Source: Lachnospiraceae bacterium (GTDB lineage Bacteria > Bacillota > Clostridia > Lachnospirales > Lachnospiraceae). Taken from it: 38,933 bases of DNA. The stretch lies in NCBI GenBank assembly GCA_024692905.1, contig JAILLY010000115.1:1-38933 (forward strand), in the 5' to 3' direction. The notes beneath the pieces were generated by a model. It was not told where the DNA came from and did no database searches. It saw only the letters and a list, made by a program, of their open reading frames with translations. Within the stretch, counting starts at the first letter, position 1. Each line of letters starts with the position of its first letter. This document shows, one piece after another, positions 1 to 38,933 of the stretch. The position numbers and the translations under genes were made by a program.

Positions 1-972
1 CGCGGTCTTCCTTACTCCGCTGAAGCCTACCCAGCTTATATAGTCACCGTCTTCCTCATCCCCGGCCAGTCCGCCTTCGGGATCGGGGACTATAACATAA
101 TCATGACAACTGTGATTGTTTCCGTCATAAGTGAATTCATCGGAATCGGCCGTGATCCTGAGCGGTCTCCTTGTAACGGTAAGAGCATAGGAAGCAGTCG
201 CAATCACTTCATTATCTATATATGCCTTGGCGGTTATAGCGGTAACGCCGGCGCTCTTCGTGGTAACTTCGCCGTTTTCATCAACTTCGGCGATAGCTTC
301 GTTTCCGGATTCATATACTATCTCCGGATCACCGTCTCCCGTATAGGAAGCTGCCTCGGTAACCGTATTGCCGTATACCACCGAAACCTTATTATCCGTA
401 ACGCCATCAAATTCAAGGGATCCATCGTTGACAATGATAACGGATACCTCTGTAAAATACGGAAAAAGATCGGTATTTCCGGCTATTGCCATATTGAAAT
501 CAAACTCATCGGGAGCTGCCTCGTACGGAGCTTCCTCTTCGGTCCAGTAATTAAAATCCATACCGTCCATCTCGGGATCGGCGGCGGGCTTCTTGACCTT
601 TGCGCCCTCCCTTACGTTCTTTACGATATCATCCTCGGGGTCGGGATAATGGAACGTGACCGTAAACAAGGTCGCTCCCAGCCTCTCGGGGTCTTCATCA
701 TCTATATCCAGCTCGATTTCATCGCCGTCTGAATAGCCGGTCCCACCGATGTCATCGACTACCGGGATCTCCCCGGCATCCTCTCCGGTCCCGGATAAGA
801 TATCTTCTTCCTCGATATCGATCTCCGTTCCGGTATCGTATACCTCCTCATCGATTGAAATGTCCTGCGGAACCTCCGCACGGACGATGACTGCGTTAAG
901 CGGCGTAGATACCGTCAGTAATGCAGCCAAAAGGATTGATAGTAATTGTGAAGTCCTTTTCTTCAGGTTCAT
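1..972 (-). CDS. Secreted surface protein with InlB-like and Ig-like (Big_2/MBG) domains, 3' end missing
   Basis: The minus-strand frame is open from an ATG at 972 to the left edge, giving the first 324 residues. AGGAGG lies about 9 nt before the ATG. Residues 1-32 form a signal peptide (KKR, hydrophobic core, cleavage near VRAE). An Asp/Glu-rich spacer follows to about residue 98. Residues 100-175 resemble an InlB/Listeria-Bacteroides repeat: a VTFHYPD start, VKNVREGAKVKKP, and YWTEEE. Residues 180-265 look like a Big_2 Ig-like domain (EAIAEVDENGEVTTKSAG then AITAKAY). The part after RRPLRITADS resembles the MBG type. Such proteins are exported and usually act in surface attachment; the ligand here is unknown. 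The C-terminal anchor lies outside the window. Domain names are my reading of motifs, not search results. Confidence 0.85.
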   Translation of the reverse strand, partial: MNLKKRTSQLLSILLAALLTVSTPLNAVIVRAEVPQDISIDEEVYDTGTEIDIEEEDILSGTGEDAGEIPVVDDIGGTGYSDGDEIELDIDDEDPERLGATLFTVTFHYPDPEDDIVKNVREGAKVKKPAADPEMDGMDFNYWTEEEAPYEAAPDEFDFNMAIAGNTDLFPYFTEVSVIIVNDGSLEFDGVTDNKVSVVYGNTVTEAASYTGDGDPEIVYESGNEAIAEVDENGEVTTKSAGVTAITAKAYIDNEVIATASYALTVTRRPLRITADSDEFTYDGNNHSCHDYVIVPDPEGGLAGDEEDGDYISWVGFSGVRKTA

Positions 973-1097
973 ATACGGTCCTCCTCGTATGATTTGTACG
1001 TCCCGTCAAAAAGCAGCCGGTGACATTTTTGGGCATAAACACACCCGTAAATATATTATCGGCTAAAAATTAACGAAAATAAAGTAGAAATTGCTAA

Positions 1098-1135
1098 TTT
1101 TTTCATATTTTTTCATATTTTTTTATATTTTTTTT
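1098..1135. repeat. Four T-tracts phased at exactly 10 bp (predicted bent DNA)
   Basis: T-runs start at 1098 (6 T), 1108 (6 T), 1118 (7 T) and 1128 (8 T), separated by CATA, CATA and ATA. The spacing equals one helical turn, the classic arrangement for intrinsically curved DNA. The block lies in the 313-bp gap between the divergent genes starting at 972 and 1286, about 60 bp upstream of the -35 box of the 1286 gene. Apart from this block and the promoter I see nothing recognisable in the gap. Confidence 0.8.
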
Positions 1136-1195
1136 CAGAATTTTCATTCTATATTGTTTCCTCTGTGTTTTGCGGAGGCTTTTATCCTGTTTTCC

Positions 1196-1224
1196 TTGCG
1201 AACACGTATTTATATATGTATAAT
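1196..1224 (+). promoter_or_regulatory. Sigma-A promoter of the CofE-like/microprotein/ASKHA operon
   Basis: TTGCGA (1196-1201), a 17-bp spacer, then a perfect TATAAT (1219-1224). Transcription should start near 1231, giving a leader of about 55 nt before the ATG at 1286. Phased T-tracts lie upstream. Confidence 0.8.
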
Positions 1225-1285
1225 GATTTTTGCGGGGTTTTTGTGGCTTTAAGTCGAAGATGTGATCAGGGAGGAAGGTATTATC

Positions 1286-2476
1286 ATGGAACGATTGATC
1301 GGAACAGTATCACGAGGTATCAGGGGTCCTATCATCCGTCAGGGTGATGATCTGGTGGATATCGCAGTCAGCAGCGTAATGGATGCGGTAAACAGCGAAG
1401 GCATCAAGATACGTGACCGCGATATCATAGCACTCACCGAATCCGTAGTGGCAAGGGCACAGGGTAATTATGCGACTGTGGCCGATATTGCCGATGATGT
1501 CCGTAAAAAGACGGGCGGCGGTACGGTCGGCGTGATATTCCCGATACTGTCAAGGAACCGTTTCGCCATATGCCTTAAGGGTATTGCGATGGGCTGCCGT
1601 AAGATAATACTTATGCTCAGCTACCCCAGCGACGAAGTCGGAAACGCGCTCCTTACCTACGATCAGCTCGATGATGCCGGGATCAATCCATACAGCGATG
1701 TCCTGACTCTTAACAGGTACCGCGAGCTGTTCGGCGACAACAAGCACGAGTTCACCGGTGTCGATTATGTGGATTACTATTCCAACATAGTCAGGGAGGC
1801 AGGCGCCGATATCGAGATTATTTTCGCCAACCGTCCCGCGACCATAGTTGAATATACCGATTGTGTCATCACCTGTGACATCCACTCAAGGGTACGTACC
1901 AAGAGGTTACTTAAGGAAGCCGGCGCGAAGACCGTGCTCGGGCTCGACGATATATTGAATTCCCCTGTCTCGGGCAGCGGATATAATGAAAAGTTCGGAC
2001 TTTTGGGCTCCAACAAATCAACCGAAGATAAGGTTAAGTTGTTCCCCAGGGACTGCCAGGGCCTTGTTGAGGATATCCAAAAGCAGATGCTCCAGCTTAC
2101 CGGCAAGCATGTTGAGGTCATGGTTTACGGTGACGGTGCATTCAAGGATCCCAAGGGCAAGATCTGGGAACTCGCCGATCCCGTTGTTTCGCCGGCATTT
2201 ACCGACGGACTTGTCGGAACTCCCAATGAACTTAAGCTTAAATACCTTGCGGATAATGACTTTAAGCATTTAAGCGGTAAGGAGCTTAAGGATGCGATCA
2301 CAAGGAGCATCAGGGAAAAGAGCAGTAACCTTGTCGGCAATATGGCTTCACAGGGTACGACTCCCAGGCAGCTCACGGACCTTATCGGTTCACTTTGCGA
2401 CCTTACCAGCGGATCCGGTGACAAGGGTACGCCGTTCATCCTGATCCAGGGATACTTCGATAACTTTACTGATTGA
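1286..2476 (+). CDS. CofE-like protein (coenzyme F420-0:L-glutamate ligase family)
   Basis: This 396-residue protein resembles the F420-0:gamma-glutamyl ligase (CofE/FbiB N-domain) family, whose known members add glutamate to F420-0 with GTP. Family-like stretches include a GIRGPIIRQGDDLVDI start, a DRDIIALTESVVARAQGN block near residues 40-60, a GDGAFKDPKGKIWELADPVV segment near 290 and a GT-P-NELKLKYLAD stretch. It is longer than CofE (about 250 residues), so it is a divergent member. I chose ATG 1286 because GGGAGG lies about 10 nt upstream; a GTG at 1262 is in frame but precedes that site. It is first in an operon with the microprotein (30 bp downstream) and the ASKHA protein. Clostridia of this type are not known to me as F420 producers, so another gamma-glutamyl ligation is possible. 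Confidence 0.85.
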   Translation: MERLIGTVSRGIRGPIIRQGDDLVDIAVSSVMDAVNSEGIKIRDRDIIALTESVVARAQGNYATVADIADDVRKKTGGGTVGVIFPILSRNRFAICLKGIAMGCRKIILMLSYPSDEVGNALLTYDQLDDAGINPYSDVLTLNRYRELFGDNKHEFTGVDYVDYYSNIVREAGADIEIIFANRPATIVEYTDCVITCDIHSRVRTKRLLKEAGAKTVLGLDDILNSPVSGSGYNEKFGLLGSNKSTEDKVKLFPRDCQGLVEDIQKQMLQLTGKHVEVMVYGDGAFKDPKGKIWELADPVVSPAFTDGLVGTPNELKLKYLADNDFKHLSGKELKDAITRSIREKSSNLVGNMASQGTTPRQLTDLIGSLCDLTSGSGDKGTPFILIQGYFDNFTD

Positions 2477-2506
2477 TTTTTCGGGCTTTTTGAAAGGAAT
2501 TAAATC

Positions 2507-2620
2507 ATGATTATACTGGTGGGCATCTTATTCATTGTAATAGTAGCAGCTGTTGTTGTATCAGCGGTAACATCTGTTATTTCTGCCGTTGCTAACGAAG
2601 AAGAAGAGAACGACGACTAA
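2507..2620 (+). CDS. 37-residue membrane microprotein with acidic tail
   Basis: This is a complete small reading frame of 37 codons from ATG 2507 to TAA 2620. AAAGGA lies 7-8 nt upstream of the start. Residues 2-29 are one unbroken hydrophobic segment rich in Ile, Val and Ala, and the last eight residues are NEEEENDD. That predicts a single-pass membrane peptide with a charged tail. The stop codon is directly followed by the ATG of the ASKHA protein (TAA-ATG with no spacer), which itself has no good ribosome binding site, so translation of the two is probably coupled. I do not recognise a family. It could tether or regulate the neighbouring iron-sulfur protein, or serve only as a coupling leader. 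The tight fit between the two flanking genes and the plausible ribosome binding site support it as a real gene. Confidence 0.75.
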   Translation: MIILVGILFIVIVAAVVVSAVTSVISAVANEEEENDD

Positions 2621-4105
2621 ATGCCGAGTAACACAACCGTAACCGGCGATAAGACCCACGCCGTCAACTGCAGCAGGAACGAGACCGTGCTGAGCGCACT
2701 CCGCAGGCACGGGATAACCATCCGCGCCTTTTGCAACGGACGGGGCAACTGCGGTAAGTGCAGGGTAAAGGTCGATCATCCTGATATAGATACGGCTTCG
2801 GCATATGAACTTAAGCTGCTTTCCGATGAAGATATAAAGGCCGGCATCCGTCTCGCATGTTTTGCGGTGGCTGTCGCCGATATAGATAAGCTCATGGTGA
2901 CTGTGATAGACGATCCCGATAATGGGGCCGCAATACTCACGGACACCGGTATCCTGGAACAGAAATTGTCTGATCTTAACCCTTCAGATTTATTTAATCC
3001 CGATTTAACAAACCTGTTAAGTGCAGAAAATACGGGCATCTACAGCCCTGATATATTTGCAGCGTTCGATCTTGGTACGACCACGATAGCAGCTAAGCTT
3101 GTACGCGACGGAGTTACTGAATATACCGGTACTCGTCTTAACTCCCAGTCGGGATACGGTGCAGATGTCATATCAAGGAGCGAGGCTTCAATAAACGGAC
3201 ACGGCGATAAGCTGGCCGAATGCATAAGGCATGATATCGACTCTCTCCTGGATGAGTTCCCTTATAAGCCTGCCCGTCTCATATTCTCGGGAAATACCAC
3301 GATCATACATCTTCTCATGGGTTATCCCCTTGATGAAATGGTCCATTTTCCTTTCAGGCCGTATTTTACGGGCTGGATAAAGGATACTTACACGACCGCA
3401 TCCGGATCATTGATCCCTATGTATATCATACCCGCCCAGTCGGCATATATCGGAGGAGATATAGTATCCGGTCTGTATTACTGTGACTTTGCATCATCCG
3501 ATAAAGTCAGCGCCTTTGTCGATCTTGGTACCAACGGAGAGATGGCCGTGGGCAACCGGGACCGTATACTGACGGCTTCGGCAGCCGCCGGACCGGCATT
3601 TGAAGGCACCAGGATAAATGTCGCGACCGATGTGGTTAAATGCATCGCTTATCTTAAGGAATACAGGATAATAGATGAAAACGGCCTGTTAAGGGACCCT
3701 TATTTTGATTCCGGATATGCATACGATCTCGGGAATGGTGAGCATGTCGTGATAACCCAGAAGGATATCCGTGACATCCAAATGGCCAAATCCGCCATCC
3801 GGGCAGGTCTTGAGATACTCATGGAGCGTTACGGTGTAAATCCTTCAGATATAGACCGCCTGTATCTTGCCGGAGGGATGGGATACAGCCTTGATATAGA
3901 CGCCGCACTGTCTATCGGCCTTTTTGACGAACGGCTTAAATACAAAGCAATACCGGCGGGGAATACTTCCCTCGCCGGCTGCATAAAATACGGATCCTCC
4001 GGACTCGACGAAGCGATCGATTCGATTCTTGCTTCTTCTACGGAGATCATCCTGTCAAACGAGCCCGATTTCCCCGCAAAATATTACGAATACATGACTT
4101 TTTGA
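2621..4105 (+). CDS. [2Fe-2S] ferredoxin/ASKHA protein, RACo-like (DUF4445)
   Basis: The 494-residue protein has an N-terminal plant-type ferredoxin domain with cysteines at 38, 44, 47 and 80 (C-x5-C-x2-C, then LACF), followed from about residue 146 by an ASKHA ATPase fold starting FDLGTTTIAAKLV, with further family stretches DLGTNGEMAVG, ASAAAGPAFEG and LAGGMGYSLD. This is the architecture of RACo, the ATP-dependent reductive activator of corrinoid proteins. RACo-type proteins pass a low-potential electron to Co(II) corrinoids. No corrinoid protein or methyltransferase is in the window, so the partner here is unknown. The ATG directly abuts the TAA of the microprotein. The predicted role is cytoplasmic. 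The end faces a convergent gene 20 bp away. Confidence 0.88.
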   Translation: MPSNTTVTGDKTHAVNCSRNETVLSALRRHGITIRAFCNGRGNCGKCRVKVDHPDIDTASAYELKLLSDEDIKAGIRLACFAVAVADIDKLMVTVIDDPDNGAAILTDTGILEQKLSDLNPSDLFNPDLTNLLSAENTGIYSPDIFAAFDLGTTTIAAKLVRDGVTEYTGTRLNSQSGYGADVISRSEASINGHGDKLAECIRHDIDSLLDEFPYKPARLIFSGNTTIIHLLMGYPLDEMVHFPFRPYFTGWIKDTYTTASGSLIPMYIIPAQSAYIGGDIVSGLYYCDFASSDKVSAFVDLGTNGEMAVGNRDRILTASAAAGPAFEGTRINVATDVVKCIAYLKEYRIIDENGLLRDPYFDSGYAYDLGNGEHVVITQKDIRDIQMAKSAIRAGLEILMERYGVNPSDIDRLYLAGGMGYSLDIDAALSIGLFDERLKYKAIPAGNTSLAGCIKYGSSGLDEAIDSILASSTEIILSNEPDFPAKYYEYMTF

Positions 4106-4120
4106 CCGGACTGACCGGTC
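4104..4120. other. Small hairpin between convergent genes
   Basis: GACCGG, loop ACTGA, CCGGTC: a 6-bp GC-rich stem spanning the end of the ASKHA gene and the gap before the TPM gene on the other strand. Neither strand has a good T-run after it, so it is a weak terminator candidate at best. Confidence 0.3.
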
Positions 4121-4125
4121 CCTTA

Positions 4126-4920
4126 TCAGAACGAGTGGCCGCCCGAAGAGTGGCCGCCGCCACCACCTCCGCCTCCTCCGGAGCCTGAACTCCTTGGCGA
4201 ATATACCCTTGTTTCATTAAGGAACGCAACCGACGGATTTGTGAAAGAGAATCTGCTGTCTATCGCCTCCATGATCTCGGAATTTGAAGCTGCACCCGCC
4301 TTTGAAACCGCCCTTGCGAAGAAATAGTTGATGATCAGTGCCAAAAGGATTGCAAGGCAGGCATTGGAGATATACTTCATGGGCGCCGCTATACGCTTGC
4401 CTTCAAGCACATCCCCAAGCTGGGTAAATGCCGCACCGGCACAATCATAGTAATTACCTGCGGAAGCCTTCTTATACACGTTATCGGTTATCAGATCCAA
4501 CGTGGAACCCGGTAATTTACGGGCATAAGCACCTCCTGTGTAGAAGCGGAGTTCCCTTGTATCCATATCTATAAGGAACATTACCCCGTTCTCATCACCC
4601 AAAAGGCTGTTGTAATAACGGCGGCAGAAATCATATGCACTGCCGTAATTATTCTCATAAGCCGTTACGAGGACAACGGAACCCCCGTCAGAGCTCCTCC
4701 TCATATCGTTAAGGAGCAGATCCTCCTCATCCACACTGAAAAGATCGGCCATATCATCTATGAGTATCAGATATCCGCTGTCATTATTCCTGCATACGAT
4801 ATAATCGTCATACTCCTCTTCAATTGAGAAATCCGAGGCATAAACCGGAACAGTCATGACCGATACAAAAGATGCAAGGCATATAAATGAGATCAGGGCC
4901 TTTCTTATCGCTCTAAGCAC
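4126..4920 (-). CDS. TPM-domain membrane protein with glycine-rich tail
   Basis: A 264-residue protein. Residues 1-28 are a signal peptide (LRAIRKALISF, core, VYAS). Residues 35-165 match the TPM fold (LLNDMRRSSDGGSVVLVTAY, then GVMFLIDMDTRELRFYTGGA). A transmembrane helix lies near 185-205, and the C-terminus has nine consecutive glycines followed by HSSGGHSF, the usual tail of YgcG/TPM proteins. The family has been linked to photosystem repair, weak phosphatase activity and envelope quality control; the function here is unknown. I chose GTG 4920: the extended Shine-Dalgarno GGGAGGTGA at 4934-4926 overlaps the in-frame ATG at 4926 but lies 8 nt before this GTG. The start overlaps the upstream gene's stop by 8 bp, so it is translationally coupled to the zinc-ribbon protein. 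Confidence 0.82.
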   Translation of the reverse strand: MLRAIRKALISFICLASFVSVMTVPVYASDFSIEEEYDDYIVCRNNDSGYLILIDDMADLFSVDEEDLLLNDMRRSSDGGSVVLVTAYENNYGSAYDFCRRYYNSLLGDENGVMFLIDMDTRELRFYTGGAYARKLPGSTLDLITDNVYKKASAGNYYDCAGAAFTQLGDVLEGKRIAAPMKYISNACLAILLALIINYFFARAVSKAGAASNSEIMEAIDSRFSFTNPSVAFLNETRVYSPRSSGSGGGGGGGGGHSSGGHSF

Positions 4921-6397
4921 GGTCATCACCTCCCTTCCTGTCAAACTGGGGCAGCCTTCTGGTTGCCATGAGGTTATAATTCCTTAGCGTAGACTTGTAG
5001 CTTAACGCGAATATGACCGCATCGATAACACACATTACATAGTACGGCATATCATTTACGGGTTTTATTAAGAACAGCATGAGCAGCGTGATCGCAACGG
5101 ATATGCACCCCGCTGCTAAAATGATGCCCTCACCGCCGCTCATCGCGGCCTCAGGAACTTCTATATCGAGGGCTTCCTTCTTTTTACTGCCTTTTCCGGT
5201 CTTCTTTGCCCGGGCGTTCGATGCATATTTTAATCCGATGTCATCCTCGCCGGTCACTTTTTTCTTTATTTCCATACGCTGCATCCAGTTTATGATAAAC
5301 ACGAGCACAGTAAGCGCTCCGGCCCCGATAAGAACATTCTTTGGAGTCAATATGAGGAACGAGTTAAGGATCACAAATATGATAATTGCAAGTATCCCCG
5401 AAAAGATAAGATACTTCTTAATATCTATCGGAAGATCGGCCGCGACCTTTCCTGTCTGGCCGTTCACGGTGGCATAGGTCACACGGTCACCGTTCCTGTA
5501 TGACATGAACCACACAGGAAACATGCAGGAATGCGACTTTTCCGTCCTTGATGCAAATGCACTGCCCGGCGCATCCTTTCCCTGGGGCCTTGACCCTTCC
5601 TTGATTGTATATCTGGCGAATTCCCGCGTCTCCGATTTGATCCGGTCAAGCGAGCGGTCATATGCAAATCCCGCTGCCTTTTTGGAATATACGCTCTTGT
5701 TGACATCGGCTATATCAGCATAAAACCCGCTCATATAGGAGGGTTCGAAGGGCACCCGTTTATGTATGTCATACGGTGCCAGCGCTTCAGAGATACTGTC
5801 CGAAAAGGATGAGGAAGCATCATAGCTTATACCTTCATAGGCCGCATCTATGGAACCTGACAGCCTGAAATGCTTGGTTATGATATAATCCCCGGACCTG
5901 TGCGTTGTCTCGCCGTTTAAGGTGACCGGCCCGTTCTGGCTTACATCGTAAGACCAGTAAGGCATATATATGCCCCTGAACCCGTCGATGCATTCCTTGC
6001 TTTTGTATTCCCTTGGTATGAACGGGGACCTGTTCACAAGCTTAAAATACGCCTGCTTGCAATCCTCCTTGGTCTTACTGAAGGGAATGATGAATTCGGG
6101 ACGTCTGCCCTTGGCTATCCTCGCATTAAGGATGGTCGATGCTCCGCAGAAGCTGCAGAAAGCAGCCGCTGTATTCGAATCCACGCTTAAGAGCTCGCCT
6201 CCGCACTGCGGACAGGTATATACCGTCACATCATAAGTATCCGCATCCTTATCCTGCTCCTTGATATGCTGTTCTTCCGCGTCCGCCTTTACATCAAACT
6301 GAACCGGATCGAAATCCGAACCGCAGAAATCACATACCATACGTTGTTTTGCAGGATCGAATCTGAGATTAGCCCCGCAATTTGGACAAGCGATCAT
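4913..6397 (-). CDS. Zinc-ribbon membrane protein (two zinc ribbons, C-terminal TM helices)
   Basis: A 494-residue protein. Two zinc-ribbon modules lie at the N-terminus: CPNCGANL...CDFCG (about residues 4-28) and CPQCGGEL...CSFCG (about 63-87). A soluble region follows with PEFIIPFSKTKEDCKQA and YMPYWSYD, typical of clostridial TFIIB-type zinc-ribbon proteins. Two membrane helices lie near residues 335-370 and two near 425-465, with a lysine-rich stretch between them. I chose ATG 6397 because AAGGAGGTGA ends just upstream; the in-frame GTG at 6406 is inside that site. The gene lies 31 bp after the hybrid histidine kinase and overlaps the TPM gene. These pairs may act together in membrane or protein quality control, but the function is not established. 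Confidence 0.8.
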   Translation of the reverse strand: MIACPNCGANLRFDPAKQRMVCDFCGSDFDPVQFDVKADAEEQHIKEQDKDADTYDVTVYTCPQCGGELLSVDSNTAAAFCSFCGASTILNARIAKGRRPEFIIPFSKTKEDCKQAYFKLVNRSPFIPREYKSKECIDGFRGIYMPYWSYDVSQNGPVTLNGETTHRSGDYIITKHFRLSGSIDAAYEGISYDASSSFSDSISEALAPYDIHKRVPFEPSYMSGFYADIADVNKSVYSKKAAGFAYDRSLDRIKSETREFARYTIKEGSRPQGKDAPGSAFASRTEKSHSCMFPVWFMSYRNGDRVTYATVNGQTGKVAADLPIDIKKYLIFSGILAIIIFVILNSFLILTPKNVLIGAGALTVLVFIINWMQRMEIKKKVTGEDDIGLKYASNARAKKTGKGSKKKEALDIEVPEAAMSGGEGIILAAGCISVAITLLMLFLIKPVNDMPYYVMCVIDAVIFALSYKSTLRNYNLMATRRLPQFDRKGGDDRA

Positions 6398-6428
6398 GTC
6401 GATCACCTCCTTGTTTATTTACAGCCCG

Positions 6429-8228
6429 CTATTCGGCGAGCCTTATTTTATCTTCGGGAAGGAACTTTTCTATAACATGCTCAAGTTCCTCGCCCTGGAC
6501 CGGCTTGCTAAGATAATCGGAAAATCCTATGGCCATATACTCCTTATCGGCACCCTGGATCGCGTTTGCCGTAAGGACTACCACCGGTGTCCGCTCATTT
6601 ATATATCTGTCGGTCTTCTTTATATAATCAAATACCTCTATGCCGTCCATCTCAGGCATCATATGATCCAAGAAAATGAGATCGTAATGTTCTTTTTCGT
6701 ACATTTCAATGGCTTTTTTCCCTCTCTCGGCGGTATCTATCACGATCCCGGTATTCTTAAGCAGGAGCCTGATTATCTGCAGGTTCACCAGAACATCATC
6801 TACCACGAGTATGCGGGCATCGGGTGCCGTAAACCTCTCCCTGTAATTCTGACCCGATTTCTGTTTTGAACCAAGCTTATCACGGATGTTTCCTATGGGT
6901 TCTGATGATATCACGGTCTGCGGGATAACGGCCGTGAACTCAGATCCTACTCCCGGCTCACTCTTTACGCTGATGGAACCGTTCATAAGATCGATCAGCT
7001 GCTTTGTTATCGCAAGCCCCAGACCCGTTCCCTCTATATTACGGTTCTGACGCTCATCGGCACGGGAAAACAGATCAAAGATGTTTCCTATATCCTCTTC
7101 GGATATGCCGCGTCCGGTATCGGAAACGCGGATTATAAGGTCGATCCTCGTATCTTCCTTCTTGACATATTCCACGTCAAACGTAATGGAACCCTTATCC
7201 GTATATTTGACCGCATTTGTAAGGAGATTTGTGATGATCTGCCTGATCCTGAGCTGATCGCCCAGCAGGATTGACGGGATTTTCTCATTGTATTCAAGCT
7301 TAAGCTTAAGTCCCTTGCCCTTTGCCCTCGAATCAAGGAGCATGTAACAGTCGTTTATGACCGGCTGGATCTCGTATTCCTCGGGAAATACCTTCATAAG
7401 GCCTGATTCTATCTTGGAAGAATCAAGTATATCGTTAATGAGCGACAGAAGGGTGTTTGATGCAGCCTCGATACTGTTGGCATAACTGATGATATTCTCA
7501 TCCCTGCCCTCCCTAAGGATCATCTCATTCATACCTACGATCGCATTTATGGGAGTCCTTATCTCATGCGACATCCTGGCAAGAAAGATGCTCTTTGCCT
7601 CGTTCGCTTTCTCAAGGTCGAGGTTCATACGTGTAAGTTCCGACTCTTTCTCTTCAAGCTCCTTACGTCTGTTTTCAAATATGCGGTTCTGGAACTTGAA
7701 GATGATACCGAAGATAAGCACCATTGCGGACATTCCGAAAATATAATCCGTAAACTCCGCCTTACGGTCAGACATCCTGTTCACCGTCTCGGGATGATAG
7801 TATTCAAGCATGAAAAGAGTCACATAGAGTGCTATGTTTCCCAAATAGATAACATATATCGGCCATCCTTCGACAAGCAGCCAGACAAACAGGCCCGAAA
7901 GGGAAAGCCATATCGGCATTGCCGATTCCTTTCCGCCTTCCGCGAAGAACAATACCGGCATAAGGATGTAATTAGCCGAAACGGAAAGGATTATTCCGGC
8001 AGCGCCGGGTTTATTCCAGACATTTGCAAGATAGAGTGAAAACATAAAGCACAGGATCAGAAGGCTCATGATCCAGAAGGTCCTTCCGAAAGTCCCTATT
8101 AAAAAGTCAAAGATAAGGGCTATGAAAAGTGTAACCGTCCCGACCATGAGAATGATATTTACAAGACGATGCTGGGTACTGAGTTGCTCCCGTGTCAGAT
8201 ATTTAAGCAGCTGTTTTATTTTCTTCAA
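6429..8228 (-). CDS. Hybrid histidine kinase with membrane sensor and C-terminal receiver
   Basis: A 599-residue membrane kinase. About six transmembrane helices fill residues 20-180. A short coiled coil (ENRRKELEEKESELTRMNLD) leads to the HisKA domain with phospho-acceptor His221 in MSHEIRTPINAI. The ATPase domain shows the N-box (NLLTNAVKYT, near 334), G1 (DTGRG, near 370) and G2 (GTGLGLAI, near 400). A receiver domain from about 471 carries VVDD, phospho-acceptor Asp521 in FLDHMMPEMDG and the conserved Lys in LSKPV. There is no periplasmic sensor domain of any size, so the signal is probably sensed in the membrane. I accept the TTG at 8228 because GAGG lies about 9 nt upstream. It heads the operon kinase, zinc-ribbon protein, TPM protein. 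No HPt or output regulator is nearby. Confidence 0.9.
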   Translation of the reverse strand: MKKIKQLLKYLTREQLSTQHRLVNIILMVGTVTLFIALIFDFLIGTFGRTFWIMSLLILCFMFSLYLANVWNKPGAAGIILSVSANYILMPVLFFAEGGKESAMPIWLSLSGLFVWLLVEGWPIYVIYLGNIALYVTLFMLEYYHPETVNRMSDRKAEFTDYIFGMSAMVLIFGIIFKFQNRIFENRRKELEEKESELTRMNLDLEKANEAKSIFLARMSHEIRTPINAIVGMNEMILREGRDENIISYANSIEAASNTLLSLINDILDSSKIESGLMKVFPEEYEIQPVINDCYMLLDSRAKGKGLKLKLEYNEKIPSILLGDQLRIRQIITNLLTNAVKYTDKGSITFDVEYVKKEDTRIDLIIRVSDTGRGISEEDIGNIFDLFSRADERQNRNIEGTGLGLAITKQLIDLMNGSISVKSEPGVGSEFTAVIPQTVISSEPIGNIRDKLGSKQKSGQNYRERFTAPDARILVVDDVLVNLQIIRLLLKNTGIVIDTAERGKKAIEMYEKEHYDLIFLDHMMPEMDGIEVFDYIKKTDRYINERTPVVVLTANAIQGADKEYMAIGFSDYLSKPVQGEELEHVIEKFLPEDKIRLAE

Positions 8229-8284
8229 ACCCTACCTCATCATAACTTCTTGAAATCCGTGTGATCAGAGTATATCCTTATTAT

Positions 8285-8313
8285 AATATATCACCTGAGG
8301 GTGTTACTGTCAT
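8285..8313 (-). promoter_or_regulatory. Possible promoter of the hybrid kinase operon
   Basis: Read on the minus strand: ATGACA (8313-8308), 17 bp, TATATT (8290-8285), with TATAAT also present three bases further on. It would give a leader of about 50 nt before the TTG at 8228. Confidence 0.45.
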
Positions 8314-8347
8314 CAGATAATATGACGGTGTACGACAGGAGATCATC

Positions 8348-8626
8348 ATGGAACAGAACGGATATATGAAAAAAGCTTTAAGCGACCTGGCGTTTGACGT
8401 ATCCTTCGGGGATTCTATACGCCATCTTCATAACAGCGGATACACTCCCGAAGAGATAGTGAAGTACTTTGATACCTCCACGCTCACGGAGGACAAGGTA
8501 CGCGAAGTGATCGCAAAATATGAATCCTCGTCCGGCAAAAAAGACGGAGGATATGAGTTTGTTAAGGTATACGACGAATTCGGAAAGGCTTCATTCGTAA
8601 AAAGAAGAATCAGGCTAACTGAGTGA
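8348..8626 (+). CDS. Small conserved-looking protein of unknown function, 92 aa
   Basis: I do not recognise a family. The 92-residue protein is soluble and predicted mostly helical. Residues 20-60 (DSIRHLHNSGYTPEEIVKYF, then TLTEDKVREVIAKYE) read like a helix-turn-helix or sigma-region-4-like fold, and the C-terminus is basic with an extended segment (VKVYDEFGKASFVKRRIRL). AGGAGA lies 7 nt before the ATG, which supports a real start. Codon choice matches the neighbours. The last 12 bp overlap the 3' end of the convergent ion-channel gene. It could be a small DNA- or RNA-binding factor, but that is only a guess from helix spacing. Confidence 0.7.
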   Translation: MEQNGYMKKALSDLAFDVSFGDSIRHLHNSGYTPEEIVKYFDTSTLTEDKVREVIAKYESSSGKKDGGYEFVKVYDEFGKASFVKRRIRLTE

Positions 8627-9634
8627 CTTTACCGCAGTTACAATTATATCTCCGGCCTTAAGGACCAGATCCTTTTCGGGGACGAGCTTCTCTTCTCCCC
8701 TTATGACCATTACGGGAGTCATATCGGGCAGATATTCGACATTTCCGACCCTGATCCCGTCAAACCTGCTTCCCTCAGCTATCTTCGAGGTTATAAACCT
8801 GGGATTCGTTTCATCATTGGGACCGCCCATTATCTTGAATTCGGAATACTGTTCCACAAAACCCGCGGATATTATGCCCGTGGGTATTGCAACCATGCCG
8901 ACTCCGAGGAAGGATATTATGATCGCCATGAACCTGCCTCCCGCAGTGACGGGATACAGATCGCCGTAACCCACGGTCAGAAGGGTCGATACGGACCACC
9001 ATATACCGGAGAAGGCATTCTTAAACTGGTCGGGCTGGGCCTCATGCTCAAGACTGTACATGCACAGCGACGAAGCTAACATCAGTATGATGATCATACT
9101 GAGTGACGACACGAGCTGGTTCTTTTTCTCCTTTATAACGCTGACTATGACATTAAACGCATCATACTGGGCATTTATCTTAAACAGCCTGAATATCCTG
9201 ATGACCCTGAGGATCCTGAACGCCACCGCTCCCGCGGGGAAGATAAACGGAAGAAAATACGGGATTATCGTGAACAGATCGATAAGGCCGAATAAGGAAA
9301 ATATGAACTTAAGCCTTGACGTAAGGGGATCCTTCTCTTCAGGGTAGAGCATATCCGCCGTCCATATCCTGAGCAGATATTCTACGGTAAATATCATTAT
9401 CGTGATTAATTCGATCAGGTCAAGGGTCCCATGATATGGTTTAAGCTGCTCAAACGTCTGGGCAAGGGTCACGATAAGGTTTAACAGTATGACTATGACG
9501 ATAAATCCGTCAAATAAGGCACTCGGGACATCATCCTTATTGCCTATCTCGATTATTTTAAATATCCGTTTCCTTAATTCCTTCATCTCTTGTCTTATCA
9601 GGTAAAGTCCCTTTCTATGAATTCCTCTGCTCAT
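8615..9634 (-). CDS. Voltage-gated potassium channel (Kv-like, 6 TM)
   Basis: A classic six-helix voltage-gated K+ channel. S1-S3 are hydrophobic segments, S4 is FRILRVIRIFRLFK with Arg at every third position (voltage sensor), the pore helix and filter read STLLTVGYGDLYP, and S6 follows (GVGMVAIPTGIISAGF). After S6 comes a cytoplasmic tail of about 80 residues with a TrkA-C/RCK-C-like stretch (PVMVIRGEEKLVPEKDLVLKAGD). It should carry K+ and set membrane potential. The start is uncertain: the frame opens at a TTG (9652), the first ATG is 9634, and another ATG lies at 9586 (MKELRKRIF); none has a well-placed ribosome binding site. The gene is divergent from murG with only 98 bp between them and overlaps the 92-aa gene by 12 bp at its 3' end. 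Confidence 0.9.
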   Translation of the reverse strand: MSRGIHRKGLYLIRQEMKELRKRIFKIIEIGNKDDVPSALFDGFIVIVILLNLIVTLAQTFEQLKPYHGTLDLIELITIMIFTVEYLLRIWTADMLYPEEKDPLTSRLKFIFSLFGLIDLFTIIPYFLPFIFPAGAVAFRILRVIRIFRLFKINAQYDAFNVIVSVIKEKKNQLVSSLSMIIILMLASSLCMYSLEHEAQPDQFKNAFSGIWWSVSTLLTVGYGDLYPVTAGGRFMAIIISFLGVGMVAIPTGIISAGFVEQYSEFKIMGGPNDETNPRFITSKIAEGSRFDGIRVGNVEYLPDMTPVMVIRGEEKLVPEKDLVLKAGDIIVTAVKSLS

Positions 9635-9695
9635 CCATGGCCATATCCTCAAACATAAAACCTGCGAGAATATTGTACCATGTATGACTGTTTCA

Positions 9696-9704
9696 TGCTA
9701 CAAT
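9696..9704 (+). promoter_or_regulatory. Extended -10 promoter of murG
   Basis: TGCTACAAT: an extended -10 (TGn plus TACAAT) 29 bp before the murG ATG. No good -35 is seen at 16-18 bp, which fits an extended -10 type. Expected start of transcription is near 9711. Confidence 0.5.
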
Positions 9705-9732
9705 CAAATGAAGCGACGGAAAGGAACCACTT

Positions 9733-10794
9733 ATGAAAAAGATCATCTTAACAGGCGGCGGGACCGCAGGACACGTTACCCCGAATATGGCACTTATACC
9801 AGGACTTAAGGACCTTGGATACGAAATAGAATATATAGGTTCATACGACGGTATAGAGAGTACCCTCATTAAGGAGATGGACATACCCTATCACGGGATA
9901 TCCTCCGGGAAGTTAAGGAGATACTTCTCACTTAAGAATTTTACCGACCCCTTCAGGGTATTAAAGGGCTTCTTCGAGGCGGGACGTCTTATAAAGGAAC
10001 TCAAGCCCGATATCATCTTTTCCAAAGGCGGCTTCGTATCCGTGCCTGTAGTCTGGGCTGCGGGCAGGCAGCATGTACCGGTCATAATCCATGAATCCGA
10101 CATGACCCCGGGACTGGCCAACCGTCTGTGCTTCAAGACTGCACGAAAGATATGCTGCAATTTCCCCGAGACACTTAAGCTGCTGCCTTCGGATAAGGCC
10201 GTACTTTCTGGATCCCCGATAAGAAGCCGGCTGCTTGATGGAGATGCGGATGCGGCCCGCAGATTCACGGGATTTACCGATGACAAGCCCGTGGTACTCG
10301 TAATGGGCGGATCCCTCGGCGCGGCCAACGTAAACAAGGCCGTACGCGATATACTTCCGGGACTTACAGCGCGCTTCAACGTGATCCATCTCACCGGCAA
10401 GGGCAAGCTCGATGAAACACTTAAAGATACCCCGGGATACCGTCAATATGAATATATCAAGGATGAACTTAAGGACCTTTTCGCCCTGTGCGACATAGTC
10501 ATCTCAAGGGCCGGAGCAAATGCGATATGTGAGCTCCTTGCCTTAAGAAAGCCGAATATCCTTATACCGCTTCCTTCGGCGAGCAGCCGCGGAGACCAGC
10601 TCCTTAATGCGGAGTCATTCAAAAAGCAGGGCTATTCCATGGTCCTTACGGAGGATGAGATAACGGGAAACGTACTGCTTGACAGGATAAACCTGTTATA
10701 TGAAGAACGGGAAAGATATACGCAGGCCATGTCAAAGAGCCCGCAGAACAATGCGATAGAGACGATATTATCCCTTATAAAAGAAGGAGCTTAA
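9733..10794 (+). CDS. murG: MurG, lipid II-forming N-acetylglucosaminyltransferase
   Basis: MurG moves GlcNAc from UDP-GlcNAc to lipid I, making lipid II on the inner face of the membrane. The 353 residues match the family length. The N-domain begins with the glycine-rich loop TGGGTAGHVTP (residues 7-17), then FSKGGFVSVPVVWAA and HESDMTPGLANRL. The C-domain has the second glycine loop (VMGGSLGAANVN) and the UDP-GlcNAc site (SRAGANAICELLAL, then P-ASSRGDQLLNA). GGAAAGGAA lies 7 nt before the ATG. It is outside the usual dcw division cluster: it stands alone, divergent from the K+ channel and convergent with the HIT gene 3 bp away. Many Lachnospiraceae have such stand-alone copies; whether another murG exists elsewhere cannot be seen. 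Confidence 0.95.
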   Translation: MKKIILTGGGTAGHVTPNMALIPGLKDLGYEIEYIGSYDGIESTLIKEMDIPYHGISSGKLRRYFSLKNFTDPFRVLKGFFEAGRLIKELKPDIIFSKGGFVSVPVVWAAGRQHVPVIIHESDMTPGLANRLCFKTARKICCNFPETLKLLPSDKAVLSGSPIRSRLLDGDADAARRFTGFTDDKPVVLVMGGSLGAANVNKAVRDILPGLTARFNVIHLTGKGKLDETLKDTPGYRQYEYIKDELKDLFALCDIVISRAGANAICELLALRKPNILIPLPSASSRGDQLLNAESFKKQGYSMVLTEDEITGNVLLDRINLLYEERERYTQAMSKSPQNNAIETILSLIKEGA

Positions 10795-10797
10795 GCC

Positions 10798-11205
10798 TTA
10801 AAGCTTAAGCTCTTTGCATATCTCCTCAAGTTCGCCCGCCTCAGGTGCCGTCGGCTTCCACTGGAGCAGGGCGTTATCATCGTTATATCTCGGTATGAGA
10901 TGCATATGAAAATGGAATACGGTCTGGCCTGCTGCCTTTCCGTTATTCTGGACCACGTTGAACCCGTCGCAGTTAAGCTTCTCCTTCATATGGACCGCCA
11001 ACTTGCGGGCAAGCTTAAATGCCTTGCCGGCTGTATCGGGATCAAGTTCGTACAGGTTATCGTAATGCTCCTTCGGAAGGATAAGGGCGTGTCCCCTGGT
11101 CGCGGGTGCCGCATCCAGTATCACGGTAAAATCATCATCCTCATATATAACGTTGGTATCAAATACCCCGTTCGCAAGCTTACAGAAAATACAGTCATCC
11201 TTCAT
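10798..11205 (-). CDS. HIT-family nucleotide hydrolase/transferase
   Basis: A 135-residue HIT (histidine triad) protein. The catalytic triad motif is HFHMHLIPR with His98, His100 and His102, and the N-terminal CIFCK pair (Cys5, Cys8) is typical of the zinc-binding Hint branch. RGHALILPKEHYDNLYEL and NVVQNNGKAAGQTVFH are further family blocks. Such enzymes hydrolyse AMP-lysine, adenosine phosphoramidates or dinucleoside polyphosphates; the physiological substrate is unknown. AAGGAGG lies 7 nt before the ATG. It follows the flavodoxin-SCP2 gene by 25 bp and is probably co-transcribed with it. Confidence 0.93.
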   Translation of the reverse strand: MKDDCIFCKLANGVFDTNVIYEDDDFTVILDAAPATRGHALILPKEHYDNLYELDPDTAGKAFKLARKLAVHMKEKLNCDGFNVVQNNGKAAGQTVFHFHMHLIPRYNDDNALLQWKPTAPEAGELEEICKELKL

Positions 11206-11230
11206 GTCAAATCCTCCTTATGATCCGGCC

Positions 11231-12235
11231 TTATGCACCTTCATTGCTGAATGTGAATATCTGGTCCAGCATCCTTAACTTCCTGAAATCACCCTTAACC
11301 TGCATCTCTCCGGACATAAATGCCCTTTGGAAACTCATCTGACCGGCCATTATATGGTTCATGACATCACCCGATACCTTGCACAAAACCTGGGGATCGT
11401 CATGATTACCGTAGTAACAGTCAAGCTCCGAGTCGGTAATATCCAGTATTAACGGCTTCTTACGGTCCTTGATCATGAACTTGTATACCGCGTTCACGTC
11501 ACCGCTCGGATTGAAGTTCTCCTTAAAATCATTTATATAGAGCATGCTGTCATCAACGCCCTTATGCTCCATCTTGCCCCTGAACAGTTCAGCAAGCTGT
11601 TCGATATCCTCTTTCTGCTGCTGGACATAGGTATCATCGGATGCATATTTGGATAACTGCTCCGATTCCTGGGGCGTTAACGGTATGTTCCTCGGCACGT
11701 TCCCGGCCTTAACGACCGCCTTGTTGCTCGAAGGCAGCGATCTTGTCCGCTGGGATATGGTACGGTAAAGCGTTTCCGTGCGTTTCTCGATTATCCCGAG
11801 ATATTCCTGGTTCATCTCAAAGGATACAAGATCGTCCACATACCCGCAAAGTCCTGTGCAGACAAGACCTCCGAGCATCTCCCATGCAAGTTCGAGGCTT
11901 GTCATTGCCTCCCTCTCGCCCGGTGCGGTGGACATCACTACCGGACACATATATGTATCTTCTATCTTATCCTTATTTCCGTATAACCAGCAGGCATCAA
12001 GAAACTGCTGCATGTATCCGCCTATTCCGAACCATTCAAGCGTAGTCGCAAGTATGATGCCGTCTGCGTCATTGATCGATGCGGGGATCGTAGATATCGA
12101 ATTACGAAGCTCAAAAAGATTAAACTTTTCAACCTTGACATTAAGTTCATCGAGGACCTGCTGCATCTTCCCTATCACAAACAGCGTGGGATCGTCGATT
12201 ATCCCGCGTCCTCCGTAATAAATGTTAATCTTCAT
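11231..12235 (-). CDS. Flavodoxin-like reductase fused to an SCP2 lipid-binding domain
   Basis: A 334-residue two-domain protein. Residues 1-170 look like a flavodoxin or NADPH-dependent FMN reductase (KINIYYGGRG start, then DGIILATTLEWFGIGGYMQQFLDACW, the loop that packs on FMN). A linker rich in Gln and Glu follows. Residues 225-334 resemble an SCP2 sterol-carrier domain (NAVYKFMIKDRKKPLILDI; ending with HIMAGQMSFQRAFMSGEMQVKGD, the usual SCP2 end). SCP2 domains bind hydrophobic ligands; with no sterols expected, a lipid or quinone-like substrate for the flavin domain is a reasonable guess. I chose ATG 12235 (GGGAGG 10 nt upstream) over the in-frame GTG at 12253, which sits on that site. 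Heads an operon with the HIT gene. Confidence 0.88.
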   Translation of the reverse strand: MKINIYYGGRGIIDDPTLFVIGKMQQVLDELNVKVEKFNLFELRNSISTIPASINDADGIILATTLEWFGIGGYMQQFLDACWLYGNKDKIEDTYMCPVVMSTAPGEREAMTSLELAWEMLGGLVCTGLCGYVDDLVSFEMNQEYLGIIEKRTETLYRTISQRTRSLPSSNKAVVKAGNVPRNIPLTPQESEQLSKYASDDTYVQQQKEDIEQLAELFRGKMEHKGVDDSMLYINDFKENFNPSGDVNAVYKFMIKDRKKPLILDITDSELDCYYGNHDDPQVLCKVSGDVMNHIMAGQMSFQRAFMSGEMQVKGDFRKLRMLDQIFTFSNEGA

Positions 12236-12307
12236 AAACGGAATACCTCCCACAGGTCAGTTATCCCGGACGGACAAATGCAGATACTTAACGCCCGGAC
12301 CGTTAAA

Positions 12308-12335
12308 AGTATACCATATTTCCGTCGGAAATCAA
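12308..12335 (-). promoter_or_regulatory. Promoter of the flavodoxin-SCP2 gene
   Basis: On the minus strand: TTGATT (12335-12330), 16 bp, TATACT (12313-12308) preceded by TGG (extended -10). Transcription should start near 12301, giving a leader of about 65 nt. Confidence 0.6.
12318..12332. promoter_or_regulatory. 15-bp palindrome inside a promoter spacer (operator candidate)
   Basis: ATTTCCGTCGGAAAT is a perfect inverted repeat (7-bp arms, 1-bp centre). It covers most of the spacer between the -35 and -10 of the flavodoxin-SCP2 promoter, where a bound repressor would block polymerase. I do not recognise the regulator. Confidence 0.55.
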
Positions 12336-12386
12336 ATGACTGAGGGCATGTCAGCGCCTGTTTTTGTGGGAAACAGCCCCGTTATG

Positions 12387-12395
12387 TGATATAAT
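12387..12395 (+). promoter_or_regulatory. Extended -10 directly before the second kinase (leaderless mRNA likely)
   Basis: TGATATAAT is a perfect TATAAT with TGn extension. Its last base is 7 nt before the ATG at 12402, so transcription should start at or next to the A of the start codon. There is no Shine-Dalgarno sequence between them. Confidence 0.65.
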
Positions 12396-12401
12396 ATCTT
12401 T

Positions 12402-14294
12402 ATGTATTACAATATCTCTTTTGACATAGCTGCGATACTTGTCCTTACGGTGATCGCAGTCGGCATGAAGACGGTTCTGTACACGGATACGCGTGGGCAT
12501 AAGCTTATGCTGATATATGTCATTTCCGTGATAGTATCCGCCAATATAGATATCATTACCGCATATACGATCTGCTACGGTCATATGGTCCCGGATCCGC
12601 TCAACCTGATCCTTAACACCCTGTATCAGTATACGACCGTTTTCAGTGTTGCCGTAGCTATGCGGACCATCTTAAGTTACTTTCCGGGCGCTTCAAAAAC
12701 GTCAGTGATCATAAACAGGACCCTTCTGTACATTCAGGCCGGATTCGTGACCCTTAACATATTTACGGGCATTATGTTCAGGTTCAGGGACGGCTACTAT
12801 GCTCACGGCCCGGTCTATTTTGCCGCTTATATCATTTCACTGGCCGTAGTCCTCCATATGCTGTTCGTTGTACTTAAGAACCGCTCCGGCATGCCGGGCC
12901 TTATGATCAGGATAATAATACTGTTCCTGTTCCTGCCTACTGTATTTACGGTAATACAGATGATAGCGGGCAATATCCTGCTCATTGCGTTCGGCGAGGC
13001 TTTTTCGGCACTCATCATGCTGTTTGCACTCGAAACTCCGGATTACCGCAAACTGATGAAGACGATGAAAGAACTGGAGGCAGCAAGGGAAGAGGCCAAT
13101 ATCGCAAACAACGCAAAGAGCGATTTCCTTGCGAGCATGTCTCACGAGATACGTACCCCCATAAACGGGATACTCGGAATGAACACCATGATCCTGCGGG
13201 ATTCGGACGATCCGCAGATAATCGAATATGCCGAAAACATCCGCATTGCCGGAAACGGCCTCCTGTCTATAATCAATGATATACTGGACCTTTCCAAAAT
13301 AGAATCGGGAGCGGTAAAGCTGCAGCCTTCCGATTACGAACTGTCATCGATACTGAATGACTGTTACCAGATAAACCGTACCCGCGCGGCTGAAAAAGGC
13401 CTTGAGTTCATATTTGAAAACGATCCCGACATGCCTTCGGGATATTACGGCGATGAGGTCAGGATCCGACAGATCATAAATAACCTCTTATCAAACGGGA
13501 TAAAATATACGGAAGAAGGCTCGGTACTGCTCAAAGCGGGATATATCGAAGATGATACCACTAAGTCCGCCGGCACATCCGGGGATGAAGATGATAAACC
13601 CGGGATCCTTAAGATATCCGTCACGGATACGGGCATCGGAATAAAGGAAGAGGACTTCGATCTTCTGTTTAAGAGTTTTTCGCGGCTCGACGAGATCAAG
13701 AACAGGCATATCGAGGGATCCGGCCTGGGACTCATGATCACAAATCAGCTCGTTTCCATGATGAACGGGACCATTGATGTAAAGAGCGAATACGGGAAGG
13801 GCTCGACCTTCACTGTCATGATACCCCAGAAGGTCACCGATCGCGCTAAGCCGGGCGACCTTGCAGCAAGGTTCAAAGAACCCGTAAACAGTGCCGCAAA
13901 AGCTGCGGATATCTTCAGTGCACCCGGTAAAAAGGTGCTCATAGTCGATGATATGAAGATGAACATCCTCGTATTCAGGGGTCTCCTTAAAGGTACGGAA
14001 CTTACCATAGACAGCGCACTTTCCGGTGTCGAGGCCATCCGTATGACCGAAAAGACCAGATACGATATCATCTTCATGGATCATTTAATGCCCGAAATGG
14101 ACGGTGTCGAGGCATTCCACAGGATACATGATGATAAGGATAACCCAAATAACGACACCCCCGTTGTCGTGCTAACCGCAAACGCGATAGTCGGAATGCG
14201 GGATTCATATCTCGAGGAAGGTTTTGCGGAATACATAAGCAAACCCATAGACCAGAAAAAGCTCCTAAGCGTGACAAAGCAGCTGCTTAGTTAA
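12402..14294 (+). CDS. Hybrid histidine kinase with N-terminal membrane domain and receiver
   Basis: A 630-residue membrane kinase. Residues 1-210 form about six to seven transmembrane helices starting directly at the N-terminus (MYYNISFDIAAILVL, a start I associate with clostridial signalling proteins). A helical linker (KELEAAREEANIANNAK) leads to HisKA with phospho-acceptor His248 in MSHEIRTPINGI. The ATPase domain shows NNLLSNGIKYT, DTGIGI and GSGLGL. The receiver near 510-630 has VDD and phospho-acceptor Asp560 in FMDHLMPEMDG. It resembles the kinase at 6429-8228 in layout and sequence, so the two may be distant paralogues. No cognate response regulator or HPt is near. The start is the only one that keeps the first helix; the message appears leaderless. 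It ends 8 bp from the convergent Tad operon. Confidence 0.9.
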   Translation: MYYNISFDIAAILVLTVIAVGMKTVLYTDTRGHKLMLIYVISVIVSANIDIITAYTICYGHMVPDPLNLILNTLYQYTTVFSVAVAMRTILSYFPGASKTSVIINRTLLYIQAGFVTLNIFTGIMFRFRDGYYAHGPVYFAAYIISLAVVLHMLFVVLKNRSGMPGLMIRIIILFLFLPTVFTVIQMIAGNILLIAFGEAFSALIMLFALETPDYRKLMKTMKELEAAREEANIANNAKSDFLASMSHEIRTPINGILGMNTMILRDSDDPQIIEYAENIRIAGNGLLSIINDILDLSKIESGAVKLQPSDYELSSILNDCYQINRTRAAEKGLEFIFENDPDMPSGYYGDEVRIRQIINNLLSNGIKYTEEGSVLLKAGYIEDDTTKSAGTSGDEDDKPGILKISVTDTGIGIKEEDFDLLFKSFSRLDEIKNRHIEGSGLGLMITNQLVSMMNGTIDVKSEYGKGSTFTVMIPQKVTDRAKPGDLAARFKEPVNSAAKAADIFSAPGKKVLIVDDMKMNILVFRGLLKGTELTIDSALSGVEAIRMTEKTRYDIIFMDHLMPEMDGVEAFHRIHDDKDNPNNDTPVVVLTANAIVGMRDSYLEEGFAEYISKPIDQKKLLSVTKQLLS

Positions 14295-14302
14295 GATTAT
14301 CC

Positions 14303-15220
14303 TTATCCTCCCGCGCTCACGAGCCTCATTGCCTCCTTTGCGGTGTCATCGTCGTAGCGTATGACCCTCTCCTTGTATTTCCCGGTCTCATTAAACCATT
14401 TAAGCGTGATGCTGCCTGCTAAAAATACCGCCATGGCGGCACTGACGCATATAAACACCTTCATCTCCTTCATCATGAGCAGCCTGCTGCATACTCCTTC
14501 ATCCTTGAGGGCTGCAGCCAGCGCAAATCCGGAGATCATGAATATGACCGCCGCACAGATCCCGATTATGATGCGGCCTTCAAAAGGTATCACCGGGCTT
14601 CCCTCATCTTCAGGCGGATACAGCTCGCCGTCTTCGATCACAATATGATCAGTAAATTCTTCCTTCCCGTCATCTTCTTCAACGGCAGGCCTTGTAAGAA
14701 GGCTCTTTAATGCGTAATCGCCGACCGTGACCTGCTTATAAAGATCATAAGCGAGCGCAATGGCCATATCATCCTTACTGTCGACCTTCTGAAGGATATA
14801 CTCGGCAAATCCGTTAAGGGATCCCTCCACGGAAGAATAAGTTCCCGGAAAATAACAAAACGATGCCCTTCCGGATACCGGCTCGACATATATATACTCC
14901 CGGTCAAGGATCAGATGCTCAAACGGAAGAAGATGATCCTCCATAGATCCCATCGCTGTCACAAGTGATCCTATGAGCGCATATAATCCCGCGTATCCGA
15001 TGTCCCGGCCGTCATAAAGGCTCGCAAGGCTCACCATATGCGAAGTATCATAGACATAGTTAAGTACTCCGTCGGTATAGGAAAGTGAAGTGACGAGCAG
15101 TCCGGGAATATGGTTGCATGTGAGCATACCTGCTATATAACCGCTGCCGGTTCCTTTGTCATCTTCTATTATCATCATGCTTCCGTTTATGCCGTTATCG
15201 TATCTTGCATTTATGCTCAT
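14303..15220 (-). CDS. DUF6382-like membrane protein of Tad loci
   Basis: A 305-residue protein and the last gene of the Tad operon. Residues 1-170 form a soluble domain with family-like features (CNHIPGLLVTSLSYTDGVLNYVYD, then GLYALIGSLVTAM and HLILDREYIYVE). Two transmembrane helices lie near 215-240 and 252-272. I recall this type as DUF6382, often with a C-terminal FHA domain; here the tail after the helices is short and shows no FHA motif, so this is a shorter version. The function is unknown; the position suggests a Tad accessory or signalling factor. AAGGAG lies 6 nt before the ATG. The name is from memory and not verified by search. Confidence 0.7.
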   Translation of the reverse strand: MSINARYDNGINGSMMIIEDDKGTGSGYIAGMLTCNHIPGLLVTSLSYTDGVLNYVYDTSHMVSLASLYDGRDIGYAGLYALIGSLVTAMGSMEDHLLPFEHLILDREYIYVEPVSGRASFCYFPGTYSSVEGSLNGFAEYILQKVDSKDDMAIALAYDLYKQVTVGDYALKSLLTRPAVEEDDGKEEFTDHIVIEDGELYPPEDEGSPVIPFEGRIIIGICAAVIFMISGFALAAALKDEGVCSRLLMMKEMKVFICVSAAMAVFLAGSITLKWFNETGKYKERVIRYDDDTAKEAMRLVSAGG

Positions 15221-15261
15221 CTGCTTCTCCTTCCGTTTACCGTATGTTTCCGCGCTTCTCC

Positions 15262-15699
15262 TTATCCGTCGTCTCTTCCTGAATGTTCATCCCTCTTGTG
15301 ACTCCTTATATAGCCGCTTTGGTCAAGACGGTAAGCACTGCATTCAAAATCATGACCCGTCACGGGATTACTGAGTATCCTTCCCGCAAACAGGCCGCCT
15401 ACGGATGAACTGCCGAGGAACGTTACCCTGACCTCATCCTCTCCCACATCTATATCCGTCTCATAGTCCCATCTGCACATAAGCCGTCCGGGGATCACTT
15501 CCGCCATAGCTTCGTATGCCTTCTCCAGTGCCGGGGCATCTTCCCTTTCCAGGCTTGCGCGAAGCGCGGCCGACATACATGCCTTATTGACGATACATTT
15601 ATCATGAAGCAGGAACCCGGAAAACACGATCACAACAAACAGCCCCAGTATAAGCGGCATTATGATACTAAGCTCTATCGTAAGACTTCCTTTTCTCAA
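15262..15699 (-). CDS. TadE-like pseudopilin
   Basis: A 145-residue TadE-type protein. The N-terminus KGSLTIELSIIMPLILGLFVV is the usual TadE start: a short charged leader, a conserved Glu and a hydrophobic helix that serves as a prepilin-like membrane anchor. The rest is an extracytoplasmic domain with no recognised motif. TadE proteins are processed by the prepilin peptidase and act in assembly of the Flp pilus. The start is TTG 15699, with AAGGAGG 5 nt upstream; it overlaps the TGA of the peptidase gene by 4 bp, so the two are translationally coupled. The longer TadE-type protein nearby is a second member of the family. Confidence 0.82.
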   Translation of the reverse strand: MRKGSLTIELSIIMPLILGLFVVIVFSGFLLHDKCIVNKACMSAALRASLEREDAPALEKAYEAMAEVIPGRLMCRWDYETDIDVGEDEVRVTFLGSSSVGGLFAGRILSNPVTGHDFECSAYRLDQSGYIRSHKRDEHSGRDDG

Positions 15700-16172
15700 A
15701 TCATCCTCCTTAAGGATCCGGATACGGTCATCAGCACATAAGCCGTTAAGAGAAACGGGGCATACGGCAGCGTGCTCTTGCGGTTCCCCTTTCCCGTAAC
15801 GATGCAGGCCGCACCGAACACGGCCGTCATGACCATTGAAAAAAACAATATGATCACCGTTCTTTCAAGACCCTGCATAAAACCCAGCACACCTATCATG
15901 TATACGTCTCCGCGTCCTATAGCTTCACCCGTGAACAGGCTCACCATAAGCAGCACGACACCCGGTATGAAGGCTGCTGCTATACTTAATGGCCCGGGAT
16001 CGTATAAAAGCAGACGGATCCCCGATACGTATTCCGTACCGGATATATGTACACCCAGCATAAGCAGTATTGAAGATGTGAGGAACGCGGCAAGCAGCAT
16101 AACGCTTATGCCGCGTTCCCGTAGATCTGTAAAACTGCATATGATAAGAAAGAATAAGCTTAATAATATCAT
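15696..16172 (-). CDS. Prepilin peptidase, A24 type (TadV/CpaA-like)
   Basis: A 158-residue membrane aspartic protease. The two catalytic Asp are seen in SFTDLRERGI (Asp16 counted from ATG 16172) and the GxGD motif AIGRGDVYMIG (Asp89). Five to six hydrophobic helices make up nearly the whole protein, as in the short TadV/CpaA form, which lacks the N-methylation domain of PilD. It should cleave the leaders of Flp and the TadE proteins in this operon at the inner face of the membrane. I chose ATG 16172 (AAGG 7 nt upstream) over the GTG at 16175. It lies 9 bp after the zinc TadE gene and overlaps the small TadE gene by 4 bp. Confidence 0.9.
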   Translation of the reverse strand: MILLSLFFLIICSFTDLRERGISVMLLAAFLTSSILLMLGVHISGTEYVSGIRLLLYDPGPLSIAAAFIPGVVLLMVSLFTGEAIGRGDVYMIGVLGFMQGLERTVIILFFSMVMTAVFGAACIVTGKGNRKSTLPYAPFLLTAYVLMTVSGSLRRMI

Positions 16173-16181
16173 CACTTCACC

Positions 16182-16952
16182 TTAATGCCTCCGGCCGCAT
16201 CTTGAACACGGTCCGCGTCCTCCAACCTCCGATAACGGGATACAGCTTACGGTCCTCTTAAGTCCCGAGCAGTCAAGCGAGCCATGATAACAGGTACCGT
16301 CCTTCGTGATATACACCGTATTGCCCACACGGGATCCGCATTTTTCACAGGGATAGTACTTATGTCCCGCATCATTTCTGAGTTCACCGAGCATATCCCT
16401 TCCGACCTGCCTTATCGACAGTCTGAGATAGGTACATTCCCTGTCCCTGTGATATACTGTTCCGGTCTCGGTAACAAAGACATATTCCTCACCGTTTTCT
16501 TCGCCGGATACGACATGAAGGCCCTTCTCATATCCGGTATATGTATGCATGAGACACCTTGCGCTGAAACATTTGTCAAACAGCCCGAGCATGTCATAAG
16601 GGAGCAAAGCCCTGTAACCTGCATTTATCTCAATTATCTCGCGGTCATTAAGCCTGCTCATGCCAAGACCGATACCCGATTCTCCATCCCTTACATATTT
16701 AAAACCTTCCCCGGATCCTCTGACCTTACCGATGATCGCCCGCCTGAGCACATCTTCATCCGCATCCCATTTCTCATATGCGGTCATGGCTGTCAGTGAT
16801 GCTTCCTGATGCACGGCCTCCTGGAGGTTTACATGAAACCTCATGAGATTTATGACCGAAAGCACCATAAATACCGCAAACATGAATACGGGAATGACCA
16901 AAGCAGCCTCTATTGTAAGGCTTCCTTTTTCCCGGTACCGGATATCACTCAT
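16182..16952 (-). CDS. TadE-type pseudopilin with two tandem Zn-binding Cys/His modules
   Basis: A 256-residue protein. The N-terminus YREKGSLTIEAALVIPVFMF is a TadE signal with a conserved Glu and a membrane helix, so the rest should lie outside. Residues 165-252 hold two copies of a Cys/His module: copy 1 with YH168, C173, C202 and C205 (ending YYPCEKCG), copy 2 with YH223, C228, C249 and C252 (ending PCSRCG). The pattern Y-H-x4-C ... P-C-x2-C resembles Ada-type and other bacterial Zn-binding modules that read 'YH..C....PC..C'. Two structural Zn2+ are predicted. I chose ATG 16952 (GAGAGG 4 nt upstream), which overlaps the previous gene's stop by 8 bp, rather than the GTG at 16964. The role in the pilus is unknown. 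Confidence 0.85.
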   Translation of the reverse strand: MSDIRYREKGSLTIEAALVIPVFMFAVFMVLSVINLMRFHVNLQEAVHQEASLTAMTAYEKWDADEDVLRRAIIGKVRGSGEGFKYVRDGESGIGLGMSRLNDREIIEINAGYRALLPYDMLGLFDKCFSARCLMHTYTGYEKGLHVVSGEENGEEYVFVTETGTVYHRDRECTYLRLSIRQVGRDMLGELRNDAGHKYYPCEKCGSRVGNTVYITKDGTCYHGSLDCSGLKRTVSCIPLSEVGGRGPCSRCGRRH

Positions 16953-18342
16953 AATACCTCTCACGGGTTATCTCATGAGAATACCCGTATCCGCTCATAA
17001 GTAAAGCCGTTGCCTTAAGATGATCCACACAGCCGTCGATCCTGAACCCGTCATTATTAAATGTCCTGCAGTTTATCTCGATAATATCCATGCATCTCAT
17101 CCTTCTGATATCATCATCCGTTTCGGAAAGAAAGACTCCGAGTATATCCTTATAGTCCGCTCCTTTTCCTCCGCTCATGCCAAGCCTTGACATAAAACCG
17201 GTAAGATCATAAAGCGATACCAGAAGGTCCGGAACCGACTTGTTTACCGGACATCTCCCGCCGGCAAGCAGCCTGCTCACATCCATCGCGGATTCCGCAT
17301 AAGCGAGCGCATATATTATGGAATCCCTTACAAGGGAGGTGAGCATCTCGAGCGGCAGCTCCGGGAACATCATGGCCGCCGCTTCCACGGCTTCAGCGGC
17401 CATAAGATATGCTCCCTCCATCCTTCCTTCATCCGAACGGATACACCGCAGATTATCTCCTTCTCTTATACTCATAAGCCTGCGTACGATCTCAGTCATA
17501 TTATCAATATCCGAATCCCGTCCGCAGATCATGTATTCCAGCTCACCCTTAAGCTGCTGCTCATCCGTGTAACGGGTATAGCATCCCATCTTCTGCATAA
17601 GATATTCAATGAAGGCCTCATCATCACCCTGCCTGATACCGGGAGGCGATCCGTTTCCGGACTTAAGTTCCCTGCAAGACGGAAGGTCAGACATACCTAT
17701 GCGGCCAAGTCCCTGTTCCTTAATAAAATCCTCTTCACTTAATACCATGCTCCTTACTTCCCTTCCGGGATCTTCGACCGGAATGCCGAAGCTGTCGATG
17801 CTGTTAAGTACCGCATCCCATTCGCTTATAAGATCTACAGGTACTATTGCATCGATCGCCGCATGATTACCGTCTATCATGGGAGTGTATGTAAACTCCC
17901 CGTATCCGTTGATATAACCGGAAGCCTGATATTTAAGCACCCTGCCCTTATCATCGCTTGCAAGTTCATATTCATCCTCATTGACCCGGTCAAGACTCTG
18001 CCGGTACCAGTCGGCCTCAGCGTCGGTCCCCGAATAATCGGTATTTGCCGATATATACCGGGACAGATGGTTTATTACACTGCTTATGCCCACCTCAGCG
18101 CTTCCCCTGTAACTTGAATCTATGAACAGAAGATCGTACCGGTTAAACAGATAAACATCATATTCCCCGAAACAGGAACTTAATCCGATATCCATAAGGG
18201 CCTCCGTGTTCATCCTTATAAGCTGAAGCCTTGCACTTTCCGTAAGGACTAAGATAAGCCCGGAAAGAAGCGAGATGATAAGGGCGAGGAATACGGTAAC
18301 TTCACCGCGTACCGTCCGGGCGCTAGACCGCATTCGAATCAT
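16945..18342 (-). CDS. DUF5702-like TadG-type pseudopilin, 465 aa
   Basis: A 465-residue protein with one N-terminal transmembrane helix (GEVTVFLALIISLLSGLILVL, residues 13-33), then a large extracytoplasmic domain. The start RGEVTVFLALI with a conserved Glu resembles the TadE/TadG group of pilus proteins. I recall this type as DUF5702, found in Tad loci of clostridia; the name is unverified. The extracytoplasmic region shows no enzyme motif. It starts within the 3' end of the flp gene (20-bp overlap) and has no good ribosome binding site, so it probably depends on coupling to flp. It ends 8 bp into the zinc TadE gene. Confidence 0.78.
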   Translation of the reverse strand: MIRMRSSARTVRGEVTVFLALIISLLSGLILVLTESARLQLIRMNTEALMDIGLSSCFGEYDVYLFNRYDLLFIDSSYRGSAEVGISSVINHLSRYISANTDYSGTDAEADWYRQSLDRVNEDEYELASDDKGRVLKYQASGYINGYGEFTYTPMIDGNHAAIDAIVPVDLISEWDAVLNSIDSFGIPVEDPGREVRSMVLSEEDFIKEQGLGRIGMSDLPSCRELKSGNGSPPGIRQGDDEAFIEYLMQKMGCYTRYTDEQQLKGELEYMICGRDSDIDNMTEIVRRLMSIREGDNLRCIRSDEGRMEGAYLMAAEAVEAAAMMFPELPLEMLTSLVRDSIIYALAYAESAMDVSRLLAGGRCPVNKSVPDLLVSLYDLTGFMSRLGMSGGKGADYKDILGVFLSETDDDIRRMRCMDIIEINCRTFNNDGFRIDGCVDHLKATALLMSGYGYSHEITRERYYE

Positions 18343-18505
18343 TTACTATTCTTTCAAATATACCGTTTATCAGGGATGTCAGCTGATCCCTGAATATTAC
18401 CGTTAATCCTATGAGGACCACGAGGATCAGGATGAGTTCCACGACTCCGATCCCGTTATCATCCTTTATGAATCTTTTCGTCATCATCAATATGTGCTGC
18501 AGCAT
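18323..18505 (-). CDS. flp: Flp-type pilin prepilin, 60 aa
   Basis: The major pilin subunit candidate. The 60-residue protein has a basic leader (MTKRFIKDDNG) and a hydrophobic helix (VVELILILVVLIGLTVIF). Cleavage after Gly18 would place Glu23 at position +5 of the mature protein, as required for prepilin processing. The mature protein is about 42 residues, in line with Flp pilins. AAAGGA lies 6 nt before the ATG. It lies between tadC and the DUF5702-like gene. It lacks the Glu-Tyr pair of classic Flp, as in the Flp1 type of Gram-positive bacteria. Substrate of the A24 peptidase downstream. Confidence 0.88.
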   Translation of the reverse strand: MLQHILMMTKRFIKDDNGIGVVELILILVVLIGLTVIFRDQLTSLINGIFERIVNDSNAV

Positions 18506-18544
18506 TTATCATCCTTTCCGTTTATAACCTGACATAACCTTTCT

Positions 18545-19957
18545 TTACCTGATCGACATGAAAGCCGGCACCGTTACAAGGGCAAGTACCACAAAGAGCA
18601 TCATGAACATCGGCAGCAACAGCTTGGTACCTGCCTCCCCGCCCAGTTCCATCGCTCGTCTCCTTCGCCTTTCAAAAGCTTCGTTTGCCTCATCCTCAAG
18701 CCTGTGCATCATATCCTGCCTTCCGATGCTGACCGCCTGGGAGATAAGACTTATGAACTGCCTGTATATATGCAGGCCGCAGGCCGAAGCAAATGCCTCA
18801 TATGCAGTAAGCTCACCTGTCCCTTCGTTCATCCTTCCTTCACACAGGAGCATTTCCTCATAAAGGTATCTCCTGCCTCCTCCCCTGTTAAGGGATTCCC
18901 TGTAATCCCTGCAAAGCTTGCTCCATATGCCTCTTGTCGTAAGCCCGGCACAGTAGTACAGCGCGAACCTGTTTATAAGCCCCGGATAATCCCTTATAAG
19001 TTCCGCATCCCTCTCCTTAACCCTGCTGCCCAGTTCACTGTCCTCCCTGAAGTAAATAAGGACCGCGGATAAAAGAACGAGCATCAGTATGATAAGTGAC
19101 TTTCCGTCGGATACTTCCTCATATATTACCCTTCTGCCTTCAACATATCCGGGAAGCTTAAGGCTTTTATCCTCTGAAGTTTCCTTATCCTCCTTTACGA
19201 TCAGTTCGGATACATATTCGGGAAGAGTCACCTCCTTTGCGCTCACCGGAAATATCCTGGCTGAGAATTCAACTTCTCCGGTATAATCCTCATATTTAAG
19301 TTCTGCATGTATCCCTGTAAGGATACCTTCGTTAAAAACCCCGATATCATCTTCATACCGTGTTCTGTTGATCACCCCGTGTGAATCTATCAGAAGCGGA
19401 TCGTCGGTCCTCCATGATATCCTGAAGGGATATCCCTCAAGCCTTTCGGGCAGAACCATATCGGTGCTTATATGGTCAAGAGATCCGTTATCACCTGCTG
19501 CGATCCTTATCAACTCATCCTTTGCTCTTTCGGCCATGGCTTCAAGACTTTCATGATCGTATCTTCTCTCACTTACCGTAATACCTATCACATCTCCCTG
19601 CCCTGCCACTTCCTCGCTTACCTTAAGCCGGACCTTTTTATCTCCTTTGCCGTAATCCGGACGTTCTATCCTGTTTTCTTCAAGCAGTTCGTGCCCTGTC
19701 CCGGCCGTAAGCTCATATCCGAGTGCCAGCAGCGCACCCGCTCCCGCAGCAAACGCAGCAGCTGATACTTTCTTTCTGAAAGATTTAAGGCTTCCTTCAA
19801 GCGGATCCTCCCCGGGATATATCTTCCTCATGCAGGATGCTGTCCTGTCTCCCGTACACAACTTCATAAGCCTGATCAGGCTTCCCCTTGGAAGGATACG
19901 GATCATCACTCCGCAAACGATCCCGGCAAGTGCCGTAAAACCGTATAATACAAGCAT
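18545..19957 (-). CDS. tadC: TadC-type pilus platform protein with an inserted Ig-like domain
   Basis: A 470-residue inner-membrane platform protein of the GspF/TadC group. Helices lie near residues 1-20, 64-82, 287-303 and 444-465. The cytoplasmic domain 305-440 carries the TadC-like stretch (ELIRDYPGLINRFALYYCAGLTT and, later, HRLEDEANEAFERRRRRAMELGG-EAGTKLLLPMF). Unusually, about 200 residues (84-286) separate the second and third helices and should lie outside the cell. Part of this (about 160-240: LPERLEGYPFRISWRTDDPLLI, then HGVINR and a V-F-x-A ending) resembles an atypical bacterial Ig-like domain. TadB and TadC form the platform against which TadA works. GGAGG lies 5 nt before the ATG. 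Confidence 0.88.
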   Translation of the reverse strand: MLVLYGFTALAGIVCGVMIRILPRGSLIRLMKLCTGDRTASCMRKIYPGEDPLEGSLKSFRKKVSAAAFAAGAGALLALGYELTAGTGHELLEENRIERPDYGKGDKKVRLKVSEEVAGQGDVIGITVSERRYDHESLEAMAERAKDELIRIAAGDNGSLDHISTDMVLPERLEGYPFRISWRTDDPLLIDSHGVINRTRYEDDIGVFNEGILTGIHAELKYEDYTGEVEFSARIFPVSAKEVTLPEYVSELIVKEDKETSEDKSLKLPGYVEGRRVIYEEVSDGKSLIILMLVLLSAVLIYFREDSELGSRVKERDAELIRDYPGLINRFALYYCAGLTTRGIWSKLCRDYRESLNRGGGRRYLYEEMLLCEGRMNEGTGELTAYEAFASACGLHIYRQFISLISQAVSIGRQDMMHRLEDEANEAFERRRRRAMELGGEAGTKLLLPMFMMLFVVLALVTVPAFMSIR

Positions 19958-19970
19958 TCATACCTCCGTG

Positions 19971-20708
19971 TCATACCCTGATATCAACGAGTTTCTGTGA
20001 TATATGGCAGGAAACTCCCATTATAAGAAGGCATAAGGTCATCACAGCGGCACCGGCCGGATCATGATACAGTATCCCGAAAAAGTTCCGGCTCGTTACC
20101 CTCAGATAAATTATGATAAGGAAAGGGATAATGCACATTATCTTCTGCTCAAGCTTCCTTCCCGACAGGATAACCCGGATCTCCTTATCCGTTTCCTCTT
20201 TCTCCTTCATCATCCTTACTGTATCCTTTATGATACCTCCGATGTTTCCGCCGTTACGCTTGGCTATCGAAAAAACATCCGCAAAATCCGTGATATCTTC
20301 AACTCCTGCCCTTAAGGCAAAGTCCTTAAGTATATGCTCGAGAGGTACTCCCGAATCAAGCCTTGATATAAATAACCTGACTTCAACGGATATAAGAGCA
20401 TCGTTCCCGTAAAGCCCTGCCATCTCCTTATATGCTTCCCTGAATGCATTTTCCGCGGAAAATCCTGCCTGCATCGAAGCATTTACCGCATCTATCAGAT
20501 CCTTAAACTGATCGGCCAGCTTACGCTTCCTCCTTTGTATCAGTATTTCCTTAACCTTCTTAAGGCATAAACCTCCCGGGAGCATGAGCGGGATCAGTGC
20601 ATAAGGCGAATCGTAGAAGGTATAGGCGATCAGTGCCGCAAGAGCACCGTAAACAACAATAAACCTTATCCATTCACTTACGCTCATCCTGTATACATCA
20701 TATTGCAC
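19971..20708 (-). CDS. tadB: TadB-type pilus platform protein
   Basis: An inner-membrane platform protein of the type II secretion F family. Two hydrophobic segments near the N-terminus (WIRFIVVYGALAALIAYTF and ALIPLMLPGGLCL) are followed by the cytoplasmic F-domain (QFKDLIDAVNASMQAGFSAENAFREA; DFADVFSIAKRNGGNIGGII) and two helices at the end. It partners TadC. The start is uncertain: the frame is open upstream to 20807, deep in tadA. I prefer GTG 20708 because the following QYDVYRMS is, from memory, how homologues begin; ATG 20687 is another choice. It overlaps the tadA stop by 11 bp with this start. Confidence 0.85.
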   Translation of the reverse strand: MQYDVYRMSVSEWIRFIVVYGALAALIAYTFYDSPYALIPLMLPGGLCLKKVKEILIQRRKRKLADQFKDLIDAVNASMQAGFSAENAFREAYKEMAGLYGNDALISVEVRLFISRLDSGVPLEHILKDFALRAGVEDITDFADVFSIAKRNGGNIGGIIKDTVRMMKEKEETDKEIRVILSGRKLEQKIMCIIPFLIIIYLRVTSRNFFGILYHDPAGAAVMTLCLLIMGVSCHISQKLVDIRV

Positions 20709-21942
20709 CAAAGATCCCGGATCTTTTGAGCTTGACCGTGTTTTCAATATCATCCACCCTTTTAAGGCACCCGGTGACCCGGTCACCCTCTCCTTTTGTT
20801 TCCTCAAATTCGTATATTGTCTTCGTCTCTATCCCGTCTTCCGAACAGCCCGTGACCTCTCTTATCTCAAGTACCTTCCTGCTGCCATCCCTAAGCCTTC
20901 CGAGATGCACTATAATATCTATCCCCGATGCCATCTGCCTGCGGAGCGAGGATATCGGGATCGTGGTGCTTAACATCATCATGGTCTCAAGCCTCATAAG
21001 GGCCTCCTGCGCACCGTTTGAGTGTATCGTCGACATCGACCCGTCCTGACCGACGTTCATTGCCTGGAGCATGTCGATAGCTTCGCTTCCTCTTACCTCA
21101 CCGACTATTATCCTGTCGGGCCTCATCCTTAAGGCGGTCCTTATCAGATCCCTTATGCTTATGGCGTTACAACCCTCGATATTTGCATTCCTTGCTTCCA
21201 GCGAGACCAGGTTATCGATCCCCTGAACGGTAAGCTCGGCACTGTCTTCGATCGTGATTATCCTCTCATCCCGGGGGATATAGCCGCTCAGGATATTGAG
21301 TACGGTAGTCTTTCCGGCACCGGTCCCCCCGCTTATTAACAGGTTATATCTGGCCTTTACAAGCTTACCCAAAAATTCAAGCGCCTCCCTGCTTATCGAC
21401 CCCTCCGATATAAGACGGTTCCCGTCAAAGGGGACCTTCGGAAACCTCCTTATCGTCAGTATCGGGCCGTTAAGCGCGACGGGATCGAGCACTACATTCA
21501 CCCTTGATCCGTCCGGAAGCCTTGCATCCACGATGGGAGATGATGAATTGACGGTCCTGTTGGCGCCTGCTACTATCTGCTGGATGATATCCGTAAGCCG
21601 GCGGGCGGAACCAAATGCTCTTCCGCTGTTTATAAGGATCCCCCGCTTCTCGATAAATATAGGGCTCATCCCGTTCACCATGATCTCGGTAACCTCCGGA
21701 TCGTCCATAAGCTCCTGAAGTACATCGAGCCCGCGGATCGAACTGAATACTTCCTTCCTTATGGCGAGCCTGTCTTCAAGGCTTATGGCACACTGACGAT
21801 TCTTAAGCCTTATACGTTCATCTATGAGTTCCCTTACTTCCTTATCGCTTACATCAAACCTTCCCTCCAGATCGCACCTGACTTCTTCGCATATAACCCT
21901 GCCAAGCTCATTCACAGCCGGTATCCCTGTCATATCCTTCAT
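20698..21942 (-). CDS. tadA: TadA/CpaF-type pilus assembly ATPase
   Basis: The motor ATPase of the Tad system. The 414 residues carry an N-terminal helical domain, then MDDPEVTEIMVNG, the Walker A loop SGGTGAGKTT (about 204-213), the Asp box (ITIEDSAELTV), the Walker B region (RMRPDRIIVGEVRG) and the His box (GQDGSMSTIHSN). It powers assembly of the Flp pilus at the inner membrane together with TadB and TadC. I chose ATG 21942 because TAAGGG lies 5 nt upstream; the first ATG at 21963 abuts its own AAGGA with no spacing. It overlaps tadZ by 35 bp. All motifs are intact. Confidence 0.95.
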   Translation of the reverse strand: MKDMTGIPAVNELGRVICEEVRCDLEGRFDVSDKEVRELIDERIRLKNRQCAISLEDRLAIRKEVFSSIRGLDVLQELMDDPEVTEIMVNGMSPIFIEKRGILINSGRAFGSARRLTDIIQQIVAGANRTVNSSSPIVDARLPDGSRVNVVLDPVALNGPILTIRRFPKVPFDGNRLISEGSISREALEFLGKLVKARYNLLISGGTGAGKTTVLNILSGYIPRDERIITIEDSAELTVQGIDNLVSLEARNANIEGCNAISIRDLIRTALRMRPDRIIVGEVRGSEAIDMLQAMNVGQDGSMSTIHSNGAQEALMRLETMMMLSTTIPISSLRRQMASGIDIIVHLGRLRDGSRKVLEIREVTGCSEDGIETKTIYEFEETKGEGDRVTGCLKRVDDIENTVKLKRSGIFGAI

Positions 21943-22927
21943 CAAGTCCCTTAAGTATCTCATTCCTTATATATTTATTAAGCATCCCGCTCCCCCGGCC
22001 GAAAACAGCCCTTTCCATATCCTCGAAATAGGGGAACTTAAGCCTTATTATCCTGCTCCTTATACCCTCACCACCCGGGTATCTTATCAGTGCCTCGTCA
22101 AAATCCTTAAGCTTGGCGACCGAAACTGCATCCCTCCTTACCGGCATATATATGACGCTGCACATGTTCATCAGTTCCATCATCCCCCTTACCTCATCCG
22201 ACAGATCGAGGATGATAAAACCAAACCTCCCGGACATCGCAAGTCCCCGGATAAGCTCGGGCCATACCGACGGATCAACTTCATTAAGCTCGTAAGGGCA
22301 CCTTGCGGGGAGCAGCATCTGCATTCCGTCGGCATCATAAACATATCTTTGCAGTATCAGGTCAAGTTCACCCGGCCTTAAAGAGTATTCGTAAACAAGG
22401 TCCTGAAGACTGAACCCCGGATCGGCATTAAGCAGCTTAAGCAGGCCGTTATATCCTTCCATGTTCACATACAGGGCCTTAACGTCATCACTTAACATCC
22501 TTGTAAGAGCCATGGCATAAGTAGTCTTAAGTGCATGACTTACAGGCGAATAAATACCTATTATCCTGCTGCCTTCATCATTGCCGGATATGCGTGTGAT
22601 ATCCGGTGAAACCGATAAGCCCTCTCCCATGCTCATAAATATTTCAGACACCGGCTGATACTTGAATATATATCCTTCCGTCATTGCCTTATCACGGTCG
22701 GTGGTAAGGATAAAACATTTACAGGACCCCTCACGGACAGGTCCTTCGGCAAAGAACCCTTCGTCCCTTAGCATTATCCGGAAAGGATCGTCACTACGGT
22801 ATTCCTCAAACTTTTCAGGATCGGTGAACAATATAACTTCATAACCGCATTCACTGCGTCTTATACGATCGGCCAGCCTGCTCCCGTATTCACTGTCACG
22901 GTCACAGATCACCATACTGCTGCTCAA
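21908..22927 (-). CDS. tadZ: TadZ/CpaE-like protein with degenerate P-loop
   Basis: A 339-residue protein and first gene of the Tad operon. The N-terminal domain (residues 1-100) resembles a receiver without its catalytic Asp set (MVICDRDSEYGSRLADRIR). The C-terminal domain is a ParA/MinD-like SIMIBI ATPase whose P-loop reads IYSPVSHALKTT: the KTT end remains but the GG-GK part is lost, as in the clostridial TadZ proteins I recall. LSDEVRGMMELMNMCSVIYMP is the later switch region. TadZ localises the Tad machine to a cell pole; ATP hydrolysis may be lost here. The start is TTG 22927, with GGAGG 5 nt upstream; the ATG at 22915 is too far from it. Confidence 0.85.
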   Translation of the reverse strand: MSSSMVICDRDSEYGSRLADRIRRSECGYEVILFTDPEKFEEYRSDDPFRIMLRDEGFFAEGPVREGSCKCFILTTDRDKAMTEGYIFKYQPVSEIFMSMGEGLSVSPDITRISGNDEGSRIIGIYSPVSHALKTTYAMALTRMLSDDVKALYVNMEGYNGLLKLLNADPGFSLQDLVYEYSLRPGELDLILQRYVYDADGMQMLLPARCPYELNEVDPSVWPELIRGLAMSGRFGFIILDLSDEVRGMMELMNMCSVIYMPVRRDAVSVAKLKDFDEALIRYPGGEGIRSRIIRLKFPYFEDMERAVFGRGSGMLNKYIRNEILKGLDEGYDRDTGCE

Positions 22928-23038
22928 TATAACCTCCGCTGCTTCTTAATATCCCGGTAAGTATCCGAAACGGAACCAGAAAAAACAGAATTAATCATTT
23001 GATTCGATATGTCCAAGCATTGATCAAAACGTGATTGC

Positions 23039-23067
23039 ATTATAGGAAAGCATTTGCGATTTGTAAA
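23039..23067 (-). promoter_or_regulatory. Sigma-A promoter of the Tad operon
   Basis: On the minus strand TTTACA (23067-23062), a 17-bp spacer, and a perfect TATAAT (23044-23039). Transcription should start near 23032, giving a leader of about 105 nt before tadZ. This leader contains TTTGAT and ATCAAA half-sites. Confidence 0.8.
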
Positions 23068-23117
23068 CAGTTTGTGATAAGAAAAATGAACTTTGTTTAA
23101 GTCTTACAAGGCTTATC

Positions 23118-23149
23118 AAAAAAAATCACCCCGTCATCCGGGGTGATTT
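23118..23149 (-). terminator. Rho-independent terminator of the flagellin operon
   Basis: Read on the minus strand: AAATCACCCC, 7-nt loop, GGGGTGATTT (10-bp perfect stem), then a T-run that extends the stem end to eight T. It lies 20 bp after the fliS stop. Confidence 0.93.
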
Positions 23150-23169
23150 GTATAATATTACCATTGGGC

Positions 23170-23643
23170 CTAAACCGTAAATCCTCTGTTGCCTGCTCCC
23201 TGAACGTTCTCGTTCAAACTTCCCCTTCCGTAGGTAAGTCCCGCATATACGTCCTGAGTATTCTCCATTAAAGGTTCTGAGTTATCCTGTGCGGCTATGT
23301 CTTCGAATGACTTTCTCAACTTCTTAAGCAGCCTTAACGCAACCTCCAGGGTCTCCTTATCCTTCTTTATCGGAGCAAGTGAGATCTGCTTGCTGATGAA
23401 TACGTATATCCTCATTAGCGGATATGCCGGATCGTAGTCAAAGTCAAGCGCTTCCAGAAGATCCTGGACGCATTTGTTTGCATACCGGCTGTTTGTGGCA
23501 AACATCTCAAGATCACCGGCGTCGAATGACTTTATCGCCGTCTCCAGATATCCTATCGCAAGGTCATATACGATAACGATGAGTTCGCTCCTGTTCGCAC
23601 GTGTGATCCTTAAAGTATATTCCTGAATCTGATCTTTAGTCAT
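23170..23643 (-). CDS. fliS: FliS flagellar export chaperone
   Basis: FliS binds the C-terminus of newly made flagellin and keeps it unfolded for export. The 157 residues (slightly longer than the usual 130) have the all-helix FliS profile: the start YTLRITRANRSELIVIVYDLAIGYLE, RYANKCVQDLLEALDFDYD, and LRLLKKLRKSFEDIAAQDN. A loose Gly/Asn tail ends the protein. I chose ATG 23643, which has AAGGGGG 5 nt upstream; the preceding ATG is only 2 nt from that site. It lies 23 bp after flagellin, the usual order, and ends at a terminator. Confidence 0.92.
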   Translation of the reverse strand: MTKDQIQEYTLRITRANRSELIVIVYDLAIGYLETAIKSFDAGDLEMFATNSRYANKCVQDLLEALDFDYDPAYPLMRIYVFISKQISLAPIKKDKETLEVALRLLKKLRKSFEDIAAQDNSEPLMENTQDVYAGLTYGRGSLNENVQGAGNRGFTV

Positions 23644-23666
23644 CATATCCCCCTTATATAATCCGT

Positions 23667-24770
23667 TTACTGAAGAAGCTGAAGTGCCTGCTGGGGCTGT
23701 TCGTTAGCCTGCGAGAGCATCGAAGTACCCGCCTGTACCAGCACCTGCAGAGTCGTATATTCAACCATTTCCTCAGCCATGTCAACATCCTTTATCGTCG
23801 AGAAGGACTGGGTAAGGTTTTCCTCAGCCACATCGAGGTTCGATATCGTGTTTTCGAAACGGTTCTCATATGCACCGAGCCTTGACCTTGCCGCCGAGAT
23901 GAATGCGAGTGCCGCCTTGGTCTGCTCGATCGCTTTTTCCGCTCCTTCTTCGGTCCTTACGTCAATACCGGTAAGGCTTAAGTTATCAAGTGAGATCTCG
24001 GGGATGACTATGTTGATCTCCTGGCCTTCCGCAGAGCCGACCTGGATCTTCATTCCGCCTACGCCGTTTATCTCAAGGTTTGATTCCACAGCTCCGTCAG
24101 GAAGGGAAGAATCAGCCTTGACCGTGATCTTCGAACCGTCTGCGTTGGTTATCGTGATCCTGTCATCCACGATATCGATCCTGCCCGTTGTATCAACACC
24201 GTCAACCTGGAGCATCGCATTTGTTACTACCGTATTTCCGTCCGCATCGGTGGATTTGTCAAATGATATCTTATATTCCTTGCCTGTAGGGAAGTCGGGA
24301 TCGTAATCTATGACTTCGACACCGAGCGTATCCGCATAACCCTTAAGCTTCTGGTCGCCGTTTAAGAGGCTCTGTCCGTTATATTCCGTATCCCTTGCGA
24401 TCCTCTGGATCTCGGAGGTAAGCTGCTTCATCTCAGACTGTATCGCTTCACGGTCTTCACTCGTCATAGTACCGTTTGCCGCCTTTATCGACAGTTCGCT
24501 CATCCTCTGGACGATATCCTGGATCTCACCGAGAGCTCCTTCGGCCGTTTCTATGACATTTACCGCGTTGGTCGCATTCTGGTTTGCCCTGTTTAAGCTC
24601 TGGATCTGCGCCCTCATCCTGTTTGAAATAGCCATGCCGGCCGGATTGTCCTTTGCCTTGTTAAGCTTGTATCCGCTGGACATTTTCCTTGTTGATTCCG
24701 CCTGCCTTGCCTCATTACCCCTGAGTACGCCACCCGCTACCATTGCCTGGATGTTTGAATTTACCTTCAT
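23667..24770 (-). CDS. hag: Flagellin
   Basis: A 367-residue flagellin. The N-terminal D0/D1 part is conserved (MKVNSNIQAMVAGGVLRG; STRKMSSGYKLNKAKDNPAG; ARDTEYNGQSLLNG near residue 130), and so is the C-terminal part (ARSRLGAYENRFENTI; DVDMAEEMVEYTTLQVLVQAG; ending QQALQLLQ). The central D2 region (about residues 145-270) is short and Asp/Val-rich. It is the filament subunit exported by the flagellar T3SS. The ATG overlaps the stop of the upstream gene (ATGA), and AGAGGAGG lies 9 nt before it, so flagellin is translationally coupled to the 1033-residue protein. The most similar bacterial name would be hag/fliC. Confidence 0.96.
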   Translation of the reverse strand: MKVNSNIQAMVAGGVLRGNEARQAESTRKMSSGYKLNKAKDNPAGMAISNRMRAQIQSLNRANQNATNAVNVIETAEGALGEIQDIVQRMSELSIKAANGTMTSEDREAIQSEMKQLTSEIQRIARDTEYNGQSLLNGDQKLKGYADTLGVEVIDYDPDFPTGKEYKISFDKSTDADGNTVVTNAMLQVDGVDTTGRIDIVDDRITITNADGSKITVKADSSLPDGAVESNLEINGVGGMKIQVGSAEGQEINIVIPEISLDNLSLTGIDVRTEEGAEKAIEQTKAALAFISAARSRLGAYENRFENTISNLDVAEENLTQSFSTIKDVDMAEEMVEYTTLQVLVQAGTSMLSQANEQPQQALQLLQ

Positions 24771-27700
24771 ACCGCATTTCCTCCTCTGCTTATCAGTTTA
24801 ATGAATGCTTTTGCCGTTTCATACAGATCCGCCGTATCGACATCTGCCTTTCCTTCGCCTTCTTCCCTGGCAAAGTCATTCAGATCGAGCCTGTCGCTCC
24901 TTACAAAATCAAGCTCCTTAACGGTCCTGCCGTCCCGGGATATCATTCCCTCAAGTTCATCTTTAAGAGCCTTTAATCTGTCTGTTCCGTCCTGCCTGTC
25001 GCAGGTTATATAGCCCTTGCATTCCTTGCCTGTCATTATGAATTTGGCTGCGACTCTTCCGTACTCTGCGGTTTCCATCGTCGCCGTTACGCTTCCCTCA
25101 TCGCCCCGGCCGCTCACAAGCCTTAGGTTTATCGATGTCCATTCACCGTCAATGTTCACGGGAACCTCGTAATTCTGCTGCCTTGCAAGGGATCCTGCCA
25201 CGCTCAGTTCCTTATGCATAAGCTTAAGTTCCTTAACGTCAAGCGCTCTTACCGAAGCATCGACCGCATCCTCTGCCGTCTTAAGTGCTTCCTTTGTAAA
25301 CTGCTCATAGGCTTCATCCGCCCTGTCTCTTGCAACGAATTCATCCGCAAGCTTTTCCGCCGCTTTCGAAAGCTTATCCTTTGCACCTGTCCTGTCCGCT
25401 TCATCAAACAGCTTCCCGTATACCCTGCCGCGGTTCATCATAAGATCGTTTGCGGCGAGCAGGTTGTTCACGGTGACAGGCTGGTCAAAGTCACGCAGCA
25501 TTCCGATGACTTTATCATCGGCAGATCTTGCCTCGTTAATAAGGTTCATATCCTCTTTAAGGACTGCTTCCGCCTCCGCTGCCTTATCATATCCTTCCCT
25601 TATCCTGCCTGCGAAGCTCTCCAATGTCGTATTCGTATCAAATCCGGCATTTATCATTCCTTCCGGACTGAGCTTGTCAAGCGTTTCGGATGCAAGGCTT
25701 GCAAGATAGCTTCCTCTTCCCGCAAATGCCGTATCTATCTGCTCGGAGATCGATGTTCCCCTGCGGTTAAGGTCCGTAAGTCCTCCAAACTCATCATCGA
25801 CCGATAAGTCCATTCCCTGCGCCCTGTTGCTCCTTGATGCTGCCAGGAGATTCCTAAGCGTCGGCTCCCCGCCGCTTGAGAGCACGTTTCCGATAAGCTT
25901 TCCGTCGCTTTTCTCTATCTGCCTGAAAAGCCTGTACATTCCGACGAATGCTTCCTTTTCACGGTCGCTTATCTGACCTCTCTCCTCAAGCTTCCTTAAG
26001 AACCGGCTGTACCTTTCGGCCCTGTCCCCGGCCGGAGTCTGTTCAAGCCTGTTTTGGAGTTTGAAGATGTTATCATCTATCGGATTCCCGCCCTCCCTTA
26101 TTATCTCAAGGGTCTTTGCGGGGGTCATGAGTTCCATGACTCTTTCAACTGCCCTGTCTGCTTCCCTGGCCATGTTTATGGTTTCGGGATTTATCGCGGT
26201 CTGCGAATAACCAAGTATCCTGACGGCCTTGCGGTTTGCGTCGTTTAACTCAAATCCGTTGTCCTTAAGTATATCGTCAACGTTTCCGAAAGCCTTGCGG
26301 ATGCTGTCACCCATATCCGCCCTCGGTGCCGTCATCAGCGTTTCGTATGACTTTCCCGCCTTCTCATAGGAGGCTTTAAGTACGTCACCCTCTTTTACGA
26401 GGTTTCCTGCGGTAAACGCATCCGATCTTGTGTTTATACGTCCGAGTATCTCGGCCGGGATCGTCCTGAGCCTTGAGAATACGTCGTTTGTCTGCTTTAA
26501 GATATCGATCCGCTCATCGAGGGTACTTTCGATACCTTCCGTACCTCTTTCATCCCTGTTTATAAGGAGCGGTCCGTAATATGCCCTTTCGGCTTCCTTA
26601 AGCTCTTCGACAAGCTTGCCAAGCGGCTCTGTATCTATCGATATCCCCTGCTTAAGCAGCTTAAGATTTGCTTCCGTGCTCATCATGAGCCTTGTTTCCT
26701 CAAGCTGCCTGCGGGCTGTGATAAGACTGTTCCGTGCATCCTCCGGGATGACTGCGAGCTGCTCATCTTCCTTAACGGCCGATGCATCATAAAGGTTCTT
26801 TATATTAAGTTCCTTACCGGAAGTTACGACTCTCTCAAGTGCTCCGTCCGTGATGCTCTCAGCCTGCTCCATGACTCTTACCGCCATGACGTGATCGGGT
26901 TCAGCCTTGTCTATGCTGCCGTTTACGGGAAGCTTTCCGTCATTTATCGCAACGGCCGAGATATTTACAACGTCAGTAATGGATAAAGGAAGAGTCAGGT
27001 TATTTAGCCTGTCGAGATTCCCTATGGTCTTCTCTGTTATCGGAAGTCCGCTTCTTATGATCCACTCGGCTTCCTTCATGGTCTCTTCGTTAACTTCAAG
27101 CCCTGCGCGTTCTATGATCCCCTCGACCTGGCCTCTGATCTGGTCCATGTCGATGACATCGGCTTTCTTCGCGTAATATCCGTCGGTGCTGTCAAGGTAA
27201 TAACCCCTGGCCTGGCGTCCGTTGCCGGCTCCCGCACTGTATTCGGCCTTATAAAGGTTTGCGATGGTCGGCTCAAGGTCGTTTATGACCATGTATTTCC
27301 TGACATCATCCGAAAGTCCCGTGATGCCTTCCGCCTTACCGGCCGCATCCTTAACGTTCTTTATATTCTCCTCTGTGAGGGGAAGGTCATTGGCCCTGAA
27401 TATCTCCTTAAGCTGCTCGGCTGCGATATCTCCGCCTGCTATCGCGGTTATCTTGTCGTTGGAAAGATCATCGTTAAAGCCTTCAATAACCGTGCCCGAT
27501 TCCGCCAGCCTGGCCTTTAACTTATCAAGAGAGGTGACATGCGTCTCTATATCGGTATCTGTTGCCGATATGCCCTCTTCCTGCATTTTTTTGTAATCTT
27601 CTGCTGACATGGAATTAGACATTACTGCCATGTAGTTTCTCTGTAAGGCAATGTCCTTTTGCCCCGCATCCTGCATTACTTCCTCGGCAGATTTAAGCTC

Positions 27701-27868
27701 TCCCATTCCGTATGCAGCGTTATCCGTAACTGTGCCAGAAATGTCTAATGTAAATCCTCCCGCCTTATCGGTCATCCTGACCGCACTCTTTGTACGGGAG
27801 TTACCGTATGCAGTTTTTTCCATGTCAACATTCCTATCGTGGTGTATATTTCCTGTTTCTATCTTCAT
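24767..27868 (-). CDS. Large helical repeat protein coupled to flagellin, possible FliK-like C-terminus (DUF6240-like)
   Basis: A 1033-residue cytosolic-looking protein with no signal peptide or membrane helix. Its helical body holds at least seven copies of a loose 13-residue motif, roughly x-G/D-x-x-P-T-x-x-N-[IL]-x-x-L (for example NDLPLTEENIKNV, SGLPITEKTIGNL, SGGEPTLRNLLAA, FDQPVTVNNLLAA), at irregular intervals from about residue 160 to 806. The last 150 residues (VPVNIDGEWTSINLRLV; ATMETAEYGRVAAKFIMTG; TDRLKALKDELEGMI-SRDG) recall the FliK hook-length control C-domain. I recall the name DUF6240 but could not check it. Start ATG 27868 has GGAG 6 nt upstream; the GTG at 27880 precedes that site. 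A SigD-like promoter drives it; it overlaps flagellin by 4 bp. Confidence 0.82.
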   Translation of the reverse strand: MKIETGNIHHDRNVDMEKTAYGNSRTKSAVRMTDKAGGFTLDISGTVTDNAAYGMGELKSAEEVMQDAGQKDIALQRNYMAVMSNSMSAEDYKKMQEEGISATDTDIETHVTSLDKLKARLAESGTVIEGFNDDLSNDKITAIAGGDIAAEQLKEIFRANDLPLTEENIKNVKDAAGKAEGITGLSDDVRKYMVINDLEPTIANLYKAEYSAGAGNGRQARGYYLDSTDGYYAKKADVIDMDQIRGQVEGIIERAGLEVNEETMKEAEWIIRSGLPITEKTIGNLDRLNNLTLPLSITDVVNISAVAINDGKLPVNGSIDKAEPDHVMAVRVMEQAESITDGALERVVTSGKELNIKNLYDASAVKEDEQLAVIPEDARNSLITARRQLEETRLMMSTEANLKLLKQGISIDTEPLGKLVEELKEAERAYYGPLLINRDERGTEGIESTLDERIDILKQTNDVFSRLRTIPAEILGRINTRSDAFTAGNLVKEGDVLKASYEKAGKSYETLMTAPRADMGDSIRKAFGNVDDILKDNGFELNDANRKAVRILGYSQTAINPETINMAREADRAVERVMELMTPAKTLEIIREGGNPIDDNIFKLQNRLEQTPAGDRAERYSRFLRKLEERGQISDREKEAFVGMYRLFRQIEKSDGKLIGNVLSSGGEPTLRNLLAASRSNRAQGMDLSVDDEFGGLTDLNRRGTSISEQIDTAFAGRGSYLASLASETLDKLSPEGMINAGFDTNTTLESFAGRIREGYDKAAEAEAVLKEDMNLINEARSADDKVIGMLRDFDQPVTVNNLLAANDLMMNRGRVYGKLFDEADRTGAKDKLSKAAEKLADEFVARDRADEAYEQFTKEALKTAEDAVDASVRALDVKELKLMHKELSVAGSLARQQNYEVPVNIDGEWTSINLRLVSGRGDEGSVTATMETAEYGRVAAKFIMTGKECKGYITCDRQDGTDRLKALKDELEGMISRDGRTVKELDFVRSDRLDLNDFAREEGEGKADVDTADLYETAKAFIKLISRGGNAV

Positions 27869-27904
27869 ATCGTTCTCCACGTGAATGTTTTCCGGTTGTA
27901 ATTT

Positions 27905-27931
27905 ATATCGAACAAATACCGGTATTACTTA
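27905..27931 (-). promoter_or_regulatory. SigD (sigma-28)-like promoter of the flagellin operon
   Basis: Read on the minus strand: TAAG (27931-27928), exactly 15 bp, TTCGATAT (27912-27905). The SigD consensus is TAAA, 15 bp, GCCGATAT, so the -10 matches at six of eight positions with the right spacing. The start of transcription would be near 27898, about 30 nt before the ATG. Confidence 0.7.
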
Positions 27932-27944
27932 ACCCCAAAAAGTA

Positions 27945-27983
27945 AGGGACCGGGGGACGGTCCCTTACCGTCCCCCGGTCCCT
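27945..27983. terminator. 16-bp perfect G-rich hairpin, terminator of glgB, part of a dispersed repeat
   Basis: AGGGACCGGGGGACGG, loop TCCCTTA, CCGTCCCCCGGTCCCT: a 16-bp perfect stem. Read on the minus strand it is followed by TACTTTTTGG, and on the plus strand by TAAATTTTTAG, so it can stop both directions. It closes glgB 15 bp before the flagellar promoter. The 20 bases at 27942-27961 recur exactly at 37459-37478. Confidence 0.85.
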
Positions 27984-27997
27984 AAATTTTTAGTCAA

Positions 27998-29911
27998 CTA
28001 AAACAGGAATATCGCTGCGCCGTACTGCGCAAGAGGATAGGCCACCGAATACGGCTGGCCGTCCCACGGTATCTCCTCTGCCTGATACATAGTCTCACGG
28101 ACCATCCCGTTGCCGCCGAACCTCTCTTCGTTACTGTCAAGGAGCAGCTTGTATTTCTTCTTCTCGGGTACGCCCACACGGTAATCTTCCCTGTTTATCG
28201 GCGTGAAGTTCATAACGAACAGCAGCCTGTTCTTCTTATCATTCTTACCTTTTCTGTAGAAACTGTAGATGCTCTTGTATGTATCGTTTGCATTGATCCA
28301 TTCGAATCCCGCAAATCCCCTGTCCTGCTCATACATCGCGGGATACTTGGTATATATCTTAAGAAGCTCCCTTACGTATGCCTGCATTCCCGCATGGAGC
28401 GGATCCGAAAGCAGGGCCCAGTCAAGTTCCTTTGCCTCGTTCCACTCGCTGTCCTGGGCAAAATCCTGACCCATGAACAGAAGCTTCTTTCCGGCATGTC
28501 CCATCATGAACGTATATCCGACCCTCAGGTTTGCGAACTTATCAACGTAATAGCCGGGCATCTTATTAAGCATCGAGCATTTAAGATGAACGACCTCATC
28601 ATGCGACAGCACCAGGATATAATCCTCGGCGTCATTATAACTCATCGCGAAGGTCATCTTATGATGATTGTCCCTTCTGAAGATGGGATCGAGCTTCATG
28701 TAATCGCAGAAATCATGCATCCATCCCATGTTCCACTTATATGTGAAACCGAGCCCGTCATCCTCCGGCCTTGCTGTGATCTTCGGCCATGCGGTTGACT
28801 CTTCCGCTATCATCATGACTCCCGGATAGCGGCCGCTTATAAGCGAATTGAGATGCTTGAAGAATTCAATTGCCTCAAGGTTCTCATTGCTTCCGTATTT
28901 ATTGGCTATCCACTGTCCGTCCTTCTTCCCGTAATCAAGATAGAGCATCGAAGCCACGGCATCGACCCTTAATCCGTCAACATGGAATTCATTGATCCAG
29001 AACAGCGCATTTGCTATAAGGAAATTCTTGACCTCGTTCCTGCCGTAATCGAATATCTTCGTACCCCAGTCCGGATGCTCGCCTTTCTTTGGATCCGCAT
29101 ATTCGTAAAGGCAGCTGCCGTCAAACTTCGCAAGTCCGTGCGCATCCTTGGGGAAATGTGCGGGAACCCAGTCAAGTATGACTCCGATATTATTCTTATG
29201 GAGCTTGTTTATCATATACATGAAATCATCGGGAGTCCCGTATCTGGAGGTCGGTGCGTAGTAACCCGTCACCTGATATCCCCACGAACCGTCAAACGGG
29301 TGCTCGGCGATACCGATGAGCTCGATATGCGTATAATGCATGTCAACGAGATAATCGACTATGCGGTCCGCAAATTCCCTGTATGTATAGAATCCGTCGT
29401 CTTCCCTCCCGGGATGCCTCATCCATGAACCGATATGGCACTCATATATCGCCATAGAGATCTCATGGACATTCCTTGAGTCCCTCTTTTTTATCCAGGA
29501 AGAATCAGACCATTTGAATTTGGTGATATCCGTAACTATTGACGCCGTTCCGGGGCGAAGCTCCGCATAGTTGGCATATGGATCCGCCTTATACAGCTTC
29601 TCGCCGTCGGCGGTGGTGATAAGATATTTATATAATTCCCCGGTGCCTATCCCGGGTATGAAAAGCTCATAAATGCCTACTTCTCCGAGCCTCTCCATCT
29701 CATTGGCGTTTTCATTCCAGTCATTGAAATTGCCGACCACGGCAACACCGGCCGCTTCGGGTGCCCACACCGCGAAATAAACACCCTTTTCCCCGTCCTT
29801 CTCAACCGGATGGGCTCCGAGCTTTTTGTAGATATCGTAGTGCGTGCCCTTCCCGAAAAGATACATGTCCATATCCGAGACAAACGGTGATAAACCCTGA
29901 TTCGATGTCAT
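27998..29911 (-). CDS. glgB: 1,4-alpha-glucan branching enzyme
   Basis: GlgB cuts alpha-1,4 glucan chains and reattaches them by alpha-1,6 bonds in glycogen synthesis. The 637 residues match the family length. An N-terminal CBM48 domain (about 25-125, GVYFAVWAPEAAGVAVVGNFNDW) precedes the GH13 barrel. Catalytic residues are Asp317 (DGLRVDAVASML), Glu370 (MMIAEEST) and Asp438 (LSHDEVVHLK). HPFDGSWGYQVTGYYAPTSR is the usual family block. GGGAGG lies 8 nt before the ATG. It is 25 bp after the TPR/AAA-like gene and so is probably in the same transcript, an unusual partner. No other glycogen genes are in the window. The C-terminal domain is shorter than in proteobacterial GlgB. Confidence 0.95.
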   Translation of the reverse strand: MTSNQGLSPFVSDMDMYLFGKGTHYDIYKKLGAHPVEKDGEKGVYFAVWAPEAAGVAVVGNFNDWNENANEMERLGEVGIYELFIPGIGTGELYKYLITTADGEKLYKADPYANYAELRPGTASIVTDITKFKWSDSSWIKKRDSRNVHEISMAIYECHIGSWMRHPGREDDGFYTYREFADRIVDYLVDMHYTHIELIGIAEHPFDGSWGYQVTGYYAPTSRYGTPDDFMYMINKLHKNNIGVILDWVPAHFPKDAHGLAKFDGSCLYEYADPKKGEHPDWGTKIFDYGRNEVKNFLIANALFWINEFHVDGLRVDAVASMLYLDYGKKDGQWIANKYGSNENLEAIEFFKHLNSLISGRYPGVMMIAEESTAWPKITARPEDDGLGFTYKWNMGWMHDFCDYMKLDPIFRRDNHHKMTFAMSYNDAEDYILVLSHDEVVHLKCSMLNKMPGYYVDKFANLRVGYTFMMGHAGKKLLFMGQDFAQDSEWNEAKELDWALLSDPLHAGMQAYVRELLKIYTKYPAMYEQDRGFAGFEWINANDTYKSIYSFYRKGKNDKKNRLLFVMNFTPINREDYRVGVPEKKKYKLLLDSNEERFGGNGMVRETMYQAEEIPWDGQPYSVAYPLAQYGAAIFLF

Positions 29912-29936
29912 GAATTATCCCTCCCAGGCAATCGTT

Positions 29937-32900
29937 CTATACTATGAAATCCTTCTCGCGCAGTATTATATAGTCCTCGTCATCATATCTCTTGGCCAGC
30001 AGAACATCCATGAAATGTGACATGTTCTTCTTGTCGACATGGCGGATCGCATTATCCACTATCTCGCGTACTTCCTCAAGCGTTACCACATGCTCGAGCG
30101 TCTGCATGTCACCGATACGGCGGTACAGTGCAAGGACACCCATCTCATCTATCGCATATTCCTTTTCCTTGGCATAGCCCTTGCCGTATGCGACAAGATC
30201 GTCCGTAGTAAATTCCTTAAGCTCTATCCTTGAATTGAATACCCTGTCAAATATATCCAATGAAGATTCGATGACCTTCGCTATACCTTCGGTATCGCCC
30301 TCCATCACAACGAGCACCGGCTCGGTCTCAAGTTCGAGAGCCTCGGCAACTATACGTGCCGACGAAGGCGTAAGTCCCTCGGAGTTTTCGATTATCAGGG
30401 CGCCGTGCCTTAACTTCTTTATCGTAAGAGGAATATCCTTCTTGTTAAGTGCTTCACCCGATATCTTGGCCACCTTGCCCTTGAAGCCGTCTTCGACCGC
30501 CTGCATGACTTTGACCACATCTATCGCTATCGATATTCTGCCTGTTGCCTCGGTTCCGGTAACGAGCACGTTGCCCCTGGCAGGATCCATGTCTATATTA
30601 TCTATGGCATTTACTATCTGAGCCTTCAGCCACTCTATGCCTTCGAACCTTCCGAATACAAGCTGCTCATCCTTGTCAAAGTCACGCTTGCTCACGGGTG
30701 CCTTCTCAAGCTTCATATAACTCGGATGCTTCTTCTTTGCAGCTTTTGGCTCTTCGGTCTCCTCATCTTCCTCGGATTCTATGCCGGCTTCGTAATTGGC
30801 CCTTGCTATGTCGTCATAAGGAAGATCGTTGGTCCTCATTATCCCTTCAAGACCTTCGGGCTGTTCGATGACCTCCATCTCCTCGACTTCACCGTAATCC
30901 TCAAGAGCCTCATAAGGGTATTCGGGAAGTTCGGATGTGATCTCAAAGGCCGCCTTCCTTGCGGCTTCCTCATCCTCCGAATAGGTAAGTTCCTCAGAAG
31001 AAGCCTCTTCATTAAGACCTGCGGTCTCATCACCGAATACTTCCTCCTCGGAATCTTCTATATTCATTATCTCGCGGAAATACATATCTTTGCCGGAACC
31101 GGGATCGGTACTTCCGAGATAGTCAAACTCACCCTTGGTAACGGCGGCTGAAACTTCTATCTTTTTGGGATCGAAGTTCATGTCATCTCCCGGATCATAG
31201 CTTATCTCCATGCTGCTGTAATGATCTTCGGAATTATCTTCAGCCTTTTCTTCGTCATTTCCGGACTCGTCTTTTTCTTCCCCGGATCCCTCTTCGTCCT
31301 CTCCGGTTTCGGTGTCGTTATCTTCGGAATCCTCTTTATCAGTCTCTTCGGGCTCTTCTGTCTCTTCCGGCGTTACATCCTTATCCCCGGACTCATCTTC
31401 GGACTCATCATCGGATCCTTCTTCCGTTTCTTCGTAAGACTTATCTTCGGATTCTTCCACGGACTCATCTCCGGACTCATCTTCGGGTTCTTCGCCGGAC
31501 TTTTCTTCGTCCTTTCCGGACTCATCTTCCGCTTCTTCGTAAGACTTATCTTCTGATTCTTCTTCAGGCTCTTCTTCGGACCTGTCCTCAGCCTTTTCCT
31601 CAGGCTGCTCTACGGACTTATCTTCCGTTTCTTCCTGTTCTTCTTCCGTTTCCTTCTCTTTGGCCGCAGCTTCCTTCACGCTGTCATGCCGCTGTATCGC
31701 TTCTTCGACAGCCTTGTTGATATCCTCTTCCCCGGGATTGTCCTTTTCGTTTAATTCCTCTTCTATCTCATCAACGGGAAGCGGTATCGATATTGTTGCG
31801 GGCTCAACCATCTTAATCTCGGCAGTCCGCGAATAAGGCTTGAATACAGGCTCTATCTCCGGTACCTCGCCCGTATCCTCAAGCGATATCGGTCTTGGCG
31901 GAAGAGGCTTGGCTATATCTTCGATCTCGGGCAGCACGCCCTTTAACTGAGCCATTATATCGGTAGTCTGAACGAGAGACTTCTCCTTTGCTTCACGGAT
32001 ACGTTTCTCTTCATTCTCCCTCTTCTTCTCTTCCCAGCCCTTATATATGCTGTCAAGGTCGTCTTTATATATCTCGTCAGTCTCTTCGTCTGAATCTTCG
32101 TCCGGCTCTTCCTGCGCTTCTTCGACTGATTCTACGGATGATGCTTCCTGTGCCTCTTTAACTGACTCTCCGGCCGGTTCTTCCGGTTCTTCCGGTTCTT
32201 CCATGGATCTTTCCATGGCTTCCGCACCGGCTTCTTCCACGGATCCCTCACCGGCTTCTTCGTCCTTATCAGCCTTAGGAACCTCACCGTTATCCGTGAC
32301 CGTGCTTTCCTCTTTCTTCTTTATATATTCCCTGACATATTCTTCTTCATCCGTGCCCACACCGGAAGCTGCCCCAAACTCACCGGCATCATCCGTGCCT
32401 TGCTTTGAAGTTACCCCGAATTCACCGACATCGTCCGCACCTTCCTTTGGAACTGCACCGAATTCACCCGGATCATCGGAACCGACATTGATCATATGAC
32501 GGGCTTTCATATCCGCAAGCTCATCCTCTGCGGGCATGAAAGTGGTTATCTGAACATCCTCACCGTTTCCGGGAACGTCATCCATCTCATTTTCGGACAC
32601 ATCAAGACCGCTCACGGAAATGACCGGACCGGTGCCGGAGATAATGGGACCGGTACTTTCACTCTCCTCCGGGAGATCCATCGTATCATTCTCATATAAA
32701 CGGTCATAGGATTCCGGATCGGCGCTGAGCAGGACGTTATCATCAAGAGACTGCTCATTTTCCCTTTCAAAGAACTTCTTTATATTCTCCGACAGGCCGT
32801 TCTGGAGGTCCATCGTATTATACATTCCCACATTGACAGGCTGAACCTGGATCGAATCGATCTCGGAAGTGTTGAGCATCTGGGCAGTACGCTGATCCAC

Positions 32901-33773
32901 GGTCGAAACCGGCTCAGCGGTGATCTGCATATCCTGGCCCATCATCGGGATGGGACCGCTCATACCTGCCACAGGTCCCGTCTGAGAGTACATCTGGCCG
33001 TTTGCTCCGGGCGCTGCCATATACGGATCGCTGAATCCCTCCTCATAAGGAGGAACGGGCGGCTGCATGGGTATCTGCTGGAGATTTCCGGCCTGGGGAT
33101 CGGTATCATATATCTGCTGGACAGGGTTCATCTGCATGCTCGAGAGCTTATCGTTCATCGGCTCCTGGCGGCCCTCATACTTAAGCTGCTGCTCCTTGCT
33201 CAGCCTTGTATGCTGCATCTTAAGATCCATGGCCTGCTTAACGTACTTTCCGTCGCCAAACCATAAAATAAGCTCGTCACATTCCTGAACGCAACGAGTC
33301 TCCTGACCTATCTTGTGATACAGATAGGCGAGCTCATAAGCCCACCTCTCCCTGTAGTCTCTCTTCTTGAATTCCTCAAGTACTTCAATACGCTCCTCGA
33401 TGGATACATCAAGGGCTTCATAAAGCTTGTAAAGGAGTATGTACTTGCCGGTATCCTCGGGCGCAAGCCTTACATATTCCTCATATAATTCCTTGGCCTG
33501 CAGGACATCGTTTAACTTGATCGCGAGCTCGCATAGCGCATATACGATCGTCCTTCCGCCGGGGTATCTGTCATAGGCAAGGAACAGGATGTCCCTTGCT
33601 TCTTCGTATTTCTTATTGATCTTATATACTTCACTGACGGTGCAGAGCATTGAAACGCTCCTTACCTTACGCCAGTCGATGGTATCCGCAATATTCATGG
33701 CCTCAGCATATCTTCTCTCACTTATGAGAGACTTGATCTGATCGGCACATATCTGGTATTCGTACTTATCCAA
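29937..33773 (-). CDS. TPR protein with long acidic linker and degenerate AAA-like domain
   Basis: A 1278-residue protein. Residues 1-210 are TPR-like helices (YEYQICADQIKSLISERRYAEAMNIADTIDWRKVRS). Residues 210-1035 form a very low complexity linker: Gln/Pro/Met-rich first, then Asp/Glu/Ser-rich (runs such as EEPEEPEEPAGES, many EDESGDES units). Residues 1038-1278 resemble a AAA domain of the CbxX/SpoVK kind (FGRFEGIEWLKAQIVNAI; LIIENSEGLTPSSARIV). The Walker A region reads GTEATGRIS, lacking the GK-T/S that binds ATP, so nucleotide binding is doubtful. I recall that lachnospiral homologues with TPR plus linker exist; function unknown. I chose TTG 33773 because GAGGTGA ends 5-8 nt before it and DKYEYQI follows, like homologues I recall; GTG 33782 overlaps that site. 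A strong promoter and structured leader lie upstream. Confidence 0.8.
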   Translation of the reverse strand: MDKYEYQICADQIKSLISERRYAEAMNIADTIDWRKVRSVSMLCTVSEVYKINKKYEEARDILFLAYDRYPGGRTIVYALCELAIKLNDVLQAKELYEEYVRLAPEDTGKYILLYKLYEALDVSIEERIEVLEEFKKRDYRERWAYELAYLYHKIGQETRCVQECDELILWFGDGKYVKQAMDLKMQHTRLSKEQQLKYEGRQEPMNDKLSSMQMNPVQQIYDTDPQAGNLQQIPMQPPVPPYEEGFSDPYMAAPGANGQMYSQTGPVAGMSGPIPMMGQDMQITAEPVSTVDQRTAQMLNTSEIDSIQVQPVNVGMYNTMDLQNGLSENIKKFFERENEQSLDDNVLLSADPESYDRLYENDTMDLPEESESTGPIISGTGPVISVSGLDVSENEMDDVPGNGEDVQITTFMPAEDELADMKARHMINVGSDDPGEFGAVPKEGADDVGEFGVTSKQGTDDAGEFGAASGVGTDEEEYVREYIKKKEESTVTDNGEVPKADKDEEAGEGSVEEAGAEAMERSMEEPEEPEEPAGESVKEAQEASSVESVEEAQEEPDEDSDEETDEIYKDDLDSIYKGWEEKKRENEEKRIREAKEKSLVQTTDIMAQLKGVLPEIEDIAKPLPPRPISLEDTGEVPEIEPVFKPYSRTAEIKMVEPATISIPLPVDEIEEELNEKDNPGEEDINKAVEEAIQRHDSVKEAAAKEKETEEEQEETEDKSVEQPEEKAEDRSEEEPEEESEDKSYEEAEDESGKDEEKSGEEPEDESGDESVEESEDKSYEETEEGSDDESEDESGDKDVTPEETEEPEETDKEDSEDNDTETGEDEEGSGEEKDESGNDEEKAEDNSEDHYSSMEISYDPGDDMNFDPKKIEVSAAVTKGEFDYLGSTDPGSGKDMYFREIMNIEDSEEEVFGDETAGLNEEASSEELTYSEDEEAARKAAFEITSELPEYPYEALEDYGEVEEMEVIEQPEGLEGIMRTNDLPYDDIARANYEAGIESEEDEETEEPKAAKKKHPSYMKLEKAPVSKRDFDKDEQLVFGRFEGIEWLKAQIVNAIDNIDMDPARGNVLVTGTEATGRISIAIDVVKVMQAVEDGFKGKVAKISGEALNKKDIPLTIKKLRHGALIIENSEGLTPSSARIVAEALELETEPVLVVMEGDTEGIAKVIESSLDIFDRVFNSRIELKEFTTDDLVAYGKGYAKEKEYAIDEMGVLALYRRIGDMQTLEHVVTLEEVREIVDNAIRHVDKKNMSHFMDVLLAKRYDDEDYIILREKDFIV
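32352..32477 (-). repeat. Three tandem 42-bp repeats in the acidic linker gene
   Basis: Three imperfect 42-bp units (32352-32393, 32394-32435, 32436-32477) encode 14-residue repeats of the form DD-x-GEFG-x-x-x-x-x-G-x. They lie in the linker coding region and keep the frame. Such units expand or shrink by recombination. Confidence 0.75.
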
Positions 33774-33792
33774 CGTGTTCACCTCAGGCAGA

Positions 33793-33837
33793 TCAACCGT
33801 TCAGGCCATACGAGCCTCCGGCCGCAAAAACGGTTGA
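33793..33837 (-). promoter_or_regulatory. Structured 5' leader of the TPR/AAA-like gene
   Basis: A perfect 9-bp inverted repeat, TCAACCGTT (33837-33829) and AACGGTTGA (33801-33793), lies between the predicted start of transcription (about 33846) and the start codon at 33773. The 27-nt loop holds an inner GGCC/GGCC pairing. Its downstream foot is 11 nt before the Shine-Dalgarno site. Confidence 0.55.
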
Positions 33838-33852
33838 GCATATTCGGTCTTA

Positions 33853-33881
33853 AGTTTATCATAGACATGGGTCATTGTCAA
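33853..33881 (-). promoter_or_regulatory. Strong sigma-A promoter of the TPR/AAA-like gene and glgB
   Basis: On the minus strand a perfect TTGACA (33881-33876), a 17-bp spacer ending TATGA, and TAAACT (33858-33853). The -35 overlaps the rsmA stop codon by a few bases. Start of transcription near 33846. Confidence 0.8.
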
Positions 33882-34738
33882 AAAATCAGGCGATCCGACA
33901 AAGCCGCAAACTGCTCAAGATCAAGAGCTTCTCCCCTTATGTTTTCGCCAAGCCCCATCCCTTCAAGCGCCTCTGTGATCTCCTGCTTGGAACGGTTGAT
34001 ACCGGCACCGTTTGCGATACTGTTTGCGAGTGTTTTCCTTCGCTGGTTAAACGCCGCACGGATAAGCTTAAACATATGCTCCTCATCCTTAACCTTTACC
34101 CTGTCTTCACCCGGCGGTTCAAGGCAGATCACCGATGAAGCCACCTTGGGCCTTGGCATAAAGCATGACGGAGGAACGGTAAATGCGATCCTGGGTCTTG
34201 AATAATAATTCACGGCAAGAGTCAGGGCTCCGTAATCCTTGCTCCCCGGCGATGCCGTCATACGTTCCGCGACTTCCTTCTGGACCATTATCGTGATGCC
34301 GCTTATAGGCGCATGACTCTCAAGAAGAGTCATTATGATCGGAGTCGTTATGTAATATGGAAGATTTGCGACCACCTTAACGGGTCCACCGCCGCATTCC
34401 TCCCTTATCAGGGCATGGATATCCGTCTTCATGATATCCTCGTTTATCACCTTAAGGTTATCATAATGCCCGAGTGTTTCTTTAAGTATGGGGATAAGCT
34501 CCTTATCGATCTCGACGGCCGTTACCGTTCCCGCGCTTTCGCACAGGTACTGGGTGAGCGCACCGATGCCGGGTCCGATCTCAAGGACATGATCGTCAGA
34601 CGAAACGCCCGCTTCCTTTATTATCCTTTCGAGGATATTTGTATCTATGAGGAAATTCTGCCCGTATTTCTTACGGAAGGAAAAGTCATGCTGCTTTATT
34701 ATATTTAAGGTATTGCCCGCGTTTGCCAGCCTATCCAT
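33878..34738 (-). CDS. rsmA: 16S rRNA dimethyladenosine transferase RsmA (KsgA)
   Basis: RsmA makes two N6,N6-dimethyladenosines (A1518, A1519 in E. coli numbering) near the 3' end of 16S rRNA, using SAM. The 286 residues show the family set: KKYGQNFLID (24-33), SAM site EIGPGIGALT (53-62), acidic VEIDKELIP, and the catalytic NLPYYITTP (125-133). CFMPRPKVAS and FNQRRKTLANS complete the pattern. The start overlaps the tatD stop by 8 bp, so the two are coupled. AAGGG lies close to the ATG. The 3' end overlaps the -35 of the next gene's promoter. Confidence 0.96.
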   Translation of the reverse strand: MDRLANAGNTLNIIKQHDFSFRKKYGQNFLIDTNILERIIKEAGVSSDDHVLEIGPGIGALTQYLCESAGTVTAVEIDKELIPILKETLGHYDNLKVINEDIMKTDIHALIREECGGGPVKVVANLPYYITTPIIMTLLESHAPISGITIMVQKEVAERMTASPGSKDYGALTLAVNYYSRPRIAFTVPPSCFMPRPKVASSVICLEPPGEDRVKVKDEEHMFKLIRAAFNQRRKTLANSIANGAGINRSKQEITEALEGMGLGENIRGEALDLEQFAALSDRLIF

Positions 34739-35507
34739 CAGCCCTTACCCCGTACAGCTTTACCGCGTTTTCGTATGTGATCCTTTCGGTCTCTTCGTAT
34801 GTGAGTGACTTTATCTGAGATATCTTTTCTATAATATATGTAAGATAAACCGATGAATTCCGCCTGCCCCTGTACGGGACCGGTGCAAGATATGGACTGT
34901 CCGTCTCAACGACGATGCTCGTGACGGGGATCGCTTCAACGGTTTCATGAAGCTTACGGCCGTTCTTGAAGGTCACGACTCCCCCGACGCCAATATAGTA
35001 ACCCATTTCGACATATTTAAGCGCCATTTCCCGCGAATACGAGTAGCAATGGATCACGCCCCGAAGTCCTCTGTATTCCGGCCGGCTTAATATATCAAAC
35101 GTGTCGGCTGCGGCGTCCCGGCTATGGATGATCACGGGAAGGCCCGTCTCTTTTGCCAGGTCAAGCTGGCGTATAAACCATTTCTTCTGGACCTCCTGGC
35201 CGGGCTCATCATAATGATAATCAAGGCCTATCTCACCCAGCGCCACGACCCTTTGCTCCCCGCACAGGCGCTTAAGATGCTCAATAGCGGCTTCATCAAG
35301 TCCGGCACAGTCATACGGGTGCACTCCCACGGCTGCATAAAAATGATCGTACCTTTTTGCAAGCGCGATCGACCTTTCCGAGCTTCCGATATCCGATCCG
35401 ACATTGACAACGGGAGAGATGCCTTCCTGCTTAAGGAGAGGTATTATCTCATCCCTGTCGTTATCGAAGGCTCTGTCATCATAATGCGCGTGAGTTTCGA
35501 AGATCAT
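34731..35507 (-). CDS. tatD: TatD-family metal-dependent hydrolase
   Basis: A 258-residue metal-dependent nuclease/hydrolase of the TatD family. Metal and catalytic residues are in place: HAH (His6, His8), Glu92 (GEIGLDYH), His128 (HSR), His153 (HCYSYS) and Asp203 (ETDSPYLAP). TatD members act as 3'-5' exonucleases or D-aminoacyl-tRNA deacylases. GGGAG lies 6 nt before the ATG. It heads an operon with rsmA, the common arrangement in Bacillota. A weak TATACT (35536-35531) lies upstream on this strand, facing the tRNA promoter, so the two divergent promoters overlap. Confidence 0.95.
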   Translation of the reverse strand: MIFETHAHYDDRAFDNDRDEIIPLLKQEGISPVVNVGSDIGSSERSIALAKRYDHFYAAVGVHPYDCAGLDEAAIEHLKRLCGEQRVVALGEIGLDYHYDEPGQEVQKKWFIRQLDLAKETGLPVIIHSRDAAADTFDILSRPEYRGLRGVIHCYSYSREMALKYVEMGYYIGVGGVVTFKNGRKLHETVEAIPVTSIVVETDSPYLAPVPYRGRRNSSVYLTYIIEKISQIKSLTYEETERITYENAVKLYGVRADG

Positions 35508-35544
35508 CGCTGTCTCCCGGGTTCAAAAAAAGTATAAAAAAGTA

Positions 35545-35573
35545 TTGCAAAAGTCAGTTTCCTGTAATATAAT
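35545..35573 (+). promoter_or_regulatory. Sigma-A promoter of tRNA-Lys
   Basis: TTGCAA (35545-35550), 17-bp spacer, perfect TATAAT (35568-35573). Start of transcription near 35580, with a 16-nt leader before the tRNA. Confidence 0.85.
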
Positions 35574-35595
35574 CCGAATTGTGCCGCAAGGCCAT

Positions 35596-35668
35596 GCGCG
35601 ATTAGCTCAGTTGGTAGAGCACCTGACTCTTAATCAGGGTGTCCAGGGTTCGAGCCCCTGATCGCGCA
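35596..35668 (+). tRNA. tRNA-Lys (anticodon CTT)
   Basis: 73 nt. Acceptor GCGCGAT pairs with ATCGCGC, D-stem GCTC/GAGC, anticodon stem CCTGA/TCAGG enclosing CTCTTAA (anticodon CTT, reads AAG), T-arm GGTTCGAGCC, discriminator A. CCA is not encoded; GTTTTTTT follows, and this T-run is a likely terminator with the acceptor stem. Confidence 0.97.
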
Positions 35669-35681
35669 GTTTTTTTATGCC

Positions 35682-36206
35682 TTATTTACCTTCATAGGTT
35701 ATTATCGAAGCCACGTCATAACCCTTAAGGGCATCCCTGCCGTTGAGTCCCGCAAGTTCCATAAGGCATGCGATCTTAACGACCTCTCCGCCAAGCTTCT
35801 CAACCAGCTTTACCGAAGCAGCAAGGGTTCCGCCCGTTGCGATCAGGTCATCCACGAGAACGACCTTCTGTCCCTTTTTAATGGCATCCTTGTGCATCTC
35901 TATAGTAGCGGTACCGTATTCAAGCGCATATTCCTGTGATATCGTCTCCCTCGGAAGCTTACCTGCCTTACGGATCAGGATGAACGGCTTATTGAGCTCG
36001 TATGCCAGGGGCGCGCCAAAGATGAATCCTCTTGACTCTGCTCCGACAACCGCATCAAATTCCACACCTTCAACAAGCTTCCTGAATTCATCTATTGCCA
36101 GCCTGAATCCATCCGCATCCTGAAGTACCGTCGTGATATCCCTGAATATTATCCCCGGCTTCGGAAAATCCGGTATGCTCATTACATAATCCCTGAGATC
36201 TTTCAT
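35682..36206 (-). CDS. apt: Adenine phosphoribosyltransferase
   Basis: Apt makes AMP from adenine and PRPP for purine salvage. The 174 residues fit the family (about 170-180). It starts with the usual MKDLRDYVMSIPDFPKPGI and FRDITTVL, has AVVGAESRGFIFG and the PRPP loop VVLVDDLIATGGTL (115-128). I chose ATG 36206, with GGAGG 8 nt upstream; the ATG at 36221 is upstream of this site. It stands alone, 14 bp past the end of the tRNA-Lys gene on the other strand, and divergent from the HD-GYP gene. Confidence 0.97.
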   Translation of the reverse strand: MKDLRDYVMSIPDFPKPGIIFRDITTVLQDADGFRLAIDEFRKLVEGVEFDAVVGAESRGFIFGAPLAYELNKPFILIRKAGKLPRETISQEYALEYGTATIEMHKDAIKKGQKVVLVDDLIATGGTLAASVKLVEKLGGEVVKIACLMELAGLNGRDALKGYDVASIITYEGK

Positions 36207-36268
36207 ATATGCTTCCTCCATTGTCTGTCATAAGGGGTATTGTTATGCGGATCAGGTCCGCAATTTAT

Positions 36269-36297
36269 ATAATACCATATTCATACATTTTTCTGAA
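36269..36297 (-). promoter_or_regulatory. Promoter of apt
   Basis: On the minus strand TTCAGA (36297-36292), 17 bp ending TGG, TATTAT (36274-36269). The extended -10 TGG plus TATTAT makes it plausible. A small hairpin GCGGA-TCAGG-TCCGC (36247-36261) lies in the leader. Confidence 0.55.
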
Positions 36298-36299
36298 TA

Positions 36300-36328
36300 G
36301 TGACATATCAAATCAGTTTTGATAAAAT
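36300..36328 (+). promoter_or_regulatory. Promoter of the HD-GYP gene (leaderless mRNA likely)
   Basis: GTGACA (36300-36305), a 17-bp spacer, TAAAAT (36323-36328). Start of transcription near 36335-36338, that is, at or within 3 nt of the ATG at 36338. No Shine-Dalgarno sequence precedes the ATG. Confidence 0.6.
36306..36324. promoter_or_regulatory. Inverted repeat in the spacer of the HD-GYP promoter (operator candidate)
   Basis: TATCAAA, 5 bp, TTTGATA: a perfect 7-bp-arm palindrome filling the spacer between the -35 and -10. A repressor here would block the promoter. I do not recognise the regulator. Confidence 0.6.
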
Positions 36329-36337
36329 ACTTATACC

Positions 36338-37444
36338 ATGGTAAAACGAAAGCTTATAAGCACCAGGACATTAAAATCCGGAATGAAGATCGATCAGGCG
36401 ATAGTCGACTCCCGCGGCAGGGAACTGATCGTCCGCGGTTCGGTCCTGGATGACTTTCAAATAGAATACTTAAAAGAGCACGGGGTTGGCGGTATATTCA
36501 TCAGTGTCGGGGAACCCGATGAGGAGGAAGTATCCGAACTTGAGAAGAACCTGCCTGTATATACGCGCGAGCTTATCCAGAAGAGCCGTGTTGAGGACCG
36601 CTCCAAGGTCAAGCTCGACCAGGAAGTCTGCAAACGTGTCGGGGAAGGTATCCAGTATCTGTTCCATAATACCGAATCCGAAGGCTTTCTTGAGACGACC
36701 AATAACATCTCCGGTGAGCTTGTCAAGGCCATTACCGCAAATAAGGCGGTCGCGGTCGATATCAACCTCATCAAGGTAAGTGACGAGTATACCTTCAAGC
36801 ACAGTGTTGATGTTGCAACGATGGCGATGGTCATCGGACAGAATTACGGCCTCGGAAAGGATGAGCTGCGTGAACTCGGCGTTTCCGGGCTCCTGCATGA
36901 CCTCGGTAAATCGCAGATACCGCTTGAAGTGCTCAACAAACCCGGCAAGCTCGATGATAAGGAATTCGAACTTATGAAGCAGCATTCGCTGTTTGGTTTT
37001 AAGATCTTAAAAGAGAAGAATCAGTTCAGCGACGCTGTATTAAAGGGAGTACTCCAGCATCACGAAAAGATAAACGGAAGGGGATATCCCCTCGGAGTTA
37101 CCGACGAAGCCATCCATAAATATGCCAAGATAATCGCGGTTGCCGACGTATACGATGCACTCGTTACCGAACGTCCGTATAAGAAGGCTTTCCAGAAAAG
37201 AGAAGCTGTCGAGATGATACTTGCAATGACTCAGGAGCTTGACATGCAGTCAATGTTAAGCTTCTTAAGCTGCGTCATCCTCTATCCCGTCGACAGCATA
37301 GTGACTCTCTCATCCGGCGAACCCTGCAAGGTCGTCAAGAACAACCAGACAAACTGCTTAAGGCCTACCGTAGTCGGTTTAAAGACCGGTAAGCTTTATG
37401 ATCTTTACGATGATGTCCAGTGCGCAAACCTCGTGATACTGTAA
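36338..37444 (+). CDS. HD-GYP domain protein (putative c-di-GMP phosphodiesterase)
   Basis: A 368-residue cytosolic protein. Residues 1-75 are a small N-terminal domain (LISTRTLKSGMKIDQAI; HGVGGIFIS), like the DUF3391-type domain before HD-GYP. The HD-GYP domain covers about 130-310: His155 (TFKHSVDVA), HD at 187-188 (LLHDLGKSQIP), His216 (KQHSLFG), HH at 241-242, and the GYP motif as GRGYPLG (247-253). All metal ligands and the GYP triad are present, so it should hydrolyse c-di-GMP. It lies beyond tRNA-Lys and apt from the flagellar and Tad genes. The start has no ribosome binding site; the message seems leaderless. A C-terminal stretch (CKVVKNNQTNCLRPTVVGLK) is typical of such proteins. Confidence 0.93.
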   Translation: MVKRKLISTRTLKSGMKIDQAIVDSRGRELIVRGSVLDDFQIEYLKEHGVGGIFISVGEPDEEEVSELEKNLPVYTRELIQKSRVEDRSKVKLDQEVCKRVGEGIQYLFHNTESEGFLETTNNISGELVKAITANKAVAVDINLIKVSDEYTFKHSVDVATMAMVIGQNYGLGKDELRELGVSGLLHDLGKSQIPLEVLNKPGKLDDKEFELMKQHSLFGFKILKEKNQFSDAVLKGVLQHHEKINGRGYPLGVTDEAIHKYAKIIAVADVYDALVTERPYKKAFQKREAVEMILAMTQELDMQSMLSFLSCVILYPVDSIVTLSSGEPCKVVKNNQTNCLRPTVVGLKTGKLYDLYDDVQCANLVIL

Positions 37445-37445
37445 T

Positions 37446-37506
37446 GGAACGAGGGACGGTAAGGGACCGGGGGACGGTTCTGTGGTTCCGTGGAACGAGG
37501 GACGGT
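37446..37506. repeat. G-rich repeat region: two GGAACGAGGGACGGT copies plus a shared 20-mer
   Basis: GGAACGAGGGACGGT occurs at 37446-37460 and 37492-37506. Between them GTAAGGGACCGGGGGACGGT (37459-37478) is identical to 27942-27961. Such GGGACGGT-type units are scattered in clostridial intergenic regions. The rest of the gap to 37677 holds a TTTGACCGGTCAAA palindrome and no other recognised feature. Confidence 0.75.
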
Positions 37507-37634
37507 TCCTTGTTTCACAACCTCAAGTAGAATTTTCACATTTACACAACCAAATCGCAACTCACACTCTATATTTCCCATGGCATACAACTCATACTTG
37601 TGATAGGATTAAGTCAGTTCAACCGGATGATGAC

Positions 37635-37648
37635 TTTGACCGGTCAAA
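37635..37648. promoter_or_regulatory. Perfect 14-bp palindrome upstream of the XRE gene (operator candidate)
   Basis: TTTGACCGGTCAAA lies 30 bp before the ATG of the XRE regulator. Many XRE regulators bind palindromes in their own promoters, so it is a candidate autoregulatory site. Confidence 0.55.
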
Positions 37649-37677
37649 AGGATATCTGACAGGAGGAATAAACAGGC

Positions 37678-38592
37678 ATGACGGAGTTTTCGAAAAATCT
37701 TCAGGCTTTGAGAAAAGAGAAAAAAGTGACACAGGAGCAGCTTGCAAATCACCTTGGAGTGAGTGCTCAGGCCGTATCCAAATGGGAGAACGGGAACTAT
37801 CCGGAGAGTGACCTTCTTCCGGCGATAGCTGATTTTTTTGGAGTCTCCATCGATTACCTCTATGGGAGAGGACAACGGGAAAAGACCATCGAGCAGGCTG
37901 TTTTCGATGCCGCCCATGACTGCTGTTCCGAAGAATACGAAAAAACCGGCAGTTCCGAGGTTCATAATGACTTTGCAAGGCTTATAAGGAACCTGCAATG
38001 GGCCATACAGACAGGTAGCTGGGTCAACAACACCGGGTTTACCGAACCCCCGTACGATATTAAGGAGTATCCCAAGATGGCATCCGCGGTCTATGATAAT
38101 GTATTTTTCACCTATATGGGGCTGAGGGAGGACAATAACTTCTCCTTATGCCTTCAAAGCCCTGATGACAAGGAGGTCTTTGAATATCTGTTTAAGGATA
38201 CGGAAAGGTTGGCCGGGCTGTTCGGACTTTTGTCAGACAGGAATAATCTGGCCATTATCACGTATCTGTATACTTTAAAGAATGGCGAATTTGCAGGTGT
38301 TGACCAGATAGCGAACGCCACCGGGATCAACCTGGATAAGGTAAAGAAGGCCCTGAATGAGCTTACCGGAAGCATAGGAGATCCGCGTTTGGCTGCTCCG
38401 TTCAGGTATGTAAAGGTGGTCAACGGGGATAAGCAGGATAAGGTCTATGGTACGGAGCCGACGCTCGGAGGCCTCTTTATGGGGCTTATGATGATCGCGC
38501 GCGAGTACAACGAGCCGCCCATGGTATATAAGATGGATATCAATTGCAGGACGAAAAGCTGGATCGACAGGAATAAGCTGAAAAAGGAGTGA
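37678..38592 (+). CDS. XRE-family transcriptional regulator with C-terminal winged-helix-like domain
   Basis: A 304-residue DNA-binding protein. Residues 6-60 form an XRE/Cro-C1 HTH (LRKEKKVTQEQLANHLGVSA, QAVSKWENG, PAIADFFGVSIDYLYG). The middle is unlike known sensory domains. Residues about 185-280 (ERLAGLFGLLSDRNNLAIITYL; GVDQIANATGINLDKVKKAL) look like an ArsR-type winged helix, so a two-HTH arrangement is possible. AGGAGG lies 11 nt before the ATG. Six bases after its stop begins a secreted-protein gene, probably in the same transcript. Ligand and targets are unknown; a palindrome upstream may be its site. Confidence 0.87.
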   Translation: MTEFSKNLQALRKEKKVTQEQLANHLGVSAQAVSKWENGNYPESDLLPAIADFFGVSIDYLYGRGQREKTIEQAVFDAAHDCCSEEYEKTGSSEVHNDFARLIRNLQWAIQTGSWVNNTGFTEPPYDIKEYPKMASAVYDNVFFTYMGLREDNNFSLCLQSPDDKEVFEYLFKDTERLAGLFGLLSDRNNLAIITYLYTLKNGEFAGVDQIANATGINLDKVKKALNELTGSIGDPRLAAPFRYVKVVNGDKQDKVYGTEPTLGGLFMGLMMIAREYNEPPMVYKMDINCRTKSWIDRNKLKKE

Positions 38593-38598
38593 TGGATT

Positions 38599-38933
38599 AT
38601 GAAGAAGATATTAACAACAATGGCAATAGCCGCGATCGCGGTATTGCTTTCGGGATTTATACTGATGGAAGAGGATGCGACCCGGAAAGATGATTATGAA
38701 GTGCAGATCTCTGTACCCGGACTTAATGATTTTGCCGGAAAGTGGTATCTGTCAAGCGATAACGACATTGCCCGGCTTGAAAAAGTGTTTCACGATCTAT
38801 ATGCATTCGGCAATGAGTTGGAGATAATGCCGGATGGAAGGATATCCTGGCACATAGGGGCAGTCGGCGCCGCAGGAACTTACGAGGTGTATGACAACCA
38901 GTTGGTGGCCTGCGTTTCCGATATAATGGAAGA
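38599..38933 (+). CDS. Start of a secreted protein of unknown function (runs off the right edge)
   Basis: The first 111 residues are visible. They begin with a signal peptide or membrane anchor (KKILTTMAIAAIAVLLSGFIL), then an acidic region and a domain reading DFAGKWYLSSDND, YAFGNELEIMPDGRISWHIG and GTYEVYDNQLVACVS. The W-Y-L-S...PDG-R-I-S-W-H pattern recalls small lipocalin-like extracytoplasmic folds, but I cannot name a family. There is no lipobox Cys. AAAGGAG lies 9-10 nt before the ATG, 6 bp after the XRE gene. No database match is claimed. Confidence 0.75.
   Translation, partial: MKKILTTMAIAAIAVLLSGFILMEEDATRKDDYEVQISVPGLNDFAGKWYLSSDNDIARLEKVFHDLYAFGNELEIMPDGRISWHIGAVGAAGTYEVYDNQLVACVSDIME

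Follow-up and report, generated by a model that had tools for sequence, protein, structure and literature searches.

What does a giant repeat protein do when its gene opens a cassette that continues into a flagellin and the chaperone FliS? The locus that raises this question lies in the window, a 38,933-nucleotide stretch of a Lachnospiraceae genome (contig JAILLY010000115.1), where a first-pass annotation had described a large open reading frame overlapping a flagellin gene and followed by fliS and a terminator, all of which our reading of the DNA and its frames confirms (Table 1). The gene beyond the strong upstream terminator is glgB by its Pfam match, and the genome as a whole holds three FliS matches, that of the cassette among them. 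Translation of the giant protein probably starts at ATG 27868 (1033 aa), 6 nt past a GGAG, since the conserved initial Met of the family alignment aligns with M5 of the window protein. The 4-bp ATGA overlap, which had been read as translational coupling to flagellin, is real in the window, but we reject it as a conserved trait: the gap between the two genes has a median of 38 nt, and the exact overlap occurs in 6 of 86 loci.

Table 1. Features of the flagellin cassette in the window and the basis of each assignment
Feature	Position	Strand	Basis
Strong terminator between upstream glgB and the promoter	27945..27983	-	17-pair stem and T run
Candidate sigma28-type -35 element, TAAG	27928..27931	-	DNA reading; family-wide enrichment
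Candidate sigma28-type -10 element, TTCGATAT	27905..27912	-	DNA reading; comparison with B. fibrisolvens sigma28 consensus
DUF6240/giant FliK-like gene	24767..27880	-	1037 codons from GTG 27880
N-terminal DUF6240 copy, helical repeats	26792..27418	-	PF19753 match, E 1.1e-22
Central DUF6240 copy, residues 393-679	25844..26704	-	Pfam match; conservation profile
T3S4 switch domain of predicted FliK type, residues ~890-1000	24881..25213	-	Profile, hhalign and fold searches
Conserved C-terminal helix LYxxAKxF, residues 1016-1032	24785..24835	-	Family alignment, model, conservation profile
4-bp ATGA overlap, DUF6240 gene stop/flagellin start	24767..24770	-	DNA reading
Cassette flagellin paralog, 367 aa	23667..24770	-	Pfam match; tree
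Cassette FliS paralog, 158 aa	23170..23646	-	Pfam match; genome counts
Terminator closing the cassette	23123..23149	-	Terminator scan of DNA

The giant protein belongs to Pfam PF19753 (DUF6240), titled a family of unknown function, with 378.6 bits against a cut-off of 26.6 (whole-protein E 2.4e-113) and two copies of the domain. Its architecture runs from a poorly conserved N terminus through the two DUF6240 blocks and a further helical stretch to a C-terminal T3S4 domain and a conserved last helix, and the conservation profile peaks in the central DUF6240 copy, above the T3S4 domain. At least seven copies of a 13-residue motif had been counted in its body, and the repeats hold up: a matrix built solely from 11 YlqG-type 13-mers reaches 6 bits or more at nine places in the window protein (300 shuffles, mean 1.1, maximum 5). 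Family members have a median length of 1017 aa (n = 91) vs 489 aa for FliK (n = 31), and their 2.6 Cys per 1000 residues, compared with 13.2 in 285 flanking ORFs, fit export, though the value lies above the 0.85 of FliK. Of the 92 proteins, alignment A1 takes all but the truncated L042 and the over-long L066, and alignment A2 takes 47. NCBIfam and single-sequence PDB searches with the giant protein returned no match, and the full-length AlphaFold model is useless (pLDDT 44.4), its large body being predicted as helical at low confidence.

The last ~120 residues form, at the family level, a divergent FliK-type (T3S4) switch domain. The resemblance of this tail to the FliK C-domain had been noticed before, and it stands for the family but is less secure for the window protein alone, which scores 15.6 bits (E 0.014) against Flg_hook (PF02120), below the Pfam cut-off of 29.8. 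Of 47 members, 30 match Flg_hook at E ≤ 0.1 (the best at 1.7e-8) and 17 give no match at that threshold. In the reverse direction, within a small local ORF set, a profile of the giant tail matches 31/31 FliK proteins (iE 4.5e-9 to 1.1e-4), 30 of them from the best-scoring Flg_hook loci, and 33 of 35 YlqG-type proteins (L182 and L204 are missed). Aligned by hhalign, the tail reaches 96.9% with FliK-C and 97.0% with YlqG-C, whereas 24 control pairs stay at or below 6.2%. The structure search proposed in the first-pass annotation likewise pairs the tail with T3S4/FliK domains, with weak E-values: FliK-C (2rrl) is recovered at E 0.033 when the PDB is searched by profile, and Foldseek with the tail model (pLDDT 66.5; no E ≤ 0.001) ranks the PscP switch domain 5cuk as the best putative match (prob 0.97, E 0.014) and 2rrl at rank 12 (prob 0.87).

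The body of the protein points to a closer relative. A second FliK-like gene, usually adjoining a gene for a free FlhB-C-like protein, encodes what we take to be YlqG, and its neighbor YlqH (FlhX); these names come from gene order and resemblance, the B. subtilis sequences lying outside the comparison. The DUF6240 segments align with the YlqG body at 94.0% and 95.6% in hhalign, while the stretch between repeats and tail reaches 41.8% only, and the DUF6240 model also matches YlqG-type frames (e.g., G108:C7). Judged by these profile comparisons, the giant protein is a member of the FliK/YlqG group that has its repeat body and T3S4 domain in common with the YlqG type. The N-terminal G-x-x-[IV]-x-G beta domain of YlqG-type proteins gave 2/92 members by profile and 10/92 by motif, with no match in the window protein, so that it is not adopted here as a family trait. 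Outside the window's family, five of six large-gene loci have the order giant gene-ylqH-flagellin (the sixth ends at a contig end), four of these five with fliS, and in G466, G513, and G408 neither a further free YlqH nor a second FliK-like protein was matched; this order in five genomes suggests how the cassette originated. No ylqH match turned up among the ORFs of the window or of 91 other loci, a few of them truncated at contig ends, so that in the window's family a partner of the T3S4 domain would be FlhB or a YlqH encoded elsewhere.

We surveyed 200 genomes of the window's family, locus counts including two extra MAGs, and found strong DUF6240 matches in 90, every one of which also has flagellin (90/90), out of 110 flagellin-bearing genomes. 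It had been asked whether homologues occur in non-flagellated genomes; none of the 90 does, and the two exceptions are weak matches, one of which is included in the 91/200 genomes above the Pfam DUF6240 cut-off. G151 (E 7.2e-4; 72% complete) has Flg_hook, YlqH, and FliS matches and no flagellin match, and G120 (E 2.7e-5), complete and apparently non-flagellated, has no flagellin match and none to Flg_hook, YlqH, or FliS among the matches listed. Neither the structure search nor this survey thus refutes the earlier interpretation, which is upheld in part. Flagellin lies downstream of the DUF6240 gene in 86/92 loci, four of the six misses being contig ends, so the linkage proposed earlier extends to 86/88 testable loci.

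The downstream flagellin is set apart in the flagellin tree, where the cassette clade contains 87 sequences from DUF6240 loci and only 2 of 40 other flagellins; these 40 proteins, trimmed on the alignment, derive from 38 of 40 regions (L239 and L256 yielding none) chosen nonrandomly from top-scoring rows, and the 12 from genomes lacking DUF6240 represent 9 of 20 such genomes. The tree thus places the cassette flagellin as a distinct paralog. A second FliS is present in 81/90 DUF6240 genomes vs 0/20 flagellated genomes without DUF6240, and by copy number and score the cassette FliS is an extra paralog. The cassette therefore joins a giant FliK-like protein to a flagellin and a FliS of its own. 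Many DUF6240 genomes also carry other flagellins; in G002, G055, G100, and G147 (draft assemblies, 90-95% complete), however, no flagellin other than the cassette one was found, so the cassette flagellin need not be an extra copy. The first-pass annotation had missed the DUF6240 identity, the YlqG kinship, and the status of the neighboring flagellin and FliS as extra paralogs.

The SigD-like promoter suggested earlier is borne out both in the window, where 15 bp separate TAAG from TTCGATAT, and across the family. A wide pattern, TAA[AG]-N15-17-[CT]CGA[ACT]A[TA] within 250 nt upstream, occurs ahead of 60/92 homologs vs 6/444 control frames (other frames of at least 220 codons at the same loci), and restriction to N15-16 leaves 38/92 vs 3/444. 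A first, stricter pattern had found 12/92 (shuffles, mean 2.65), and a scored scan showed CCGAAAT/CCGACAT variants to be common; the pattern was broadened after inspection of the same loci, so that the later versions are fitted to them, and we therefore rely on the contrast with control frames rather than on the raw count. By this contrast the predicted sigma28-type site exceeds chance. Sigma28 sites of B. fibrisolvens, as quoted in PMC3720852, provided the consensus reference for the -10 element of the window.

On balance, we favor the reading that the sigma28-type cassette opens with the gene of a giant FliK/YlqG-type export switch protein, which would gate export of its partner flagellin-FliS. 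The giant protein would be made at the filament stage and may itself be an export substrate, its repeat body threading through the export gate; its T3S4 domain would then contact either the switch domain at the C terminus of FlhB or YlqH, the free protein resembling that domain, and this contact would set or hold the gate so that the complex of partner flagellin and FliS can be exported. FliK-C acts on the FlhB C-domain (PMC13344023). The analysis itself shows the domain homology, the kinship with YlqG, the linkage within the cassette, and that the flagellin (in the tree) and FliS (by copy number and score) are extra copies. An export switch or regulator for the cassette flagellin is the most likely role, and a ruler of filament segments is a possible one.

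The protein may instead stay in the cytosol as a regulator or chaperone, its helical body binding FliS, the partner flagellin, or the mRNA of that flagellin, and its T3S4 domain just docking at the gate. The low-confidence helical prediction, the operon in common with flagellin, and the conservation peak in the central repeats rather than the T3S4 domain all agree with this, but the Cys depletion (though weaker than in FliK) and the fact that FliK and PscP/YscP are exported proteins argue against it, and we regard it as unlikely. Improbable, in our view, is a role as segment ruler, in which the giant protein would gauge and terminate a length of partner-flagellin filament, the hook/main-filament junction, and then switch export to the main flagellins: it comes from a tape-measure family, is far longer than FliK, shares its locus with a flagellin from a separate clade and with an extra FliS, and often coexists with other flagellins, but in the four genomes where the partner flagellin stands alone this flagellin can apparently build the whole filament. 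The same low standing attaches to the idea that one flagellum uses two tape measures, FliK setting the hook and the giant protein, produced along with a flagellin and chaperone of its own, measuring a filament segment and re-switching via FlhB/YlqH; if true, the specificity of flagellar export would be switched twice, in a set order, rather than once.

A hook-length FliK redundant with the canonical one, as the first-pass annotation had allowed, would account for the T3S4 domain and long body, but we disfavor it as very unlikely. The hook operon, read in the window's own genome only, contains a canonical fliK (fliG-fliI-flgD-flgE), and with a YlqG-type gene and the giant gene this makes three FliK-type proteins. 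Flg_hook is matched at least once in every one of the 90 DUF6240 genomes and at least twice in 87, though the giant may account for part of these matches; match counts indicate three FliK-type proteins in most of the DUF6240 genomes sampled. Both the sigma28-type site and the linkage with flagellin and FliS, moreover, indicate the filament stage. That it is a passenger gene without specific role, retained through linkage, as the absence of the term DUF6240 from the literature searched might suggest, is scarcely credible given its presence in 90/110 flagellin-bearing genomes, its conserved core, and its retention in G166, where the flagellin-fliS pair sits elsewhere.

Flagellar export is usually described with one specificity switch and one FliK, and flagellins of Lachnospiraceae, to which the window's family appears to correspond by the named relatives L034 and L035 as well, are a subject of gut immunology. 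The pairing of a giant FliK relative with a flagellin and chaperone of its own, in numerous motile bacteria related to common gut species, suggests that filament building has a further, dedicated control step; it gives a Pfam family of unknown function a testable role and provides a named gene set for asking whether filament composition also falls under switch control. Among the literature matches listed, with limited subscription coverage, we recognized no paper on DUF6240, a flagellin-linked FliK, or the cassette.

Compared with known systems, the giant protein is of the same family as other DUF6240 (PF19753) proteins, for which the T3S4, flagellin, and FliS-paralog linkage is worked out here. 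Like FliK it is Cys-poor and flagellar with a C-terminal T3S4-type domain, but it is about twice as long, has helical repeats, and sits in a sigma28-type flagellin cassette rather than a hook/fla-che operon. To the YlqG type it is linked by repeat body, T3S4 domain, and the ylqH directly after its gene in the five genomes of other families, and it differs in length (about 1017 vs 463-718 aa) and locus (flagellin vs rnhB-ylqG-ylqH-yraN). The PscP/YscP needle-length switches of injectisomes provide the best predicted fold match (5cuk), in a comparison covering the C-terminal domain, at a weak E-value and in another export system.

The window protein carries two DUF6240 copies (Pfam PF19753; whole-protein E = 2.4e-113), and DUF6240 was likewise matched in all 47 members scanned from the 92 collected. 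Its tail had reminded the first-pass annotation of a FliK C domain. As a single query, the protein gave no match in NCBIfam and PDB sequence searches, and Flg_hook (PF02120), the FliK C domain model, matched residues 927-993 below threshold (E = 0.014); 30 of the 47 members match Flg_hook at E ≤ 0.1, the best at 1.7e-8. A profile of residues 890-1010, built from 90 homologs and with E-values relative to a small local ORF set, matches 31/31 FliK proteins (that of the same genome and the 30 best-scoring Flg_hook loci) and 33 of the 35 fetched proteins (all except L182 and L204) of a second FliK-like type, YlqG, encoded beside the free FlhB-C-like YlqH (names that we presume, YlqH by gene order). 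In profile-profile comparisons the tail scores 96.9% against FliK-C and 97.0% against YlqG-C, and controls remain at or below 6.2% (four DUF6240 segments against six unrelated families, 24 comparisons). Run against the PDB, the family profile picks out 2rrl, a solved structure of the FliK C domain (E = 0.033), outranked by a chain annotated a-iTHR-201 matching in a different region (E = 0.01). For an AlphaFold model of residues 870-1037 (three sequences, pLDDT 66.5), structure searching of the PDB returned no match at E ≤ 0.001, with the PscP switch domain 5cuk first (E = 0.014, probability 0.97) and 2rrl at rank 12 (probability 0.87). At family level the suspected likeness is borne out, and we read the tail as a switch domain of the FliK type.

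The DUF6240 gene, its partner flagellin and fliS form a cassette behind a sigma28-type site. In the family alignment, residue 5 of the window ORF coincides with the conserved first Met, which makes ATG 27868 the probable start codon. Beyond the cassette, the T2SSE-type ATPase and DUF5702 genes (16945-21963, minus strand) resemble a Tad-type pilus locus.

Features of the cassette and its surroundings in the window
Feature	Position	Strand	Remark
1281-codon ORF	29937-33782	minus	no Pfam match at E ≤ 1e-5
glgB		minus	upstream of the strong terminator
Strong terminator	27983-27945	minus	between glgB and sigma28-type site
Sigma28-type site	TAAG 27931-27928, 15 bp, TTCGATAT 27912-27905	minus	
DUF6240 ORF	27880-24767	minus	1037 codons
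Flagellin	24770-23667	minus	
fliS	23646-23170	minus	
Terminator	23149-23123	minus	3' of fliS
T2SSE-type ATPase gene	20698-21963	minus	downstream of cassette
DUF5702 gene	16945-18342	minus	downstream of cassette

A DUF6240 match at E ≤ 1e-3 is present in 92 of 200 genomes of the window's family, Lachnospiraceae. In the class sample, 53/391 genomes match. Homologues in non-flagellated genomes, which the first-pass annotation had named as evidence against its reading, did not appear among strong matches (E ≤ 8e-56): all 90 genomes with a strong match also match Flagellin_N, a model that also picks up apparent FlgL proteins (weak scores, ~500-580 aa frames). The two genomes with weak matches lack Flagellin_N. 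Of these, G151 (E = 7.2e-4; 72% complete) does match Flg_hook, YlqH and FliS; G120 (complete; E = 2.7e-5) is listed for none of the three. The Pfam cut-off is exceeded in 91/200 genomes, including one of these two; 20 are flagellin-positive without DUF6240, and 88 have neither.

The first-pass annotation had asked whether homologues always precede flagellin. At 86 of 92 loci (the 90 strong-match genomes plus L034 and L035, labelled Lachnospiraceae and Butyrivibrio) the gene is followed by flagellin in the same orientation, with a median gap of 38 nt and a maximum of 832. Four of the remaining six have a contig edge within 200 nt, and the real exceptions are L059 (genome G166) and L075 (G153, where the adjoining flagellin is on the opposite strand). 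A tree built from 144 flagellins gathers every usable flagellin of the DUF6240 loci (87) into one clade (support 0.82) that holds only 2 of 40 other flagellins; outside are the other 38, 12 from nine DUF6240-less genomes and 5 from genomes of other families. At position 4, 91% of the 87 cassette copies have Asn, and 98% of 50 other flagellins have Gln. One of the two odd clade members is from G001, where the contig with DUF6240 is cut short. The other is from G166, which has no flagellin within 4.9 kb of the DUF6240 gene and whose clade flagellin adjoins a FliS paralog on a different contig (G166:C17:120561-122349); here linkage is lost and the gene set kept. DUF6240, flagellin and fliS also stand in cassette order in a human faecal record that is labelled 'Bacteriophage sp.' and carries no annotation (L325; GenBank MT835518.1, 33922-43011), most likely bacterial DNA within a virome assembly; two more 'Bacteriophage sp.' records match DUF6240.

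At least two FliS copies occur in 81 of the 90 DUF6240 genomes (one in eight, none in one), and a single copy in 20/20 flagellated genomes without DUF6240; its copy number, position and lower score suggest a distinct paralog in the cassette FliS. All Flagellin_N matches were examined in 12 genomes, eight picked for having one FliS. Among these 12, the cassette flagellin is the sole flagellin in G002, G055, G100 and G147 (90-95% complete drafts, from which genes may be absent). G100 and G147 have the cassette copy as their one FliS; in G002 and G055, where the position of the one FliS falls outside the matches listed, its weak scores would fit that copy. The cassette flagellin may therefore sometimes build the entire filament, and these genomes count against a simple accessory role.

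FliK-C is described as acting on the C-domain of FlhB (PMC13344023). Among 90 members, the conserved last helix has L1019 in 84, Y1020 in 79 and A1023 in 82, and Cys per 1000 is 2.6 in the DUF6240 protein, 0.85 in FliK, 1.6 in the YlqG type and 13.2 in flanking ORFs. Because of this helix, the low Cys content and the domain corresponding to FliK-C, we propose that the protein works at the filament stage for the partner flagellin, either as an export switch resembling FliK or by holding the gate. Homology and cassette linkage are direct observations; its export, binding partner and effect we infer.

The surroundings of ylqH were examined at 18 loci (L205-L222) of the 20 flagellated DUF6240-less genomes, G113 not included. 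An intact open frame of 464-535 aa immediately precedes ylqH in 17 (one is truncated), with a weak FliK-C match in 4/18; G170 (79% complete) has an rnhB-type pair. This ~480-aa frame is a candidate divergent FliK-like protein, and flagellin or flgE lies within 4.5 kb in 12/18.

In the window's own genome a canonical fliK lies within the fliG-fliI-flgD-flgE operon. A YlqG-type protein of 605 residues is encoded between rnhB and the free FlhB-C-like protein. By sequence comparison, the body of the window protein is related to the YlqG type: the YlqG body scores 94.0% and 95.6% against DUF6240 segments in profile-profile comparison (the repeat-to-tail stretch only 41.8%), the DUF6240 model itself picks up frames of the YlqG type throughout the class, and 13-residue motifs derived from YlqG occur more often in the window protein than in shuffled versions of it. 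All 13 smaller-gene loci examined from the class sample (L191-L203) are YlqG-type. At the cassette of the window's family no ylqH was found (92 loci, some cut by contig ends), and 86/90 DUF6240 genomes have a YlqH match elsewhere (E < 1e-17). Six genomes from other families of the class were examined at the large DUF6240 gene: five (four families) have the order giant gene, ylqH, flagellin, with fliS in 4/5, and the sixth ends at a contig end. At locus L188 the tail profile is blank, yet that frame does match Flg_hook (E = 1e-4). Beyond the giant locus, three of the five genomes (G466, G513 and G408) show only one Flg_hook match, of fliK size, and one YlqH match, of FlhB size; a second candidate pair is present in G220 and G339.
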